Shown here: positions 1 through 64,000 of the stretch, one piece after another | Position numbering within the stretch: the stretch's first letter is position 1 | How the letters are laid out: each line of letters opens with the position of its first letter | Assembly (NCBI GenBank): GCA_030156895.1 | Contig: JASGLP010000003.1 | Span: 1 to 64,000, forward strand | Direction: 5' to 3' | Origin: Eubacteriaceae bacterium | Lineage (GTDB): Bacteria > Bacillota > Clostridia > Eubacteriales > Eubacteriaceae | DNA: 64,000 bases | Program-made: the position numbers and the translations under genes | The notes under the pieces: generated by a model | What the model was told of the DNA's origin: nothing | Seen by the model: only the letters and a program-made list of their open reading frames with translations | Database searches by the model: none

Positions 1-9
1 TGAAGATAA

Positions 10-38
10 AAAAATAAACCGCATGCTTATGCGGTTTT
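10..38 (-). terminator. Terminator of the tRNA operon
   Basis: A GC-rich stem (AACCGCAT/ATGCGGTT, 4-nt loop) lies just past tRNA-Lys. Read on the minus strand it is followed by a T-rich tract, as expected of an intrinsic terminator ending the five-tRNA transcript. Confidence 0.85.
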
Positions 39-50
39 TTAATGTAAAAT

Positions 51-126
51 TGGTGACCCATGGGCGACTTGAACGCCCGACACCCTGATTAAAAGTCAGA
101 TGCTCTACCAACTGAGCTAATGGGTC
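51..126 (-). tRNA. tRNA-Lys (anticodon TTT)
   Basis: Full cloverleaf on the minus strand. The acceptor stem GACCCAT/ATGGGTC, D-arm GCTC..GAGC, anticodon loop CTTTTAA and T-loop TTCAAGT are visible, and the 3' CCA is encoded. It is the last tRNA of the operon. Its 5' 21 nt are repeated as a fragment 120 bp upstream in the transcript. Confidence 0.97.
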
Positions 127-245
127 AGATTAAATATAAAATTTTTCTCGTCTTCAGCCGGACGTACAGACAATTACTTTGCCAAACTAAGCGATTCACT
201 CAAAATGCTTACTCCTTACAGTCGTGCATTTTGGTTCTCTGCTTA

Positions 246-266
246 TACCAACTGAGCTAATGGGTC
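246..266 (-). repeat. Truncated tRNA-Lys 5' fragment
   Basis: These 21 bp are identical to 106-126, the 5' acceptor strand plus most of the D-arm of tRNA-Lys(TTT). The anticodon and 3' halves are absent. The spacer between fragment and intact gene (127-245) matches nothing I recognise. It is probably a remnant of unequal recombination or of an integration event. It would be transcribed within the tRNA operon but cannot fold as a tRNA. Confidence 0.85.
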
Positions 267-316
267 ATTAATATTTTATGCTCCTATATTACGTCGTTTT
301 AAAACATCAGTAAAAC

Positions 317-393
317 TGGCAGGGGTAGCAGGACTCGAACCTACGAAATGCCAGAATCAAAATCTGGTGCCTTACCGACTTGGCTATACCCCT
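317..393 (-). tRNA. tRNA-Gln (anticodon TTG)
   Basis: Minus-strand cloverleaf with acceptor AGGGGTA/TACCCCT, anticodon loop TTTTGAT between CCAGA and TCTGG, T-loop TTCGAGT and encoded CCA. It is the fourth gene of the tRNA operon. Confidence 0.96.
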
Positions 394-400
394 AAAAAAA

Positions 401-476
401 TGGGGTGGATGATGGGACTCGAACCCACGACAACCAGAACCACAATCTGGCGCTCTACCACTGAACTACACCCACC
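401..476 (-). tRNA. tRNA-His (anticodon GTG)
   Basis: Minus-strand cloverleaf with anticodon loop TTGTGGT. The sequence carries the extra 5' G(-1) opposite discriminator C73 that is diagnostic of bacterial tRNA-His, and an encoded CCA. Confidence 0.97.
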
Positions 477-495
477 ATAAAACACCTGTTCTAAA

Positions 496-572
496 TGGCG
501 CGCCTGCAGGGATTCGAACCCCGGGCACACGGCTTAGAAGGCCGTTGCTCTATCCAACTGAGCTACAGGCGC
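496..572 (-). tRNA. tRNA-Arg (anticodon TCT)
   Basis: Minus-strand cloverleaf with acceptor GCGCCTG/CAGGCGC, anticodon loop CTTCTAA (TCT, reads AGA), T-loop TTCGAAT and encoded CCA. Confidence 0.97.
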
Positions 573-592
573 TCACGTTTTTTAAACATAAA

Positions 593-666
593 TGGAGCGG
601 GTGAAGGGAATCGAACCCTCGCGACTGGCTTGGAAGGCCAGGGCTCTACCACTGAGCTACACCCGC
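593..666 (-). tRNA. tRNA-Gly (anticodon TCC)
   Basis: Minus-strand cloverleaf with acceptor GCGGGTG/CACCCGC, anticodon loop CTTCCAA, T-loop TTCGATT and encoded CCA. It is the first gene after the operon promoter. Confidence 0.97.
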
Positions 667-689
667 ATCGTCTCTCGAAGACAAGATTT

Positions 690-718
690 AGTATACAACA
701 ATAGAGAAAGGGTGTCAA
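690..718 (-). promoter_or_regulatory. Promoter of the tRNA operon
   Basis: On the minus strand there is a consensus -35 TTGACA (713-718), exactly 17 bp, then TATACT (690-695). It ends about 24 bp before tRNA-Gly. This is a near-ideal sigma-A promoter, as expected for stable RNA. Confidence 0.9.
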
Positions 719-726
719 GGATTTTT

Positions 727-1209
727 TTATTTTTTTAATGGGATAATTTGCCCATCTATTTCATCACCATCAATCGTGATGATGCCGTAGCTTTTTTCGC
801 CACCCATACGGGGTGCGCCGACACTTCCAGGATTAAAAAGCATGATTTGGCCATCATCAGAAAGGTATGCCTGATGGGTATGACCAAAGAGTACAATCCG
901 GGCATTTCTTTCCTGTCCTCGCAAGGTCACTCGGTATAAATCGCTTTTGACGCCATAGGCATGGCCATGACAGGCCAGAATCGCCACGCCATCAACAACC
1001 AGCAGAATCTCATCCTTACCAGCTTGCGTAAAACGATCCATATTGCCCTTAATCAGATAAACCGGCGTATTCGTCAATGTCTTTAAATATTCCCCATCCT
1101 CAACATAGTCGCCGAGATGAAAAAGAATATCAACATGCCCCATATCCGCCAGCGCCAACTCCAAATCGTGCAGATTACCATGGCTGTCACTGACTACTCC
1201 AATTTTCAT
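727..1209 (-). CDS. YfcE/MJ0936-family metallophosphoesterase
   Basis: This 160-aa cytoplasmic protein has all metal-binding blocks of the family: SDSHGN near the N terminus (DxH), GDYVED, GNMD, CHGHAYG and GHTH. Family members are Mn-dependent phosphodiesterases. The natural substrate is not predictable here. It starts with ATG behind AGAGGT, which overlaps the stop region of rdgB 11 bp upstream, so the two are almost certainly co-transcribed. The same pairing is common in Clostridia. No terminator is obvious after the stop, and the tRNA promoter begins immediately downstream. Confidence 0.9.
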   Translation of the reverse strand: MKIGVVSDSHGNLHDLELALADMGHVDILFHLGDYVEDGEYLKTLTNTPVYLIKGNMDRFTQAGKDEILLVVDGVAILACHGHAYGVKSDLYRVTLRGQERNARIVLFGHTHQAYLSDDGQIMLFNPGSVGAPRMGGEKSYGIITIDGDEIDGQIIPLKK

Positions 1210-1220
1210 TTTAGACCTCT

Positions 1221-1820
1221 TTATTCCTGGTTTTCTAATAAGCTTTTGGCCCTTTTAAGCGCCACGCCCCGGTGACTAACCGCATTTTTCTCCGCTTCCG
1301 TCATCTCGGCATAGCAGCGCCCCGTCTCTTCATGAATAAAGAGGGGATCATAACCAAAACCACCGCTTCCAGCAAAATCTCTGGCGATATGGCCACGAAC
1401 AATCCCTTCGCAGGTCTCTTCCCGACCGTCAGGAAACAGTAAGGCAATAACAGTCACAAATGAAGCACCCCTTTTATCATCGTCGACAGCCGCCATTTCT
1501 CTTAACAGCTTCAGATTATTGTCGGTATAGGTCACCTCTTCACCAGCATAACGTGCCGAAAAAATACCCGGCGCCCCATCCAGAGCATCAACCGACAGGC
1601 CGGAATCATCGCCCATAATAATAGCGTCCCGTTTCTTAATCTGAGCATTAACCGCCCGCACCTTAATCAGGGCATTTTCTTCAAAGGTATCACCGTCTTC
1701 GATAATATCATCATCTATTCCCAATTCAGTCATGGTCAGTACTTCAAAGTCATCCCCTAAAATCTGACTGATTTCTTTTGCTTTATTCTGATTTCCTGTT
1801 GCCAGTACAATCGTCTTCAT
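1221..1820 (-). CDS. rdgB: XTP/dITP diphosphatase (RdgB/HAM1)
   Basis: This house-cleaning pyrophosphatase hydrolyses non-canonical XTP, dITP and ITP to monophosphates, keeping them out of nucleic acids. It carries LATGNQNKAKEI at the N terminus, the DDSGLSVDAL block, FGYDPLF and the C-terminal SHRG, at about 199 aa, the family's usual length. I placed the start at the ATG giving MKTIVLATGN. A GTG four codons upstream is possible but would add a tail unlike the family. It lies between rph and the yfcE-like gene in one transcription unit (rph-rdgB-yfcE), with a 23-bp gap after rph. Confidence 0.95.
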   Translation of the reverse strand: MKTIVLATGNQNKAKEISQILGDDFEVLTMTELGIDDDIIEDGDTFEENALIKVRAVNAQIKKRDAIIMGDDSGLSVDALDGAPGIFSARYAGEEVTYTDNNLKLLREMAAVDDDKRGASFVTVIALLFPDGREETCEGIVRGHIARDFAGSGGFGYDPLFIHEETGRCYAEMTEAEKNAVSHRGVALKRAKSLLENQE

Positions 1821-1843
1821 CCTACACACCACTCTAAGGCTTT

Positions 1844-2563
1844 CTATTTTATTAACGTGTTTTTCTGAAACGCGATGATTTTTAAAATATTCTCTTCTCC
1901 GATTTCCAGAAGTTTTTGCAGTTCATCTTTTTTAAATGGCCGTTCTTCTCCAGTTCCCTGAATTTCAATCATTTCCCCGTTTTCAGTCATAACCAGATTC
2001 ATATCCACATCAGCAGCCGAATCCTCTTCATAACAAAGATCAACAATTACCTGCTCCTGATAAATTCCCACACTGGTAGCCGCCACAAACTGCGTGATGG
2101 GGATTTCTTCAATAAGCCCCTGTTCTTTGAGTTTATGCATGGCTTCATAAAGAGCCATAAAAGAACCCGTTATGGCCGCTGTTCGGGTTCCGCCATCGGC
2201 CTGGATAACGTCACAGTCAATCCAGATTGTCCGCTCACCCAAACGTTCAAGATCAACGATGGACCTAAGGCTGCGGCCGATTAATCGCTGAATCTCCATG
2301 GTTCGGCCATCGATTTTACCGCGGTTTCGATCCCTGCTTTTACGGCTATTGGTTGAAGCCGGCAACATATCATACTCCGCTGTGATCCATCCTTTTTTTT
2401 GGCCTTTTAAAAATGGCGGCACTTTGTCTTCAACCATAGCTGTGCAAATCACCTTGGTATTGCCCGTTTCAATCAGCACCGATCCCTGCGCATGCCGGAT
2501 AAAATTCCGGGTCACTCTGATTGGGCGCATTTCATCTGATTTTCGTCCATCGATCCGCTGCAT
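1844..2563 (-). CDS. rph: Ribonuclease PH
   Basis: This phosphorolytic 3'-5' exoribonuclease trims tRNA 3' ends. The protein starts [15 protein letters not shown] and has the typical RNase PH blocks [14 protein letters not shown], the basic [12 protein letters not shown] loop, [14 protein letters not shown] and [13 protein letters not shown]. Length is 239 aa, normal for the family. The start is fixed by a strong GGAGG site 7 nt upstream of the ATG at 2563. A longer reading to 2659 is open only because it runs into repeat copy A, which lies immediately upstream. It heads the rph-rdgB-yfcE unit, so its promoter must lie in or near that repeat. Confidence 0.95.
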
Positions 2564-2594
2564 ATCCTTTTTCCTCCATCCACTCAACTTTAAG

Positions 2595-2821
2595 AAAAGG
2601 CGATAAATCACCTTTTGAGACTGTAGACACCGTTGTTTTAGGCACTTGAGCACCGACAATTGGCTTTTCAGTTGGTTGCATCGGTGCGAACAGTTGCAAG
2701 AAAACCATGATCATTAGCGATTCCAAATTGAGCAACTGTACGCATCCGCAGCAATCGACGAAATCCAATTGGTCGGTGCGGAGTTTGTCTACACGCTGAA
2801 TAGGCGATCAATTCGCCTTTT
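2595..2821 (+). repeat. Dispersed terminator-flanked palindromic repeat, copy A
   Basis: One of five related elements in the window. A stem-loop at 2595-2616 (AAAAGGCGAT..) is repeated with small changes at 2799-2821. Between them lie the outer arms GCACCGACAATTGG (2650-2663) and CCAATTGGTCGGTGC (2765-2779) and the inner arms GCGAACAGTTGC (2686-2697) and GCAACTGTACGC (2732-2743). A middle stem pair reads GGTTGC (2674-2679) with GCAATC (2751-2756), where copies B and D have GTCTGC/GCAGAC. The stem is retained although the bases differ. It lies 9 bp after the gatB stop and just before rph. It encodes no protein. Confidence 0.88.
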
Positions 2822-2830
2822 CTCTTTATC

Positions 2831-4264
2831 CTACAGATATTTGGCAACGACTTTACGAATAATTTCGTTGGCTACCTGGGGGTTAGCCTGTCCTTTTGTA
2901 GCCTTCATAACCTGTCCGGTTAAGAAACCGTAGGCCTTTTCGTTGCCGGCTTTAATATCTTCAATCGATTTTGGCTGATTTTTGACAATCTCTTCGATAA
3001 TACCTTCCAGCTCGCCAGTATCACTCATCTGCGCCAGACCCTCTTTTTCAACAATGACTTTAGGGTTTTGACCAGTTTTAAAGACATCAGAAAGCACCTT
3101 TTTGCCAATACTGCCGCTAATGGTACCATCTTTTACAAGCTCAAGCAGCTCTGCTAACTGCGTCGGTTTTAAAGGAATTTCCTCCATACTCAGTTCCAGC
3201 TCTTTTAATAGTGGTGGAACTTCAACCATCAGCCAGTTGGAGATCTGTTTTGGTTCATTATATAGTGCGACCGTCTCTTCAAAGAAACGCGCTGTCACAC
3301 CGCTGGCCGTGAGTACCCCAGCATCGTATTCTGGCAGCTGATATTCTTCAATATAACGGGTCTTTTTAGCTTCAGGTAACTCTGGCAGCGCCTTTTTCAT
3401 GGCCTCGATATAAGCCTCATCCAAAACAATCGGTACCAGGTCTGGTTCTGGGAAATAGCGGTAATCATGGGCTTCTTCCTTGCTTCGAAGAGAAGACGAA
3501 ACCCCTTTGGTATCATCCCATTTTCTGGTCTCCTGAATAATCCGATGACCTTTTTTAAGTTCGATAATCTGTCGTTTACTTTCATAAGCAACCGCGCGCA
3601 CTAAGGATCTGAATGAGTTCAGGTTTTTCATTTCCGTACGGGTACCATATTCTTTGGCACCCTTTTCCATAATCGAAAGATTCACATCAAAACGCATGGA
3701 GCCTTCCTGCATCTTACAGTCGGAAACGCCAGTGTACTCCAGAATATTACGCACTTTTTCGGCAAATACCCGCGCTTCTTCGGCACTGCGCATATCCGGT
3801 TCGGTAACGATCTCGATCAGTGGAACCCCGCAACGGTTAACATCCACTAATGATCCATCTGCTGATTCATGAAGCAGTTTTCCAGCATCTTCTTCAATAT
3901 GGATACGGGTAATCCCAATATCTTTTTTAACGCCATCCACTTCGATTTCCACAAGCCCGCCGGTACAGATTGGCAGATCAAATTGGGAGGTCTGGTAAGC
4001 TTTGGGGAGATCGGGATAGAAGTAATTTTTTCGATCCATCTTGGAGAAATGGGCAATCTCACAATTCAGAGCTAATCCAGCCATGGTGGCATATTCAACT
4101 ACTTTTTCATTGAGAACCGGCAATACCCCCGGCATTCCCAGACAGATGGGGCAGACATGGGTATTCTCATCCTGACCGAATTCAGTGGGGCATGAACAGA
4201 AAATTTTTGATTTTGTCTGCAGCTCCACATGGATTTCCATTCCAATTACAATTTCATATTCCAT
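2831..4264 (-). CDS. gatB: Asp-tRNA(Asn)/Glu-tRNA(Gln) amidotransferase subunit B
   Basis: GatB of the GatCAB complex phosphorylates the mischarged Glu/Asp on tRNA-Gln/Asn and receives ammonia from GatA. The 477-aa protein opens EIVIGMEIHVELQT, has the CPICLGMPG block, the KMDRKNYFYPDLPKAYQ core, NRCGVPLIEIVTEPD, and ends with a YqeY-like tail domain (GFLTGQVMKATKGQANP). It starts 2 nt after the gatA stop. The gene is last in gatC-gatA-gatB and is followed at once by repeat copy A, whose proximal hairpin is the only candidate terminator. Confidence 0.97.
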   Translation of the reverse strand: MEYEIVIGMEIHVELQTKSKIFCSCPTEFGQDENTHVCPICLGMPGVLPVLNEKVVEYATMAGLALNCEIAHFSKMDRKNYFYPDLPKAYQTSQFDLPICTGGLVEIEVDGVKKDIGITRIHIEEDAGKLLHESADGSLVDVNRCGVPLIEIVTEPDMRSAEEARVFAEKVRNILEYTGVSDCKMQEGSMRFDVNLSIMEKGAKEYGTRTEMKNLNSFRSLVRAVAYESKRQIIELKKGHRIIQETRKWDDTKGVSSSLRSKEEAHDYRYFPEPDLVPIVLDEAYIEAMKKALPELPEAKKTRYIEEYQLPEYDAGVLTASGVTARFFEETVALYNEPKQISNWLMVEVPPLLKELELSMEEIPLKPTQLAELLELVKDGTISGSIGKKVLSDVFKTGQNPKVIVEKEGLAQMSDTGELEGIIEEIVKNQPKSIEDIKAGNEKAYGFLTGQVMKATKGQANPQVANEIIRKVVAKYL

Positions 4265-4266
4265 TC

Positions 4267-5739
4267 TTACGCCTCCTCCCCAAGTGGTGCTTTCATGTTT
4301 TTATAGCCTGATTCATTCTCAAAAGCCCAGGCTGCCTGCAGAAGTTTTTCCTCGCTTAATACTGAGCCTAAAAGTTGCATGCCAATTGGCAGTCCCTGCT
4401 GATCCAGTCCACAGGGAATCGAGATCCCCGGAATTCCAGCAATATTAACCGGAACCGTATAAATATCACTCAAATACATCTCTAAAGGATTGCTGGTTTT
4501 TTCGCCAATCCCAAAAGCTGTAGTTGGTGAAGTTGGTGTTAAGAGTACATCACAATTTTTAAAGACTTCATCAAAATCAGTTTTGATCAGAGTTCGCACC
4601 TGCATAGCTTTTTTGTAGTAGGCATCATAGTAGCCGGAACTTAAAGCATAAGTTCCCAGCATAATTCGCCGTTTTACTTCGCTGCCAAAACCCTGACTTC
4701 TTGTTTTGCGATAAAGATCCACTAGACCGTCAAACTCTTCCGCCCGAAAACCATAGCGGATACCATCGTAACGAGCCAAATTGGAACTGGCTTCAGCTGA
4801 AGAAATCATATAGTAGGCAGACAGTGCATAATCCAAATATTCAAAAGAAACATCCACGATTTCAGCGCCCATTTCTTTATAAAGAGCAATGGCTTCTTCC
4901 AGTTTCTGACGCACCTCGGGCAGGAGTCCTTGACCAAAAAAGGCTTTAGCGACGCCAATTTTCATACCTTTTACACCATCTTTCAAACCGACAGTATAGT
5001 CTTTTTTGTCAATATTTAAAGAAGTGGAATCTTTTTTATCATGACCGGCGATGGCATTTAAAACCAGGGCGCAATCTTCCACATCCTTGGTAAAGGGGCC
5101 AATCTGATCCAGTGATGATGCAAAAGCCACCAGACCATAACGAGAAACAAGTCCATAGGTTGGCTTTAAACCAACCACGCCGCAGAATGATGCGGGCTGA
5201 CGAATTGATCCGCCAGTATCGGAACCCAGTGAAAAATAAGCCATATCGGCAGCAACCGCCACTGCTGAACCACCGCTTGAACCACCCGGAACTTTGCTTA
5301 AATCCCAGGGATTTTTAGTGACCTGATAAGCGGAATTTTCAGTGGAAGATCCCATTGCAAATTCATCCATATTGGTTTTTCCCAAAAGAATGCCCCCGTC
5401 TACCATTAATCGTTCATAAACATGGGCATCATAGGGCGGAATAAAATTGTAAAGCATTTTAGATGCACAGGTGGTTAAGATCCCCTTTGTACACATATTG
5501 TCTTTTAAACCATAGGGAATCCCTTCCAGAACATTTTTTCGGTCGCGACTTTTTAAGGTCTCATCGAGTGTTCTAGCTGTTTCCAGTGCCTGTTCGGTTT
5601 CAAGTTTCAAATAAGCCTGCGTTTTATTTTCAACTGCGTCAATCTGATCGATAACAGATTGCGTAACTTCCTGAACCGTCACTTCCTTTTTATTTAAAAG
5701 ATCACTGATTTCATGTAAGGTTTTTTTTGTTAAGGCCAT
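4267..5739 (-). CDS. gatA: Asp-tRNA(Asn)/Glu-tRNA(Gln) amidotransferase subunit A
   Basis: This amidase-signature glutaminase of GatCAB releases ammonia from glutamine. The Ser-cisSer-Lys triad is present: Lys79 in YGLKDN, Ser154 in GGSSGGSAV and Ser178 in GSDTGGSIR. Length 490 aa is normal. It begins with ATG 9 nt after gatC and abuts gatB, giving a tight operon for the indirect route to Gln-tRNA(Gln), which fits the clostridial background. Confidence 0.97.
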
Positions 5740-5748
5740 CTTATCCTC

Positions 5749-6036
5749 CTATTCCAGTACCGGCGGCACTTTAAAGCAGCCAGCTTCCGAATCAGGGGCA
5801 TTAGACAGCGCCTCCTCATTACTTAAACCTGGTTTAATCTCATCTTCTCTAAAAACATTCTGAACCGGCAGCACATGTTCTGTCGGTTTAACGGCTGATG
5901 TGTCCAGTTTATTGAGGGTCTCGGCATAATCAAGCACCGCTCCCAGATCTTCCGCCAAAGATAATACCTCGGCGTCAGAAAACTCAAGACGGGCAAGATC
6001 CGCCACGTAGCTTACATCTTCTCGTGTTAAACTCAT
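5749..6036 (-). CDS. gatC: Asp-tRNA(Asn)/Glu-tRNA(Gln) amidotransferase subunit C
   Basis: A 95-aa GatC, the small belt subunit that stabilises GatA-GatB. It shows the family pattern: N-terminal VSYVADLARLEFSD, a middle LNKLDTSAVKPTEHVLP and the C-terminal FREDEIKPGLSNEEALSNAP with final FKVPPVLE. It starts at an ATG behind AGAGG. A 135-bp gap separates it from ligA upstream and shows no clear hairpin, so gatCAB may be read from ligA or have its own promoter. Confidence 0.96.
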   Translation of the reverse strand: MSLTREDVSYVADLARLEFSDAEVLSLAEDLGAVLDYAETLNKLDTSAVKPTEHVLPVQNVFREDEIKPGLSNEEALSNAPDSEAGCFKVPPVLE

Positions 6037-6171
6037 TCTCTTTCCTCTCTTTATATCTGTTTAGGCGAATATAACGCCTGATAAAGTTCACTATGTTAAC
6101 AGCTATTTATTATCTTTTTTTCAGGATAAAATATCTGTCATTAAAATCATTACCCTTCATTATAAATCAAA

Positions 6172-8157
<1,986 letters not shown>

Positions 8158-10359
8158 TTATTTAGCCCTTTCAACATAGGCGGGATCCATTTTTTTAATC
8201 CCCACTCCGGGAAATGCCACTGAGATCATCCCGGAACGAATTTCCACCACGGTTCCAATACCGAATTTTTTATGCTGTACCCGATCACTGAGTTTAAAGT
8301 CTCCAGTCTGCATATCACCAGCAGTTGCTGCCGGTTTCTTGCGAATGACTTCTTTTGAGCGGGATACTCTTTCCGTAAAGCTGGTTTTCTTTTTCGGTTC
8401 TGGCATTTCAATTTCCTGTATGCGCTGATATTTATTATTCATCGACTCGCAGCTTTCCGCTGGAATCTCCTGTAAAAAGCGAGATGGTGCCTGATATTGG
8501 CGACGACCATACAGCGTTCGTTCGCCTGCATAGGAAATGTACAGCTTCTTTTTCGCCCGGGTAATTCCCACATAGCAGATCCGTCGCTCTTCTTCGATTG
8601 CCTCAGGCGAATCCTGGGATCTGGCATGGGGGAAAATCCCTTCTTCCAATCCAGGCAGAAAGACCACAGGAAACTCCAGACCTTTGGCATTGTGGAGGGT
8701 CATCAAAAGCACCTTTCCTTCATCGCCATCATATTTATCGGTTTCGGAAGACAGAGCAATGGTTTCAAGATAAGCCGTAATCGAGACATCATCACTGTTA
8801 TTCTCAAAATCCACGGCAGCTGAAACCAACTCCCGCAGATTTTCGATCCGGTTCTCGCCTTTGTCCATTTTACCCAGTTCCAGCATTTCCAGATAGCCGC
8901 TTTTTTCGATAATGGCCTCGACCAACTGACTGACTTTCTCCGTTTCCAGCAGTTCCCTAAATTCCGCCATCAGCCGACCGAAATCAATCACCTTGTTCTT
9001 GACCCCAGCGGCCAGATTAGGGATTTCCTCGGCATGAAAAAAGGCTTCCATCAGACTATAGCCTTTAAAGTCAGCATATTCATTAATTTTTTCCAGAGTG
9101 GCATTGCCAATCCCCCGTTTAGGAACATTAACAATTCTTAAAAAACCCATGTTATCTTTAGGATTATTCAGAACGTTAAGGTAGGTAACAATATCCTTAA
9201 TTTCCATTCGTGAATAGAATCCCGTTCCACCCACCAGCTGATAGGGAAGGCCGGCCCGCATCAAGGCTTCTTCAAAAAGCCTTGACTGAGCATTGGTCCG
9301 ATAAAGCACTGCAAAATCACCATATGAAAAGCCTTCATTTAATTTAGTGCGAATTTCCTCCACAACGAAACGAGCCTCATCGTAACCCTGGTTAAAGCAG
9401 GCTACTGCAACCTTTTCTTCTTCGGTGTTACGAGTCCACAAAGCTTTATCCTTACGGCCAGAATTATGTCTGATGACCTGATTGGCACAATCCAGAATTA
9501 CCTGGGTGGACCTGTAATTTTCTTCAAGCTTGACCACTTTGGCATCGGGATAGTCCTTCTCAAAGTCAAGAATATTTTTGATATCAGCCCCTCGCCAACC
9601 ATAGATACTCTGATCGTCATCACCACAGACACACAAATTCTGATTTTTATGGGCCAGCAGATTAACCAGTTCATACTGGCTGTGGTTGGTATCCTGATAC
9701 TCATCCACCAAAATATATTTAAACTTGTTCTGATACTGGGCAAGAATTTCCGGGAAGCCCTTAAATAACAATAGGGTATTGTAGATCAGATCATCAAAGT
9801 CCATGGCGTTATTGGATTTTAAAGCTTTTTGATACATCTCATAATAGAGCCCGACTTTTTCGCGGCGGAAATCATCACGGTTGTCTTTTAGATACTGACT
9901 CGCGCTGATCCCGTTATTTTTAGCTTCCGATACTTCATTGCTGACATAAGCATAGCTGTAATATTTATCATTGAGTTTAAGTTCTTTGATGATCGCCTTA
10001 TATAGTTTTTTCTGATCATCGGTATCGTAAATCACAAAGCGTTCATCATATCCCAGCCACTGGGAATGGACCCGCATAATCCGGGCACACATGGCATGAA
10101 AGGTGGACATCCAGATTCTTTTACTGTCTTTTATATTCATCGCCGCGATTCGCTCCCGCATTTCGCCAGCTGCTTTGTTGGTAAAGGTAATTGCCAGAAT
10201 CTGTGACGGATAGGCCGCTCCTGACTCAATAATGTGGGCAATTCGGTGGATAATCGTCCGGGTTTTTCCAGAACCTGCTCCCGCCAATATTAATAAAGGA
10301 CCCTGAATTGTTTCTGCTGCCTCTCTCTGTCGATCATTTAAACCATCCAATAAATTCAT
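8158..10359 (-). CDS. pcrA: ATP-dependent DNA helicase PcrA (UvrD/Rep family)
   Basis: This SF1A 3'-5' helicase acts in repair, rolling-circle replication and recombinase removal. The 733-aa protein has Walker A GAGSGKTRT, TFTNKAAGEM, DEYQDTN, GDDDQSIYGWRGAD, the LEENYRS block and the C-terminal motif VGITRAKKKL. A Tudor-like tail (HKKFGIGTVVEIRSG) matches the RNA-polymerase-binding end of Firmicute PcrA. It starts at an ATG behind AGGAGG, 12 nt after the alcohol dehydrogenase gene. Confidence 0.97.
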   Translation of the reverse strand: MNLLDGLNDRQREAAETIQGPLLILAGAGSGKTRTIIHRIAHIIESGAAYPSQILAITFTNKAAGEMRERIAAMNIKDSKRIWMSTFHAMCARIMRVHSQWLGYDERFVIYDTDDQKKLYKAIIKELKLNDKYYSYAYVSNEVSEAKNNGISASQYLKDNRDDFRREKVGLYYEMYQKALKSNNAMDFDDLIYNTLLLFKGFPEILAQYQNKFKYILVDEYQDTNHSQYELVNLLAHKNQNLCVCGDDDQSIYGWRGADIKNILDFEKDYPDAKVVKLEENYRSTQVILDCANQVIRHNSGRKDKALWTRNTEEEKVAVACFNQGYDEARFVVEEIRTKLNEGFSYGDFAVLYRTNAQSRLFEEALMRAGLPYQLVGGTGFYSRMEIKDIVTYLNVLNNPKDNMGFLRIVNVPKRGIGNATLEKINEYADFKGYSLMEAFFHAEEIPNLAAGVKNKVIDFGRLMAEFRELLETEKVSQLVEAIIEKSGYLEMLELGKMDKGENRIENLRELVSAAVDFENNSDDVSITAYLETIALSSETDKYDGDEGKVLLMTLHNAKGLEFPVVFLPGLEEGIFPHARSQDSPEAIEEERRICYVGITRAKKKLYISYAGERTLYGRRQYQAPSRFLQEIPAESCESMNNKYQRIQEIEMPEPKKKTSFTERVSRSKEVIRKKPAATAGDMQTGDFKLSDRVQHKKFGIGTVVEIRSGMISVAFPGVGIKKMDPAYVERAK

Positions 10360-10371
10360 TCGTCCTCCTGA

Positions 10372-11505
10372 CTAAAATCTGATTTCTCCATAGTAAATAC
10401 TTTTTAAAACTTTATCCATTTCTTTAATGTTCATTGAAACCGGATTTCTGGCTGTTGATCCTTTGAGCGCATTCTCCAGGATCAGCTCATAATCTGTCAG
10501 AAATTCCTGCTCATCAATGCCGGCATCTTTAAATGAATTAGGAAGGCCAAAATCCTGGTTTAAGCTTCTGATTTCTCCAATCACATCATTTTCAATTGCT
10601 TTTGACAAAGTCTCAAAATCTTTGTTAACCTGTGCATCTCTTTGGTTATAAGTCATCACATAAGGCAGGGCAATGGCATTTAGAAGACCATGACTGGTGC
10701 CAAAGCGGCCACCCAGAGAGTGGGCAATTCCATGATCCATGCCCAGGCCCGCATTTTGAAAGGAAAATCCGGCCAGACACTGAAAATTGTGGACATGCTG
10801 TCGGCTCTCAATATCACCTTTATAAAAAGATGGCCGCAGATTTTTAATCAGCCCCTCAAAAGCGCCTTTAGCAATGGCCTTACTGAAATCATCGGCATTT
10901 TTATTAATATAGGCCTCCAGGGCGTGGGTCAGGGCATCCATTCCCGACTCCACCATCACTGATTTGGGCATAGACAGAGTTATTTCCCCATCCAGAATAG
11001 CCAGATCCGGAATAAAGCTTTCAGTCTTCAGGCCAACCTTAATATTTTCTTCGGGAAAAGTAATAACCGCCGCCCGCGTAACCTCAGCGGCTGTTCCAGA
11101 CGTTGAAGGAATGGCAATTAAACGAATCTTTTCGCGTTTTTTGGGTGCTTTACCGGCGCGAATATCCATTAAATTCAGGCTTTCATATTCACACAGTAAG
11201 GTCATGACTTTTGCCGCGTCAATCACCGACCCACCGCCGACGGCTAAAACCACTTCCGGTGCAAAATCCTTCATGGCTCTGCTTCCTGTGATAACCGCTT
11301 CCACATCAGGGTTTTTGGAAATCCCCTGATAAGTCTCTATCGCCTTTCCCGAAAGCATTTCCTGTAGCCGATCCATGACCCCATTTTTGAACATAGCGTT
11401 TTTTCCCGTTACAATAAAAACCCGCATTTCTTCTATTTCTGATATATATTTCAAACTGCCGGGACCGGTTATGATCCGATCACCCAAAAATTTTAAATCT
11501 TTCAA
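10372..11505 (-). CDS. Iron-containing alcohol dehydrogenase
   Basis: A 377-aa group III dehydrogenase. The nucleotide-binding GGGSVIDAAK and the metal site GMDALTHALEAY plus GMDHGIAHSLGG..SHG (Asp/His/His/His ligands) are intact. Members reduce aldehydes or oxidise alcohols with NAD(P)H. The substrate cannot be told. It starts with TTG: the TTGA overlaps the stop of the histidine kinase gene, and AAAGGAG lies 7 nt upstream. It is therefore translationally coupled to the two-component system. A second, frameshifted paralogue lies at 56871. Confidence 0.93.
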   Translation of the reverse strand: MKDLKFLGDRIITGPGSLKYISEIEEMRVFIVTGKNAMFKNGVMDRLQEMLSGKAIETYQGISKNPDVEAVITGSRAMKDFAPEVVLAVGGGSVIDAAKVMTLLCEYESLNLMDIRAGKAPKKREKIRLIAIPSTSGTAAEVTRAAVITFPEENIKVGLKTESFIPDLAILDGEITLSMPKSVMVESGMDALTHALEAYINKNADDFSKAIAKGAFEGLIKNLRPSFYKGDIESRQHVHNFQCLAGFSFQNAGLGMDHGIAHSLGGRFGTSHGLLNAIALPYVMTYNQRDAQVNKDFETLSKAIENDVIGEIRSLNQDFGLPNSFKDAGIDEQEFLTDYELILENALKGSTARNPVSMNIKEMDKVLKSIYYGEIRF

Positions 11506-12812
11506 TTTGTTTCTCCTTTATTAAAAACGACCGTGACCGTGGTTCCTACGTTTTCCTGACTCTCAATGCGCAGTTCTCCCTGGTGCTCTTCAACGATCCA
11601 TTTTGCAATGGAAAGCCCTAAACCTGTTCCACCTTCGGTCCGAGACCTGGCCTTATCCACCCGATAAAAACGCTGGGTCACTTTTTTGATATCCGCTTCG
11701 GGAATCCCAATCCCCTGATCGATGACCTGAACCTGAATTCCGTTGTTGACCATTTGGGCATTAATTTTTATCATGCTTGCCTCATTACTGTACTTAATAG
11801 CATTATCCAGAAGGATCACAAAAACCTGGGTAATCTGTTTTTCATCACCCTCAATCAGCAAATCTTCTGCCACATTATTATAGAGGCTGATGGATTTTTT
11901 AGCGGCCAGTGGCACCATTTTTTCAGTCACCACTTTGAGTAGAAAGGTCAGATCAACCGCTGTTTTTGGTGCCTGCAAATCACCTGAATCCGCCCGGGCC
12001 AGAAACATCAGGTCTTCAACGATCCGCTGCATTCGCCTGACCTCACCATAGGCATTATCAAGCCATATTTTTTGGGAATCAACCGTTTCTTCACCCGACG
12101 TCTTTACCACCTCAAGATTGGTTTGAATCACCGCGATCGGCGTTCGCAACTCATGGGAAGCATCCGCCAAAAATTCCTGCTGACGTTCAAAGGTTTTCTT
12201 GATTGGAATCAGCGATCTGCCCGACAAAAAGTAGCCCCCCAAAAAAGAGAGTGACGCGCCAAGCATGGTAATCAAACCGATGATTTTCACAGTATTATCA
12301 AGGAATTCCCGTTCCAGAGCCATATTTTTCATGACCTGGATGGTTTTTAATTCCCCGTTTTTATTGACAATCCGATAAGTGCAAATCTTATAGTTTCGAT
12401 CATCCGTCTTGTAATTGCTAAACAGATACTTCTCCCGGTTTTCGGAAAAATAATCGCCGGCAATCTGCTGCAGCTCGGCTGTCGTAAAGGGCAGTTGTGC
12501 CGACTGATCAAGGACAGTGAATTCGTGATCATACATAATATAGGCAATATTGTTTTGCACCAGGCTGCGGGAGTATTCCAGATAGCCCTGTTTTTCTTCT
12601 TCCGTGACGACTTCCCCAGAACGTTCCCGCTCCAGAAACTCAATCTCATTGGCCAGCTGGGAACAGTAAATCTGTAAATCACCATTGACATTATTCTCCA
12701 CATCCAGAGACAGGATCATATAGAGAAAAATCACAATAAATAACAGGAGTCCGATCAGGACTCCCGTATTTAAGAGGGTCAGATTAATCCTTAACCGGTT
12801 GAGGTTGAACAT
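11502..12812 (-). CDS. Two-component sensor histidine kinase
   Basis: A 436-aa membrane kinase with TM1 at about residues 13-34, an extracytoplasmic loop of about 140 residues and TM2 at about 177-196, followed by a HisKA H-box SHELRTPIAV (His220). The ATPase domain has the N box (LLDNAIKYS), G1 DQGIGIP and G2 GGTGLGLSIAK. No clear HAMP domain is seen. The start ATG lies inside the 3' end of the regulator gene behind two GGAG sites. The signal sensed is unknown. Its coupling to the alcohol dehydrogenase makes that gene a plausible target. Confidence 0.93.
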   Translation of the reverse strand: MFNLNRLRINLTLLNTGVLIGLLLFIVIFLYMILSLDVENNVNGDLQIYCSQLANEIEFLERERSGEVVTEEEKQGYLEYSRSLVQNNIAYIMYDHEFTVLDQSAQLPFTTAELQQIAGDYFSENREKYLFSNYKTDDRNYKICTYRIVNKNGELKTIQVMKNMALEREFLDNTVKIIGLITMLGASLSFLGGYFLSGRSLIPIKKTFERQQEFLADASHELRTPIAVIQTNLEVVKTSGEETVDSQKIWLDNAYGEVRRMQRIVEDLMFLARADSGDLQAPKTAVDLTFLLKVVTEKMVPLAAKKSISLYNNVAEDLLIEGDEKQITQVFVILLDNAIKYSNEASMIKINAQMVNNGIQVQVIDQGIGIPEADIKKVTQRFYRVDKARSRTEGGTGLGLSIAKWIVEEHQGELRIESQENVGTTVTVVFNKGETN

Positions 12813-13482
12813 GCTCCTTCTCCTTCAGAACGTATCCCAGACCCCGGATGGTCTTAATATAAACCTTTGATTTGCTGATTTTTTTGCGCAGGTAGTGGAC
12901 ATAGATCTCCACACTATTTTCCATCACAGAGCTTTCGATCCCCCAGATCCGATCAAGAATCTGGTCTTTGGAGATGGTCATTCCAGGATTTCTGATAAAC
13001 ATCTCTAAAAGCTGGGCTTCTTTGGCTGTCAACTTGCTGGGAAACTCATCCACAATCAGTTCACCGGTATTGATATTCAAGGCAATATTAACAAAGCGAA
13101 TCACATTATCCGAATAAACCTCCCAGGGTCTGCGTCCCAGAGCTCTGACTCTGGCAATTAATTCTTCGGTTTCGAAGGGCTTAACCAGGTAATCGTCCGC
13201 GCCCATATTAAGACCATTGACCTTATCCTTGGTGTCATCTTTGGCTGTCAAGAGCAGGATCGGAACATTTTTACCAGCCTCGCGTATGGAACGAAGAATT
13301 TCCAGGCCGGAAATACCGGGCAGCATTATATCCAGAATGATCACATCATACACATCATTTTCGCTGAGGATTTTCCCTTCAATCCCGTCATTGACCACGT
13401 CCACCAGTATTTTGTTTTTTTCAAACAGTCTGGCTAGAGCGGCTGCCAGGGTTTTTTCGTCCTCTACCAGTAAAACACGCAT
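12784..13482 (-). CDS. OmpR-family response regulator
   Basis: A 232-aa regulator with an N-terminal receiver domain (acidic pocket VEDE, phospho-Asp51 in VIILDIMLPG, switch LLTAKD, conserved Lys in LVKPFE) and a C-terminal winged helix (SKLTAKEAQLLEMFIRNPG and the YVHYLRKKI recognition region). It overlaps the kinase gene by 29 bp and follows the unknown gene at 13501 by 18 bp, so all four genes form one transcription unit. Confidence 0.95.
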   Translation of the reverse strand: MRVLLVEDEKTLAAALARLFEKNKILVDVVNDGIEGKILSENDVYDVIILDIMLPGISGLEILRSIREAGKNVPILLLTAKDDTKDKVNGLNMGADDYLVKPFETEELIARVRALGRRPWEVYSDNVIRFVNIALNINTGELIVDEFPSKLTAKEAQLLEMFIRNPGMTISKDQILDRIWGIESSVMENSVEIYVHYLRKKISKSKVYIKTIRGLGYVLKEKEHVQPQPVKD

Positions 13483-13500
13483 GGTTTCCTCCTCGCCGTT

Positions 13501-15552
13501 CTAAGCTTCCGTCGGTTCTTCCACAGTGCTGCCCAGGAGTTCTTCCACCGGCCGCATCTTGCCCTCAAATTTCGGTTCCGCCATCACCCTTCGGCATTCT
13601 AAAAATACTTTGACCGCATTTTCATAATTATCAATAAAGTCTTCGCCTTTTAAAATCCCGCGATCCATCAGATGATAAATAAAGAGACCCATATAATAGA
13701 CTTTATCCGGCTCAATATTTTTTAAATTCACATATTTATAAAAGGCTGATAAGGTGTTGTCATTTTCTTCCAGAATTTCTCCGGCAATTCGCACCCATTC
13801 CTGGGACAGGGTTTCGGTGATCGATTCATGAAAACTCACCCAAAGCATGGCTTTGGCCACCGAGTCTTCAACAATATCCAAAGACTTTCGGCAATCCTCG
13901 GCACCCCAGTTAAAGGCTTCAATAATCTTTGGCGCATAAGTAATGGAACCCATCACATAGTTTTTGTTTTTGCTCTCATCGATGGTAATAATCTTATTTA
14001 AGAGCAGATCACTTTTTTTAAGCTCTCTTTGGATCATAAACCATTCATCATAAATGCAAAATGGCAGATAGCCAAAATCCGCAAAGATATGATTGATAAT
14101 CCGCTGAATTTGCAGTCTCTTATCCCGTTTGCGCTGGACTTCCTTTTGCTTCCGCAAAAAAGTATCCATATGATAATAGAGGTTATGTTTCTCGAAGAAA
14201 CGTTCCATCTGATTGATGGTTTCCGGCTCTTCGCTATAGAAAATCAGCTCATCCAGGTCGCGATATTCATCTACCCGCCCCGGCCCGTTATTCATAATCA
14301 GCTGCAGATACTGCTTGTTTTCATAGGAAACCCGGCTGCAGGGATGGTAAATCGCGTTGGGGAAATTTTCAGTATAAATAAAAAATACCTGCTTGCTTCT
14401 TTTAAAATAAATAATATAACCCTTAGTGGTGAAAAACCCCCAGCCCTTATCACTGGGTTTGTTGCCATGTTTAATGCTGAAGCCCTCCGTGTAGAGGGTA
14501 TTTTTAAGCATATAGGAGATGATATTTTCGTTATTATCCATGCCCATATTGCGAAGATTCCGGCGATAATAGGCCCAGAGCAACTCTATGGTCGTGCCTT
14601 TGGGGTCAAAAAGCGCTTCCATAGAAAATAGATTCTGATTTTTTAAGTTCTTAACGATACATAAAAGCAGGCAGTCCAAGTGTATAGCTTCCAGATATTC
14701 ATCCGGTTTGATTTTTTTAAGATCCGCCACCACGCAGGAGTTAAAATATTCCAGACTGTCTTTCTTTAACTTCTCATGCAGCTTTGTGGTTTTCTGATTA
14801 AAACGATCCATAGCATTGGCCACAGAAAAAAGCAGGTTTTCAGAAATCAGGGTTAAAACAACTTTTTTCTTGGCATCCCAGGGGTATTTCAGATTATGAA
14901 AAATAATTTCGTTAATAATTTCCGACGTCTCCACATCGTATTCCACAACGGTATCTTTAGGAATTGAAATGAAGATTAATTTCTGATCAGGTATAGTATC
15001 AATAATCACCCCACGTCGACTGATAAAAACGTTGGCTTTGACCAGTTCATCCTTCACACCGCAATTGACTTCAATATCTTCCAGAAAGACTTCGTTCTGA
15101 ATCATATAGGCGATAAAATTTCTGATCTGGTCCAGGTCACTGTTTTGGAGATTGGTTTTAAAGCCATAATCCAGCAGTTTATAGACAACGCGCACAATGT
15201 CTTTTTGCCGGTCAATGCCCCGATCTTCGCTGGCTCTGATAAAGGCCTGATTAAGCGGTGTTTCCGGCAGATAAAACTTGGGTTCGATGGATAACAAAGC
15301 TTCCACCGCTAAAAGAATCAAGAGATCAATTTCAACAGAATCGATTCCGTTTTTTTGAACATCCTTATTCTGTTTTAAGTTACTCAGCATCCGCTGATAA
15401 ATATCTTCAAGTTTTTCGATACCTTTTTTTTGCACACTGTAACAATCCCCACAAAGGGCATCATAATTGATTCCTAGTTTAGGATTTTCTATTTTATAGC
15501 TTCTTTCTAAAAAGCCTAATTTTTTTCCGCATTTTTTACAAGGTTCTTTCAT
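13501..15552 (-). CDS. Large unknown protein with an N-terminal zinc-binding CxxC pair
   Basis: I do not recognise this 683-aa cytoplasmic protein. The first 40 residues hold CKKC and CGDC, a zinc-ribbon or treble-clef pattern. The rest is predominantly helical and charged, with no catalytic motif I can name. I chose the ATG at 15552 because AAAGGA lies 9 nt upstream. The frame stays open to 15624, but that region contains a 21-bp palindrome better read as leader. It is first in a unit with a response regulator, sensor kinase and alcohol dehydrogenase, so a signalling or stress role is possible but unproven. Confidence 0.8.
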   Translation of the reverse strand: MKEPCKKCGKKLGFLERSYKIENPKLGINYDALCGDCYSVQKKGIEKLEDIYQRMLSNLKQNKDVQKNGIDSVEIDLLILLAVEALLSIEPKFYLPETPLNQAFIRASEDRGIDRQKDIVRVVYKLLDYGFKTNLQNSDLDQIRNFIAYMIQNEVFLEDIEVNCGVKDELVKANVFISRRGVIIDTIPDQKLIFISIPKDTVVEYDVETSEIINEIIFHNLKYPWDAKKKVVLTLISENLLFSVANAMDRFNQKTTKLHEKLKKDSLEYFNSCVVADLKKIKPDEYLEAIHLDCLLLCIVKNLKNQNLFSMEALFDPKGTTIELLWAYYRRNLRNMGMDNNENIISYMLKNTLYTEGFSIKHGNKPSDKGWGFFTTKGYIIYFKRSKQVFFIYTENFPNAIYHPCSRVSYENKQYLQLIMNNGPGRVDEYRDLDELIFYSEEPETINQMERFFEKHNLYYHMDTFLRKQKEVQRKRDKRLQIQRIINHIFADFGYLPFCIYDEWFMIQRELKKSDLLLNKIITIDESKNKNYVMGSITYAPKIIEAFNWGAEDCRKSLDIVEDSVAKAMLWVSFHESITETLSQEWVRIAGEILEENDNTLSAFYKYVNLKNIEPDKVYYMGLFIYHLMDRGILKGEDFIDNYENAVKVFLECRRVMAEPKFEGKMRPVEELLGSTVEEPTEA

Positions 15553-15572
15553 TCTATATAATCCTTTCTTTA

Positions 15573-15593
15573 AAAATCTGCCTGGCAGATTTT
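15573..15593 (-). promoter_or_regulatory. Palindrome in the leader of the 13501-15552 gene
   Basis: Ten bases (AAAATCTGCC) are mirrored exactly by GGCAGATTTT around one central base, 20 bp upstream of the start codon. On the minus strand the second arm runs into T residues. It could be an operator for the downstream response regulator or a small attenuator. The sequence does not decide. Confidence 0.55.
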
Positions 15594-15675
15594 GTTTAAG
15601 GAGTTTTTTCCTAACACTAATCATAATTGCATTATCTATAGTTTACCATAAATTTGGCCTGTTTTTTCAAAAAAA

Positions 15676-15710
15676 GAAAAAAGAGCTGCAAATTTTAATA
15701 GCTCTTTTTC
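15676..15710 (-). terminator. Bidirectional terminator after mnmA
   Basis: The stem AAAAAAGAGCT/AGCTCTTTTT with a 12-nt loop has T-rich flanks on both strands. It lies about 140 bp past the mnmA stop. A weaker stem (GCATAA/TTATGC) occurs closer to the stop at about 15815-15836. Confidence 0.75.
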
Positions 15711-15848
15711 CTACAATAGACCGGTTTCCCAACTTATTCCCAAGCCGGCCTCAACCTATTTTCAAATCTTTCTCATGATTCATTTCTTTTAGCATGCAAG
15801 TTGCATTTATTTCGCATAAGGCGATGTTTTATGCATGAAACGACACTT

Positions 15849-18145
<2,297 letters not shown>

Positions 18146-18181
18146 AACACGCCTCTCTTTCCGGTACTATTATTAAATTTT

Positions 18182-18210
18182 AATATAACCTATATTCAGT
18201 TTTTTTTCAA
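18182..18210 (-). promoter_or_regulatory. Promoter of the flavodiiron gene
   Basis: Minus-strand TTGAAA (18205-18210), 17-bp spacer, TATATT (18182-18187). It lies 36 bp upstream of the ATG and matches the sigma-A pattern. Confidence 0.8.
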
Positions 18211-18272
18211 GTCATTCTGCAAATTTTTAAATAAAGGCAATATTCTACCAGTAAAACGTGAATTTTGGGCAT

Positions 18273-18302
18273 GAAAAAAGAGATGCTGAGCATCTCTTTT
18301 TC
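18273..18302. terminator. Orphan terminator-like hairpin between divergent promoters
   Basis: A near-perfect stem of AAAAAGAGATGC against GCATCTCTTTTT with a 3-nt loop and T runs on both strands. It lies between the divergent promoters of the flavodiiron gene (18182) and the small gene at 18496, where no recognised gene ends. It could insulate the two units or end an unseen small RNA. The remaining bases of 18211-18454 are AT-rich, and I see nothing else in them. Confidence 0.7.
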
Positions 18303-18454
18303 AAGAAAATTAAGAAAGGAAATTAAAACGTTTTCACACCATGGCATAATTATAACCGATTACATAAAAAAAATCCAGCCTTTTTTTGATTTTTTTAAAA
18401 TATTTTAATTTTTCGTAAAATTTGGCTATTTATCCCCATTCTCACGACTTCCTG

Positions 18455-18463
18455 TGCTATAAT
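18455..18463 (+). promoter_or_regulatory. Extended -10 promoter of the 18496 gene
   Basis: TGC precedes a perfect TATAAT (18458-18463), an extended -10 element. No good -35 is seen at 17 bp. It lies 32 bp before the ATG, with AAAGGAG at 18481. Confidence 0.7.
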
Positions 18464-18495
18464 GACATTAATCGTTTTCGAAAGGAGCTGGTTAC

Positions 18496-18774
18496 ATGCA
18501 AAATGATGATGAAAAAAATTCAGACCACCAGATTTCTTTAACTGAGCAGGAAATCAAAGAGGAACTCCGTCGCTTATTCTTAGGCGGTGATGACTGGTCC
18601 AAGGAAGCCTGCATGGGCTATTTTCTAAAGGCTTGCCAAAAATCCGGTCTTGATATTCCCACCGTCCAGAACCTGGCTCTTATTTTATACCGCCTCTTCG
18701 ACGAAATGAGCATTGATGAAGCAAAACAATTTTATTTTGAAGACTGCCACGCAGTTCTGACCGGCCAAAAATAA
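18496..18774 (+). CDS. Small acidic protein of unknown function
   Basis: A 92-aa soluble acidic protein that I do not recognise. It begins with an unstructured charged stretch, then a helical region with an ELRRLFLGGDDWSKEAC segment and a C-terminal helix. It has no membrane segment. Start support is strong: an extended -10, AAAGGAG 8 nt before the ATG, and a stem-loop directly after the stop, which is the left flank of repeat copy B. It stands alone between two minus-strand units. Confidence 0.75.
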   Translation: MQNDDEKNSDHQISLTEQEIKEELRRLFLGGDDWSKEACMGYFLKACQKSGLDIPTVQNLALILYRLFDEMSIDEAKQFYFEDCHAVLTGQK

Positions 18775-19005
18775 AAGGTGCATTATCTGCGCTTTTTCAG
18801 ACTGAAGACAAAGTTAATACTGAATACCTGAGCACCGACAATTGGCTTTTCAGCTGTCTGCCTCGGAGCGAACAGTTGCTGGAAACCATCAATAATTAGC
18901 GATTTCAAATTGGGCAACTGTACGAGTCCGCGCGCAGACTGCGAAATCCAATTGGTCGGTGCGGGGTTTATCTACACACTGAGGCGCATTGTCTGCACCT
19001 TTTTT
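18773..19005 (+). repeat. Dispersed terminator-flanked palindromic repeat, copy B
   Basis: The second of five copies, in the same orientation as copy A, and perhaps the clearest. Flanking stem-loops are at 18773-18797 and 18982-19005. The outer arms are GCACCGACAATTGG (18832-18845) and CCAATTGGTCGGTGC (18948-18962). The middle arms GTCTGC (18856-18861) and GCAGAC (18934-18939) pair perfectly. The left flank folds with G-U pairs in the plus transcript of the 18496 gene, the right flank in the minus transcript of gspF. Each flank therefore serves the gene that abuts it. It fills the whole gap between two convergent genes. Confidence 0.9.
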
Positions 19006-20233
19006 ACAAATTAGAATAAATCAGGTACAAGTCGAAGACTGGCAGCATAATGGCCAGCATCATTAAGAGGACGCCGCCGCCGATGATTAACAGCAGCAGG
19101 GGTTCTAACATAATCTGCAGCATACCCATGCGGTGCTTGTATTGGGACTCATAAAAGGATGATGTCATGGCCATCATTTCTCCAATCAGACCGGAGGACT
19201 CGCCGACGGCCATAAACTGACAAAAGGTCTCTTCAAAAACAGCTATCTCTGCCATCGCTTCAGTCATGGAAGAACCCCTTTTCACTGCTTCAATCAGTTT
19301 TGTAATCGCCGCCTGATACTCCAGGTTTTTCGTTATTTCTTTTAGTCCCCTTAAGGCACTCATCAAGTCCAGGCCACTATTGCTTAAAATCCCCAAAACC
19401 TTTGAAAAAAGCATTAAGAATTCCCATTGCCGCATTTTCCCATAAATTGGCAAGCGATTTTTAATGTGGTCCATCCAGATCTTAACTGGCGGCATACTCT
19501 GCGTCCCAAAATTAACGAAAAGGATTGCCACCAAAAAGATAATAACCCAATTAACATGCCCTCTCAACCAATTTGAAAGATCTATAAACCAGGTTGTTAA
19601 AAGCGGCAGTTCCTGATCCATGGACTCAAAGATCCCCGTAAACTGAGGCAAAACTACCGTCAGCAATAAAAAAGAAACCATTATGGAAACAATTATTAAA
19701 AGCAGCGGATAAGAAAGAATTTCTTTCATTTTCTGCCGATTCTGATAGGTATTCTCATAGTAGTCGCCAATAACCTTAAGCATCCGGGGCAGTTCGCCAG
19801 AACTTTCACCCGTTTTGACCAGAAAGATAAACAAAAGGGGAAAGCTTCCGCCTAAACTACCTAGCGCGCCTGAAAGGGTCTCGCCCCTTCTGAGGGCATC
19901 CTGCACCTTGACCAGATCTTTTTTAAGGACTGGATTGCGACTACGGTTTTTAAGAATTTCCAGGGCTTCCAAAATGACAATCCCAGATTGCAGAATGATC
20001 CCCAAATCTCTGGCAAACTGAGCCAGCTCTGAGAGCGAAACCTTTCCGATATGAAGTGATCGCTGTTGGGTTAAAAACGCCTGTAGGCGGCCTTGTTTTT
20101 TAAGCTCTACAATCAGCAGGTTCTGACTTCCCAGAATCTCCAATGCTTCATTTTCCGACAAGGCCGACATCCGGCCACTAACTTCTTCGCCACGGACATT
20201 AATCGCCTTATACAAAAAATCCATCTCTTTCAT
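19004..20233 (-). CDS. Type II secretion / type IV pilus inner-membrane protein (GspF/PilC family)
   Basis: A 409-aa polytopic membrane platform protein with two repeated T2SF domains (about residues 65-190 and 270-395) and three strong hydrophobic segments, at about 170-195, 220-240 and 375-400. It partners the assembly ATPase encoded just upstream. I start at the ATG at 20233, whose ATGA overlaps the ATPase stop. A GTG three codons earlier is also open. The 3' end runs directly into repeat copy B. No pilin or prepilin peptidase gene is present in this window. Confidence 0.9.
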   Translation of the reverse strand: MKEMDFLYKAINVRGEEVSGRMSALSENEALEILGSQNLLIVELKKQGRLQAFLTQQRSLHIGKVSLSELAQFARDLGIILQSGIVILEALEILKNRSRNPVLKKDLVKVQDALRRGETLSGALGSLGGSFPLLFIFLVKTGESSGELPRMLKVIGDYYENTYQNRQKMKEILSYPLLLIIVSIMVSFLLLTVVLPQFTGIFESMDQELPLLTTWFIDLSNWLRGHVNWVIIFLVAILFVNFGTQSMPPVKIWMDHIKNRLPIYGKMRQWEFLMLFSKVLGILSNSGLDLMSALRGLKEITKNLEYQAAITKLIEAVKRGSSMTEAMAEIAVFEETFCQFMAVGESSGLIGEMMAMTSSFYESQYKHRMGMLQIMLEPLLLLIIGGGVLLMMLAIMLPVFDLYLIYSNL

Positions 20234-21846
20234 CGATGCCACTCCGCTTCTTCCCTAATCACCGCCAAGCCGTCAGCAAAGGCAATATTACCGCTCTGTA
20301 TTTGCGCCAACACTGAATCAGCAAAAGGCAATAAGCCCTGTTTTAAAGCCACATGCCGGATGTCATCATAATTTTTCCCAGCTGAAATCGCCTCTCTGAC
20401 CTGGCGATTAACCAGTAGAACTTCCTGAATAGCTACCCGCCCTTGATAGCCAGTGCCATGACAAATCGAGCAGCCTTTGGCCTCATAAACCAATCCATCG
20501 TAGGCAAAGCGCTCTTTTTCGGAGATAGTCAAAAGACGTTCCTGCCGACAATGGGGGCAAAGACGATTAAGCAAGCGCTGGGAAATCACTCCTCGCAAGG
20601 CCGATGATAAAAGATAGGCCGGAACTTTCATATCCAGCAGGCGGGTAATGGTGGAAACCGTATTGGTGGTATGGACACTGGAAAAAAGCAGGTGTCCGGT
20701 AATCGCCGCCCGGGTGGCCATGGCTGCAGTGTTCTCATCTCGAATTTCACCGACCATAATCACGTTAGGGTCCTGTCTGAGGACCGAGCGCAAACCACTG
20801 GCAAAATCAAGGCCGGATTTTTCATTCACCTGGATCTGGTTAATCCCTTCCATCTGAAACTCAACTGGATCTTCAATGGTTACAAAATTTTCACGGCTGG
20901 TGTTGAGGGCATTTAAGAAACTATAGAGGGTAGTTGTTTTGCCGCTTCCCGTCGGTCCCGTCACTAAAATCATACCGTGGTTTGCCTGCAGCATTTGAGC
21001 CAGTTGACTTTTCTGTTTCTCCGAAAAGCCCAACTCGTCAATTCGATAAAAAAACTGCTGCTGATCAAGAATTCTTAATACAATTTTCTCGCCGTGAATG
21101 GTCGGCATAGAGGATAGACGCAGATCGATCCGCCGTCCCTGAAAGTTTATTTGCAAAGCGCCATCCTGAGGCAGCCGATGCTCTCCGATATCGCATCCGG
21201 CCAGGACTTTTAATTTGGTGATTAAACTCTTGTAGCGCTCCCGGGAAAGCATGTTTTTTTCATATAGAACACCATCGATCCGGAAACGAATCCGGCAAGT
21301 GTTCTGATAGGGCTCGATATGAATATCACTGGCACCGCGCATTACACCCTCGCTGATCAGTTCATCTGCTATATCCAGCGATTTTGCCATCTGGTCTCCG
21401 GTTGCCAGCTGGTCTGTAAAATAATATTTTCGGACCAGATTTCTGATCAATTCTTTTGGTCCCACGAAAATCCGAATATTCTGATTAAGGGCTTGCTGAA
21501 TTTGGGTAATCAACTTTTGGTCAGTGGGATCAGACATCAACACCCACAACTCATGGCCCGGTCCTTCATCAAAAGGGAAAACGTCATGACTGCGAATGAA
21601 CTCAACTGGCAGATTCCTCACCACCGCCGGATTGATCTCATGCCTGGCTGGATCAAAGATCTCGAAGCCCCATTCCTTTTGATAAATCAAGGCTAATTGG
21701 TCGAAACTGATGATCCCATCCGCAATTAAAAGATCCAGCACCGCTTCACCAGTCTTTTGCGACTGCTCGATTTTTCCAAGCAACGCTGTTTTTTTAATCA
21801 TCCCGGTTTGCAGCAGATATTCAAGGATCAGTCGGTTGTCATTCAT
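20230..21846 (-). CDS. Type II secretion / type IV pilus assembly ATPase (GspE/PilB family)
   Basis: A 538-aa hexameric ATPase that powers pilus or pseudopilus extension. It has an N-terminal T2SE-N domain, Walker A GPTGSGKTTT, the Asp box and Walker B (VIMVGEIRDENT), His box region TGHLLFSSVHTTN and the tetracysteine zinc site CPHC..CSIC typical of GspE/PilB rather than PilT. It starts at an ATG behind GGAGGG. It is translationally coupled to the GspF homologue. Confidence 0.93.
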   Translation of the reverse strand: MNDNRLILEYLLQTGMIKKTALLGKIEQSQKTGEAVLDLLIADGIISFDQLALIYQKEWGFEIFDPARHEINPAVVRNLPVEFIRSHDVFPFDEGPGHELWVLMSDPTDQKLITQIQQALNQNIRIFVGPKELIRNLVRKYYFTDQLATGDQMAKSLDIADELISEGVMRGASDIHIEPYQNTCRIRFRIDGVLYEKNMLSRERYKSLITKLKVLAGCDIGEHRLPQDGALQINFQGRRIDLRLSSMPTIHGEKIVLRILDQQQFFYRIDELGFSEKQKSQLAQMLQANHGMILVTGPTGSGKTTTLYSFLNALNTSRENFVTIEDPVEFQMEGINQIQVNEKSGLDFASGLRSVLRQDPNVIMVGEIRDENTAAMATRAAITGHLLFSSVHTTNTVSTITRLLDMKVPAYLLSSALRGVISQRLLNRLCPHCRQERLLTISEKERFAYDGLVYEAKGCSICHGTGYQGRVAIQEVLLVNRQVREAISAGKNYDDIRHVALKQGLLPFADSVLAQIQSGNIAFADGLAVIREEAEWHR

Positions 21847-21921
21847 GTCACCCTCCAGGTCGTTTTAAAAGCAGTATAGGCTTTTTTCAAGGATTTTTCA
21901 AGTTTGAATTTGCAATTCGCC

Positions 21922-21953
21922 AAAAAAAGCCCCGAAACCATTGGTTTCAGGGC
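21922..21953 (-). terminator. Terminator of the hom-lysC operon
   Basis: The stem GCCCTGAAACC/GGTTTCGGGGC with a short loop is followed on the minus strand by seven T residues, 21 bp after the lysC stop. Confidence 0.9.
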
Positions 21954-21973
21954 ATCTCAAAGGATTTAAGTAT

Positions 21974-23182
21974 TTACATATCAAATTTTTTGTGAATATG
22001 GACCATTGCTTCTTTGCCGCGTTCCTTGTCAATCAGGCAGGAAATTTTAATTTCCGAGGTACTGATAGTCTGGATATTGATACCCAGTTCAAACAGGGCT
22101 TCAAAGAATTTAGAAGCAATCTCGGCATTGGCCACTATCCCGGTACCAATAACGGAAAGTTTAGCCACACCCTGATCAAATTCAACTTTCTGGGCATTGA
22201 CTTCAAAGGCAAATTTCTGGGAAACGGCGACCGCTTCCTGCAACTCATCCACGTCAATGGTAAAGGAAATATCATTAACCGCTGTGCGGTTAACATTCTG
22301 TACGATCATATCCACGTGAATATTGGCCTTGGCCAGTGCGCTAAATAGTCTAAAGGCAATCCCGGGCTGATCCGGCACCTCAAAAATTGATATTTTTGCA
22401 ATATTTTCATCCAGCGCTACACCGCGCACCAATACTTTTTCCATTTTTACTTCCTCCTTGATAATCGTTCCTTCATTGTGATTATAACTTGAACGCACCA
22501 CTAATGGCACTTTGAATTTTTCAGCCATTTCCACTGATCGTGGATGCAGCACCTTTGCTCCGGTACTGGCCATTTCCAATACTTCCATATATGAAATTTC
22601 ATCGATCTTCGATGCCTCTTCAACAACCCGGGGATCTGCAGTATAAACACCATCCACATCGGTGTAGATCTCGCACAGCTCGGCTTTAAGCGCTGCCGCT
22701 ATGGCAACCGCCGAGGTATCCGATCCGCCCCGACCCAAGGTAGTAATATCCATGTTTTCATTAATCCCCTGAAAACCTGCGACGATGACAATTTTCTCGG
22801 CATTCAGTTCTTTTTCAATACGATGGGTATGGATATCATTAATCCGTGCCCGTTTATGGGTATTAGAGGTAACAATCCCGCACTGAGCGCCAGTCAGGCT
22901 GACCACATCATGCCCCTGAGCCTGAATCGCCATGGCCAGTAAAGAAATTGAAATCTGCTCCCCGGTTGCCAGCAGCATATCCATTTCCCGACTGGGCGGG
23001 TGCTCATCAATCTGTCGCGCCAGTTCAATCAGATCATCAGTGGTATCTCCCATTGCCGAAACCACAACCACTACTTTTTTTCCGGTTTCCTTGGTTTCAA
23101 TAATACGGCTGGCCACCCGTTTAATCCTGTTGACCGTTCCGACACTGGTGCCGCCGTACTTTTGTACTATTAAATCTTCCAT
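21974..23182 (-). CDS. lysC: Aspartate kinase
   Basis: The first enzyme of the aspartate pathway (Lys, Thr, Met) phosphorylates aspartate. The 402-aa protein opens with LIVQKYGGTSVG, has GRGGSDTSAVAIAAAL and ends in two ACT domains (about 265-400) that bind end products for feedback control. It follows hom by 15 bp and is the last gene before a strong terminator. Opposite lie thrC-thrB, so the locus groups threonine synthesis genes. Confidence 0.95.
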   Translation of the reverse strand: MEDLIVQKYGGTSVGTVNRIKRVASRIIETKETGKKVVVVVSAMGDTTDDLIELARQIDEHPPSREMDMLLATGEQISISLLAMAIQAQGHDVVSLTGAQCGIVTSNTHKRARINDIHTHRIEKELNAEKIVIVAGFQGINENMDITTLGRGGSDTSAVAIAAALKAELCEIYTDVDGVYTADPRVVEEASKIDEISYMEVLEMASTGAKVLHPRSVEMAEKFKVPLVVRSSYNHNEGTIIKEEVKMEKVLVRGVALDENIAKISIFEVPDQPGIAFRLFSALAKANIHVDMIVQNVNRTAVNDISFTIDVDELQEAVAVSQKFAFEVNAQKVEFDQGVAKLSVIGTGIVANAEIASKFFEALFELGINIQTISTSEIKISCLIDKERGKEAMVHIHKKFDM

Positions 23183-23197
23183 TTTCTCTGCTCTTTT

Positions 23198-24448
23198 CTA
23201 TTCGTAAATTCGCGCATAAAATATTTCCGGAACCTCTTTTTGAAGCAACTCAGTCATCTCATTAAAACGATCAGCTGCGATCACGCTGGTGACAACAAAA
23301 ACCTTATCTTCATTAACGATAACGGTTTTGCGATCAGCGACAGTCTCAACCGCTGCCAAAACCCTGTCCAGATCCTCTTGTTTAACAAGATTAGCGCGCA
23401 AGTAATACTTACCTTTGAAAATTGATGTTCCCGCTTTATTTAAATTTCTGCCCAATCGTAGTGATTCAGGTTTTCTGTCAGCATCCATATTAAGAATATA
23501 AAGGACATCTCCTACCACAGCATTGGCAGTCGCATCCTTACCAGCGCCTTTTCCGTAAAACTGCAGCTCACCGATAATATCCCCGGTGATTGAAATAATG
23601 TTGAATTCACTGTTGACATTGGACATGATTGAAGCTTCTTTAAAGAGAACGGGTTCCACTGTGGTGTAGAGATCATTTTCCTCCAGAATCGAATGTCCCA
23701 GATACTTGATCGTGTAACCAAGGCTGCCGGTCATTTCAATATCAACCGCCCGCACATCGGTCATTCCTCGCTTATAAACATCTTCATCTCGGATAATACT
23801 TTCGTAAGCCATTGACGACAAAATCGAAAGCTTTCTTGAAACATCATAGCCTTCCACATCAGCCGTGGGATCAGCCTCTGCAAAGCCGATGGATTGAGCC
23901 AGAGCCAGAGTATCTGCAAAATCAGCTCCTTCTTCAGTCATTTTAGAAAGAATAAAATTGGTGGTTCCGTTTAAAATTCCCTTAATTTCTGTGACCCGAT
24001 TGATTTTCATTTCTTCTTTCAGACTGCCAATGATCGGAATCCCGCCGCCGACTGATGCTTCATAGCGAAGCACCACACCATTTTCTTCCGCCAGGTTCAA
24101 AAGTTCCTGAAAATATTCTGAAATAACTGCTTTGTTGGCTGTCACCACATGTTTTTTTGCTTTCAGACAGGCCTTGATCATTTCGTACTCAAAATCCATC
24201 CCGCCCATTAACGCAACAACTAAACCAATGCTGTCGTCTTCCAGAATTTCTTTGGGATCAGTGACAACTTTTCCCACAGTATCTCCCAGGTCTTTCGATG
24301 CATCCCGTTCCAGTACCTTTGTAATGACCGGACTTGAACGTCTGTTTTCGATATCTGTAAAGTTCCCTGAAAATTTTCCTTTATTAAGATTAATCAGTTC
24401 ATATACCCCAGAACCAATGGTTCCATGGCCCAAAAGCGCGATATTCAA
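23198..24448 (-). CDS. hom: Homoserine dehydrogenase
   Basis: It reduces aspartate semialdehyde to homoserine with NAD(P)H. It has the Rossmann start IALLGHGTIGSGVYEL, the catalytic region KGILNGTTNFILSKM, the AEADPTADVEGYD motif and a C-terminal ACT domain. Length is 416 aa. The start is TTG, 7 nt after GAGGTG. It is transcribed divergently from thrC across a 133-bp shared regulatory gap and leads the hom-lysC unit. Confidence 0.95.
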   Translation of the reverse strand: MNIALLGHGTIGSGVYELINLNKGKFSGNFTDIENRRSSPVITKVLERDASKDLGDTVGKVVTDPKEILEDDSIGLVVALMGGMDFEYEMIKACLKAKKHVVTANKAVISEYFQELLNLAEENGVVLRYEASVGGGIPIIGSLKEEMKINRVTEIKGILNGTTNFILSKMTEEGADFADTLALAQSIGFAEADPTADVEGYDVSRKLSILSSMAYESIIRDEDVYKRGMTDVRAVDIEMTGSLGYTIKYLGHSILEENDLYTTVEPVLFKEASIMSNVNSEFNIISITGDIIGELQFYGKGAGKDATANAVVGDVLYILNMDADRKPESLRLGRNLNKAGTSIFKGKYYLRANLVKQEDLDRVLAAVETVADRKTVIVNEDKVFVVTSVIAADRFNEMTELLQKEVPEIFYARIYE

Positions 24449-24487
24449 TAAAATTCACCTCAAAATCTGTATTTATTTTAAAAACAC

Positions 24488-24516
24488 TTGTTTTTTATCG
24501 AAAAACATTCTATCAT
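24488..24516 (+). promoter_or_regulatory. Promoter of thrC-thrB-ACT operon
   Basis: TTGTTT (24488-24493), 17-bp spacer, TATCAT (24511-24516), about 65 bp before the thrC ATG. It lies in the gap shared with divergent hom. I see no T-box or leader peptide here. Confidence 0.6.
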
Positions 24517-24581
24517 ATAGTTACGGGAACTTCAATACCCCTAAATGAAAATATTGATTGAATAATTCTGGAGGCCTTTAC

Positions 24582-26078
24582 ATGAAAAAAAGCTATCACA
24601 GCACTCGTTCCAAAGACATCAGCGTATCAGCATCTCAGGGAATCCTACAAGGATTAGCCCCTGACGGCGGACTTTTCGTCCCTGACTTTATCCACCAACT
24701 GAAACTTTCTCCCGACTCTTTTAAAGGAAAAACCTATGGTCAAATGGCCAAAATTATTTTTGGAGCTTTTCTCAATGACTTTAGCCAAGAGCAAATCGAT
24801 CACGCCGTTCAATCCGCATATTACAGTGGAAAATTTTCAAAAGATGAACCCGTTGCCCTTAAAAAGGTTGGCGACCGATATTTTTTGGAATTATTTCATG
24901 GCCCAACCTGTGCCTTTAAGGATATGGCTTTGACCATTTTACCATATTTAATGACCGAATCCATGAAAATAACCGATCATCAGAAAAAAATTATGATCCT
25001 GACAGCGACCTCCGGAGATACCGGAAAAGCGGCCTTAGAAGGCTTTGCCGATGTCGCAGATATCAGCATTCTGGTTTTTTATCCTAAAGACGGTGTCTCG
25101 ACGGTTCAGGAAAAACAGATGCTGACACAGGCCGGTAAAAACACCTGCGTCATCGGTGTCGACGGTAACTTTGACGATACCCAGAACGGCGTCAAGGAGA
25201 TCTTAAATGACGCAGCAATTGCCAAAGAGCTCGATTCCGACGGAATGATTTTCTCATCGGCTAACTCCATTAATATCGGCAGACTCCTTCCCCAGGTGGT
25301 TTATTATTTTTACAGCTATTATAAACTCCTTGCTGATGGCGAGATTGCTGATGGTGAAAAAATCAATTTTGTTGTCCCCACTGGTAATTTTGGCAATATT
25401 TTAGCGGGTTATTATGCCCAAATTTTAGGCCTGCCGATCAACAAACTGATCTGCGCCTCCAATGCCAATAATGTTCTGACCGACTTTTTTACAAGCGGAT
25501 CATATGACCGCAATCGGGACTTTTATAAAACCAGTTCGCCATCGATGGACATCTTAATCTCCAGCAATCTTGAGCGTCTGCTTTTTGACTTGTACGATGG
25601 AGATACAACCGCTATTTCCGACCTGATGCAGTCTTTAAAGAGTCAAGGATCTTATCGCGTTTCTCCAGCTGTAATGGATAAGGCCGCCATTTTCTATGGC
25701 GGATATGCTGACGAAGCAGAAACTTCTATGGCAATCAAAAGCGCCTTTGACGATTTTAATTACCTGATGGATCCCCATACCGCTGTTGCCGATAAAGTTT
25801 ACGCTGATTATGTCAAAGCTTCCGGCGATGACAGCAAAACGGTCATTTTATCAACTGCCAGCCCCTATAAATTTGGCCGGTCAGTTTATGAAAGTATTTT
25901 TGGTCAAAGCCCGGAAGATGATTATGCAATTCTTGATTCTCTGGCGCAAAAAACCGGCACCGAAATTCCACTACCACTAAAAGATCTGGCCACCAAAGAT
26001 AATAAACATCAGCTTCAGTGTGGTAAAAACGGAATGTCTCAAGCCGTTTTAGAATTTTCCAAACAACAGGTGAAATAA
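24582..26078 (+). CDS. thrC: Threonine synthase
   Basis: This PLP enzyme makes threonine from O-phosphohomoserine. At 498 aa it is the long form, with an N-terminal YHSTRSKD..PDGGLFVP block, the PLP lysine in CAFKDMALT, the glycine-rich phosphate loop TATSGDTGKAA and PTGNFGNILAGYYA. I chose the ATG at 24582 because GGAGG lies 7 nt upstream. An in-frame start 8 codons earlier has no such site. It is immediately followed by thrB. Confidence 0.96.
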   Translation: MKKSYHSTRSKDISVSASQGILQGLAPDGGLFVPDFIHQLKLSPDSFKGKTYGQMAKIIFGAFLNDFSQEQIDHAVQSAYYSGKFSKDEPVALKKVGDRYFLELFHGPTCAFKDMALTILPYLMTESMKITDHQKKIMILTATSGDTGKAALEGFADVADISILVFYPKDGVSTVQEKQMLTQAGKNTCVIGVDGNFDDTQNGVKEILNDAAIAKELDSDGMIFSSANSINIGRLLPQVVYYFYSYYKLLADGEIADGEKINFVVPTGNFGNILAGYYAQILGLPINKLICASNANNVLTDFFTSGSYDRNRDFYKTSSPSMDILISSNLERLLFDLYDGDTTAISDLMQSLKSQGSYRVSPAVMDKAAIFYGGYADEAETSMAIKSAFDDFNYLMDPHTAVADKVYADYVKASGDDSKTVILSTASPYKFGRSVYESIFGQSPEDDYAILDSLAQKTGTEIPLPLKDLATKDNKHQLQCGKNGMSQAVLEFSKQQVK

Positions 26079-26978
26079 ATGATAACAGTCACTGTCCCAG
26101 GAACCAGCGCCAATTTAGGCCCCGGCTTTGACGCCTTCGGCCTGGCTCTGTCTATTTACAACACCTTTTCCTTTGAAGAAAAAACGGATGGCAAATTAAC
26201 CATCCGTGGGGTTGAAAGAAAATATCAGGGCACCAGCAATCTGGTTTACAAGTCAATGCAAAAAGTCTTTACCAAAATCAATTATAAACCCAAAGGGCTT
26301 TATCTAAACAGCCAGATAGAGGTCCCCATCAGCCGAGGTCTTGGCAGCTCAGCCACCTGTATCGTGGCTGGTCTCTATGGCGCCAACGCTCTGGTCGGCA
26401 ACCAACTATCCACTGACGAGCTCTTTGATCTGGCGGTGGAAATGGAAGGCCATCCTGATAACGTGGCTCCTGCCATTTTTGGCGGACTGGTCGTTTCAAT
26501 GAACGAGCAGGGTCATAACCTTTTTATAAAAAATACGGTGCACCCTTCCTATGATTTTTACGCCTTGATCCCGGACTTTCCCTTATCTACCCAGGATGTC
26601 CGTGAAGTTCTGCCTAAAAAAATCAATTTTGGCGACGCTACCCATAACCTGCCCCGGGCGACCATGACCTATCTTTCCCTGGTCAATGGCCAGCACGAGA
26701 TTTTGCGTCATTCCATGAAAGATCGCCTGCATCAGCCTTACCGCAAAAAACTGATTGCCCATTACGATGCAATGATCCGGAAATCCCGCGAGTTTGGCGC
26801 TTTAAACGCCTGTATCAGTGGCGCCGGTCCCACCATTCTGGTGATCTGCGACAATTCCAATCAGGATTACGAAAAAGAAATCACGGACTATATGCGTTTA
26901 AAAACACCCAACTGGCAGATACTTAAATTAAAACTCGACCAAACCGGCGTAGTGGTTGATGGAGGTGTCTGTGATTAA
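26079..26978 (+). CDS. thrB: Homoserine kinase
   Basis: This GHMP-family kinase supplies O-phosphohomoserine to ThrC. The 299-aa protein has VPGTSANLGPGFDAFG at the N terminus, the ATP loop PISRGLGSSATC and the C-terminal CISGAGPTILVI. The ATG starts directly after the thrC stop with no gap, and an AGGTG site lies within thrC's last codons. Confidence 0.96.
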   Translation: MITVTVPGTSANLGPGFDAFGLALSIYNTFSFEEKTDGKLTIRGVERKYQGTSNLVYKSMQKVFTKINYKPKGLYLNSQIEVPISRGLGSSATCIVAGLYGANALVGNQLSTDELFDLAVEMEGHPDNVAPAIFGGLVVSMNEQGHNLFIKNTVHPSYDFYALIPDFPLSTQDVREVLPKKINFGDATHNLPRATMTYLSLVNGQHEILRHSMKDRLHQPYRKKLIAHYDAMIRKSREFGALNACISGAGPTILVICDNSNQDYEKEITDYMRLKTPNWQILKLKLDQTGVVVDGGVCD

Positions 26979-27405
26979 AGAATATCTGATTGTCCATCGA
27001 AAAATCCTTCCGGACTTCTACACAAAAGTTGTAGAAGCCCGGATTCTACTGGAATCTTCCCAGTGCAAATCAGTCAGTGAAGCGGTCAAACAAGTTGGAA
27101 TCAGCCGCAGCACCTACTATAAGTATAAAGACTATATTTTTACGCCTTCGGAAAATTATGGCCGTAAGTTTACCCTGTCTTTTAAACTTAATGACTCTCA
27201 GGGGATTCTTTCGACGGTTCTCAATGTCCTGAGTGATCATCACACCAGCATCATCACTATCCATCAGGATATCCCCATTAATAATGCGGCCATTGTAATT
27301 GTCACCCTCGACGGTAAAGGTTTACTGATCAGCATTGACGAGCTGATTCGCATTCTCAAACAGCTTGAAGGCGTTCACTCCGTCCATCTGATCGCTATGG
27401 AATAA
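26971..27405 (+). CDS. ACT-domain regulator (PheB / UPF0735 family)
   Basis: A 144-aa protein with an N-terminal helix-turn-helix-like segment (SVSEAVKQVGISRSTYYKYKD) and a C-terminal ACT domain (KFTLSFKLND..., about 70-144). The family is often called PheB and sits with hom/thrB in Firmicutes. It is thought to be an amino-acid-responsive regulator, not a chorismate mutase. The start is taken as the GTG at 26971, 5 nt after GGAGG, overlapping the end of thrB. Threonine or homoserine sensing is inferred from context. Confidence 0.85.
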   Translation: MIKEYLIVHRKILPDFYTKVVEARILLESSQCKSVSEAVKQVGISRSTYYKYKDYIFTPSENYGRKFTLSFKLNDSQGILSTVLNVLSDHHTSIITIHQDIPINNAAIVIVTLDGKGLLISIDELIRILKQLEGVHSVHLIAME

Positions 27406-27409
27406 AAAA

Positions 27410-27638
27410 AATCTGGCCTCTTGGTCAGATTCTGTGTTGCAAATAAACCCCGTACCAACCAATTGGAATCCGCTGTCTGCACGCGGATTCGTACAGTTGC
27501 AATTTGGGAATCAGCTAAATAATAGCGTTTTCCAGCAACTGTTCGCCCCGAGGCAGAACAGCTGGATCTCCAATCGTCGATACTCAGTCACATAAATTGA
27601 CTTTGTCTTTAAGTTTAATCTGGCCTTTCGGTCAGGTT
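27410..27638 (-). repeat. Dispersed terminator-flanked palindromic repeat, copy C
   Basis: The most diverged copy, inverted relative to A and B. Flanking hairpins 27410-27431 and 27617-27638 share AATCTGGCC..GGTCAG with different 4-nt loops and are direct copies of each other. The outer arms have drifted to GTACCAAC (27452-27459) and GTCGATAC (27576-27583). On the minus strand these still pair along all eight positions using one swapped A-T pair and two G-U wobbles. On the plus strand two mismatches arise. It lies between the convergent ACT regulator and GIY-YIG-like genes, and its right hairpin overlaps the last codons of the latter. Confidence 0.82.
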
Positions 27639-27946
27639 TTTTCATTCCAAATTTCCAGCAAAGTGGCCAAATCCTCTTTAAACTCGCGATCACTCTGACT
27701 TTCTTTTTTTTCCAGTTCCTCCAGCACTTCAAAGGAAAATGCTTCTTTGCCAAAAGTTTTCCAATCTTTTAACATGGCCGGCTCGGGACAGGAGTCGGTA
27801 CTAACCGAAAAAGCAAAGCGGTTTTTCTGGCCTTCCAGACCCTTAGTCGATTTTAGCCAGACCTTCTCGCCGCAGCGAATGCCATAGATCCCACCAACTA
27901 TGCTTTTGTTCTTGTAATTCTCTTTTAAAGCTTTTTTTCGTTCCAT
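27632..27946 (-). CDS. GIY-YIG nuclease-like small protein
   Basis: A 104-aa protein resembling the small clostridial GIY-YIG-like family: charged N-terminal helix, SIVGGIYGIRCGEKVWL beta region, then FGKEAFSFEVLEELEKKE and a final acidic helix. The canonical GIY...YIG pair is not intact (GIYGIR only), so nuclease activity is doubtful. The start is the ATG at 27946 behind AGGGAG. It follows the XRE-desulfoferrodoxin gene by 10 bp. Its 3' end lies within a flank of repeat copy C. Confidence 0.6.
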   Translation of the reverse strand: MERKKALKENYKNKSIVGGIYGIRCGEKVWLKSTKGLEGQKNRFAFSVSTDSCPEPAMLKDWKTFGKEAFSFEVLEELEKKESQSDREFKEDLATLLEIWNEKT

Positions 27947-27956
27947 TGGCCACTCC

Positions 27957-28559
27957 CTAATAAACAAACAAACCGTGATCCGAACAATAGTAATACAGCT
28001 TACTGCCAAATTTTGTTCCCAGTTTTCCGCCGATCATTTTAGGCAGCCGCAGTGCTGCGGTCTGCTCCGGATACAGTCTGACTAAAAGACTGCGATCACT
28101 GCTGACAAAAGCCACAAAGGAGATAAAATGAGCCTTGTTCATGTCATGTTCAAAGGTCACATAGTAATCCCCATCGTCATCAGTAACCATCGGTTGGTGA
28201 TGATGATCCACCGGTTTGGGGACAAGTGCCGCAAGCTTTCGGCCACAGCACGAAGCCTCTGCGTCACCAGTCATACTGATGACATTGCCACAGTTTTTAC
28301 AGACGTAAAATTTTATGCGTTTCATATTTCCTGTTTCCATCTCGTTTAATTCCAGATCTCCCAACATCAGTTTTTCAATATTTACCTGAAAAAGCTCAGA
28401 CAACCCCGTCAGCAAAGATATTTCCGGACATCCCAGTCCCCGCTCCCATTTCGAGATCGTTTTATCGCTTAAATGCATTAAATCGGCAACTTGTTTCTGA
28501 GTCATGCCCTTTTCTTTGCGCAGGCTTCTCAAAAGCCCACCTACCTTTTGACAGTCCAT
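27957..28559 (-). CDS. XRE-family regulator fused to desulfoferrodoxin-like domains
   Basis: A 200-aa protein. Residues 5-60 form an XRE helix-turn-helix (MTQKQVADLMHLSDKTISKW). Residues about 80-105 carry the CKNC..CC pattern of the desulfoferrodoxin Fe(Cys)4 centre. The C-terminal half resembles a superoxide reductase fold and ends YYYCSDHGLF. The fusion suggests a redox- or iron-sensing repressor. Whether the second iron site is functional is uncertain: HHHQP and FEHDM supply possible histidines. The ATG at 28559 follows GGAGG. Such fusions are known in Clostridia. Confidence 0.85.
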   Translation of the reverse strand: MDCQKVGGLLRSLRKEKGMTQKQVADLMHLSDKTISKWERGLGCPEISLLTGLSELFQVNIEKLMLGDLELNEMETGNMKRIKFYVCKNCGNVISMTGDAEASCCGRKLAALVPKPVDHHHQPMVTDDDGDYYVTFEHDMNKAHFISFVAFVSSDRSLLVRLYPEQTAALRLPKMIGGKLGTKFGSKLYYYCSDHGLFVY

Positions 28560-28626
28560 AGCCCCTCCTTCAGTTATTGTATCCTGAAAATCGCGCCACT
28601 TCAATCGACGCATCGTAGAGTTTATA

Positions 28627-29784
28627 TTAGTAAAGCATGATGGTCATGGTATAAAGATCGTCATCCGAAAGATAAGTGTAAGCCCCTAGTGTCTCATTCA
28701 TCACTGTTTTTGCTACTTCCATCATATCTGGACTGCTTACGGCAAAGTAAAAATATTTATCACCATTTGAAAAAGCAGTGGTTACATCATTGCGAAGCCG
28801 CAATCGATCTGTATCCGAATCTAACTGATAAAGTCTATTTTCATGAACGTAGTAATTATTAGCTGTAGCCGTAAACTCCGGATAATAGATCAATGTCTGG
28901 TCAATTTCATGGGTCTTTAAAAGTTGGTTGGTATTGACGCAAAAGTAATCATAGGAAATATTTTTATCCGGTTCCGAGTTATCCAAAACCCCCAGTTCCC
29001 CCCAAGTGGCATCAAGATAATAGTAATCATTGTCCAGCAGAACTAAATCCCAGGCATGGGCCCCCTGCAAATTCACATATCCACTGACATAGGAACAGTC
29101 GATCCCCTGCTTGTCGAGCAAGTATTTAACCGTTTTTGAGTAGCCAGCACAAACCGAAGCCTTTCTAGCCAACACACTATAGATGTTCTGATCATCCGCA
29201 TTTTCCTGATAACTGGTGTTTTTTATCACATATTCATAGGTATATTTAACAATCTGATAAGCATCAAAAGATGGGTTGATACCCGCCTCATACTGGGTAT
29301 AGGCCTGATCAATTTCAGCCTGGCGGCGGTCTTTTTCCACTTCATCGTATGGATAAGCAACCGTCACCGACGAAACCATATCCGACTTTTCATCATAGTA
29401 ATAGGAAAAAGTATCGGTCCAGAAAATTTCCGGAAAATCGTAATCAATGGCCATCATTATCCGTTCAATTGCCATGGAATCCACACCCGAAACCGGTATT
29501 TCACTTTCATAGTTTTTCAGGCCGTTTGCAATCACCCAGTAAGCTTCCTTTTCTTCACCATACAAATAATGATAGGCATCATACTCCGGTATCGTGTCCT
29601 CATCAACAGTCATTTCTTCCGACTGATCAACCTGCTCCTGTACAGGCTCAAGAATTTCCTGAACCTGCGAGCCTTCAAGGTCATCATCCAAAACCAACAG
29701 GGTAATGCCGGAAAATAACAGAGTCAGGACAAGAAAGCCACCAATTCCCAGTATAAATTTTATTGCGCTGCTCCTTTTATTCAT
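28627..29784 (-). CDS. Membrane-anchored transglutaminase-like protein
   Basis: A 385-aa protein with an N-terminal membrane anchor (about residues 8-32), an acidic linker, then an extracellular domain with a transglutaminase-type cysteine-protease core: Cys212 (ASVCAGYSK), His243 (GAHAWD) and Asp258 (YLDATWGE). The triad is complete. It may process or cross-link cell-wall peptides, but the substrate is unknown. The ATG at 29784 follows AGAGG. Transcribed alone, upstream of the XRE gene with a 67-bp gap. Confidence 0.85.
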   Translation of the reverse strand: MNKRSSAIKFILGIGGFLVLTLLFSGITLLVLDDDLEGSQVQEILEPVQEQVDQSEEMTVDEDTIPEYDAYHYLYGEEKEAYWVIANGLKNYESEIPVSGVDSMAIERIMMAIDYDFPEIFWTDTFSYYYDEKSDMVSSVTVAYPYDEVEKDRRQAEIDQAYTQYEAGINPSFDAYQIVKYTYEYVIKNTSYQENADDQNIYSVLARKASVCAGYSKTVKYLLDKQGIDCSYVSGYVNLQGAHAWDLVLLDNDYYYLDATWGELGVLDNSEPDKNISYDYFCVNTNQLLKTHEIDQTLIYYPEFTATANNYYVHENRLYQLDSDTDRLRLRNDVTTAFSNGDKYFYFAVSSPDMMEVAKTVMNETLGAYTYLSDDDLYTMTIMLY

Positions 29785-29944
29785 AAAAGCCTCTCTGATT
29801 CTGATCAAAAAACTTACATTTTTGACAATTAATTTTCTCCGTTAAGTCGATCGATTACTGATATTTTAGATGTTTACTTTCATTATACCCTAAAAAACAA
29901 TTGGTTATTGAAAGTTGTGTTTAAAGATGATAAACTATCTACGA

Positions 29945-30188
29945 TATAATGTAAAGCAATTGTGCTTTGTTAATTATTATTTATTTTTTAAAAAGGAGTC
30001 GAGAGGATGTATAATTTATCTTGCTAGCCATTAATTGGACAGTGTTATCAAACCCTGAGGTCAAACCGCTTATTTTGATGCACACAAGCAGGAAAATTGC
30101 CAGAAAAATGCTGCCTCTCTGATCAATGCACCAATTTACGGATTTTTTGCATAAGACCCAGCCGCAGGATCATTTTCCTGCGGTTTTT
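29945..30188 (+). ncRNA. Possible small transcript or decayed small gene
   Basis: A perfect TATAAT (29945-29950, no good -35), a small stem (29953-29968), a strong AAAAAGGAG, an ATG at 30007 with only six codons before TAG, and a terminator (30162-30188) together look like a complete short unit. A different frame from 30059 to 30154 reads GQTAYFDAHKQENC... to a stop, with protein-like composition but no start. It is either a small RNA with a leader peptide, or a small gene broken by a stop and a frameshift. I recognise no known RNA family. The rest of the 29785-30297 gap is AT-rich and shows nothing else. Confidence 0.45.
30162..30188 (+). terminator. Intrinsic terminator of the short unit upstream of trmB
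   Basis: CCGCAGG/CCTGCGG with an 8-nt loop and a T5 tract. No intact gene ends here, so it belongs to the short transcript described at 29945. Confidence 0.85.
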
Positions 30189-30297
30189 ATATGTCAAAGC
30201 CGGACAGTTCAGCTTTTTATTCTGATCTTGTATGGCTTTGCTTGGGAGGATCAATCATGTCTCAACCAAAATAATTACCCTTTAAAGGAGTAGCACC

Positions 30298-30957
30298 ATG
30301 CATCTGAGAATTAAACCCTGGGCTCGCCCGGAACTGGAAGCCAGCCATTTTTTCCAGGCCGAGCCATGGACACACAAAGGCCAGTGGCAAAAACTTTTTA
30401 ACAAAAATCAGCCACTCCATCTCGAGCTGGGCTGCGGTAAAGGGACTTTTATCGCCGAGCTGGGTTCTCGGAATCCCCAGACTAACTATCTGGCTATCGA
30501 TCTGATTGATGCAGTCTTAGGATTAACTAAACGTAATATCGAAGCCGCTTATCAAAAACAATTGCTTTCTATCGACAATATTCAGATTATGTCATGGGAT
30601 ATTGAGCGACTTGATCAAATTCTCGCACCTGAAGACCAAGTTGAAAGGATCTACATCAATTTTTGTAACCCCTGGCCCAAACGGCGACAGAACAAAAAAC
30701 GCCTGACCCATCCTAAGCAACTGGACAAGTATAAAACCCTTTTAAAAACAAACGGCGAAATACATTTCAAAACCGACAATGATGACCTTTTTATTGACTC
30801 AATTGAATATTTTAAGTCTTGTGGTTTTAATATTACAAGCCTGATTCCTGATCTTCACGCTTCTGATTACCCTGACAACATCGAAACTGAGCATGAAAAA
30901 ATGTTTTCTGCTCAAGGAATCCCCATCAAATTTTTGATTGCCCGCCCCGGTGAATAA
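30298..30957 (+). CDS. trmB: tRNA (guanine-N7-)-methyltransferase
   Basis: This SAM-dependent enzyme makes m7G46 in tRNA variable loops. The 219-aa protein has LELGCGKGTFIAELG as the SAM loop, the acidic NYLAIDLIDAV and the family signature INFCNPWPKRRQNKKRLTHP, followed by FKTDNDDLF. AAAGGAG precedes the ATG. The stop codon lies inside the left flanking hairpin of repeat copy D. Confidence 0.95.
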   Translation: MHLRIKPWARPELEASHFFQAEPWTHKGQWQKLFNKNQPLHLELGCGKGTFIAELGSRNPQTNYLAIDLIDAVLGLTKRNIEAAYQKQLLSIDNIQIMSWDIERLDQILAPEDQVERIYINFCNPWPKRRQNKKRLTHPKQLDKYKTLLKTNGEIHFKTDNDDLFIDSIEYFKSCGFNITSLIPDLHASDYPDNIETEHEKMFSAQGIPIKFLIARPGE

Positions 30958-31176
30958 CCTGGGGCTTAGATTATAAATAAACCCCGCACCGACCAATTGG
31001 ATTTCGCAGTCTGCGCGCGGATTCGTACAGTTGCCCAATTTGGAAGTACAAATAAACAGCATTTTCGAGCAACTGTTCGCCCCGAGGCAGACAGCTGAAA
31101 AGCCAATTGTCGGTGCTCAATCATTCAAAATTGACTTTGTTTCCAGTCTTTGCCCTGGTTAATTAATAACCGGGGC
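30944..31176 (-). repeat. Dispersed terminator-flanked palindromic repeat, copy D
   Basis: Orientation as C and E. The flanking hairpin GCCCCGGT..ACCTGGGGC (30944-30965) overlaps the trmB stop. The distal one (31152-31176, GCCCTGGTT..AACCGGGGC) is a good terminator followed by TTTTATTT. Between them are GCACCGACCAATTGG (30987-31001) with its mirror CCAATTGTCGGTGC, and GTCTGC (31009-31014) with GCAGAC (31087-31092). With the MarR promoter it fills the 392-bp gap after trmB. Confidence 0.9.
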
Positions 31177-31265
31177 TTTTATTTAATCTTTCTTAAGACT
31201 TTATTTTTGAAATCGGTCTACATCAGCCTTTAAAGTTTTTTTTACCTTATTTATATAAATTTAAC

Positions 31266-31294
31266 TTGCAAATTGCTGTCCAATCTTGTATATT
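31266..31294 (+). promoter_or_regulatory. Promoter of the marR-ABC exporter operon
   Basis: TTGCAA (31266-31271), 17-bp spacer, TATATT (31289-31294), 55 bp before the start codon. The AT-rich sequence just downstream holds repeated TTAA motifs that could be the MarR operator. I cannot define it further. Confidence 0.75.
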
Positions 31295-31349
31295 ACTTAA
31301 GCAGATTAACTATTAATTGGATTAAGCAATTCTTAGAAAGGAGTTCCCA

Positions 31350-31832
31350 TTGGATCCTACAGGTAACAATCTATATCATGCCTTTAATCGGATTCGCAAA
31401 GCCAGTATGCGACGTATGCATAAACCCAATCATCGGCTCAAACCGCATGAATTCTTTATGCTGGCAAGCATTCACCATCTTTGCGAATGTCATCCGCTCC
31501 CTGACCAACCCGGAATTAAAATTTCACAAATCAGTCAAAAGACCGGTATTTCCATGCCTGGGGTTTCACAAACACTCTCAACGCTGGAAAAACACGACCT
31601 CGTCGCAAGACGTACCTCTAAAGAAGATCGTCGAATGGTCTATGTCAGTCTCACTGAAAAAGGATCGAAGATTTTCCACGAGTCCAATCAATCTTTTACA
31701 AAAATCTATGATCACGCAATCGATGTATTAGGCCCGGAAGACAGCCAAAAACTTATCGATCTGCTCAATCAGTTAGCCGATGTTTTTGAAACAATTGAAC
31801 AAAATGAAAACACGAAAGGAAATACGCAATGA
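31350..31832 (+). CDS. MarR-family transcriptional regulator
   Basis: A 160-aa winged-helix regulator with helix-turn-helix KISQISQKTGISMPGVSQTLSTLEK and wing RRTSKEDRRMVYVSLTEKG, and helical dimer ends. It starts with TTG 6 nt after GGAG. Its stop overlaps the exporter's ATG (ATGA), so it is coupled to the two ABC genes and is most likely their autorepressor, relieved by a substrate drug or metabolite. Confidence 0.93.
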   Translation: MDPTGNNLYHAFNRIRKASMRRMHKPNHRLKPHEFFMLASIHHLCECHPLPDQPGIKISQISQKTGISMPGVSQTLSTLEKHDLVARRTSKEDRRMVYVSLTEKGSKIFHESNQSFTKIYDHAIDVLGPEDSQKLIDLLNQLADVFETIEQNENTKGNTQ

Positions 31833-34063
31833 TAAAACTAGCACGTTATTTAAAGCCCTATGTGGGCGTGCTGATTCTAGCTATTTTGCTTTTATTCGTG
31901 CAGGCTCTATCAGATCTGAACCTGCCTAATTTTATGTCCGACATCGTCAATGTGGGCATCCAGCAAAATGGGATTGAACATGCCGCCCCTGAAGCCATCA
32001 GCGAAGATGGTTACACTTTTATGACCACTTTCATGACCGAAGATGATCAAAATACCGTTTCTGAGGCTTATGATCTGATCACATCGGGAGACAACAGTCA
32101 AGCCGATTATGAAACATTGCTAGCTTCTTATCCGGAACTGGCCAATCAGAACATCTACATCCTTAACGAAAGCGGACAGGAAAACATCGATAATCTCGAT
32201 CCGATCTTTGGCGAAGCCACCTGGACTTTTATTTACTATATTCGTTCACTTGATACCGGGGTTCAAGCTTCTGAATCCGACTCTGATATGAGCGATATCG
32301 ATTTTTCACAAATTTACGAGATGCTGCCGATGCTTAAGATGGTTCCAGCCGAATCCTTCGATGATGCTCGAACCCAGGCACTGCAGACACCAGAATCCAT
32401 TCAACTGCAGACAGCGATTCAGTTTACCAAACAGTTTTATACTGATTTGGGGATGGATGTGAATCATATTCAAACTGCTTATATCCTAAAAATCGGCGGA
32501 TTTATGTTGCTCTTATCTCTTTTAGGAATCATAGCCGCTATTAGTGTCGGTTATTTATCAGCCAAAATGGCAGCTGGCGTCTCACAATCGCTGCGCCGTG
32601 ACCTCTTTAAAAAAGTTCAAAGTTTTTCAAATAAAGAGTTTGACCGTTTCTCAACTGCCTCATTAATTACCCGTAACACCAATGATATTACGCAGATTCA
32701 AACGGTCCTGATTATGGGCATCCGAATGTTATGTTACGCCCCCATTATGGCGGCCGGCGGTATTTTTATGGCCCTGCGCAAAACAACCTCAATGGGCTGG
32801 GTTATTCTAGTCGCTATCGTTCTGATTGTCATGTTAATCGGCGTCGTCTTTTTTATCGCGATGCCACGATTTAAAATCATTCAGAAGCTGGTGGATCGCC
32901 TCAATCTGGTTACCCGCGAAAACTTAACCGGACTGATGGTGGTGCGTGCTTTTGGCAATCAGGACTTTGAAAAAGAACGCTTTAAAGAAGTCAATACCGA
33001 TACTACCAATAACAATCTTTTTGTAAATCGGGTTATGGTCTTTATGATGCCTACTATGATGTTTATCATGAACAGCATCACGCTGCTGGTTGTCTGGGTT
33101 GGTGCCAATCAAATCGCCGATTCAACTATGCAAGTCGGTGATATGATGGCCTTTATGCAATACGCAATGCAGATTATCATGTCCTTCCTGATGATTTCCA
33201 TGATGTTTATCATGATTCCCCGTGCATCTGTTTCAGGTGATCGAATCCAGGAAGTACTGGCAGTCGAACCCAGCATCGTTGATCCAAAAGAACCTAAAAC
33301 TTTACCAACCAACACCCGTCCAGTTCTAAAATTCAACAACGTGTCCTTCCGTTACGAAGGTGCTGACGAAGATGTTCTGCACGATATTGATTTTACTGCA
33401 ATGCCCGGTCAAACGACCGCTTTTATTGGCTCTACCGGCTCGGGAAAATCAACCCTGATCAATCTGATTCCCCGCTTCTTCGATGTCACAAAGGGTTCAA
33501 TTACCATCGATGATATTGATATCCGGGAAATTACCCAGTTTGATTTGCGAAATCATATTGGTTATGTCCCACAGAAAGGTGTCTTATTTTCAGGTTCTAT
33601 CGCATCAAACCTCCGCTATGGCGATAAAACTGCCACCGATGACGACTTGTCAATTGCCGCCGATGTTGCGCAGGCCACCGGACTGCTCAACCAAACTCCA
33701 GAGGGTTTGTACCGCGAGATTTCACAAGGCGGCAGCAATGTTTCGGGCGGTCAGAAACAAAGACTATCAATTGCTCGAGCCTTAACCAGAAAACCGGATA
33801 TTTATATTTTTGATGACAGCTTCTCAGCGCTTGACTATAAAACGGATCTGGCCCTTCGTAAAGCTCTGAAAAACTATACTGGCGACTCCACCGTTTTAAT
33901 TGTCGCGCAACGTATTAACACGATCATGCAAGCCGAACAAATCATCGTTCTTGATGAAGGTAAAGTCGTGGGTAAGGGAACCCATCAGGAGCTGTTAAAA
34001 TCCTGTGAGTGTTATCGGGAAATCGCATCCTCACAATTATCAGAGGAGGAATTAAGTCTATGA
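31829..34063 (+). CDS. Heterodimeric ABC exporter, degenerate-site subunit
   Basis: A 744-aa exporter half with six TM helices, including an extracytoplasmic insert of about 200 residues between TM1 and TM2, and a C-terminal ATPase. Walker A is GSTGSGKST and the signature VSGGQKQR is canonical. The Walker B end reads IYIFDDSFSALD, with Asp in place of catalytic Glu. That marks the non-hydrolysing site of BmrCD/TM287-288-like heterodimers. It pairs with the next gene, which overlaps it by 4 bp. Confidence 0.92.
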   Translation: MIKLARYLKPYVGVLILAILLLFVQALSDLNLPNFMSDIVNVGIQQNGIEHAAPEAISEDGYTFMTTFMTEDDQNTVSEAYDLITSGDNSQADYETLLASYPELANQNIYILNESGQENIDNLDPIFGEATWTFIYYIRSLDTGVQASESDSDMSDIDFSQIYEMLPMLKMVPAESFDDARTQALQTPESIQLQTAIQFTKQFYTDLGMDVNHIQTAYILKIGGFMLLLSLLGIIAAISVGYLSAKMAAGVSQSLRRDLFKKVQSFSNKEFDRFSTASLITRNTNDITQIQTVLIMGIRMLCYAPIMAAGGIFMALRKTTSMGWVILVAIVLIVMLIGVVFFIAMPRFKIIQKLVDRLNLVTRENLTGLMVVRAFGNQDFEKERFKEVNTDTTNNNLFVNRVMVFMMPTMMFIMNSITLLVVWVGANQIADSTMQVGDMMAFMQYAMQIIMSFLMISMMFIMIPRASVSGDRIQEVLAVEPSIVDPKEPKTLPTNTRPVLKFNNVSFRYEGADEDVLHDIDFTAMPGQTTAFIGSTGSGKSTLINLIPRFFDVTKGSITIDDIDIREITQFDLRNHIGYVPQKGVLFSGSIASNLRYGDKTATDDDLSIAADVAQATGLLNQTPEGLYREISQGGSNVSGGQKQRLSIARALTRKPDIYIFDDSFSALDYKTDLALRKALKNYTGDSTVLIVAQRINTIMQAEQIIVLDEGKVVGKGTHQELLKSCECYREIASSQLSEEELSL

Positions 34064-35982
34064 GTCAAGAAACTAAAACAAACAACACCCAGCGACCTGC
34101 CGGCATGGGTATGGGACCAGGTCGAGGCCGCGGCCCCGGTGGACCCGGTGGCGGCCATGGCATGATGCCCGGTGAAAAACCAAAAGACTTTAAAAAGGCT
34201 TTTAAGCAATTGGCTGGCTATCTTTCAGTCTATAAAATTCGCTTATTCTTTGTTCTGATCTTTGCCATCGCATCAACTGTTTTCACCATTGTCGGACCAA
34301 AGATTCTGGGGAATGCTACTACAGCGATTTTTGAAGGTGTAATGAATATAATCTCTGATAATGGTCAGGGCATCGATTTTGACTATATTGGAAGAATTAT
34401 TCTATTTTTGCTCGGCCTCTATATCGTCTCAGCGATTTTTGGCTATATTCAGGGACTAATTATGACCAATCTGTCAATGAAGGTCACTTATAATCTGCGC
34501 CGAGATATTTTTGATAAAATCAATCGGTTGCCCTTTAAATATTTTGATAAAACCAGCTACGGCGAAGTTCTTTCGTTTCTGACTAACGATATTGAAACAG
34601 TTAACCAAACGCTTAATCAGAGCATCACTCAAATTATCACCTCAGTCACCAGTGTGATCGGGATTTTGATTATGATGCTTTCCATCAGCTGGCAAATGAC
34701 CCTCGTAGCAATTCTCATTTTACCGATTTCACTTTTTGTCGTCATGACGATTGTAAAAAAATCACAGAAGCATTTCAGTGAACAACAGACCTATCTGGGG
34801 CACATCAACGGGCATGTCGAAGAAATGTATAGCGGTCATCAGGTCGTTAAAGCTTTTAACGGTGAAAAAGACTCTTTTGACACTTTTGAAGAATATAATA
34901 CAACCCTCTTTAGCTCAGCCTGGAAAGCCCAGTTTCTGTCTGGCCTGATGATGCCAATGATGCAGGGAATCGGAAATGTCGGCTACGTAGGCGTATCAAT
35001 TCTTGGCGGTTATCTTGCCGTTAACGGACAATTATCCGTTGGTGATATTCAAGCCTTTATCCAGTATGTCCGTCAGTTTACCCAGCCAATCACGCAGATT
35101 GCCAATATTTCTAATATTCTGCAACAAACAACTGCTGCTGCAGAACGTGTCTTTGCTTTTCTGGAAGAAGAAGAAGAAGTTGAAGAAAACAAAACAGATT
35201 TTGATCTGACACAGTTAAAAGGTAATGTCACCTTTGATAAAATTGCTTTTGGCTACAGTCCAGACAAACCCGTTATTAAAAACTTCACAACACAAGTCAA
35301 GGAAGGGCAAAAAATTGCCATCGTCGGCCCTACCGGCGCCGGTAAAACAACCATCGTTAAACTGCTGATGCGTTTTTACGATGTGGATTCCGGTCAAATT
35401 CTGATTGATGGTCGCCCAATCAAAGATTTTTCCCGCAACGATTTGCGCAAGCAATTCGGGATGGTTCTTCAGGATACATGGCTTTATAACGCCAGTATCT
35501 GTGAAAATATCCGTTATGGGAAATTGGACGCTACTAACGAAGCTGTGGAAAAAGCTGCTAAAGCTGCTCAGGTCGACCATTTTGTTCACACCCTGCCAGA
35601 CGGCTATAATATGATTCTAAATGAATCAGCCAGTAATGTTTCCCAGGGTCAAAAACAGCTTTTAACCATTGCCAGAGCAATCCTTGCTGATCCAAAAATT
35701 CTGATTCTTGATGAAGCGACCTCTTCCGTGGATACCCGAACAGAAGTTCTAATACAAAAGGCTATGGATAACCTGATGGAAGGCCGTACCAGTTTCGTTA
35801 TCGCCCACCGGCTATCGACTATTAAAAATGCCGATCTGATCCTGGTTATGAAAGACGGTGATATTATCGAGCAAGGCAATCATGATGAGTTGCTTGTTCA
35901 GGATGGTTTTTATGCTCACCTCTATAATTCACAATTTGAGGACGCCGATACCTACCTCGAAGAAAGCGAGCTTACTTCTTAA
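34060..35982 (+). CDS. Heterodimeric ABC exporter, catalytic subunit
   Basis: A 640-aa partner subunit. The first 45 residues are a Met/Gly/Pro-rich linker (GMGMGPGRGRGPGGPGGG), then six TM helices and an ATPase with Walker A GPTGAGKTT and a complete Walker B ILILDEATSSVD. Its signature is the variant VSQGQKQ, so the two subunits build one consensus and one degenerate site. I start at the ATG at 34060 (GAGGAGG upstream, ATGA overlap with the first subunit). An earlier in-frame start is unsupported. Confidence 0.92.
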   Translation: MSQETKTNNTQRPAGMGMGPGRGRGPGGPGGGHGMMPGEKPKDFKKAFKQLAGYLSVYKIRLFFVLIFAIASTVFTIVGPKILGNATTAIFEGVMNIISDNGQGIDFDYIGRIILFLLGLYIVSAIFGYIQGLIMTNLSMKVTYNLRRDIFDKINRLPFKYFDKTSYGEVLSFLTNDIETVNQTLNQSITQIITSVTSVIGILIMMLSISWQMTLVAILILPISLFVVMTIVKKSQKHFSEQQTYLGHINGHVEEMYSGHQVVKAFNGEKDSFDTFEEYNTTLFSSAWKAQFLSGLMMPMMQGIGNVGYVGVSILGGYLAVNGQLSVGDIQAFIQYVRQFTQPITQIANISNILQQTTAAAERVFAFLEEEEEVEENKTDFDLTQLKGNVTFDKIAFGYSPDKPVIKNFTTQVKEGQKIAIVGPTGAGKTTIVKLLMRFYDVDSGQILIDGRPIKDFSRNDLRKQFGMVLQDTWLYNASICENIRYGKLDATNEAVEKAAKAAQVDHFVHTLPDGYNMILNESASNVSQGQKQLLTIARAILADPKILILDEATSSVDTRTEVLIQKAMDNLMEGRTSFVIAHRLSTIKNADLILVMKDGDIIEQGNHDELLVQDGFYAHLYNSQFEDADTYLEESELTS

Positions 35983-35999
35983 ATTAAATAGTATTATCA

Positions 36000-36037
36000 A
36001 ACGGTTCCGGATTTAAAATCTCCGGGCCGTTTTTTTA
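36000..36037 (+). terminator. Terminator of the marR-ABC operon
   Basis: An imperfect stem AACGG..CCGGA against TCCGGGCCGTT with a T7 run, 18 bp after the exporter stop. Confidence 0.88.
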
Positions 36038-36222
36038 TTGCAAAAATACAACTGCCATCAATTTTAGTGCTTGCTGCTCAAAAGAAAACCTTCTTTTTTA
36101 TCAAATTTTAAAGCTTTTGTTAGTTATACTCACAAAAGGGTAAAATGATTAAAATACTCTTTGTAATTATTCTATTGTTTTCCAACACAAAGATCGAAAA
36201 TTTAAGAAAAGGAGAAAAAATC

Positions 36223-36405
36223 ATGAAGAATGAAGACAAAATGACTAACACCCCATTTTATAATTCAAAATGGTGGCTCGTATTATGGAGCTTTCTACTC
36301 TGGCCTCTGGGATTAATCATGCTCTGGAATTATTTAGACCGGATGCATAAGAATGAATTGCCGCGAACAAAGCTTGTTGATAAAAAACTGGAAGAATATC
36401 CATAG
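36223..36405 (+). CDS. Small single-span membrane protein
   Basis: A 60-aa protein with one strongly hydrophobic, Trp-rich segment (WWLVLWSFLLWPLGLIMLW) between short polar ends. The C-terminal side is basic, so it is probably inside. The ATG at 36223 follows AAAGGAG. An upstream start at 36145 is open but has a poorer site. Function unknown. It is not obviously in an operon with its neighbours. The rest of 36038-36222 and 36406-36642 shows no clear feature. Confidence 0.65.
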   Translation: MKNEDKMTNTPFYNSKWWLVLWSFLLWPLGLIMLWNYLDRMHKNELPRTKLVDKKLEEYP

Positions 36406-36642
36406 AAACCTTTGAATTACCTTAAAATCAACCACCCATTTTAAGCCAAAAACCCTTAAGAAACTTGTGAAATTCTTTAGTTTATGTTAAACTTCCCTTG
36501 AAGTTTCCATTTATGACAATTTTTTCAACCACCATGAACTTACGCTTCCTGGTGGTTGTCGCTTGTGTGCTGATTATCCGAAATAATGCTTATTCAGAGA
36601 CAAGTCAGGGTTTTCCTGAATTCACTAAGGAGCAGTTTAAAA

Positions 36643-37881
36643 ATGGTTTCACAGATTTTCACTTTGTTATTTATTTTAGGTCTGCCATTTATGATGTACG
36701 GACTCTATTATCTTTTAATTGGCTTATTTGGCTATGCCAAACACAACCGTTTCCAGCAGGCAGCACCTAAACATCGGATCGCCGCTGTGGTGGCCGCCCG
36801 AAATGAAGCTGCCGTCATTGGTCATCTGGTTGAGAGTCTTAAGCAGCAAGATTATCCGACCGAGCTGATGGATGTTTACGTTATCCCAAACAATTGTACG
36901 GATGATACCGAAGAAGTCGCCCGAGCTCATGGCGCAAAGATCATGACCTGCACTGCCGAGGTTAAATCCAAAGGTGCAGCATTGGCACAATTTTTTAAAT
37001 ACATTTTTGCCAACAATGATCGCTATGACGCTTTCTGCATCTTTGATGCTGATAATCTGGTTGATAAGAACTTTTTTTCTGCGATGAACAATGTTCTGTG
37101 TTCTGGTGAAAAAATCGCTCAGGGCTATCGTGACAGCAAAAACCCTGATGATTCGTGGATTTCAGGCTGCCAATCGGTCTTTTACTGGACACTCAACCGC
37201 TTTTTAAATCTGGCTCGCTATCGTCTGGGATTATCGGCCGCTTTAAACGGTACCGGTTTCATGGTTTCGGCTGATCTAATCAAACAAGAAGGTTTCGAAA
37301 CCTTTACGCTAACGGAAGATATCGAGTTTACCACGCAATGTGTTTTAAAAGGCTATCGCGTCGCCTGGGTTCCGGAAGCAAAAACCTTCGATGAGCACCC
37401 TTTACGCTTTGACCAGTCCTGGTCACAACGTAAAAGATGGTCAACCGGAACAATCCAGTGTTTCGGCCTTTACCACAGGGATTTGCTCAATAATTTTTTT
37501 GAGAATAAAAACTTTTGCGCCCTGGATATGCTCTTGTTTCTGATCGCGCCATTTATTCAAGTTTTGACCTGTATTTACACCATTTCGTCCTTTATCATTT
37601 TGGGAATGCTCTACATTTCCACCGGAATCTGGTCCGATGCACTGACCTTTGCCATTTTCTTTGCAATTTGCGGTCTGGTGTTCAGCGTTGTTTTCTCACT
37701 GATGGTTTTATGGATGGAAGGCAAAAAAGTGAAAGAAATCAACCGCCAGTCAATTTTTTCATTTTGGCTCTATCTAATGTCCTGGATTCCCATCAATTTT
37801 CTGTGTTTTATTAAACCCATTGATGTCTGGGAACCCATTGAGCACACTAAAAGTATTAAAATTTCACAAATTGCGGAATAA
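36643..37881 (+). CDS. Membrane glycosyltransferase family 2 (processive type)
   Basis: A 412-aa inner-membrane enzyme with one N-terminal TM, a GT2 domain and three to four C-terminal TMs. Catalytic motifs of processive synthases are present: FDADN, the TED of LTEDIEFT and the QxxRW-type SQRKRW. The family includes cellulose, hyaluronan and poly-GlcNAc synthases. The product here is not predictable, and no export partner genes are adjacent. The ATG at 36643 follows AAGGAG. The last codons form one arm of a 20-bp inverted repeat shared with the convergent gene at 38032. Confidence 0.88.
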   Translation: MVSQIFTLLFILGLPFMMYGLYYLLIGLFGYAKHNRFQQAAPKHRIAAVVAARNEAAVIGHLVESLKQQDYPTELMDVYVIPNNCTDDTEEVARAHGAKIMTCTAEVKSKGAALAQFFKYIFANNDRYDAFCIFDADNLVDKNFFSAMNNVLCSGEKIAQGYRDSKNPDDSWISGCQSVFYWTLNRFLNLARYRLGLSAALNGTGFMVSADLIKQEGFETFTLTEDIEFTTQCVLKGYRVAWVPEAKTFDEHPLRFDQSWSQRKRWSTGTIQCFGLYHRDLLNNFFENKNFCALDMLLFLIAPFIQVLTCIYTISSFIILGMLYISTGIWSDALTFAIFFAICGLVFSVVFSLMVLWMEGKKVKEINRQSIFSFWLYLMSWIPINFLCFIKPIDVWEPIEHTKSIKISQIAE

Positions 37882-38040
37882 TAAAGCCGTGCGAACATAA
37901 AAAGAGACCATCTCGAATTCAAGTTCACTTGAAAATTCGGGATGGTCTCTTTTTATGTTCATAAGGCAAAGCAAGCGACGAGACCGCAACGCAGTGAAGG
38001 TCGAGTGCGCCGCTTGGCCGGCACGGCTTTATTATTCCGC
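37873..38040. repeat. Nested inverted-repeat element between convergent genes
   Basis: The 20 bp at 37873-37892 are mirrored perfectly at 38021-38040. Both flanking genes end in the same codons (GCG GAA TAA) within these arms. Inside lie a very long hairpin (37893-37960) and a second GC-rich imperfect palindrome with CAAGCG (37972-37977) and CGCTTG (38011-38016). It is different in sequence from the five-copy repeat family. It may be a non-autonomous mobile element. Confidence 0.75.
37893..37960. terminator. Long bidirectional terminator hairpin
   Basis: A 20-bp perfect stem (GAACATAAAAAGAGACCATC and its complement) extends through CGAATT/AATTCG with few mismatches. A/T runs near the base on both strands allow termination of both convergent genes. 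Confidence 0.8.
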
Positions 38041-39120
38041 CTCTGTATTTTCAGGTAACTGACTACTTTCTTGTGAATCCACTTCAATCGGTTCTTCAAT
38101 CAGTTTAATCGTGACTGTTTCGTTCTTTTTCCTCATCACGACCAAAGCAATACTAACACAGGTAATCATCAGCATAAAGATCGTCAGGACATAATAACCA
38201 CTTCCCAAATCAAGACTGACACTCGCTGACAAGAAGGATGGATCCTTAATCAGAAAATCTACCAGCATCGTTCCCAAACTGCCAAGCACGCCTTCAATCA
38301 ACTGCCTCATATTATCAAAAATACTTGTATTAATGGAATCTGTTAGTCCTTTGAGATAAAGGTTAGCTGACTCATTTATGTTCTTGATACCCAAGCCCAC
38401 TGCAATCAATAATATTGATTGCACTGCGGACAGAACCAGCGGAAACCATGCCGAAACATTTTTAGCAGCCATCACGAGCAGTAACAGCAGATTAATAAAG
38501 AACAAGACAAAAACCAGCTCATTTAAGGTCGTTTTAAATCGATCCACATCATCCATCATGGTATTGATTGTGTCAAATGTTTGTGATGCCGTATTCTGCA
38601 TAGCTTCCAGTGACGCCTCGACATTTCTGGCATTCAAAACGATATTATAGGCACCATTCAGCAGATTATTAATCTGATCACCATTAACGAAAATTTCACT
38701 GATCCGACTCTGAATTTGGGCATCGCCTAAATAATCAAGGGACGGATTATTTAAAGCGCTGTTTAGCCAGTTAAGTTTTTGCAGTTCGGGAAATGGTGTT
38801 CTCATAATATCTAGAATCGGTACCCCTCGAATAGTCAAATCCGATAATGGTATATCAAAAACCTGCAAATCATCTATAGGTGTCTGAAAGAGAAAATCAT
38901 CAAGATCCAGAGTTACAATCGAATTTTCAGAGTCAAGCAGTTTATAGTCTTCCTCAAAGCCCGAAACCTGCAGATCCACACCAAAACTTAAAAAGGGCAT
39001 AAAAAAGCCCGTCAACATCACTAGAATTAACAAAATACCAGCTGTTCGCAAAGGATTCATTTTAACCCAGTCTGACAGTTTAGCAAAGTAAACGAGCAGA
39101 TTTTTTTTAAGTTTTTCCAT
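38032..39120 (-). CDS. Membrane protein of unknown function
   Basis: A 362-aa protein with TM segments at about 25-47, 202-222, 227-246 and 317-338. The extracytoplasmic part of about 150 residues after TM1 carries IPLSDLTIRG and many Asp residues but no motif I recognise. The C-terminal tail is acidic and probably cytoplasmic. It starts at an ATG behind AGAGG. Its last codons lie in the shared 20-bp inverted repeat. No function proposed. Confidence 0.7.
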   Translation of the reverse strand: MEKLKKNLLVYFAKLSDWVKMNPLRTAGILLILVMLTGFFMPFLSFGVDLQVSGFEEDYKLLDSENSIVTLDLDDFLFQTPIDDLQVFDIPLSDLTIRGVPILDIMRTPFPELQKLNWLNSALNNPSLDYLGDAQIQSRISEIFVNGDQINNLLNGAYNIVLNARNVEASLEAMQNTASQTFDTINTMMDDVDRFKTTLNELVFVLFFINLLLLLVMAAKNVSAWFPLVLSAVQSILLIAVGLGIKNINESANLYLKGLTDSINTSIFDNMRQLIEGVLGSLGTMLVDFLIKDPSFLSASVSLDLGSGYYVLTIFMLMITCVSIALVVMRKKNETVTIKLIEEPIEVDSQESSQLPENTEAE

Positions 39121-39266
39121 TTTTTAACCTCTTTCAATTTTGAATAAAACTACCCAATAATTCTAAACTTAAACGACTTATCAAATAATTTTCACTAATG
39201 TCAGGTTTTTCATGATAGCAGCTCTTTTAATTTAGTTTCATTCAATCAGACATTTTGTCATCTTTC

Positions 39267-39995
39267 TTATAATACCATATTTAAAAAGTTAATGGTTCGC
39301 TGATTTTGGGGATTGGCAAAGATCTCCTGGGGAGGCCCCTGCTCCACAATATAACCTTCATCAATAAAAATGACCCGGTCAGCAACCTCTCGGGCAAAGC
39401 CCATCTCATGGGTCACCACTACCATGGTCATCCCCTCATTTGCCAGCTGCTTCATAACATTTAAAACCTCGCCAACCATTTCCGGGTCAAGTGCAGATGT
39501 CGGCTCGTCGAAAAGCATGACATCCGGATTCATGGCTAGCGCCCGAGCAATCGCCACCCGCTGCTGCTGTCCGCCGGATAACTGGCCGGGATAAACCTCT
39601 GCTTTTTCCTGTAGGCCTACCCGCTTTAGAAGCCCCATTGCAATGGCGTTAGCTTCATCCTTGCTTTTTATTTTTAAAGCCGTGGGTGCCAAACAAATAT
39701 TATCAAGCACTGTCATATGTGGGAATAAATTAAACTGCTGAAAAACCATGCCGATATTTTGACGAAAAAGGTTGATCTTCTCATGGGCTCCTGTAATATC
39801 ATTGCCATCGACTTCGACCGTCCCGCTGGTCGCTTCTTCCAGCGCATTTATACAACGCAGCAGCGTACTTTTCCCTGAACCGGATGGCCCAATGATGCAA
39901 ACCACTTCCTTCTCTTTAATTTCCAGGTTAATGTCTTTTAATACTTCAAGCTCGCCAAAAGTTTTTTTCAGGTTCTTAATTTTTATTTTTCCCAT
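39267..39995 (-). CDS. Polar amino-acid ABC transporter ATPase (GlnQ-like)
   Basis: A 242-aa ATPase with Walker [11 protein letters not shown]-loop, signature LSGGQQQR, Walker [15 protein letters not shown] and switch His in [15 protein letters not shown], all typical of the GlnQ/ArtP group. The ATG at 39995 follows AAAGGA and overlaps the permease gene by 20 bp. With the permease and lipoprotein upstream it completes a three-component importer. Confidence 0.94.
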
Positions 39996-40671
39996 ATGAC
40001 ATTTTCCTTTCAATTTGTTTCGAAATCTTCGATAGAATCATAATTACAATAAAATACATGACCCCAACAATCAACCACATTTTAAAGCTTTCATAATTAT
40101 TGGCAATAATTAGTTTGCCCGTCTGCGTCAGTTCAACCACCCCGATAACTGATAGGAGTGAGGTATCTTTCAGAGTAATAATACACTGATTGATTAGAGC
40201 TGGTGTCATGGTTCTGATCGCCTGAGGTAAAATGACTTTGCGCATCGACAAGCCATATGTCAAACCGAGACTTCTAGCCGCCTCCATCTGTCCACTATTG
40301 ATAGATTCAATCCCACCCCTGAAAATCTCAGCCAGATAGGCCCCAGCATTGAGACTTAATGTGATAACCCCAGCCAGATTCTGATCCAGACGAATTCCCA
40401 AAGCCATTGGAATTCCAAAATAAATGAAAAACGCCTGAACCAGGAGTGGGGTTCCCCTCACAATATCAACATAAACAAGAGCAATGGCTCGCAAAGCCTT
40501 TTGCGGAGCCACTGACAAAAGCCCAAAAACCAGGCCGATGATTGCAGCAAAAACAAGTGAAATAATTGTAATTTCAACAGTCATTCCCAGACCGCTTAAG
40601 AGGCGGGGCCAGTTCTGGGCAATTAATTCCGGTATACTCAAACTTTTCCTCCTTAAACTGCGGTTGTCCAA
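39976..40671 (-). CDS. Polar amino-acid ABC transporter permease
   Basis: A 231-aa His/Glu/Gln/Arg/opine-type permease (HisM/GlnP) with about five TM helices and the EAA loop region [30 protein letters not shown]. The start is TTG behind GAGAGGAG. It is separated from the lipoprotein gene by a strong stem-loop. Confidence 0.93.
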
Positions 40672-40718
40672 CAGTCTTGACTCCTCTCAAAGTCAACACT
40701 TTTAGATAACCTAGAGAA

Positions 40719-40747
40719 ATCATCTGCCAGCCAGGCTGACAGATGAT
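40719..40747 (-). promoter_or_regulatory. Stem-loop between binding-protein and permease genes
   Basis: ATCATCTG/CAGATGAT plus CAGCC/GGCTG give a 13-bp stem with one mismatch and no T run after it on the minus strand. Such intercistronic hairpins usually protect the upstream mRNA from 3' decay, which would raise binding protein over membrane components. Confidence 0.65.
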
Positions 40748-40777
40748 TCTCAAAAACTGTGTTATTTTTAAATAGGC

Positions 40778-41548
40778 TTATTTCTGAATGTATGTATCCA
40801 GGATTTCCTGATATTTTCCGCTTTCCTTTAAATTGGCAAGGCCAGCATTAAACATCGCTAAAAGTTCAGCATTTTCGCCTTTTTTAACGGCAAATCCATA
40901 AGAACTCCCTTTTTCCATATCGGTAACAATTTTAAAAGGCATCCCATTGGCAATGGCATCTCCGACTACTGGGTAATCTTCAAACATGGCAACTGAATTA
41001 CCAGCTTTCACATCTTCGTACATATTTGCTGAATCCGGGAAGGAAATCACTTCAAAGCCATACTGATCTTTAATCGAGTCGGCAAACGCCGCACCTTCTG
41101 TACCGTTTTTGACGGCCACCCGTTGTCCAGCCAAATCAGCGTAGGAAGTAATGGTGTCATTATCGGCAGAGATTCCCATCACTACCCCTGAATCAAAATA
41201 AGGATCTGAGAAATCAAAAACATCTTTTCGCTCATCTGTGATGCTCATACCGGCAATCATACCATCTGACTGTCCAGTTGATACTTCACCCAAAGCAGCG
41301 TCAAAACCTACCACTTTCAGTTCATAAGCGAAGCCCTGATCTTCAGCAATAGCCGCCAGCAGATCAATATCAATTCCCACCTGTTGGCCATTTTCATTTT
41401 CAAACTCAAATGGTTTAAATGTTGTGTCAGTGGCAATCACATAGGATTTTTCATCGCTGGCAGTAGACGAATCACTTGAGCAAGCCGACAATGAAACAAC
41501 CATTGCAACAACCATCAGTAGAAGGCCGAGTTTTGTTAATCTTTTCAT
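40778..41548 (-). CDS. Amino-acid ABC transporter substrate-binding lipoprotein
   Basis: A 256-aa family 3 solute-binding protein. The signal peptide ends in the lipobox LSAC with lipidated Cys23. The mature domain shows DTTFKPFEFENENGQQVGIDIDLL, DGMIAGMSITDERK and FSDPYFDSG. The R of TDERK is the ligand-carboxylate contact in this family. The substrate is a polar amino acid, perhaps glutamine. It has a strong promoter 62 bp upstream and GGAGG before the ATG. Confidence 0.93.
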   Translation of the reverse strand: MKRLTKLGLLLMVVAMVVSLSACSSDSSTASDEKSYVIATDTTFKPFEFENENGQQVGIDIDLLAAIAEDQGFAYELKVVGFDAALGEVSTGQSDGMIAGMSITDERKDVFDFSDPYFDSGVVMGISADNDTITSYADLAGQRVAVKNGTEGAAFADSIKDQYGFEVISFPDSANMYEDVKAGNSVAMFEDYPVVGDAIANGMPFKIVTDMEKGSSYGFAVKKGENAELLAMFNAGLANLKESGKYQEILDTYIQK

Positions 41549-41609
41549 ACTTTTTCCTCCAATGCAAATTTTGTATCATAGAAAGATACACATTCCTAAT
41601 TCAGCTAGC

Positions 41610-41638
41610 AGTATATCATTTTTTCGACATTTCTGCAA
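41610..41638 (-). promoter_or_regulatory. Promoter of the amino-acid ABC operon
   Basis: Minus-strand TTGCAG (41633-41638), 17-bp spacer, TATACT (41610-41615). Confidence 0.82.
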
Positions 41639-41670
41639 TAAAAAGCAGTAACCGTTATCATAATGCGACT

Positions 41671-41705
41671 AAAAAAATTCAGTCCTAATTTGACAATCAG
41701 GACTG
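41671..41705 (-). terminator. Terminator of the 43819-41722 unit
   Basis: CAGTCCT/AGGACTG stem with a 12-nt loop and a T7 run on the minus strand, 17 bp after the stop at 41722. Confidence 0.85.
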
Positions 41706-41721
41706 ATACTCATATTTTTAC

Positions 41722-43245
41722 TTATTTGACACGTTTTAAATAGCGTTGAATGGTTTCGTAGTCTTCTTCTGCGACAATATACTCCGAATCCTGATTTTCC
41801 ATAATCAGTTCTTCCGGCAAGATTTCAATTTTCTCAGAAGCCCGGCGACCCTTTGTTTCAACCATTAAAACTTCCTTCTGGTCAAGTCGCTTCTTGCGCT
41901 GATTTAATCCTGCTTCAATCATATCCAGATCGTCGATGCGTTTATTGATCACCTTGGACAAACTAATCAGATCATCCAAAACCTCATCGACAACAAATTG
42001 CTTGTCGATAATCGCCTTGAGTTTTTCCCGAATCAGATTGCCGGCAGCAACAATTTTTTCATCCCCGGTAATCGGCTGATAACTTTCTATTTCCTGTTGG
42101 AAGACAGTAACGGCATTCTGAAGATAATGAGTTTCTTCCATTGATTGTTCAATTTCATTAAAAAGACTGCTCAAGCGTTTTTCTATTGAAGAAAAGTCGC
42201 CCTGCTCTTCGCCATTAAAATCAAGTCCAGTTTTTATACGTGAAACTTCCCTTGGCGCTTGTGATTCTTTTACAACCGGTTCAAAAACAGCACTTCCCAG
42301 CTCGCGTTCAACTGACATTTTAGGAATTTCTCGTGTTGATACAGAAGGCATGGCCGGTTTTGTTGCAGCATGCTCTTTTTCCTTGGGCATTTCCCAAATT
42401 GATTCAACAATTTCTTTTGGCACTTTCTGAACAAGTTCAGACTGGATTTTCGCTTGTGGAATGACCGTTGTCTTCTGCTCCTGAAAGACCGGTTTTTGAA
42501 ATTCCGACTGATTTATGCGACTCTGAATTAATTCCTGTTCGTCGGCAAAAGGCACTTGCTGCTCTTTACCCAAGTTGCGTTTAATATCTCTTAAAAATTC
42601 ACCCGTTTCATATCGCTTCTCCGCTTCAAGATAATCAATCTTTTTGGACTCTTTAAAAGTCGGCTGCATGACTTCTTGCCGTCTGGTTTCACTGCGGGTA
42701 TTGCTTCTACTATTATTTTCGATAAGTGAGTTGAAAATACTGTCGTAATCGGATTCTTCATCATCAGTTGCAGACAGCCAATTTTTTCGATTTTCTGTTT
42801 TCTTTGGTTTAGCCGTTTTCTTAACTGGCTGTTCGAGCGTTTCCACGCTTTCTTCCAAAAGACCATCTTTACCAATTAAAACCCACCACAACAAATGCGC
42901 CAAAGTGATCATCAAAAAATCAACCAGTGCCAGACCCATGAAAAAATAAAATGGAACTTCTGGAATCAAAAACAGGCACAATCCAAAAATAATCCCATTT
43001 CCAATCGTTGCGACCAGGCCGCCGATAAATGGCATATTTTTCAAAAATGGACTGCGGTTCAAATCATAGAGCGACAAAACAACCAGTTTGATTCCCACAA
43101 ATAAGCCCATTAAGATGATAAAAGCATCTGCATGGGGTAATGTCTGAAGAATCTGATATCCTAACAGATATCCGTATCCGGCAATTGCTAACCCAAACAA
43201 GTCAAAGATCAGCAATCCCCAACATCTTCCAATACTTAATCTCAT
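41722..43245 (-). CDS. Membrane protein with long coiled-coil tail, unknown function
   Basis: A 507-aa protein. The first 125 residues hold four TM helices (about 10-30, 38-60, 72-92, 96-122). The rest is a polar cytoplasmic part with a low-complexity linker and helical, coiled-coil-like stretches around 345-480. I recognise no family. It begins 4 bp after the stop of the coiled-coil gene at 43250, with AAGGAG spanning that stop, so the two are coupled. A scaffold or cell-shape role is conceivable but unsupported. Confidence 0.7.
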   Translation of the reverse strand: MRLSIGRCWGLLIFDLFGLAIAGYGYLLGYQILQTLPHADAFIILMGLFVGIKLVVLSLYDLNRSPFLKNMPFIGGLVATIGNGIIFGLCLFLIPEVPFYFFMGLALVDFLMITLAHLLWWVLIGKDGLLEESVETLEQPVKKTAKPKKTENRKNWLSATDDEESDYDSIFNSLIENNSRSNTRSETRRQEVMQPTFKESKKIDYLEAEKRYETGEFLRDIKRNLGKEQQVPFADEQELIQSRINQSEFQKPVFQEQKTTVIPQAKIQSELVQKVPKEIVESIWEMPKEKEHAATKPAMPSVSTREIPKMSVERELGSAVFEPVVKESQAPREVSRIKTGLDFNGEEQGDFSSIEKRLSSLFNEIEQSMEETHYLQNAVTVFQQEIESYQPITGDEKIVAAGNLIREKLKAIIDKQFVVDEVLDDLISLSKVINKRIDDLDMIEAGLNQRKKRLDQKEVLMVETKGRRASEKIEILPEELIMENQDSEYIVAEEDYETIQRYLKRVK

Positions 43246-43249
43246 TCAT

Positions 43250-43819
43250 CTACTCCTTATGTCCAAATTTTTCAGGAGTTTTTCTCATTTCTCCAAAATC
43301 AAGGTTCGTTCCTTTTTTTTGAGTTTCAAGATCTCGAGAAAGATCCAAGGGTTCGGTGTTCCAGTACATGGCTTCAATTTCCTGCAACTTTTGATATTCA
43401 CGATTCAGGGTTTCTTCTTTCCGATTGACCTCTTCATGACGCTGCTTTAAGATCTTCAGGGCTGTTCCCAGCGAATCCAGCATTTCTTGAACCATTTTTT
43501 CCCGCTGTTCAATGTTACTAAGCTGACGATTCAGATCTTCCGCTTCGTAGGAAGTTCGCTTATCGGTGTTTTCCATGAATCGTTCTTCTTCCTGCTTAAT
43601 ATCCTTAAAAACCCTTTCAAAGTTATCATGACGCTTGACCAGCACCTCATCTTCTTTGCGGTGCAGACCAGTATCATTGCCTTCGTTTTGGGTTGCCTTA
43701 ACAATCAGGGATTTTAACTCTTCATCTTTTTGGAGTATCAGTTTTTCAAGCTTGTCGATTCGATTTTCTACATACTCGAAATATTCGTTTTTATTGCCAG
43801 ACTCCTGACCATTTGACAT
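43250..43819 (-). CDS. Coiled-coil protein of unknown function
   Basis: A 189-aa soluble, highly charged protein. Residues 14-45 and 75-155 have heptad-like leucine spacing (VENRIDKLEKLILQKDEELKSL). No catalytic motif and no membrane segment. The ATG follows AGAGGTG. It is translationally linked to the four-TM protein at 41722, which suggests the pair form a complex through their coiled coils. Confidence 0.68.
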   Translation of the reverse strand: MSNGQESGNKNEYFEYVENRIDKLEKLILQKDEELKSLIVKATQNEGNDTGLHRKEDEVLVKRHDNFERVFKDIKQEEERFMENTDKRTSYEAEDLNRQLSNIEQREKMVQEMLDSLGTALKILKQRHEEVNRKEETLNREYQKLQEIEAMYWNTEPLDLSRDLETQKKGTNLDFGEMRKTPEKFGHKE

Positions 43820-44014
43820 CCTGATTCACCTCTATCCTATACTTTCTATCTATTATAGCAAAATTTTCGTAAAAAGTATAATACAAACTTGTTACAAAAA
43901 TAAATTATACCGACTATAGATTAAACCATAGAATTAAAAAATAATCAAGTCAAGCTTCAGTTTTTAAGAATAAAAACAGATTCGGCCTGATTTCGCCATT
44001 TGTAGCTAAGTTTT

Positions 44015-44992
44015 TTAAAGTAACTTTTTCTGCCGCTCAAGAAAACGTTCAGCCTGATTAAAAATATCCTGAATCGTTTCGTCATCTTCATATTTCGTGC
44101 CGAAACCAAAGCTCACTGACAGTTTAATGGATTTTATTTTAACTTCTTCCAGCATTTTGCGAATACGCTCAATCGCGCGTTCTACCCGGGCACCTTCCGT
44201 TTTTGGCATAATAATCACAAACTGCCCTTCGCTGAAGCGCGCAACGACATCATCGCCGCGACAGCCGTTGTCCAGAATATAAGCGGCTTTTTTAATAAAA
44301 TCATCACCCACTACATGCCCATATCGACTGTTTAACTCGTGCAAGCCATTAATTTCAACCAGAATAATCGATAATGGATATTGGTTGGAATTATCCATTT
44401 TTTTAATTTCCAACTCGTAAAAAGCTTTATTGTAAATTCCCGTGAGCGGATCACGAAAAGACATGGATTCAATTTTATTTTTTTCGCCGCCTTCTGCAAG
44501 CATGGCTTTTAAAGCTTCTCTTTTTTCTGTCACATCCTGAATAAAGCAAACCACTCCGATAACCTGGTTGCTGTTATCCTTGATGGGCGCCCAATAATTT
44601 TTTCCCAGTACATAGGTCTCACCATTATCTTTGTATTCTTCAACTGAAACAAACTGTTCACCAGCCAGAGCCCGGTCACAAAAGCCCTTTATTGTTTCAC
44701 GCTCCTCAAAGCTGTCCATCAGATCCAGTATTTTTGATCCGATTTGGATGGTCACGCCCCACTGTGACTTCATCACTTCGCGATGGCGGTTGTTAAAACT
44801 TAAATAGCGATAACGCGTATCAAGCCCAAAGATCATAAAATCATGACTGGTTTCAAGTACTGCTTTTAAAACACTATTGGCCAGTTCTAATTTTTCTTTT
44901 AGCGCGATAATACCATCTTCAAAGGGATCTGTCATTTGCCCCCGGCGCTCCTCGTTCATTGTTTCAATTGTTACTTTCTCGTCACTACTCAC
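44015..44992 (-). CDS. PAS-GGDEF protein with degenerate GGDEF site
   Basis: A 325-aa cytoplasmic protein: PAS domain at about 40-155 and a GGDEF-fold domain at about 180-325 (FRDPLTGIYNKAFYELE start). Where GGDEF should stand it reads RFSEGQF, so cyclase activity is very unlikely. It may bind c-di-GMP or GTP, or act through contacts. The start is GTG behind GAGGAGG. The 195-bp gap before the coiled-coil operon has no clear hairpin. Confidence 0.88.
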   Translation of the reverse strand: MSSDEKVTIETMNEERRGQMTDPFEDGIIALKEKLELANSVLKAVLETSHDFMIFGLDTRYRYLSFNNRHREVMKSQWGVTIQIGSKILDLMDSFEERETIKGFCDRALAGEQFVSVEEYKDNGETYVLGKNYWAPIKDNSNQVIGVVCFIQDVTEKREALKAMLAEGGEKNKIESMSFRDPLTGIYNKAFYELEIKKMDNSNQYPLSIILVEINGLHELNSRYGHVVGDDFIKKAAYILDNGCRGDDVVARFSEGQFVIIMPKTEGARVERAIERIRKMLEEVKIKSIKLSVSFGFGTKYEDDETIQDIFNQAERFLERQKKLL

Positions 44993-45200
44993 ACCAATTC
45001 CTCCTCGATTAATTGCCTATTAGTTCCCAAAACGTATCTATCTAAAGTTAATTTCAATTATTCTATATTTAAACAATTTTATTATATCAGATAATAATTT
45101 AATTCGGTAGCAAAAAAATCACTGCTTTCGCAATAAATACTCAGTGAGTAAATACTTACTCCTAATTTATTTTAGAGTTTAGACTTTGAAATCACTTTCT

Positions 45201-45252
45201 AAAAAAAGCAGCCGTTCACAATTAAGCATGCTAAATCGTGAACGGCTGCTTT
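45201..45252 (-). terminator. Terminator of the 46717-45269 gene
   Basis: AAGCAGCCGTTCAC/GTGAACGGCTGCTT, a 14-bp perfect stem, is followed on the minus strand by a T run, 17 bp past the stop. Confidence 0.92.
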
Positions 45253-45268
45253 CGCAGCTAACTCATCC

Positions 45269-46717
45269 CTATTTCAGCGTCTGTAAAAAAAGAGCCACCA
45301 ATTTGGGATCAAACTGTGTTCCTGAACAGGCTTTTAATTCTTCACCAATTTCTTTTTTGCTTTTATTTTTATGTTTCATTGCTTCATATGCTTCAGCTAT
45401 AGCTACAATTCTTGCCTGCTGATTAATTTCGTCACCTTTTAAGCCGTTGGGATAACCACTTCCATCCCAGTGTTCCTGATGTTGGTAGACGATCTGGGCA
45501 ATATCCTTATACTCATCTACCAAACTCAATAGCCTAAAGCCTCGCTCAGGATGACGCCTGATATCTGTCCAGTCGCTGTCTTCAAGTGTTTTCAGTTTGT
45601 TGAGACTTTTATCATCAACCGTAATTTTGCCAATATCATGCAGTTCTCCAGCCCGAATTGTCTGCTCGATAAAAGCCTTATCAGGCGAAAGTAAGGCGGC
45701 AATTTTTCCACTTACCTCACCAACCTCGATGGAATGTTGCTTTTCTCCTTCGTTATGATTAAAAAGCATTTCCAGCACTCGCTTGATGGTCTGACTTTTC
45801 ATCGAGGTCCCTTTTTTCAGTTTCTCCCGATACATCAGATCCTCAGCATTTTTCAGGGTATTATTAAGGTTTTCCTCAATTTTGTCTTTTGTGTCATAAC
45901 CGAAGGAAATCGATATTTCGATGCCATTCCCAACTTTTTGCACTGTTAACTGATCCTGAATTCTATTAATTAATGCTTTAACCGTTTCTCGATCTGTCTC
46001 CGGCAAAAGCAGCACAAACTCGTCATTCCCGTAACGAATCACAAAGGCTTCTTTGGCACAAGTTTTCATGAGAATTTCAGCGGTTTTAATGATCACTTCA
46101 TCGCCTGTTTCACGACCAAAAGAATCATTAATCAGTTCCAGTCCATTAATATCCGCCATTACAACTGAAATCGGCAAATATTTTTCCTGGTCGGTTCGCT
46201 CCATTTGATCCAACAAAAAGCGCCGGTTATAAAGCCCCGTCATCTGATCATGATATCCCAGCATATCTGATACCTTTAATTTTTCACGTTCTTCGAAAAG
46301 TTTTTTTCGAGCGGCGTTTTTTTCTGTTTCATCAATCCCAATGCAAAGTACCAAATCAATTTCATTTGTTGCATTTCTGACAGGACGCCAGCGATTAATC
46401 CAATCGGTGGACGCTTTACCATTCTGCGGCTGACAAGTCATAGCCTGACTAATTAGCTCACCTTTTAGAATCCGATCAAAAATCTTTTGCGCTTCGTCAC
46501 GCTTTTTTTGATCAAGATAATGTTCAAGAAAAGCATCCCCTGTTTTTATCTCAATTCCCCAATTTTCCTTGACCAGCTGATAGTAACGGCGGTTAAAAAA
46601 TAAATATTTTCCGTCCCGATCCAGCGAAAATATAATCAACTCCTCAGAATTTTCTAAAAGCGCCAAAAGATATGATTTTTCCAATTGATTATCCATCGCC
46701 TTTAAATGGTTGTCCAT
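45269..46717 (-). CDS. PAS-GGDEF-HD-GYP protein
   Basis: A 482-aa protein: PAS (about 15-130), GGDEF domain with RYGNDEF (second Gly replaced by Asn) and a full HD-GYP domain (HDIGKI, HPERGF, HQEHWDGSGYPNGL). The HD-GYP half should hydrolyse c-di-GMP to pGpG/GMP. The cyclase half is probably weak or regulatory. I chose the ATG at 46717 for its AAAGGAG. The frame is open to 46783 but without a ribosome site. Transcribed alone. Confidence 0.9.
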   Translation of the reverse strand: MDNHLKAMDNQLEKSYLLALLENSEELIIFSLDRDGKYLFFNRRYYQLVKENWGIEIKTGDAFLEHYLDQKKRDEAQKIFDRILKGELISQAMTCQPQNGKASTDWINRWRPVRNATNEIDLVLCIGIDETEKNAARKKLFEEREKLKVSDMLGYHDQMTGLYNRRFLLDQMERTDQEKYLPISVVMADINGLELINDSFGRETGDEVIIKTAEILMKTCAKEAFVIRYGNDEFVLLLPETDRETVKALINRIQDQLTVQKVGNGIEISISFGYDTKDKIEENLNNTLKNAEDLMYREKLKKGTSMKSQTIKRVLEMLFNHNEGEKQHSIEVGEVSGKIAALLSPDKAFIEQTIRAGELHDIGKITVDDKSLNKLKTLEDSDWTDIRRHPERGFRLLSLVDEYKDIAQIVYQHQEHWDGSGYPNGLKGDEINQQARIVAIAEAYEAMKHKNKSKKEIGEELKACSGTQFDPKLVALFLQTLK

Positions 46718-46829
46718 AGTCTGTTCTCCTTTATATACGAATTTATTACCATCCCAGTATTCGTTTATTCTGTCGTCGAACATTTATGCTTCTGATTGAT
46801 ATATATTCCCTTTTTTTAACAATTCAATC

Positions 46830-46862
46830 AAAAAAAAGCGAACTTAAAAATTAAGTTCGCTT
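46830..46862 (-). terminator. Terminator of the Mrp-NifX gene
   Basis: AAGCGAACTTAA/TTAAGTTCGCTT with a 3-nt loop and T8 on the minus strand, 12 bp past the stop. Confidence 0.92.
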
Positions 46863-46873
46863 CAGAAAAAAGT

Positions 46874-48085
46874 TTAGTGTTCGCCACATTCGTCGTGGTG
46901 TTCATGTTCCTGACAAATAGAACCAGTTGATTCAAGCTTGCCATCCAGATACAAAGCAGCCGAGTCAGCCGCAGTACCACTGACACCAATCACTACTTCG
47001 ATGCCTTTTTCATTAAAGATGTCCACGGCACCACCGCCCATGCCCCCGGAAATAATAACATTTACACCCATATCATTCAAAAAATTAGGCAAAAACCCCG
47101 GTTTATGACCTGGATTAGCAACGGCTTCAGTTTTAACAATTTTTTTGCCTTCAGTATCAAAAATCATAAAACTTTCACAGTGACCAAAATGGCCAGTTAC
47201 ATTTCCATTATCACTTGCAACAGCAATTTTCATTTTTTGTTCTCCTTTAATTTCCTGTTCTTCATCTTCCAGCTGATTGGCCAGATTATCCAACCAGTTA
47301 ATATCAGTCAGCTCAATCAGTCCCTTATCACAAGCAGCCGCTAGTTTTGGATCAATTGGCATTTTAGCCACGACATCCACACCGTACTGGGCAGCCACTT
47401 CTTCAACATGGCTGTCGCCAAAAATTGAATGGCTTTTGCCGCAATCCGGACATTTAAAGAAAGACATATTTTCAACCAGACCGATCACTGGAATTTTCAT
47501 CATCTCAGCCATTTTTACCGCTTTGGCAACGATCATCGATACCAGCTCCTGAGGTGAGGTGACAATAATAATCCCATCCACTGGCAGTGACTGGAATACT
47601 GTCAAAGGCACGTCTCCGGTTCCTGGTGGCATATCAATAAACATATAGTCAATATCGCCCCAAATGACATCGGTCCAGAACTGTTTAACCGTGTTGCCGA
47701 TAATCGGGCCACGCCAGATAACCGGATCGGTTTCATTTTCCAGCAGTAAATTGATGGACATGATATCAATACCCGTCTTACTGGTGTTAGGATAAACCCC
47801 CAGCTCACTAGTACGGGCTTTTTCTTTGATGCCAAACGCTTTAGGAATTGAAGGCCCGGTAATATCGGCATCAAGAATCGCCGTATTAAAGCCTCTGCGG
47901 CTCATCGTAACTGCCATTAAGGAAGTCACCAGCGATTTTCCAACCCCGCCTTTGCCGCTCACGACGCCGATAACTTTTTTAATACGGCTCAGTTCATGGG
48001 GGCTTTCCAAAAAATCATTCTTGTCTTTTCGATCACTACATTCTTCACTGCAGCTGCTGCAGCTTTGATCACATGCTTCACTCAT
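46874..48085 (-). CDS. Mrp/NBP35 ATPase fused to a NifX-type domain
   Basis: A 403-aa fusion. It has an N-terminal Cys cluster (CDQSCSSCSEEC, residues 5-16), a Mrp P-loop domain (SGKGGVGKS 43-51, DMPPGTGD, CPDC 212-215) and, from residue 285, a dinitrogenase-cofactor-binding (NifX/NifB C-terminal-like) domain with a His-rich end. Mrp proteins are Fe-S cluster carriers. NifX-like domains bind Fe-S or Mo cofactor precursors. A complete AAAGGAG plus ATG occurs at the domain junction (ATG at 47233-47231), so the NifX part may also be made alone. It is first downstream of repeat copy E in the metal cluster. Confidence 0.92.
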   Translation of the reverse strand: MSEACDQSCSSCSEECSDRKDKNDFLESPHELSRIKKVIGVVSGKGGVGKSLVTSLMAVTMSRRGFNTAILDADITGPSIPKAFGIKEKARTSELGVYPNTSKTGIDIMSINLLLENETDPVIWRGPIIGNTVKQFWTDVIWGDIDYMFIDMPPGTGDVPLTVFQSLPVDGIIIVTSPQELVSMIVAKAVKMAEMMKIPVIGLVENMSFFKCPDCGKSHSIFGDSHVEEVAAQYGVDVVAKMPIDPKLAAACDKGLIELTDINWLDNLANQLEDEEQEIKGEQKMKIAVASDNGNVTGHFGHCESFMIFDTEGKKIVKTEAVANPGHKPGFLPNFLNDMGVNVIISGGMGGGAVDIFNEKGIEVVIGVSGTAADSAALYLDGKLESTGSICQEHEHHDECGEH

Positions 48086-48152
48086 TGTTTTCTCCTCAAT
48101 AATTCCAAGTTTTTATGATAAACAGGACACTGCCCGCTTATTTCTAATTAAT

Positions 48153-48373
48153 CCTTTCTTTTTAAGAAAGTCAGTGCGTAGACAACCCCCGCACCGATCA
48201 ATTGGATTTCGTAGTCCGCGCGCGGATTCGTACAGTCGCTCAATTTGAAATCGCTAATTATTGACGTTTTCTAGCAACTGTTCGCCCCGAGGCGGACACT
48301 GAAAAGCCAATTGTCGGTGCTCAGGTAGATAAAATTAACTTTGTCTTCAGTCTGCCTTTCTTTTTAAGAAAGT
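48153..48373 (-). repeat. Dispersed terminator-flanked palindromic repeat, copy E
   Basis: The freshest-looking copy. The flanks 48153-48171 and 48355-48373 are an exact 19-bp direct repeat (CCTTTCTTTTTAAGAAAGT) that is itself a palindrome. Its ends carry TCAGTGCGTAGACAA and TTGTCTTCAGTCTG, inverted repeats of each other. The middle stem reads GTCCGC (48214-48219) and GCGGAC (48292-48297), where B and D have GTCTGC/GCAGAC, a compensatory pair change. It starts 1 bp from the MBL gene stop and fills most of the gap to Mrp. Confidence 0.92.
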
Positions 48374-48374
48374 T

Positions 48375-49205
48375 TCATATCTTCATTTGCATACCGGTTG
48401 AAATCGGCAAAAGCTGATCGCCTAAAATATTTTTAAGACGCTCATAGGCTTCCTGGCCGGTACAATGACCAGTATAGTATTGTATATTCTTTTGTTTTAG
48501 GGCTTTTCCAAGCCCTTCAATCAGACTATTATTTTCTGGTTTATTAAAATCAAGGCCTTTAAGATGAAAGCCGCCAATCACGTGTGTCGGTATCGTATGA
48601 TAAACCGTCTGCAAATGATTCAGCACATTGATCATCCCGCAATGGGCACAGCCTGCCACTAAAATAATTTTCTCCCCATCTTTTATCAGCAAATGCTGTT
48701 CATGGGAAAAATCATCTTTCAGCAGGCCGCTTGCTGTTTCAACAAAAAGGTTCTGATTGGCTGGTGAAAATAATTCTCGTCCCGAAACATCAGAAAACAG
48801 CATCATCCTATTATTAATATGATACTCCTGATCGACAAAGCAGAGGCGTGAATCAGTCAATATTTCGCCCGGCAATCCAATATATTCAAAGTTTTGCCTA
48901 GACCGTTTGGCAAAAAAACCACCTAAGGCTTGGCGTTTCATAAAAATTTCACCCTCTGGATGATCAGATAAGTAATCGATCAAACCGCCACCATGATCAT
49001 AATGGCCATGACTGATTATTACCTGATTTGTATTCTCCAGTGACAGTCCCATCTTGATCGCATTTTTTTTATACAAACAAGTGGCACCCAAATCAAAGAG
49101 CAGTTTATTACCATTGTCTTCAATCAGAAGGCTCAAGCCATGCTCTCCTTCAAGCGCCGGGTCGATCGTAGACGTATTTTCTATCAGGACACTGATTTTA
49201 ATCAT
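48375..49205 (-). CDS. MBL-fold metal-dependent hydrolase (COG1237-like)
   Basis: A 276-aa metallo-beta-lactamase-fold protein with SHGHYDHGGG (HxHxDH), AGCAHCG and GGFHLKG, closest in pattern to COG1237 proteins related to dihydropterin/RFA-P-type hydrolases. The substrate is unknown. Its ATG overlaps the stop of the MinD-ferredoxin ATPase gene (ATGA), placing it last in that operon. Confidence 0.88.
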   Translation of the reverse strand: MIKISVLIENTSTIDPALEGEHGLSLLIEDNGNKLLFDLGATCLYKKNAIKMGLSLENTNQVIISHGHYDHGGGLIDYLSDHPEGEIFMKRQALGGFFAKRSRQNFEYIGLPGEILTDSRLCFVDQEYHINNRMMLFSDVSGRELFSPANQNLFVETASGLLKDDFSHEQHLLIKDGEKIILVAGCAHCGMINVLNHLQTVYHTIPTHVIGGFHLKGLDFNKPENNSLIEGLGKALKQKNIQYYTGHCTGQEAYERLKNILGDQLLPISTGMQMKI

Positions 49206-50071
49206 TTTTTTGCATAGAGCGCTTTTAGCGTCTGATTAAAAACATCGCGAACCGCAAAACCAGCTGAACATTCCATATCAACGACGGTCTTGCCCTCGTT
49301 AACCGCCTGCACCGCACACTGATCATAAGGAATCTGACCCATAAATAAGAGGTCTTCAGCCAGGCAGTAGTCGATAATCTTTTGCGTATTGGTCGGACTG
49401 GTATCGGCCTTATTGACACAAACCACCGTCTTGGTATGAAAAACTCTGGCCGTTTTAACAATTCTTTCCAGATCACTGATCCCGGAAAGTGACGGTTCCG
49501 CTACAATCAGCACCAGGTCTACCCCACTCAGTGAGGCAATTACCGGACAACCAATTCCAGGGGACCCATCAATAATCGCCAGATCAACATTTTCTTTTAA
49601 AGCACCACGCATTTGTTTTTTTACTTCTGTTACCAAAAGGCCGGAGGTTCCACTGCCCATTTTAAGCTTAGCCGTTGAAAAAACCGCTTTTCCGGTATAG
49701 AGAATCAAATCTCCATCAACTCGCGGCTTCATAGTAATGGCATCCGCCGGACAAAAAGCCTGGCAGACCCCGCAGCCTTCGCAAGCATAGGGATCGATCG
49801 AAAAGCCATTTTCTTCGATCACCGAATCAAATCGGCAAAGCGCCTTGCAGGCGCCACATTGAATGCAGACCGTCTGATCAATGACTGCTTTGCCCATACC
49901 ATAAAAGTCGCTTTCCCTTTTGACCCCTACATCTTCCATAATCAGATGAAGATTCGGCGCATCCACGTCGCAATCCGCATAAGCCATGGCATTTGCTAAG
50001 CGGATAAAAGCACTGGCTACGGTTGTTTTTCCGGTTCCACCTTTGCCGCTAAGCACCAGCAATTGTTTCAT
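49202..50071 (-). CDS. MinD-superfamily ATPase with inserted ferredoxin domain (second copy)
   Basis: A 289-aa COG1149-type protein: P-loop LSGKGGTGKTT, then two 4Fe-4S motifs (CIQCGACKALC and CEGCGVCQAFC) inserted at about 60-105, then the MinD core (IDGSPGIGCP). It couples ATP binding to Fe-S chemistry, and the function is uncharacterised. The ATG at 50071 follows AAGGAGG. A longer reading to 50155 lacks homology. It overlaps the paralogue upstream by 23 bp, and the pair probably forms a heterodimer. Confidence 0.9.
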   Translation of the reverse strand: MKQLLVLSGKGGTGKTTVASAFIRLANAMAYADCDVDAPNLHLIMEDVGVKRESDFYGMGKAVIDQTVCIQCGACKALCRFDSVIEENGFSIDPYACEGCGVCQAFCPADAITMKPRVDGDLILYTGKAVFSTAKLKMGSGTSGLLVTEVKKQMRGALKENVDLAIIDGSPGIGCPVIASLSGVDLVLIVAEPSLSGISDLERIVKTARVFHTKTVVCVNKADTSPTNTQKIIDYCLAEDLLFMGQIPYDQCAVQAVNEGKTVVDMECSAGFAVRDVFNQTLKALYAKK

Positions 50072-50906
50072 GATCCATGACCTCCTTGATCTGACGCAAA
50101 AATTGTTCAAATATCTTCTGATAATGGCTGTCTTCTCTGGCGGCAACCTTGCCATTTGAAGTCATTTGACCTAGCTCCCGACTAAAAGGAATTTGTCCCA
50201 GCAGCGGAATTTGGCTGTGCTGGGCAAATTTTTCGATGGGATTATTTTCTTCAAAGCATTTATTGATGATAATCCCATGGGGTTTATGAAAGAGTCTGAC
50301 CAATTCATAAACCATCTGCAGATTATGCAGGCCAAATAAAGTCGGCTCAGCAACCAGAACGCAGTAATCCGCATCCCGGATCGACTCCATAACAATACAG
50401 GCGCTGCCCGGCGGACAGTCAATGACCACGGTATCATCATCTTCTTTAATGTGACTCAGTAAATCCTTAATAATCGGTGTTCCTGAAGCTTCTCCAGTAT
50501 TTAAAAATCCTGAGAAGACTTTGACCTGTTCAGAAACCCCGGCATTTATTTTTCCAATGACTTTGTCTTTTTCGGTCAAAGCTTTATGAGGACAAAGCAT
50601 GATACAGCCGCCGCAGGAGTGACAAATCTCGTCAAAAACAATCAGTTTATTGACAATTGACGCGAGGGCATTGAATTTGCAAAAATCAACACAGGTCCGA
50701 CAGCCGTTGCACAAATCTTCATCGACAAGCGGAATTTTAACTGTTACTTCTTCTGTAACTGGCTCTTGTGGTTTAAAAAAGAGGTGGCCATTGGGCTCCT
50801 CTACATCACAGTCCAGATAAACAGCGTGACCCGCAACAGCAGCAAGATTAACTGAGACAAGGGTTTTCCCCGTCCCCCCTTTACCACTGAGCACAGCTAT
50901 CTTCAC
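50049..50906 (-). CDS. MinD-superfamily ATPase with inserted ferredoxin domain (first copy)
   Basis: A 285-aa paralogue of the next gene: LSGKGGTGKT, ferredoxin insert with CNGCRTCVDFC and CHSCGGCIMLC, then VIDCPPGSACIV. The start is GTG at 50906, whose GTGA overlaps the stop of the BMC-like gene and follows AAGGA. Tight coupling with the genes at 50903, 51204 and 49202 suggests one multi-protein Fe-S or metal-cofactor handling complex. Confidence 0.9.
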   Translation of the reverse strand: MKIAVLSGKGGTGKTLVSVNLAAVAGHAVYLDCDVEEPNGHLFFKPQEPVTEEVTVKIPLVDEDLCNGCRTCVDFCKFNALASIVNKLIVFDEICHSCGGCIMLCPHKALTEKDKVIGKINAGVSEQVKVFSGFLNTGEASGTPIIKDLLSHIKEDDDTVVIDCPPGSACIVMESIRDADYCVLVAEPTLFGLHNLQMVYELVRLFHKPHGIIINKCFEENNPIEKFAQHSQIPLLGQIPFSRELGQMTSNGKVAAREDSHYQKIFEQFLRQIKEVMDHETIAGA

Positions 50907-51202
50907 TTGTTCATCCTTCTTTCGATTGCCGCAAGAGCAGCTTCCACAGCGGTTATATCGCCAAATACACCAAGGGTAGTGATATGTTGGGGACAAAGTC
51001 CGTGAATCTCCACAACGGTTACTTCCGACGTTTTCTCGGCGATATCACTTGCGACAATCACTTCGATCACTGTTCCCTGGCATAAACCAACAGCCGTGTA
51101 CTCATCTTCAAGAATCCGTTCGGCAACTTTTCGGTCGCCCACTTTACGAGAAAGAATCTCTTTGGTGCCGCTGGAAATCCCATTAATCACTTCAATCTTC
51201 AT
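50903..51202 (-). CDS. Small EutS/PduU-like BMC-domain candidate
   Basis: A 99-aa protein. By eye the order of segments resembles the circularly permuted microcompartment shell proteins EutS/PduU: an N-terminal beta strand, AVGLCQGTVIEVIVASDIAEK, then TVVEIHG and a C-terminal LGVFGDITAVEAALAAIE, close to the GDVxAVExAL pattern. No other shell genes are in the window. It sits between NifX and two MinD-ferredoxin ATPases with near-zero spacing. It may be a trimeric or hexameric scaffold, not a compartment shell. The assignment rests on motif reading only. Confidence 0.6.
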   Translation of the reverse strand: MKIEVINGISSGTKEILSRKVGDRKVAERILEDEYTAVGLCQGTVIEVIVASDIAEKTSEVTVVEIHGLCPQHITTLGVFGDITAVEAALAAIERRMNK

Positions 51203-51203
51203 C

Positions 51204-51572
51204 TTAGTTCACCCCATGCCCATGAAAGCCGGGATGAATATTTGTCAACTCTTTCAAGCTGCCATCCTGGTAAGCTTTTATATTATCTTCGATCGAATCA
51301 CTTGTATTTTTAAATAATTTAATATCCGCCTGTTTAAAAACGTCCGCTGCATTTTCACCGCAACGTGGCGTAATCAGCGTTTTTGCGCCAGTGTCGACAA
51401 CAATTTGCGCTGCCTTAATGCCTGCACCACCTTGAGCGCTGGCCGCTTCATTAACTAAAAAACTGCCCTGTTTTTCCTGGGTATCATAAATATAAAAAAA
51501 GGGCGCCCGTCCAAAGGACATACAAACTTCTGAATCCATCGTGTTTTCTTCTACTGGTATTGCAATTTTCAT
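51204..51572 (-). CDS. NifX/NifB-C-like cofactor-binding protein
   Basis: A 122-aa dinitrogenase iron-molybdenum cofactor-binding family protein (MKIAIPVEEN start, SFGRAPFFYIYD, GAGIKAAQIVVDTGAKTLITPRCGENA) ending in HPGFHGHG. The family binds Fe-S or Mo/Fe cofactor fragments. Outside nitrogen fixers its role is unknown. The ATG at 51572 follows GGAG. It resembles the C-terminal domain of the Mrp fusion at 46874. It is second in the operon led by the DUF134 regulator. Confidence 0.88.
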   Translation of the reverse strand: MKIAIPVEENTMDSEVCMSFGRAPFFYIYDTQEKQGSFLVNEAASAQGGAGIKAAQIVVDTGAKTLITPRCGENAADVFKQADIKLFKNTSDSIEDNIKAYQDGSLKELTNIHPGFHGHGVN

Positions 51573-51588
51573 TTTCCGCTCCTTTAGT

Positions 51589-51945
51589 CTATATCGATTG
51601 TCGATGTCTGCGACATCGTCCACAACCAGCTCTTTGATTAGCCGATGTATCATCACACAACTTATAATTGCCACCTTCAATTTTTATGACCGAACCATTC
51701 ACAATGGCATCAGCTATTTTCTTTCTGGCATCATTATAAATCCGCTGTACGGTAGTCCGCGCCACATTCATGCTCTGGGCACATTCTTCCTGCATCAAGC
51801 CTTCATGATCAATCAGGCGAATGGTTTCGTATTCCTCAACAGTCATCACTATCACATCATTTTCAGATCCCCGACTGTTTAAAGGACCAAAAAGGTCGGT
51901 TTCCGGCAAACAGCACACTTTTCTTCTTTTCACTGGTCTTGGCAT
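51589..51945 (-). CDS. DUF134-family regulator
   Basis: A 118-aa protein of the COG1342/DUF134 family: [14 protein letters not shown] start, [35 protein letters not shown] helix-turn-helix, and a Cys-rich tail CGRCRR. In many anaerobes it sits beside NifX-like and MinD-ferredoxin genes and is presumed to control them. The ATG at 51945 follows GAGGTG with 7-nt spacing. It leads the six-gene run 51945-48375. Confidence 0.88.
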
Positions 51946-52018
51946 AATCATTCACCTCATTTTCTGTTTACCAACACTTATATTATACGCCATTATAAAC
52001 ATATGTCAATAATATTTC

Positions 52019-52702
52019 CTAAACTTTTTCAAATCCATCACAAAAGTTTTCCTTGATGTGCTTCGCATCGCAAAAAGGTTTGTTAGTCGATTTTCCGCAC
52101 CGACATAGCGTCAGTCGTTCTCTGATTTCATAGCTTTTTCCGGAAGCCGAAATAATTTCGATCCGCCCTTTGACAAAAATCCCCGCACTGACCATTTTTT
52201 CGGGATCCTGAAGGATGATAATCTCAGCTTCCCCCTGATCCTCATAGTCCCGACCATTTTTATCAGCCGCCACCAGTCGACCGGCAGGACATTCAACCGC
52301 CGCCCGAATCGCCTCGCTCTTTAAAAAGGCATCATCGGATTTTTTTACCAGTTCCCAGGCACTGCCACTTTTGCGGTGGCAAAAGCGAGCCAGGGCGCAG
52401 CGGTGGTCATCCATTAAAATTAGATCTGGCCCCTCCAGCTTGTCGGCGCGATCAGCAAAAGCATCCATGCTGGCCGTTTCCTGACCGTCAAAGGCACAAT
52501 CACTGTGTTGGCCATCACAAAAAGGCGGATTTTTCGAGTGTCCGCAACGACACAATGAATACTTTTCTCTTTGCGGCAAGGCTCTGCCCTCTTCAAGCAC
52601 ATAGCCCCCATCCTTTTTTCTGATTATTTTCTCACTGAGTCGAATCCCGCCTTGAACCAGATAGGGACCATCGACCAGGATTATTATTTTTTCATTACCC
52701 AT
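52019..52702 (-). CDS. CDGSH iron-sulfur protein with divergent 4Fe-4S domain
   Basis: A 227-aa protein with two CDGSH-type sites (CRCGHSKNPPFCDGQH at about 51-66 and CRCGKSTNKPFCDAKH near the C terminus), each a 3Cys-1His 2Fe-2S binding motif. Between them is a Fer4_19-like segment (HRCALARFC..VECPAG). These proteins carry redox-active or transferable clusters. It is 74 bp from the DUF134 gene and may be part of the same regulon. The ATG follows AGGAG. Confidence 0.9.
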   Translation of the reverse strand: MGNEKIIILVDGPYLVQGGIRLSEKIIRKKDGGYVLEEGRALPQREKYSLCRCGHSKNPPFCDGQHSDCAFDGQETASMDAFADRADKLEGPDLILMDDHRCALARFCHRKSGSAWELVKKSDDAFLKSEAIRAAVECPAGRLVAADKNGRDYEDQGEAEIIILQDPEKMVSAGIFVKGRIEIISASGKSYEIRERLTLCRCGKSTNKPFCDAKHIKENFCDGFEKV

Positions 52703-52911
52703 ACTTTCTCATCTCCTGCTGAATTGCTTCTATTTTATCAGTTCTTGTATGATATTTCATTACTCAATTCCAATAAAATAAGTCATAATTTATTATTTTC
52801 ACCATTCCTACAACAATTTTTGATTAATGCCTTTGCCAAAACCACCAAGCCAATTCTTTATTTCATCCTGATTTAATGATAAAAAGTCCTTCATACTTTC
52901 TTTTCTAGCAT

Positions 52912-52961
52912 AAAAAAGCAGTTTCTCAAGCTCCTTAACCAGGAATTGAAAAACTGCTTTT
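52912..52961 (-). terminator. Terminator of the encapsulin operon
   Basis: AAAAGCAGTTT.TCAA against TTGA.AAACTGCTTTT, 16-bp stem with one mismatch, 20 bp past the encapsulin stop, T-run on the minus strand. Confidence 0.85.
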
Positions 52962-52981
52962 ACTATGTTTTTAAATTTTAT

Positions 52982-53770
52982 TTAAAGTGTGTAAGAAATA
53001 ATAATGTTGTCATCAAGAATCCGGAAGGTGAAGCTTTCAGTTATAAATAAATTGATACTTTCGCCATCGTAGGATTCAAATCCGATTGCAAAATCCTGAC
53101 CAATTGTTAATTCAATATTACTGTTATCATAAGGAATCAGGAATGCCCCATCCAAAATCGTACTCAAGAGAATTTTTCCGCCAATCAGCGATTCTATTCT
53201 TTTAATCAACGGATAGCCCTGAGAGCCTTTATTCAAACGATTATAGACTTCCTGACCGACTATTAAAACAAACGGTTCAGCTTCAAATTTTTCTTTCAAA
53301 ACAATAACTCCCTTGGAAATAGCTTCCATTATTTCCGAATCTTTTTTTCCAAAAGGAATTTTTTCATTAGCAACTGCACCATCTAAACCGACAATCGAAC
53401 CCGGATCATAGCCATGATAAACCGCTTGCTCTTCAAATTCCGCAATTTTTTTTACTGCTTCTTCAAGATTTGATAAATCGATATCTTTTGCGCCACGCGT
53501 TAGATTATCCATTTCCCAGCGATTCAAACTAAAAGATACCCGAACCTCTGTTAATGGTTTAACCGAAAATACACCAGTTTTTATAAAATCATCTGTATCT
53601 TCTGTCAGATTCAGACGGCCTTCAGAAACACTGGTAAAATCCAAACCTTTCGGGCCTTCAACTTTAACTGCTTTTCTTGCCGTTAGCCGACTCTTTAATA
53701 CTTCTTCTGCTCGACCATCAATTTCACTCCAAGCTAATTGAGTTAAGGGTGCCATTTCTCTTTTTAACAT
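52982..53770 (-). CDS. Encapsulin shell protein (family 1)
   Basis: A 262-aa HK97-fold nanocompartment shell protein, formerly linocin M18-like. It shows the N-terminal LAPL-type start MAPLTQLAWSEIDGRAEEV, VEGPKGLDFTSVSEGR, LNRWEMDNLTRG and the C-terminal FTFRILDD. It self-assembles into a 60-mer (T=1) or larger cage. It follows its ferritin cargo gene by 20 bp, and AGGAGG precedes the ATG. The operon probably stores iron or protects against oxidative stress. Confidence 0.94.
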   Translation of the reverse strand: MLKREMAPLTQLAWSEIDGRAEEVLKSRLTARKAVKVEGPKGLDFTSVSEGRLNLTEDTDDFIKTGVFSVKPLTEVRVSFSLNRWEMDNLTRGAKDIDLSNLEEAVKKIAEFEEQAVYHGYDPGSIVGLDGAVANEKIPFGKKDSEIMEAISKGVIVLKEKFEAEPFVLIVGQEVYNRLNKGSQGYPLIKRIESLIGGKILLSTILDGAFLIPYDNSNIELTIGQDFAIGFESYDGESINLFITESFTFRILDDNIIISYTL

Positions 53771-53790
53771 ATTTTTCCTCCTATTCGATA

Positions 53791-54132
53791 CTATTTTAAA
53801 TCTCCAATGGAAAGACCCGATAGCTGTTGCGAATCTGAATCTCCTGCCTCTTCTGCTTCCAGAATCGACCCTTCTACAAAAAGATAGGTTCGCAGCTCAT
53901 CATCCCATTTATCCATATTGCGTCTAAGCCATTCTATCGTCATGCAGGCATGTTCAATTTCCTCATCACGATTATGCGCCATTATTCCTTTTAGTTCCGG
54001 ATCATTAGTTGCTGCAACACGTTGATTGTACCAATCAACAGCCTCAAGTTCTTCTTTTAAACTGTTAATTGCCCGTGTGATATTCATTGTCATTTCATCC
54101 AACTTCTCGACAGGTTCATGATATTGCGCCAT
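53791..54132 (-). CDS. Encapsulated ferritin-like protein
   Basis: A 113-aa two-helix EncFtn with metal-binding residues in KEELEAVDWYNQR (first helix) and HNRDEEIEHA (second helix). The disordered tail ends LSGLSIGDLK, the classical encapsulin cargo-loading peptide. EncFtn oxidises Fe(II) and delivers Fe(III) into the shell. AAGGAGG lies 7 nt before the ATG. It is the first gene of the operon. The 393-bp region upstream (54133-54525) is AT-rich. I found no confident promoter in it. Confidence 0.94.
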   Translation of the reverse strand: MAQYHEPVEKLDEMTMNITRAINSLKEELEAVDWYNQRVAATNDPELKGIMAHNRDEEIEHACMTIEWLRRNMDKWDDELRTYLFVEGSILEAEEAGDSDSQQLSGLSIGDLK

Positions 54133-54335
54133 AAAAAATCCTCCTTGTTTTTCAGTAAATACTTAGTTAAATCATACCCAATTAAGAATTAAAAGGCTAC
54201 AAAATGTTATACAGATAAAACAATTTTATTTTTCATTAATCTTACTTATTAAATATAGTTGTCGTCGAACTTCAATAGTTTATTTACAGCAATATAATTT
54301 ATCTAATCGAAACCGTTGTTTTTTTAGCTTACCAA

Positions 54336-54470
54336 TCAAGCAATATCATATTCTGCCACATGTGTCACCTTACAAGTAGCTTCATCCGTGTTTTTAGCCA
54401 TCTAATCCAAAAACATCCTACAATGCTCACGCAAACTCAACACAAGATGTATCAACGTCTCTGACCTACC
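54336..54470 (-). pseudogene. Possible decayed coding remnant
   Basis: On the minus strand one frame reads GRSETLIHLVLSLREHCR then, after one stop, MAKNTDEATCKVTHVAEYDIA and a second stop. Composition is protein-like and both parts share one frame, so it may be the relic of a gene cut by nonsense mutation. I recognise no family. Confidence 0.3.
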
Positions 54471-54473
54471 CTT

Positions 54474-54525
54474 ACGTAAAAAGAACACAAAAACAAATAG
54501 ACTTGTTTTTGCGTTCTTTTTACGT
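54474..54525. terminator. Bidirectional terminator after the cupin gene
   Basis: ACGTAAAAAGAAC..CAAAAACAA against TTGTTTTTG..GTTCTTTTTACGT, over 20 paired bases with a small loop, directly abutting the cupin stop. Confidence 0.88.
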
Positions 54526-54834
54526 TCATACTCCTGTGTAAAAAACACATAACCAGATACAGGGCGGCTTACTTGACGTATATACCACCCGATGTTTTTC
54601 GTGGGCTTTAATTTCCCGAAAGTCGCCTTTATGCATACTTTCTATCCGCCCACCATCAAACTCCAGATCCGCTTCCCCTTCAATCAAAAAAACCAGCTCA
54701 TTTTCATCCTGATCGTACCAGTCGCCGGTTTGTCCGGTGCTGATAATCCGCTCAACTCTAATTTTTTCATCTTTAAACAAAACATCTATAAGCTCTTCCT
54801 TTAAAGGCAAGTCCGGCAATTCATACAGATTCAT
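54526..54834 (-). CDS. Small cupin protein
   Basis: A 102-aa single-domain cupin: residues about 40-95 hold the two barrel motifs (WYDQDENELVFLIEGEADLEFDGG and KGDFREIKAHEKHRV). The metal ligands appear incomplete, since a clear HxH is missing, though a late H-x-H-like EKHRV remains. Function unknown. It could bind a small ligand. ATGA overlaps the EAL-GGDEF gene stop and GGAG lies 5 nt upstream, so the two are co-translated. Confidence 0.82.
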   Translation of the reverse strand: MNLYELPDLPLKEELIDVLFKDEKIRVERIISTGQTGDWYDQDENELVFLIEGEADLEFDGGRIESMHKGDFREIKAHEKHRVVYTSSKPPCIWLCVFYTGV

Positions 54835-56627
54835 TCGCGCTCCAGATCCGATCCCCGGACTTTCAGACAATACTGACTGCCCGTTCTTTTTTTACAAATT
54901 TTTTTTACTTTGGCCGCAGCCTCGCTCAGTTCATAAATATTTTTATACAAAACGGTTCGAACACCGGCAATGGATACGGACAGCAAGGGAAAGGCCTCTT
55001 CTTCTTCGTGGCGATTTCTGGCCAAAATAAAACCTTTGCTAATATCCTCTTCGCGGTAAAAACTTCTAACTGACAGATCAAAAGCTCTGATAATTTCGCG
55101 ACACCGCAGTTCCGCCTGGTTCCAGGGTACCACCGCAACAAAATCATCACCGCCAATATGGCCGATAAAAGTATCTGCCAATTCTCTTCGCAGCAGTATA
55201 CTGAATTCTTTTAAAACGATATCGCCTTTTTCAAAACCATACACATCATTATAAACCTTAAAATTATCCAGGTCAAAATATAAAACAGTCATATCCTCGC
55301 CATTTTTTATCAGACTGTTGAGTTTTTCCTCAATCATCAGGTTACCGGGCAGTTCTGACAAAGGGTTGAGATGCTTGGCATAAACAAACTCCATTTCAAT
55401 CAATTTTTCCATTAAATCCTTAACCGTTACAACCCCATAGTAACGGTTACGGTTGGTCACAACCACAAAATCATAGATTTTATCCGGTTCACGCTCCATC
55501 GCAATTTTCCCGGTTTGATCGATGGCCGACTGGTAATCGACCATTATAAATTCTCTATCCATAATTTTACTGATCGGCTTATTGGCAAAAAGCGTATAGC
55601 CAAACTGGCCGCTGATTTTCCGGTGCAAATCATTTCTGGTGATGACTCCAATCGGAACTGATTTTGTTACAATGCAATAACCAGAGCTCTCAGGTTCCTC
55701 TTTAAACATCTCGTAAACATCTGACACCAGCAGATCTGGCGAAATAGCCTTAACCATCCGGCAAATATCATCAACCTTGATCTGCTGACGCAGTTCCTGC
55801 CGGGAGCTGTTCTTTTTATCATTTTCATTTTTAATCTGTTCAATGATATATGGTTCAATGGCTAGAATCTGCGGATTTGGACGCTGAATCAAATAGCCCT
55901 GACCATACTCCACGCCAATTTCAATCAGCACTTCCAGTTCTTCTTCCGTTTCAATCCCCTCCGCAATCAGTGAAGTACCAGTAAAGCGGGCAAATTCGTT
56001 GAGTGAACGAATCAGCGACTGCTTGGTCATGTCCTTATCCACATTGCGAACCAGCTTCATATCCAGTTTAATATAATTAGGATGGATGTCCGAAATCAGA
56101 TTAAGACCCGAATAGCCGGCACCGGCATCATCAATGGCAATCCGATAATCCTGTTCCTTATAATGACTGATAATTTTAACAAAATCTGAAATGTTATCAA
56201 TGGCTTCCCGCTCGGTAATTTCAAAAATAATCTGCTTGGGATCAATGGCAAAGCGATTCAGGGATTCTCTGGTAAATCCCTTTCTGAATTCATCATCTTT
56301 CATAATATTGGGATTAACATTAAGAAAAAGCCGGCTCTTAATTTTCTGCTTCATCGCCGATTCCAGGGCCTTCGTCCGACATAAATACTCCAATTCCCAA
56401 ACCTTGCCAAAATTCTGGGCACTGTCAAAAAGTCTCTCCGGCGACTGCATATCCGTCAGTTCAGGACCGCGACTCAAAGCTTCATAGCCAAAAACCTTAC
56501 CATTTTTTAAAGAGATAATCGGCTGAAAAACCGTTTCGATCCGTTTATCCTTTAACACTCTCAAAAACAATTCTTCTTCAGCTCTTTTTTGCGGCTTATC
56601 CATTTCAAAACTAAATACCTTTTTCAA
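54831..56627 (-). CDS. EAL-CBS-GGDEF c-di-GMP enzyme
   Basis: A 598-aa protein with an EAL phosphodiesterase domain first (about 20-260; EALSRG, NVNP, EITERE, DDAGAGYSG, KLD, AEGIE all present, so active), two CBS motifs (about 285-415) and a GGDEF domain (about 420-590) with GGDDF. CBS pairs commonly sense adenosyl nucleotides, which may tune the balance of synthesis and breakdown. The start is taken as TTG 7 nt after GGAG. An ATG five codons earlier is open, but the GGAG lies inside that extension. Confidence 0.9.
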   Translation of the reverse strand: MKKVFSFEMDKPQKRAEEELFLRVLKDKRIETVFQPIISLKNGKVFGYEALSRGPELTDMQSPERLFDSAQNFGKVWELEYLCRTKALESAMKQKIKSRLFLNVNPNIMKDDEFRKGFTRESLNRFAIDPKQIIFEITEREAIDNISDFVKIISHYKEQDYRIAIDDAGAGYSGLNLISDIHPNYIKLDMKLVRNVDKDMTKQSLIRSLNEFARFTGTSLIAEGIETEEELEVLIEIGVEYGQGYLIQRPNPQILAIEPYIIEQIKNENDKKNSSRQELRQQIKVDDICRMVKAISPDLLVSDVYEMFKEEPESSGYCIVTKSVPIGVITRNDLHRKISGQFGYTLFANKPISKIMDREFIMVDYQSAIDQTGKIAMEREPDKIYDFVVVTNRNRYYGVVTVKDLMEKLIEMEFVYAKHLNPLSELPGNLMIEEKLNSLIKNGEDMTVLYFDLDNFKVYNDVYGFEKGDIVLKEFSILLRRELADTFIGHIGGDDFVAVVPWNQAELRCREIIRAFDLSVRSFYREEDISKGFILARNRHEEEEAFPLLSVSIAGVRTVLYKNIYELSEAAAKVKKICKKRTGSQYCLKVRGSDLERE

Positions 56628-56870
56628 AGCACCTCTCCTCATATGATCCCCTAACTATTATACGATCTTCACAATATTTTACTATTATTTTATGCTCGCT
56701 TAATCTCTTAACTGTAATATTATAAGTGAGTTACCGTAAATCTACCGTTCAGCTTATGTAAATATTCTGTAAAATAAATTCATTTCAAAATCTTTAATCA
56801 GCCGTTTAAAAACGATGCGTTTAAGGTATAATAAAAATAATATCAAAATTCGAAAGCATGGAGGTATCTT

Positions 56871-58048
56871 ATGGCGCATGCAACACTGGAATTAAGAAAA
56901 TACGTAATTCCCGAGATTATCATCGGAACTGATGCAAGACTCTTAATCGGTCGTTACGTTGCTCATTTCAACGCTAGAAAACCGATGCTCGTTGCCGATC
57001 AGAACCTTCAGCAATTCGGTTGGTTCAAGTCGATCAAGTCAGCCATTCTATCCGAAGCCCAAGAGCTGATTATTTTTGACGGTCATTCCCCTAACCCCAA
57101 AGACTTTGAAGTGATGATGGGCGCCAACTTATTTATCAGTGAAAAATGCGATCTCCTGATCGCCGTCGGAGGGGGATCTTCCATCGACTGTGCCAAAGGG
57201 ATCAGCATTGTCGCTAGTAATGGCGGAAATATTCTGGACTACGAAGGTGTCGACCGTGTTAAAATGCCTGGTCCGCCTTTAATCTGTATTCCCACCACAG
57301 CTGGTTCATCGGCTGATGTTTCGCAATTTGCCATTATTGCCGATTATTCTTCTAAATCAAAAAAGGCTATTATCAGTAAAAAAGTCGTACCCGATCTGGC
57401 CTTGATCGATCCGGTTCCGCTAATGACAATGGATCCCTATCTAACGGCCTGCACCGGCATGGACGCTTTAACCCACGCCATTGAAGCCTATGTTTCAACC
57501 GCTAACTCGGCTTTAACCGATGTCCATGCCCTTGAAGCTATTTTCTGCTTGCTGATAATCTCGTGGCTGCCATCCAGCCGGATGCTTCAATTGACATCCG
57601 CTTTCAACTTATGTTAGGCTCCCTTCAGGCCGGACTGGCCTTTTCCAATGCCAGCCTTGGTGGTGTGCACGCACTGGCGCATTCACTGGGCGGATTACTG
57701 AACCTGTCACATGGCGAATGCAACAGTATCCTGCTGGAACACCTTATTAAGCTCAATTATGATTCTGTTCCCGAACGTTACAATAAAATCGCCGCCCTCA
57801 TGGGCATTGAAAGCAGCGTGCTTGACAACCCTGAAGTTCGACAGGCGCTGGCCGCAGCTATTGCCAACCTGCGAAAAAAGCTGAACATCCCTGACACCGT
57901 CCATATTAATGATGTGGACGATCATACCATCATTTCGCTAGTTGAGAACGCCTTATCCGATCCCTGCATGGTCACCAACCCCCGGCCATTAAGCAAAGAA
58001 GAAGTAACTCTAGTCTACAGGAGAATTATTGATGAGCAAAGAGAATAA
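56871..58048 (+). pseudogene. Iron-containing alcohol dehydrogenase, frameshifted
   Basis: Both halves match group III alcohol dehydrogenases. The N part runs MAHATLELRKYVIPEIIIG through GGGSSIDCAKG and GMDALTHAIEAY. The C part resumes AAIQPDASIDIRFQLML, then GGVHALAHSLGG..SHG. The reading frame is lost near 57545-57552 at a TTTT run; restoring one base joins the halves into a protein of about 392 aa. The metal ligands are intact. It is either an inactivating mutation or a sequencing error. GGAGG precedes the ATG, and the last codons overlap the next gene, as in a functional operon. Confidence 0.85.
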
Positions 58049-59516
58049 AAACATCACCCGTGAAGCCATTATCGGACTGGGCGAAGAATCATTTAAAAAA
58101 AATTACTACTCAGAACTGCAAACCAAACTTCATGATCTGGAAATTATCAACAGTCAGAAACAGGCCTTAATTGAAACCATTCCCGATATCCTTTTAATCA
58201 GTGACGGAAACGGTCGGATTTCGCCTTTTAGCGGCCAAATTGCCAGCAATATGAAAAACACCATGACCATCATGCGTAATAACATCATCATGGATGATCT
58301 CAAATCTGTCATTGCCGAAGTCATCCGTAAAAAACGTCTGATGGCGTACTATTTCTTTGTTCCCATCGATCGAAAACTGCACTATTTCGAGGTTCGCGCC
58401 CAGATTTCAAAATTTTCTGAAGTACTGATTATGATCAGAGATATGACTGAGCCCATTCTGCTTGAAAAGCAGTTGTGGGATATGACCAGAAAAGATGACT
58501 TAACCCAACTTTACAACCGCCGTTACTTTGAAAAGCATTTGGCCGATCTCAACGAACAGGATATTTCTGATCTGACCATTATTCTGATTGATATCGACGG
58601 TCTGAAGATGGTCAATGATACCCTGGGACACCTGATTGGCGATCAGATCATTATCGCCACTGCCGGAATGATTTCATCCGCCTTTAAATCTTTGGGGCTG
58701 ATTTCCCGCGTCGGTGGCGACGAATTCGGTGTTATTCTTATCGATCAAAAGCCTCCAGACATCGAAGCTGCACTTTCCCGCATGATTGAAGCCTCGCTCA
58801 ACTATCTAACCGACGAAGGTGAAGCCCTGCGTATTTCTTTGTCTTATGGCTATTCCTATCACGCTTCCGGTTATGTCAACACAGATTTTATCTATCAGGA
58901 AGCGGATAATAACATGTATCAGAACAAACTGTTAAAGGACAGTAGTAACCGCAGCAATCTTGTCAAAACCCTGATGAAGACCCTGGAAGCCAAAGACTTT
59001 ATCACCGAAGGCCATGCCAGTCGAATGCAAGAACTGGCTACAGCAATGGGGCAAAAATTAAAGCTCCCCCTGCATACCATCGATCTGATTCAGTTGCTGA
59101 CCAAGTTTCATGATATCGGTAAGGTCGGTATTCCTGACAGTATCCTTAAAAAAACCGGGCCTCTAACCGACGATGAATGGAAAGTCATGAAAACTCATTG
59201 TGACATCGGCCGGCGTATTGCTGACGAGTCGGTCGAATTAAAAGACATTGCCCACCTGATCCTGAAACATCAGGAAAAATGGGACGGAAGCGGTTATCCG
59301 CTGGGATTAGCGGGCACTGAGATTCCCATTGAATGCCGAATCTTAACTATTGTTGATTCATTTGACGCTATGACCAATGACCGCCCTTACCGCAAAGCCA
59401 TGTCGATTGAAGCCGCTCTGGCTGAAGTCAGGCTTTGTTCCGGAACGCAATTTGATCCCGATCTGGTTGAAATCTTTTTAAGTATCGATCACGCTCATCC
59501 TCATGAAGGTAATTAA
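58032..59516 (+). CDS. PAS-like/GGDEF/HD-GYP protein
   Basis: A 494-aa cytoplasmic protein: N-terminal PAS-like segment (to about 140), GGDEF domain with an intact RVGGDEFGVI, and an HD-GYP domain with HDIGKVGIPDSIL, HCDIGRRI and HQEKWDGSGYPLGL. Both opposing c-di-GMP activities look possible. The ATG at 58032 follows AGGAG with 8-nt spacing and overlaps the end of the dehydrogenase gene by 17 bp. Confidence 0.92.
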   Translation: MSKENKNITREAIIGLGEESFKKNYYSELQTKLHDLEIINSQKQALIETIPDILLISDGNGRISPFSGQIASNMKNTMTIMRNNIIMDDLKSVIAEVIRKKRLMAYYFFVPIDRKLHYFEVRAQISKFSEVLIMIRDMTEPILLEKQLWDMTRKDDLTQLYNRRYFEKHLADLNEQDISDLTIILIDIDGLKMVNDTLGHLIGDQIIIATAGMISSAFKSLGLISRVGGDEFGVILIDQKPPDIEAALSRMIEASLNYLTDEGEALRISLSYGYSYHASGYVNTDFIYQEADNNMYQNKLLKDSSNRSNLVKTLMKTLEAKDFITEGHASRMQELATAMGQKLKLPLHTIDLIQLLTKFHDIGKVGIPDSILKKTGPLTDDEWKVMKTHCDIGRRIADESVELKDIAHLILKHQEKWDGSGYPLGLAGTEIPIECRILTIVDSFDAMTNDRPYRKAMSIEAALAEVRLCSGTQFDPDLVEIFLSIDHAHPHEGN

Positions 59517-59540
59517 AAAATCCCCAAATCGGGGATTTTA
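59514..59540. terminator. Bidirectional terminator between convergent c-di-GMP genes
   Basis: AAAATCCCC/GGGGATTTT with a 5-nt loop and A/T runs on both sides, overlapping the stop codons of both convergent genes. Confidence 0.88.
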
Positions 59541-61397
59541 ATTTTCCTGCAATATAATTTCCAGCGCTTCCACAACATCGGGATCATAATGGGTGTGTTT
59601 ATTGCGCTTAATTTCCCAGATCGCTTCCTCCTGACTTACAGCTTTCCGCCCATCCTTTTCCGCTGTCATGGCATCAAAGCGCTCAGCTACTGCAATAACC
59701 CTGGCCAAACGAGGAATTTCTTTCCCCCGCAAACCCTGGGGATAGCCGCTGCCGTCAAATCGCTCGTGATGGGCTAAAACAATACTGGCCAGATCAACCG
59801 TATGTTCAAAAGCATTGAGGATTCTAAAGCCAATCAGAGGATGCTGTTGCATTTCCATAAAACCTTCTTCCTCACCATACTCACTCTTTCTTATTACTTC
59901 CCGATCCAGAGCCACCTTGCCGATATCGTGCAAATAGGCTGCTTTACCCGCCTTATTAACTTCTTCCAAAGGCAATTTCATCTTTTTGCAGATTTTCTTA
60001 CTCAGCTCCGATGTCCGCTTGGCATGTTTACCTTCGTCCGGGAATTCACTGTAAAGGCTGTTTACTATGATTTTAAAGGTTTCTTCCTTGCCTTTGCCCT
60101 TGCCCATGGTCTTTTCGGTATACATGCTTTCTTCGGCCTGATTGATTTTCTGGTAAATATTCTCATCAATCTTTTCTTTTGTTGCCACACCCAGGGATAC
60201 TTCCCCTTTAATCCCCTTAACTTCCTCTTTTTCCAGATTGCTGCGAATACGTTCAGATAAATTAAGGGCTTCCAGATGTCTGGTCTGAGGTAAAAGGATA
60301 GCAAACTCATCCCCACCCCAACGGGCAATGATATCGTCAGCCCGACACACTTTCTTAAAGACATCGGACACTTTTCTTAACAGCTCATCCCCGGCATCAT
60401 GACCAAAGATATCATTAGTCAATTTTAAGCCGTCCATATCACCCATAATAACCGATAAAGGCAGATTGCGTTCGGTATCAAGTCGCTTGACCTCTTCTTC
60501 AAAGTAGCGGCGATTATAAAGACCGGTCAGGGAATCGTGAAAAGTCTGATACTCCAGCTCCTTGTTTTTCTGCTTTTGCGCAGTAATATCCCGAAAAATC
60601 ATTACCACTCCGGATAATTGTTCGTCCTGATCTTTAATCGGAATAACCGTATCCTCCAGATGATAATTCTCTCCGGTTCGGGAAAGCAGAATTGCATGGC
60701 TCTCCAGCTCCTTGGTCTGCTTTGTGGTAAAAACCGTGCGAATCGGATCAATCAGCATGGCCTCCGGGTTTTCATGAATCAGAATCAGAACATCCTTGTA
60801 GTGCATACCCTGAGCCTCTTCTGTTGACCAGCCTGTCATCATCTCAGCCCGATGGTTTAAGACTTCCAGCTTGCCGTCCTGGTCCAAGATCATCACCCCG
60901 TCATCCAAAGCCAAGAGGGTTTTTAAATATTTTTCGCGAGTTTTACGGGTTGCCGTGCTGACATAGGCCCCCACCCCATACAAATTATTGTCTAGAGCCA
61001 CTGGGAATTTAGTCAGTCGATACAAATCCCCCTCCCACATCAATTCATCGGTCGCAAAAGTCCTCTGCTCGATCACTATCTTATCAGAGTTCCATTGTTG
61101 TTGCGCTTTCTCAACATCCATCAGATCAAAATCACTTTTGCCCACAATGCTGGCAGACTCTTCTCCGAATATTTCCTGCATGGGAGGATTGACAAAGAGA
61201 TATTTCAATCGATCATCCTTTAAAAAAACCGGAATATCATCCGATTCGATAAAATGCTTCACCAGTTCATTGAATCGTCTGATTTCTCGGCCACTTTTTG
61301 AACGCCTGATTAGCCTTACCGTCAAATAAACACCGACGATAATAATGACTGCAAGTACAATCATTCCGGCAATCGACACCTCAGTCAGATTAACCAT
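59538..61397 (-). CDS. Membrane PAS-PAS-GGDEF-HD-GYP protein
   Basis: A 619-aa protein with one TM helix (about 10-31), two PAS domains (about 45-150 and 155-280), GGDEF with an intact RWGGDEFAIL and HD-GYP (HDIGKVALD, HPLIGFRIL, HHERFDGSGYPQGL). It joins sensing to c-di-GMP turnover. The ATG at 61397 follows AAGGA by 8 nt. Its architecture parallels the proteins at 45269 and 58032, so the three are paralogues. Confidence 0.92.
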   Translation of the reverse strand: MVNLTEVSIAGMIVLAVIIIVGVYLTVRLIRRSKSGREIRRFNELVKHFIESDDIPVFLKDDRLKYLFVNPPMQEIFGEESASIVGKSDFDLMDVEKAQQQWNSDKIVIEQRTFATDELMWEGDLYRLTKFPVALDNNLYGVGAYVSTATRKTREKYLKTLLALDDGVMILDQDGKLEVLNHRAEMMTGWSTEEAQGMHYKDVLILIHENPEAMLIDPIRTVFTTKQTKELESHAILLSRTGENYHLEDTVIPIKDQDEQLSGVVMIFRDITAQKQKNKELEYQTFHDSLTGLYNRRYFEEEVKRLDTERNLPLSVIMGDMDGLKLTNDIFGHDAGDELLRKVSDVFKKVCRADDIIARWGGDEFAILLPQTRHLEALNLSERIRSNLEKEEVKGIKGEVSLGVATKEKIDENIYQKINQAEESMYTEKTMGKGKGKEETFKIIVNSLYSEFPDEGKHAKRTSELSKKICKKMKLPLEEVNKAGKAAYLHDIGKVALDREVIRKSEYGEEEGFMEMQQHPLIGFRILNAFEHTVDLASIVLAHHERFDGSGYPQGLRGKEIPRLARVIAVAERFDAMTAEKDGRKAVSQEEAIWEIKRNKHTHYDPDVVEALEIILQEN

Positions 61398-61486
61398 TTT
61401 ATTTATCCTTCTATTCAAAAATTTATTATTTTTTATTAACTATTTATTATATAAGTATGCCATTAAAGATACTTTTTCGTCAATGA

Positions 61487-61517
61487 AAAAAATCGGCAAA
61501 GTACAAACTTTGCCGAC
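61487..61517 (-). terminator. Terminator-like hairpin upstream of the 61397 gene
   Basis: TCGGCAAAGT/ACTTTGCCGA, a 10-bp perfect stem with a 4-nt loop, followed on the minus strand by T7. No gene ends here. It sits about 97 bp upstream of the GGDEF-HD-GYP start, so it may be a 5'-leader attenuator. The rest of 61398-61846 is AT-rich, and I see no known riboswitch in it. Confidence 0.7.
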
Positions 61518-61846
61518 TAAAACAAGAATTTATATCATGTCTAAACAAGAAATTTATCTAAATTTATAAACTTACGTCTCTCAATCTAAAAATACCGCGG
61601 TTCAGATATTTTCTTCAAAACTATAAATCAATCAAGAAACGGAATTCATTACTTTAGAAACAATTTAGCCGCCATCGAGAGAAAATATGGCTGTTTGACA
61701 ATTCGTCATTTGCAAAAAAATAAAAGAACTGACTTGCACGCCGTTCCTCTTCCATGATATACTGATAGTATGTTATTTTTGATTTGTCTATAATATTTCA
61801 TTATAGCATATATTTTGTATTTTGTCAATATCAAAGTGGAGGTTTT

Positions 61847-62305
61847 ATGTCAAATTTTTTATCAATCATTTATAAAGATCATTTAATCGAATCAAACACG
61901 AAAAGAATCTATCAGTGCAACGCAATCACTTCAGACTATCAGCTATTTCTGACACCTGAAGAAGCCCACGCATTAGCCCTTACTCAACAGCAATCACTGA
62001 AAGATCAAGGTAGAATTGATCTTTGCGAAAGTATTATTCCCGAAAAAATAATCACCGCCTTCTCCGACAGCGCCTACCTGGCAGCTGAAAATTACTTTGA
62101 AAGCCTGACGGAATTAATCGACATTTTCTATTATTACAAAAGCGATACCCTCGAACAATTTAGCGATGACCACTTGCTCCAAAAAATGAAAGACTATTTT
62201 GACGGCTCCTGCCATGGTTCTTTAGCGCTTTTAAAAAACCGTGAGCTTTATCACTTGGCTCGAAGCATTCATTTCGCCGGTATGATCGATGAAAGCAGCG
62301 ACTAA
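61847..62305 (+). CDS. DUF6323-family protein
   Basis: A 152-aa soluble protein that matches what I recall of DUF6323: CNAITSDYQLFLTPEEAHAL near the N terminus, RIDLCESIIPEKIITAFSDSAYL, LIDIFYYYKSDTL and a C-terminal HGSLALLKNRELYHLAR. Function unknown. The ATG at 61847 follows GGAGG. It is paired with the next gene, 35 bp downstream, as in other Clostridia. Confidence 0.75.
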   Translation: MSNFLSIIYKDHLIESNTKRIYQCNAITSDYQLFLTPEEAHALALTQQQSLKDQGRIDLCESIIPEKIITAFSDSAYLAAENYFESLTELIDIFYYYKSDTLEQFSDDHLLQKMKDYFDGSCHGSLALLKNRELYHLARSIHFAGMIDESSD

Positions 62306-62340
62306 AGCGTTTTTTGAAAGTTACTTAATCTGGAGGATTT

Positions 62341-63714
62341 ATGAATAAGCTAATTAAAAACAAAACCATTGATCCTGATCAGCTTGATCCCGCTAATTAC
62401 TGCCAGTCGCTTTTACAGCTGGCTTATTTACAAGGACTGATTGACGAAACATCTTCCCGGTCAATTCAAAGGCAGCTGACAGACCTGCTTAAAAATCAGA
62501 TTGAAGCCTACACACGCGCACAAAGCAGCTCTGTTTCAAACGAAGTAGCTGAGTCTTTATATATTTCTATTTTGTATAACATCAGCCTGACCCTTAAAAC
62601 CTTACCTTCACCAGAACTTGCAATTGAGCGGCTTAAAAACCAGCCGCTTGCTTCTCTATTCGAAAACGGCATCCAAATCGCCCAGCAAAAGATCAATACC
62701 GCCCGGATTCTTTTTAAACAGGTTCAAAAGACCCGAATCCCTAGCAGCAGCATCGCCTATAATGACACCCTCACTAAGGGATTACATCCTTTTTTCGCTG
62801 CCTATCGCCCGCGCTTTTTTGCTCATGAAACGCCGGGATTAAACATTGATTATCCGCCACTTACACTGCCTTCACACCTAAGTGGCATTGAGTATTTTGT
62901 CGCATTCTTGCAGGGTTTAAAACTGGAAAACCAGTTTTGCCGCAGCTTTTCGGCCCAAGACATCCATGCCCTATTAAGCAGTCATGATGAAAATTACCAC
63001 GACCTGATGATCAATATCAGTTATCAGGTGCTAAAAAACGCCTTGACCTGCACTCAGCTCGGCAAATCTGGTGGCCGGCTAAGACTCGAAAGCCAAGATC
63101 TGGCAGTCTTATCAAAGGCGCTTGAAGGCCTCAATCATAAGTCCCTTTGTGAAAATTTCGAACAATATCTGTCCCAACTCTTTCAGGCCTGTGATCTTAA
63201 CGCCAGCTGTTTAGACTACTTCAAACTGGCAATTCCCGATCTGGCAGATGACGTTGATCGGGCTATGCAAAGTCAAACATTGGATAAGTTATTTGCTCTG
63301 CATCAGGAAGAACCGCAAAATCGGATTCTTTTTTCCACCGGCCAAACCATGTCACCGACCGATTTTCATGACTTTATTGAAGAATTCAAAAGCTGCCGGT
63401 ATGCGTCCGACCAGCTGGCTATGATTCAATTGTCCATTAGGTCTTTAATGGACCTAAAAAATATTTTATTGGCAGTGCCTCTTAATAATGAACTTACCAA
63501 TCAGGTTTTTAACCTTTTTAGCGATACTGATCTGGCTGCTTTTTACCAGCGCTATGTAATACCTTATAATCAGGAAGATGATACTCTTGCCCAAGAAGAA
63601 ATTTATCTCCATAAATTACTGACCGCCTATTTGAAAACACAAACCCTCGCGCGTCAGGCTCTAGTCCATTCTTTGGCAGCGCAACTGATCATCGCTCCCG
63701 AATCTTTTTATTAA
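62341..63714 (+). CDS. DUF6179-family protein
   Basis: A 457-aa, mostly helical cytoplasmic protein that I assign to DUF6179 from its position after the DUF6323 gene and its general composition. There are no TM segments and no catalytic motif I can name. GGAGG lies 4 nt before the ATG. The last codons overlap the convergent thioesterase gene: the TAA stops of both share the palindrome TTAA at 63711-63714. Together with the preceding gene it probably forms one functional unit of unknown role. Confidence 0.7.
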   Translation: MNKLIKNKTIDPDQLDPANYCQSLLQLAYLQGLIDETSSRSIQRQLTDLLKNQIEAYTRAQSSSVSNEVAESLYISILYNISLTLKTLPSPELAIERLKNQPLASLFENGIQIAQQKINTARILFKQVQKTRIPSSSIAYNDTLTKGLHPFFAAYRPRFFAHETPGLNIDYPPLTLPSHLSGIEYFVAFLQGLKLENQFCRSFSAQDIHALLSSHDENYHDLMINISYQVLKNALTCTQLGKSGGRLRLESQDLAVLSKALEGLNHKSLCENFEQYLSQLFQACDLNASCLDYFKLAIPDLADDVDRAMQSQTLDKLFALHQEEPQNRILFSTGQTMSPTDFHDFIEEFKSCRYASDQLAMIQLSIRSLMDLKNILLAVPLNNELTNQVFNLFSDTDLAAFYQRYVIPYNQEDDTLAQEEIYLHKLLTAYLKTQTLARQALVHSLAAQLIIAPESFY

Positions 63715-64000
63715 TGTTCTTTTATAAAACCGCTTCCGCTAAAGCTGGCAATGAGCCTGTTGTCCCCATCCGTTACACTCACCGAGTAATGACTCAGGGT
63801 TTTGCCGCTATTAATCTCTTGCGCTTTGGCAAACAGCCACTCACCTTTTGGCGGTCTCAAATAATCAATATCAGCATGAATCCCCACGGTGGCATTACCC
63901 CGAGAATTTGATGCCACCGCAAAGGCAAAATCAGCCAAGGTAAAGATGACCCCACCTTGTACAACACCCAGTCCATTCAGGTGTTCCTCTTTTATTTTCA
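63711..64000 (-). CDS. PaaI-family thioesterase, partial (runs off window end)
   Basis: Residues from NGLGVVQGGVIFTLADFAFAVASN onward show the hotdog-fold PaaI motif (GGVIFTLADFAFA), then ATVGIHADIDYLRPP. The family hydrolyses phenylacetyl-CoA-like or other aromatic acyl-CoAs. The N terminus lies past position 64000, so the start is unknown. The stop TAA at 63711 overlaps the stop of the convergent DUF6179 gene. Confidence 0.85.
   Translation of the reverse strand, partial: KIKEEHLNGLGVVQGGVIFTLADFAFAVASNSRGNATVGIHADIDYLRPPKGEWLFAKAQEINSGKTLSHYSVSVTDGDNRLIASFSGSGFIKEH

Follow-up and report, generated by a model that had tools for sequence, protein, structure and literature searches.

A short noncoding element of Acetobacterium inserts at transcription terminators and is flanked by duplicates of the whole terminator hairpin

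INTRODUCTION

Among described transposable elements, those closest to the one reported here are IS1272 and TnSha1, which target terminator hairpins, with deletion (PMC4923244). A route by which an IS1182-family element could duplicate its target instead, with the element ends joined to the 5' feet of a stem-loop and the whole stem-loop copied (pathway b), has been drawn as a hypothesis only; IS1272 was shown to replace the stem-loop instead (PMC5678879). The same paper cites palindrome insertion by some IS1182 members. No report of pathway b was found in the literature that we searched, with most subscription papers outside the reach of that search.

The starting point of this study was a 64-kb stretch of DNA from an Acetobacterium genome, referred to here as the window. 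The original prediction for it described five structured palindromic repeats at the 3' ends of genes and offered three readings of them: a nonautonomous mobile element, a structured small RNA, or a dedicated 3'-end structure. Here we examine what these repeats are, where they insert, and which transposases share their ends.

RESULTS

Five copies of an interspersed element in the window

All five predicted repeats are real. Their predicted spans, accurate to within a few bases, take in an element of approximately 184 bp plus one terminator hairpin at either side, and each copy in the window has this layout. The features are as follows.

2595..2616, plus strand: copy 1, left hairpin copy (AAAAGGCGATAAATCACCTTTT), a duplicated terminator hairpin
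2617..2798, plus strand: copy 1, MITE with left end GAGACTGTAGAC and right end GTTTGTCTACACGCTG
2799..2821, plus strand: copy 1, right hairpin copy (AATAGGCGATCAATTCGCCTTTT), a duplicated hairpin
18776..18797, plus strand: copy 2, left hairpin copy (AGGTGCATTATCTGCGCTTTTT)
18798..18981, plus strand: copy 2, MITE of 184 bp with convergent genes on both sides
18833..18962, plus strand: copy 2, conserved internal rod (covariance model R1, positions 1-130)
18982..19003, plus strand: copy 2, right hairpin copy (AGGCGCATTGTCTGCACCTTTT)
27410..27431, minus strand: copy 3, hairpin copy on the element's right side (AATCTGACCAAGAGGCCAGATT)
27433..27616, minus strand: copy 3, MITE in minus orientation, ends diverged
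27617..27638, minus strand: copy 3, hairpin copy on the element's left side (AACCTGACCGAAAGGCCAGATT)
30944..30966, minus strand: copy 4, hairpin copy (GCCCCAGGTTATTCACCGGGGC, in element orientation)
30967..31150, minus strand: copy 4, MITE in minus orientation
31152..31176, minus strand: copy 4, second hairpin copy (GCCCCGGTTATTAATTAACCAGGGC)
48153..48171, minus strand: copy 5, hairpin copy (ACTTTCTTAAAAAGAAAGG), exact 19-bp duplication
48172..48354, minus strand: copy 5, MITE in minus orientation
48355..48373, minus strand: copy 5, second hairpin copy (ACTTTCTTAAAAAGAAAGG), exact 19-bp duplication

Copies 1 and 2 are on the plus strand and copies 3 to 5 on the minus strand; the prediction had located all of them correctly and had missed the minus orientation of the last three. 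The palindromic arms that it named, such as GTCTGC..GCAGAC, are present in the copies. The reported proximity to stop codons was also borne out, as every copy in the window has at least one edge next to a stop codon and the median distance from stop codon to element is 27 nt genome-wide. In copy 4, the hairpin at 30944..30966 overlaps the stop codon of a gene (30298-30957) encoding a Methyltransf_4 domain. The window also contains a cluster of five tRNA genes at 54-666 on the minus strand.

RNA folding of the repeat gave -92.5 kcal/mol (z = -7.2) and -103.1 kcal/mol (z = -7.3), with dinucleotide shuffles as the reference, and is thus far from chance. Of the single rod of about 180 nt that had been proposed, the part conserved in structure measures about 130 nt. 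The outer 30 nt or so on each side, taken for rod in the prediction, are transposon ends, and the hairpins at the outermost edges, taken for part of the repeat, are duplicated target that lies outside the element.

Copy number, ends, and gene context

The source genome, a 3.0-Mb assembly of 101 contigs with an estimated completeness of 85%, contains this noncoding, multicopy element of 184 bp interspersed at no fewer than 101 distinct places, at least 70 of them near full length; both counts, which combine a search with the whole element and a search with each end, are lower bounds. At this density about two copies would be expected per 64 kb, so the description of the window as dense holds only in that five is somewhat high. 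The consensus reads CAGACTGAAGACAAAGTTAA...GGGGTTTGTCTACACACTG. The element begins with CAGACTGAAGACAAAG and finishes with GGGTTTGTCTACACACTG, and comparison of CAGACTGAAGACAAAG with CAGTGTGTAGACAAAC showed that the ends are inverted repeats (TIRs), although imperfect ones. Single-ended copies in the source genome were checked for a transposase-bearing version, and only decayed, short, or nested ones were found. As the prediction had stated, the repeat matches no RNA family: Rfam gave no match at the gathering score, and a permissive E value yielded chance matches alone. Of the gene pairs around elements in the source genome, 18 are convergent, 36 are tandem, and 2 are divergent.

Smaller modules were seen within or beside some copies. 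A nested structured module of about 88 bp (CGCGAAGGCAACGAGCCAA...TTGGCGACTGCCCGCG) sits inside some rods of the source genome (C21:47597-47857, C73:166-430, and C51:535-780); it distinguishes L222 from L227, the orthologous copy in L227 being without it. A palindromic module of about 20 nt (GGGTCTGACCCCTTGGTCA or its reverse complement) occurs at two rod positions in several species (L206, L228, L230, L234, and others). A 48-bp microelement consisting of two facing left ends of the transposon family lies beside a hairpin at L242 (G004:C115:4855-4902).

The target-site duplication is a whole hairpin

The two outer flanks of nearly every copy are one and the same hairpin, which differs from copy to copy (e.g., AAGCACCCGTTTTAATGGGCGCTT, then the element, then AAGCACCCGTTTTAATGGGTGCTTTTG). 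When the two flanks of each copy were aligned with one another, the median score was 16.5, compared with 6 for flanks taken from different copies. The match exceeded the 99% control in 60 of 69 copies, and the other 9 had no duplication above the control. In a single-contig Acetobacterium genome (G009), the hairpin was duplicated in 17 of the 19 copies that were read.

Boundaries were analyzed in 39 copies with clean edges (no more than 1 base from the element), in which the duplication spans 16 to 33 bp. Self-complementarity of the duplication was 0.57 to 0.60 when centered and fell to 0.31 or less at every shift of 1 base or more, and the maximum of palindromic symmetry coincides exactly with the element edges. 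The length of the duplication tracks the span of the palindrome, which was found independently (Spearman 0.67, P = 3e-6). The sequence before the left hairpin is A rich (62%) and that after the right hairpin is T rich (62%), which indicates that the hairpins are intrinsic terminators; the gene context agrees. These results identify the element as a MITE that sits at the base of intrinsic-terminator hairpins, with the whole hairpin as its target-site duplication. The 3'-end position results from insertion into terminators, and the suggestion of a dedicated 3'-end structure does not stand as worded.

IS1182-family elements share the ends and the target

Model searches identified IS1182-family transposases in genomes of the same genus. 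One of them (L167, in genome G012) is an intact 474-amino-acid ORF of the CAGACTGTCAAAAAA subfamily, scoring 361 bits on the NCBIfam IS1182 model with a cutoff of 270; its element has ends CAGACTGTCAAARAA and a hairpin, GAGCTGAATTTCTTCAGCTC, on either side. L152 is similar, and ends of the L152 type equal the MITE ends of several other species at 16 of 16 positions, forming a sister subfamily. For the MITE of the source genome, the same 16/16 agreement was found with repeated IS left ends (CAGACTGAAGACAAAGG) in G013 and G017; the right ends of the IS in G013 read GGGTTTGTCTTCGCTCTG. Six G013 copies of the IS, paired across contig ends, have perfect palindromic duplications of 42, 26, 21, 19, 18, and 15 bp. 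Like the MITE, these IS1182-family partner elements insert into palindromes.

The exactly matching CAGACTGAAGAC subfamily is represented by transposase pieces only (L181, L182, and G013 contig ends), whose scores are significant and below the IS1182 cutoff. Searches of the source genome, as assembled in 101 contigs at an estimated 85% completeness, returned no IS1182 transposase whose ends match. An IS5-type transposase there (L031) was considered as a partner and rejected, having unrelated ends and no hairpin duplication. The rod is not derived from the IS; hence, the MITE is not a simple deletion derivative. It is a MITE nonetheless by being short and noncoding, with TIRs, a target-site duplication, and ends common to an autonomous IS.

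Other IS1182 insertions in the genus take other forms. L154 (G012:C20) and L177 (G012:C49), of a different subfamily with ends GGGACCTGTGAAAAA, sit in the loop of a palindrome and duplicate only this 9-bp loop (GGATGCTTC and GAACCGTCC), which corresponds to pathway c as drawn in PMC5678879. At L168 (G011:C1:2963445-2965085), an IS1182 element lies between the palindrome arms ATGGCCGGAAT and ATTCCGGCCAT with no duplication, an arrangement that resembles stem-loop replacement. At L159 (G011:C1:899975-901615), the left end of an IS1182 element occurs three times in tandem, 89 bp apart, recalling the tandem left-end duplications of IS1272.

Empty sites contain a single hairpin

For the site at C42:22861, the sequence rejoined with a single hairpin served as the query. 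It matched the closest relative, G014, with 79% identity over all 520 bases, and the relative has one hairpin and no element there. At the groEL terminator, G017 lacks the IS that follows groEL in G013, and its site is 97% identical and has one hairpin; ten other species likewise have a single hairpin at this position. At the trmB site, occupied by copy 4, ten other species are without an element just downstream, and those downstream regions are not alignable. The clean empty-site comparisons are thus the groEL site for the IS and the C42 site for the MITE. The proposal of a nonautonomous mobile element is thus supported by inverted ends, by target duplications, by these two empty sites, and by an IS family whose ends match.

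A conserved, covarying rod inside the element

Across species, the rod of about 130 nt has a covariation score of 0.195, compared with 0.085 when shuffled (0/500) and at most 0.06 when slid, and 94.5% of cells are paired. In the source genome, the middle helix takes several forms with matching arms: TCTGC/GCAGA in 29 copies, TCCGC/GCGGA in 24, and GCTGC/GCAGC in 6. Diversity among 65 copies of that genome is 0.065 in the rod, compared with 0.17 to 0.18 for the ends and 0.29 for the apical loop, which is placed between the two rod strands. Copies there were found partly through their ends, a bias that works against the finding of greater variation in the ends than in the rod; in G009 the rod model served to find the copies, so rod conservation in that genome is not independent evidence. 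Unpaired positions of the rod are as conserved as paired ones.

The rod covariance model matched all 19 Acetobacterium genomes searched, with copy numbers per genome ranging from 8 to no fewer than 56. Beyond the genus, it gave weak matches in one genus of the family (g9; 8 in G026 and 1 in G032, with E values of about 1e-6) and no match in any other genome tested. When 84,980 species genomes were scanned for an exact pattern, the hits were confined to records named Acetobacterium and a few unclassified Firmicutes/Bacillota MAGs. The covariance model that had been proposed as a check returned a covarying rod, and copies beyond the five exist in the source genome and in related genomes; a lack of covariation, a lack of more copies, or a catalogued family, any of which had been named as counterevidence, was not encountered.

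What holds the rod constant? Gene conversion is an unlikely cause, since a variable loop sits between the two conserved strands, and template switching from arm to arm is disfavored because it should have erased the conserved bulges. The rod is likely under constraint, for the host or for transposition. Constraint for transposition alone would mean that the rod is needed in cis, as a structure bound by transposase or a host factor or as an RNA cofactor, and has no role in the host. Retention of the same rod with two different end subfamilies and the rarity of rodless short forms point this way. Against it, IS copies move without a rod, and rods are conserved in copies whose ends drift, leaving this reading possible but doubtful.

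A host role of the rod as RNA, and with it the structured small RNA of the original prediction, is also possible, as covariation and unusually low diversity leave room for one. The rod would then be a structured RNA selected by the host (a 3'-UTR module or a processed small RNA), with the transposon ends as a mere means of spread, and the same module would be delivered to the 3' ends of dozens of mRNAs, for example as a stabilizer or as a binding site for an RNase or protein. Covariation across species, the matched helix forms, diversity far below that of ends and loop, and presence in all 19 genomes speak for it. However, the elements in tandem gene pairs are not clearly biased in orientation (22 same, 14 opposite), the rod could also be held constant by selection on source copies that are actively moving, and comparisons of orthologues for selection on the rod, few in number, gave mixed results. 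We consider this reading unlikely. Also unlikely is a genus-wide RNA module: in every Acetobacterium species searched, terminator-targeting transposition may have put the one conserved, covarying rod of about 130 nt into the 3' UTRs of dozens of genes in each genome, where it may now be kept by selection for a host function such as mRNA 3'-end stability or RNase- or protein-mediated coregulation.

DISCUSSION

The best explanation of the data as a whole, to which we assign a probability of roughly 0.9, is a terminator-targeting MITE that an IS1182-family transposase mobilizes in trans, with duplication of the whole stem-loop. The transposase, provided by an IS located elsewhere or present in the past, would recognize the end of about 16 bp (CAGACTGAAGACAAAG, or CAGACTGTCAAAAAAG in the sister subfamily) and excise the element by its ends. 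The target is DNA able to form a stem-loop, in nearly all cases an intrinsic transcription terminator, and is presumably in cruciform form; the 3' ends of the element would be joined to the 5' feet of the stem-loop, and repair would then duplicate the whole of it. The A tract remains with the left hairpin and the T tract with the right one. Because the left hairpin is thus without a T tract and the right one without an A tract, mRNAs arriving from both directions are expected to include the rod: transcription would pass the hairpin that it reaches first, continue across the rod, and end at the more distant hairpin. The host gene would keep a terminator, and its mRNA would gain the rod as a 3' UTR.

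Two other classes of mechanism were weighed. A REP/REPIN-type element moved by a Y1 HUH (RAYT) transposase would account for a high-copy intergenic palindrome and for the small nested palindromic modules of some copies, but REP/REPIN elements are marked by having no long target duplication, whereas long ones are present here; the DDE-type inverted ends common to IS1182-family elements and the single-hairpin empty sites also disfavor it, and we judge it very improbable. CRISPR repeat duplication copies a whole palindromic repeat, and the likeness to the whole-palindrome duplication seen here could suggest Cas1/casposon-like integration, which is hardly credible given the IS1182-family elements that share these ends and duplications.

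Duplication of a whole palindrome of any length, from 15 to 42 bp, suggests that the target is chosen by DNA shape and not by sequence. The terminator is the landing site and is also copied, so insertion should cost the host little, and such a low cost would explain about 100 copies in 3 Mb. The element supplies the missing natural example of an IS1182-family pathway that had been proposed only on paper.

IS1272 and TnSha1, IS1182-family elements of staphylococci, are alike in their transposase family, in their inverted ends of about 16 bp, and in targeting stem-loops, confirmed transcription terminators among them, without a consensus in the target sequence (PMC5678879, PMC4923244). IS1272 is autonomous, whereas the Acetobacterium element is 184 bp and noncoding. 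IS1272 deletes or replaces the stem-loop with no target duplication; the Acetobacterium element departs from this type of replacement, in which the stem-loop is lost, and duplicates it whole. Bacterial MITEs, as described in a review (PMC10969869), are likewise short and noncoding, with inverted ends, direct repeats, high copy number, and a stable RNA fold. The passages of that review on terminators and target sites mention no duplication of a whole terminator hairpin. Unlike them, the element has a duplication of variable length, set by the target palindrome, and its inside is a covarying rod more conserved than its ends. SPRITE, BOX, and RUP of Streptococcus pneumoniae resemble it as high-copy intergenic structured repeats with nested insertions and a terminator-like member (PMC3049150, PMC10969869); going by the review descriptions, they are set apart by host, sequences, and ends. 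In being a MITE, the element is ordinary. What is unusual is a target defined by shape, a variable duplication of the whole hairpin (at about 60 sites, with two empty sites), and a covarying rod found throughout the genus.
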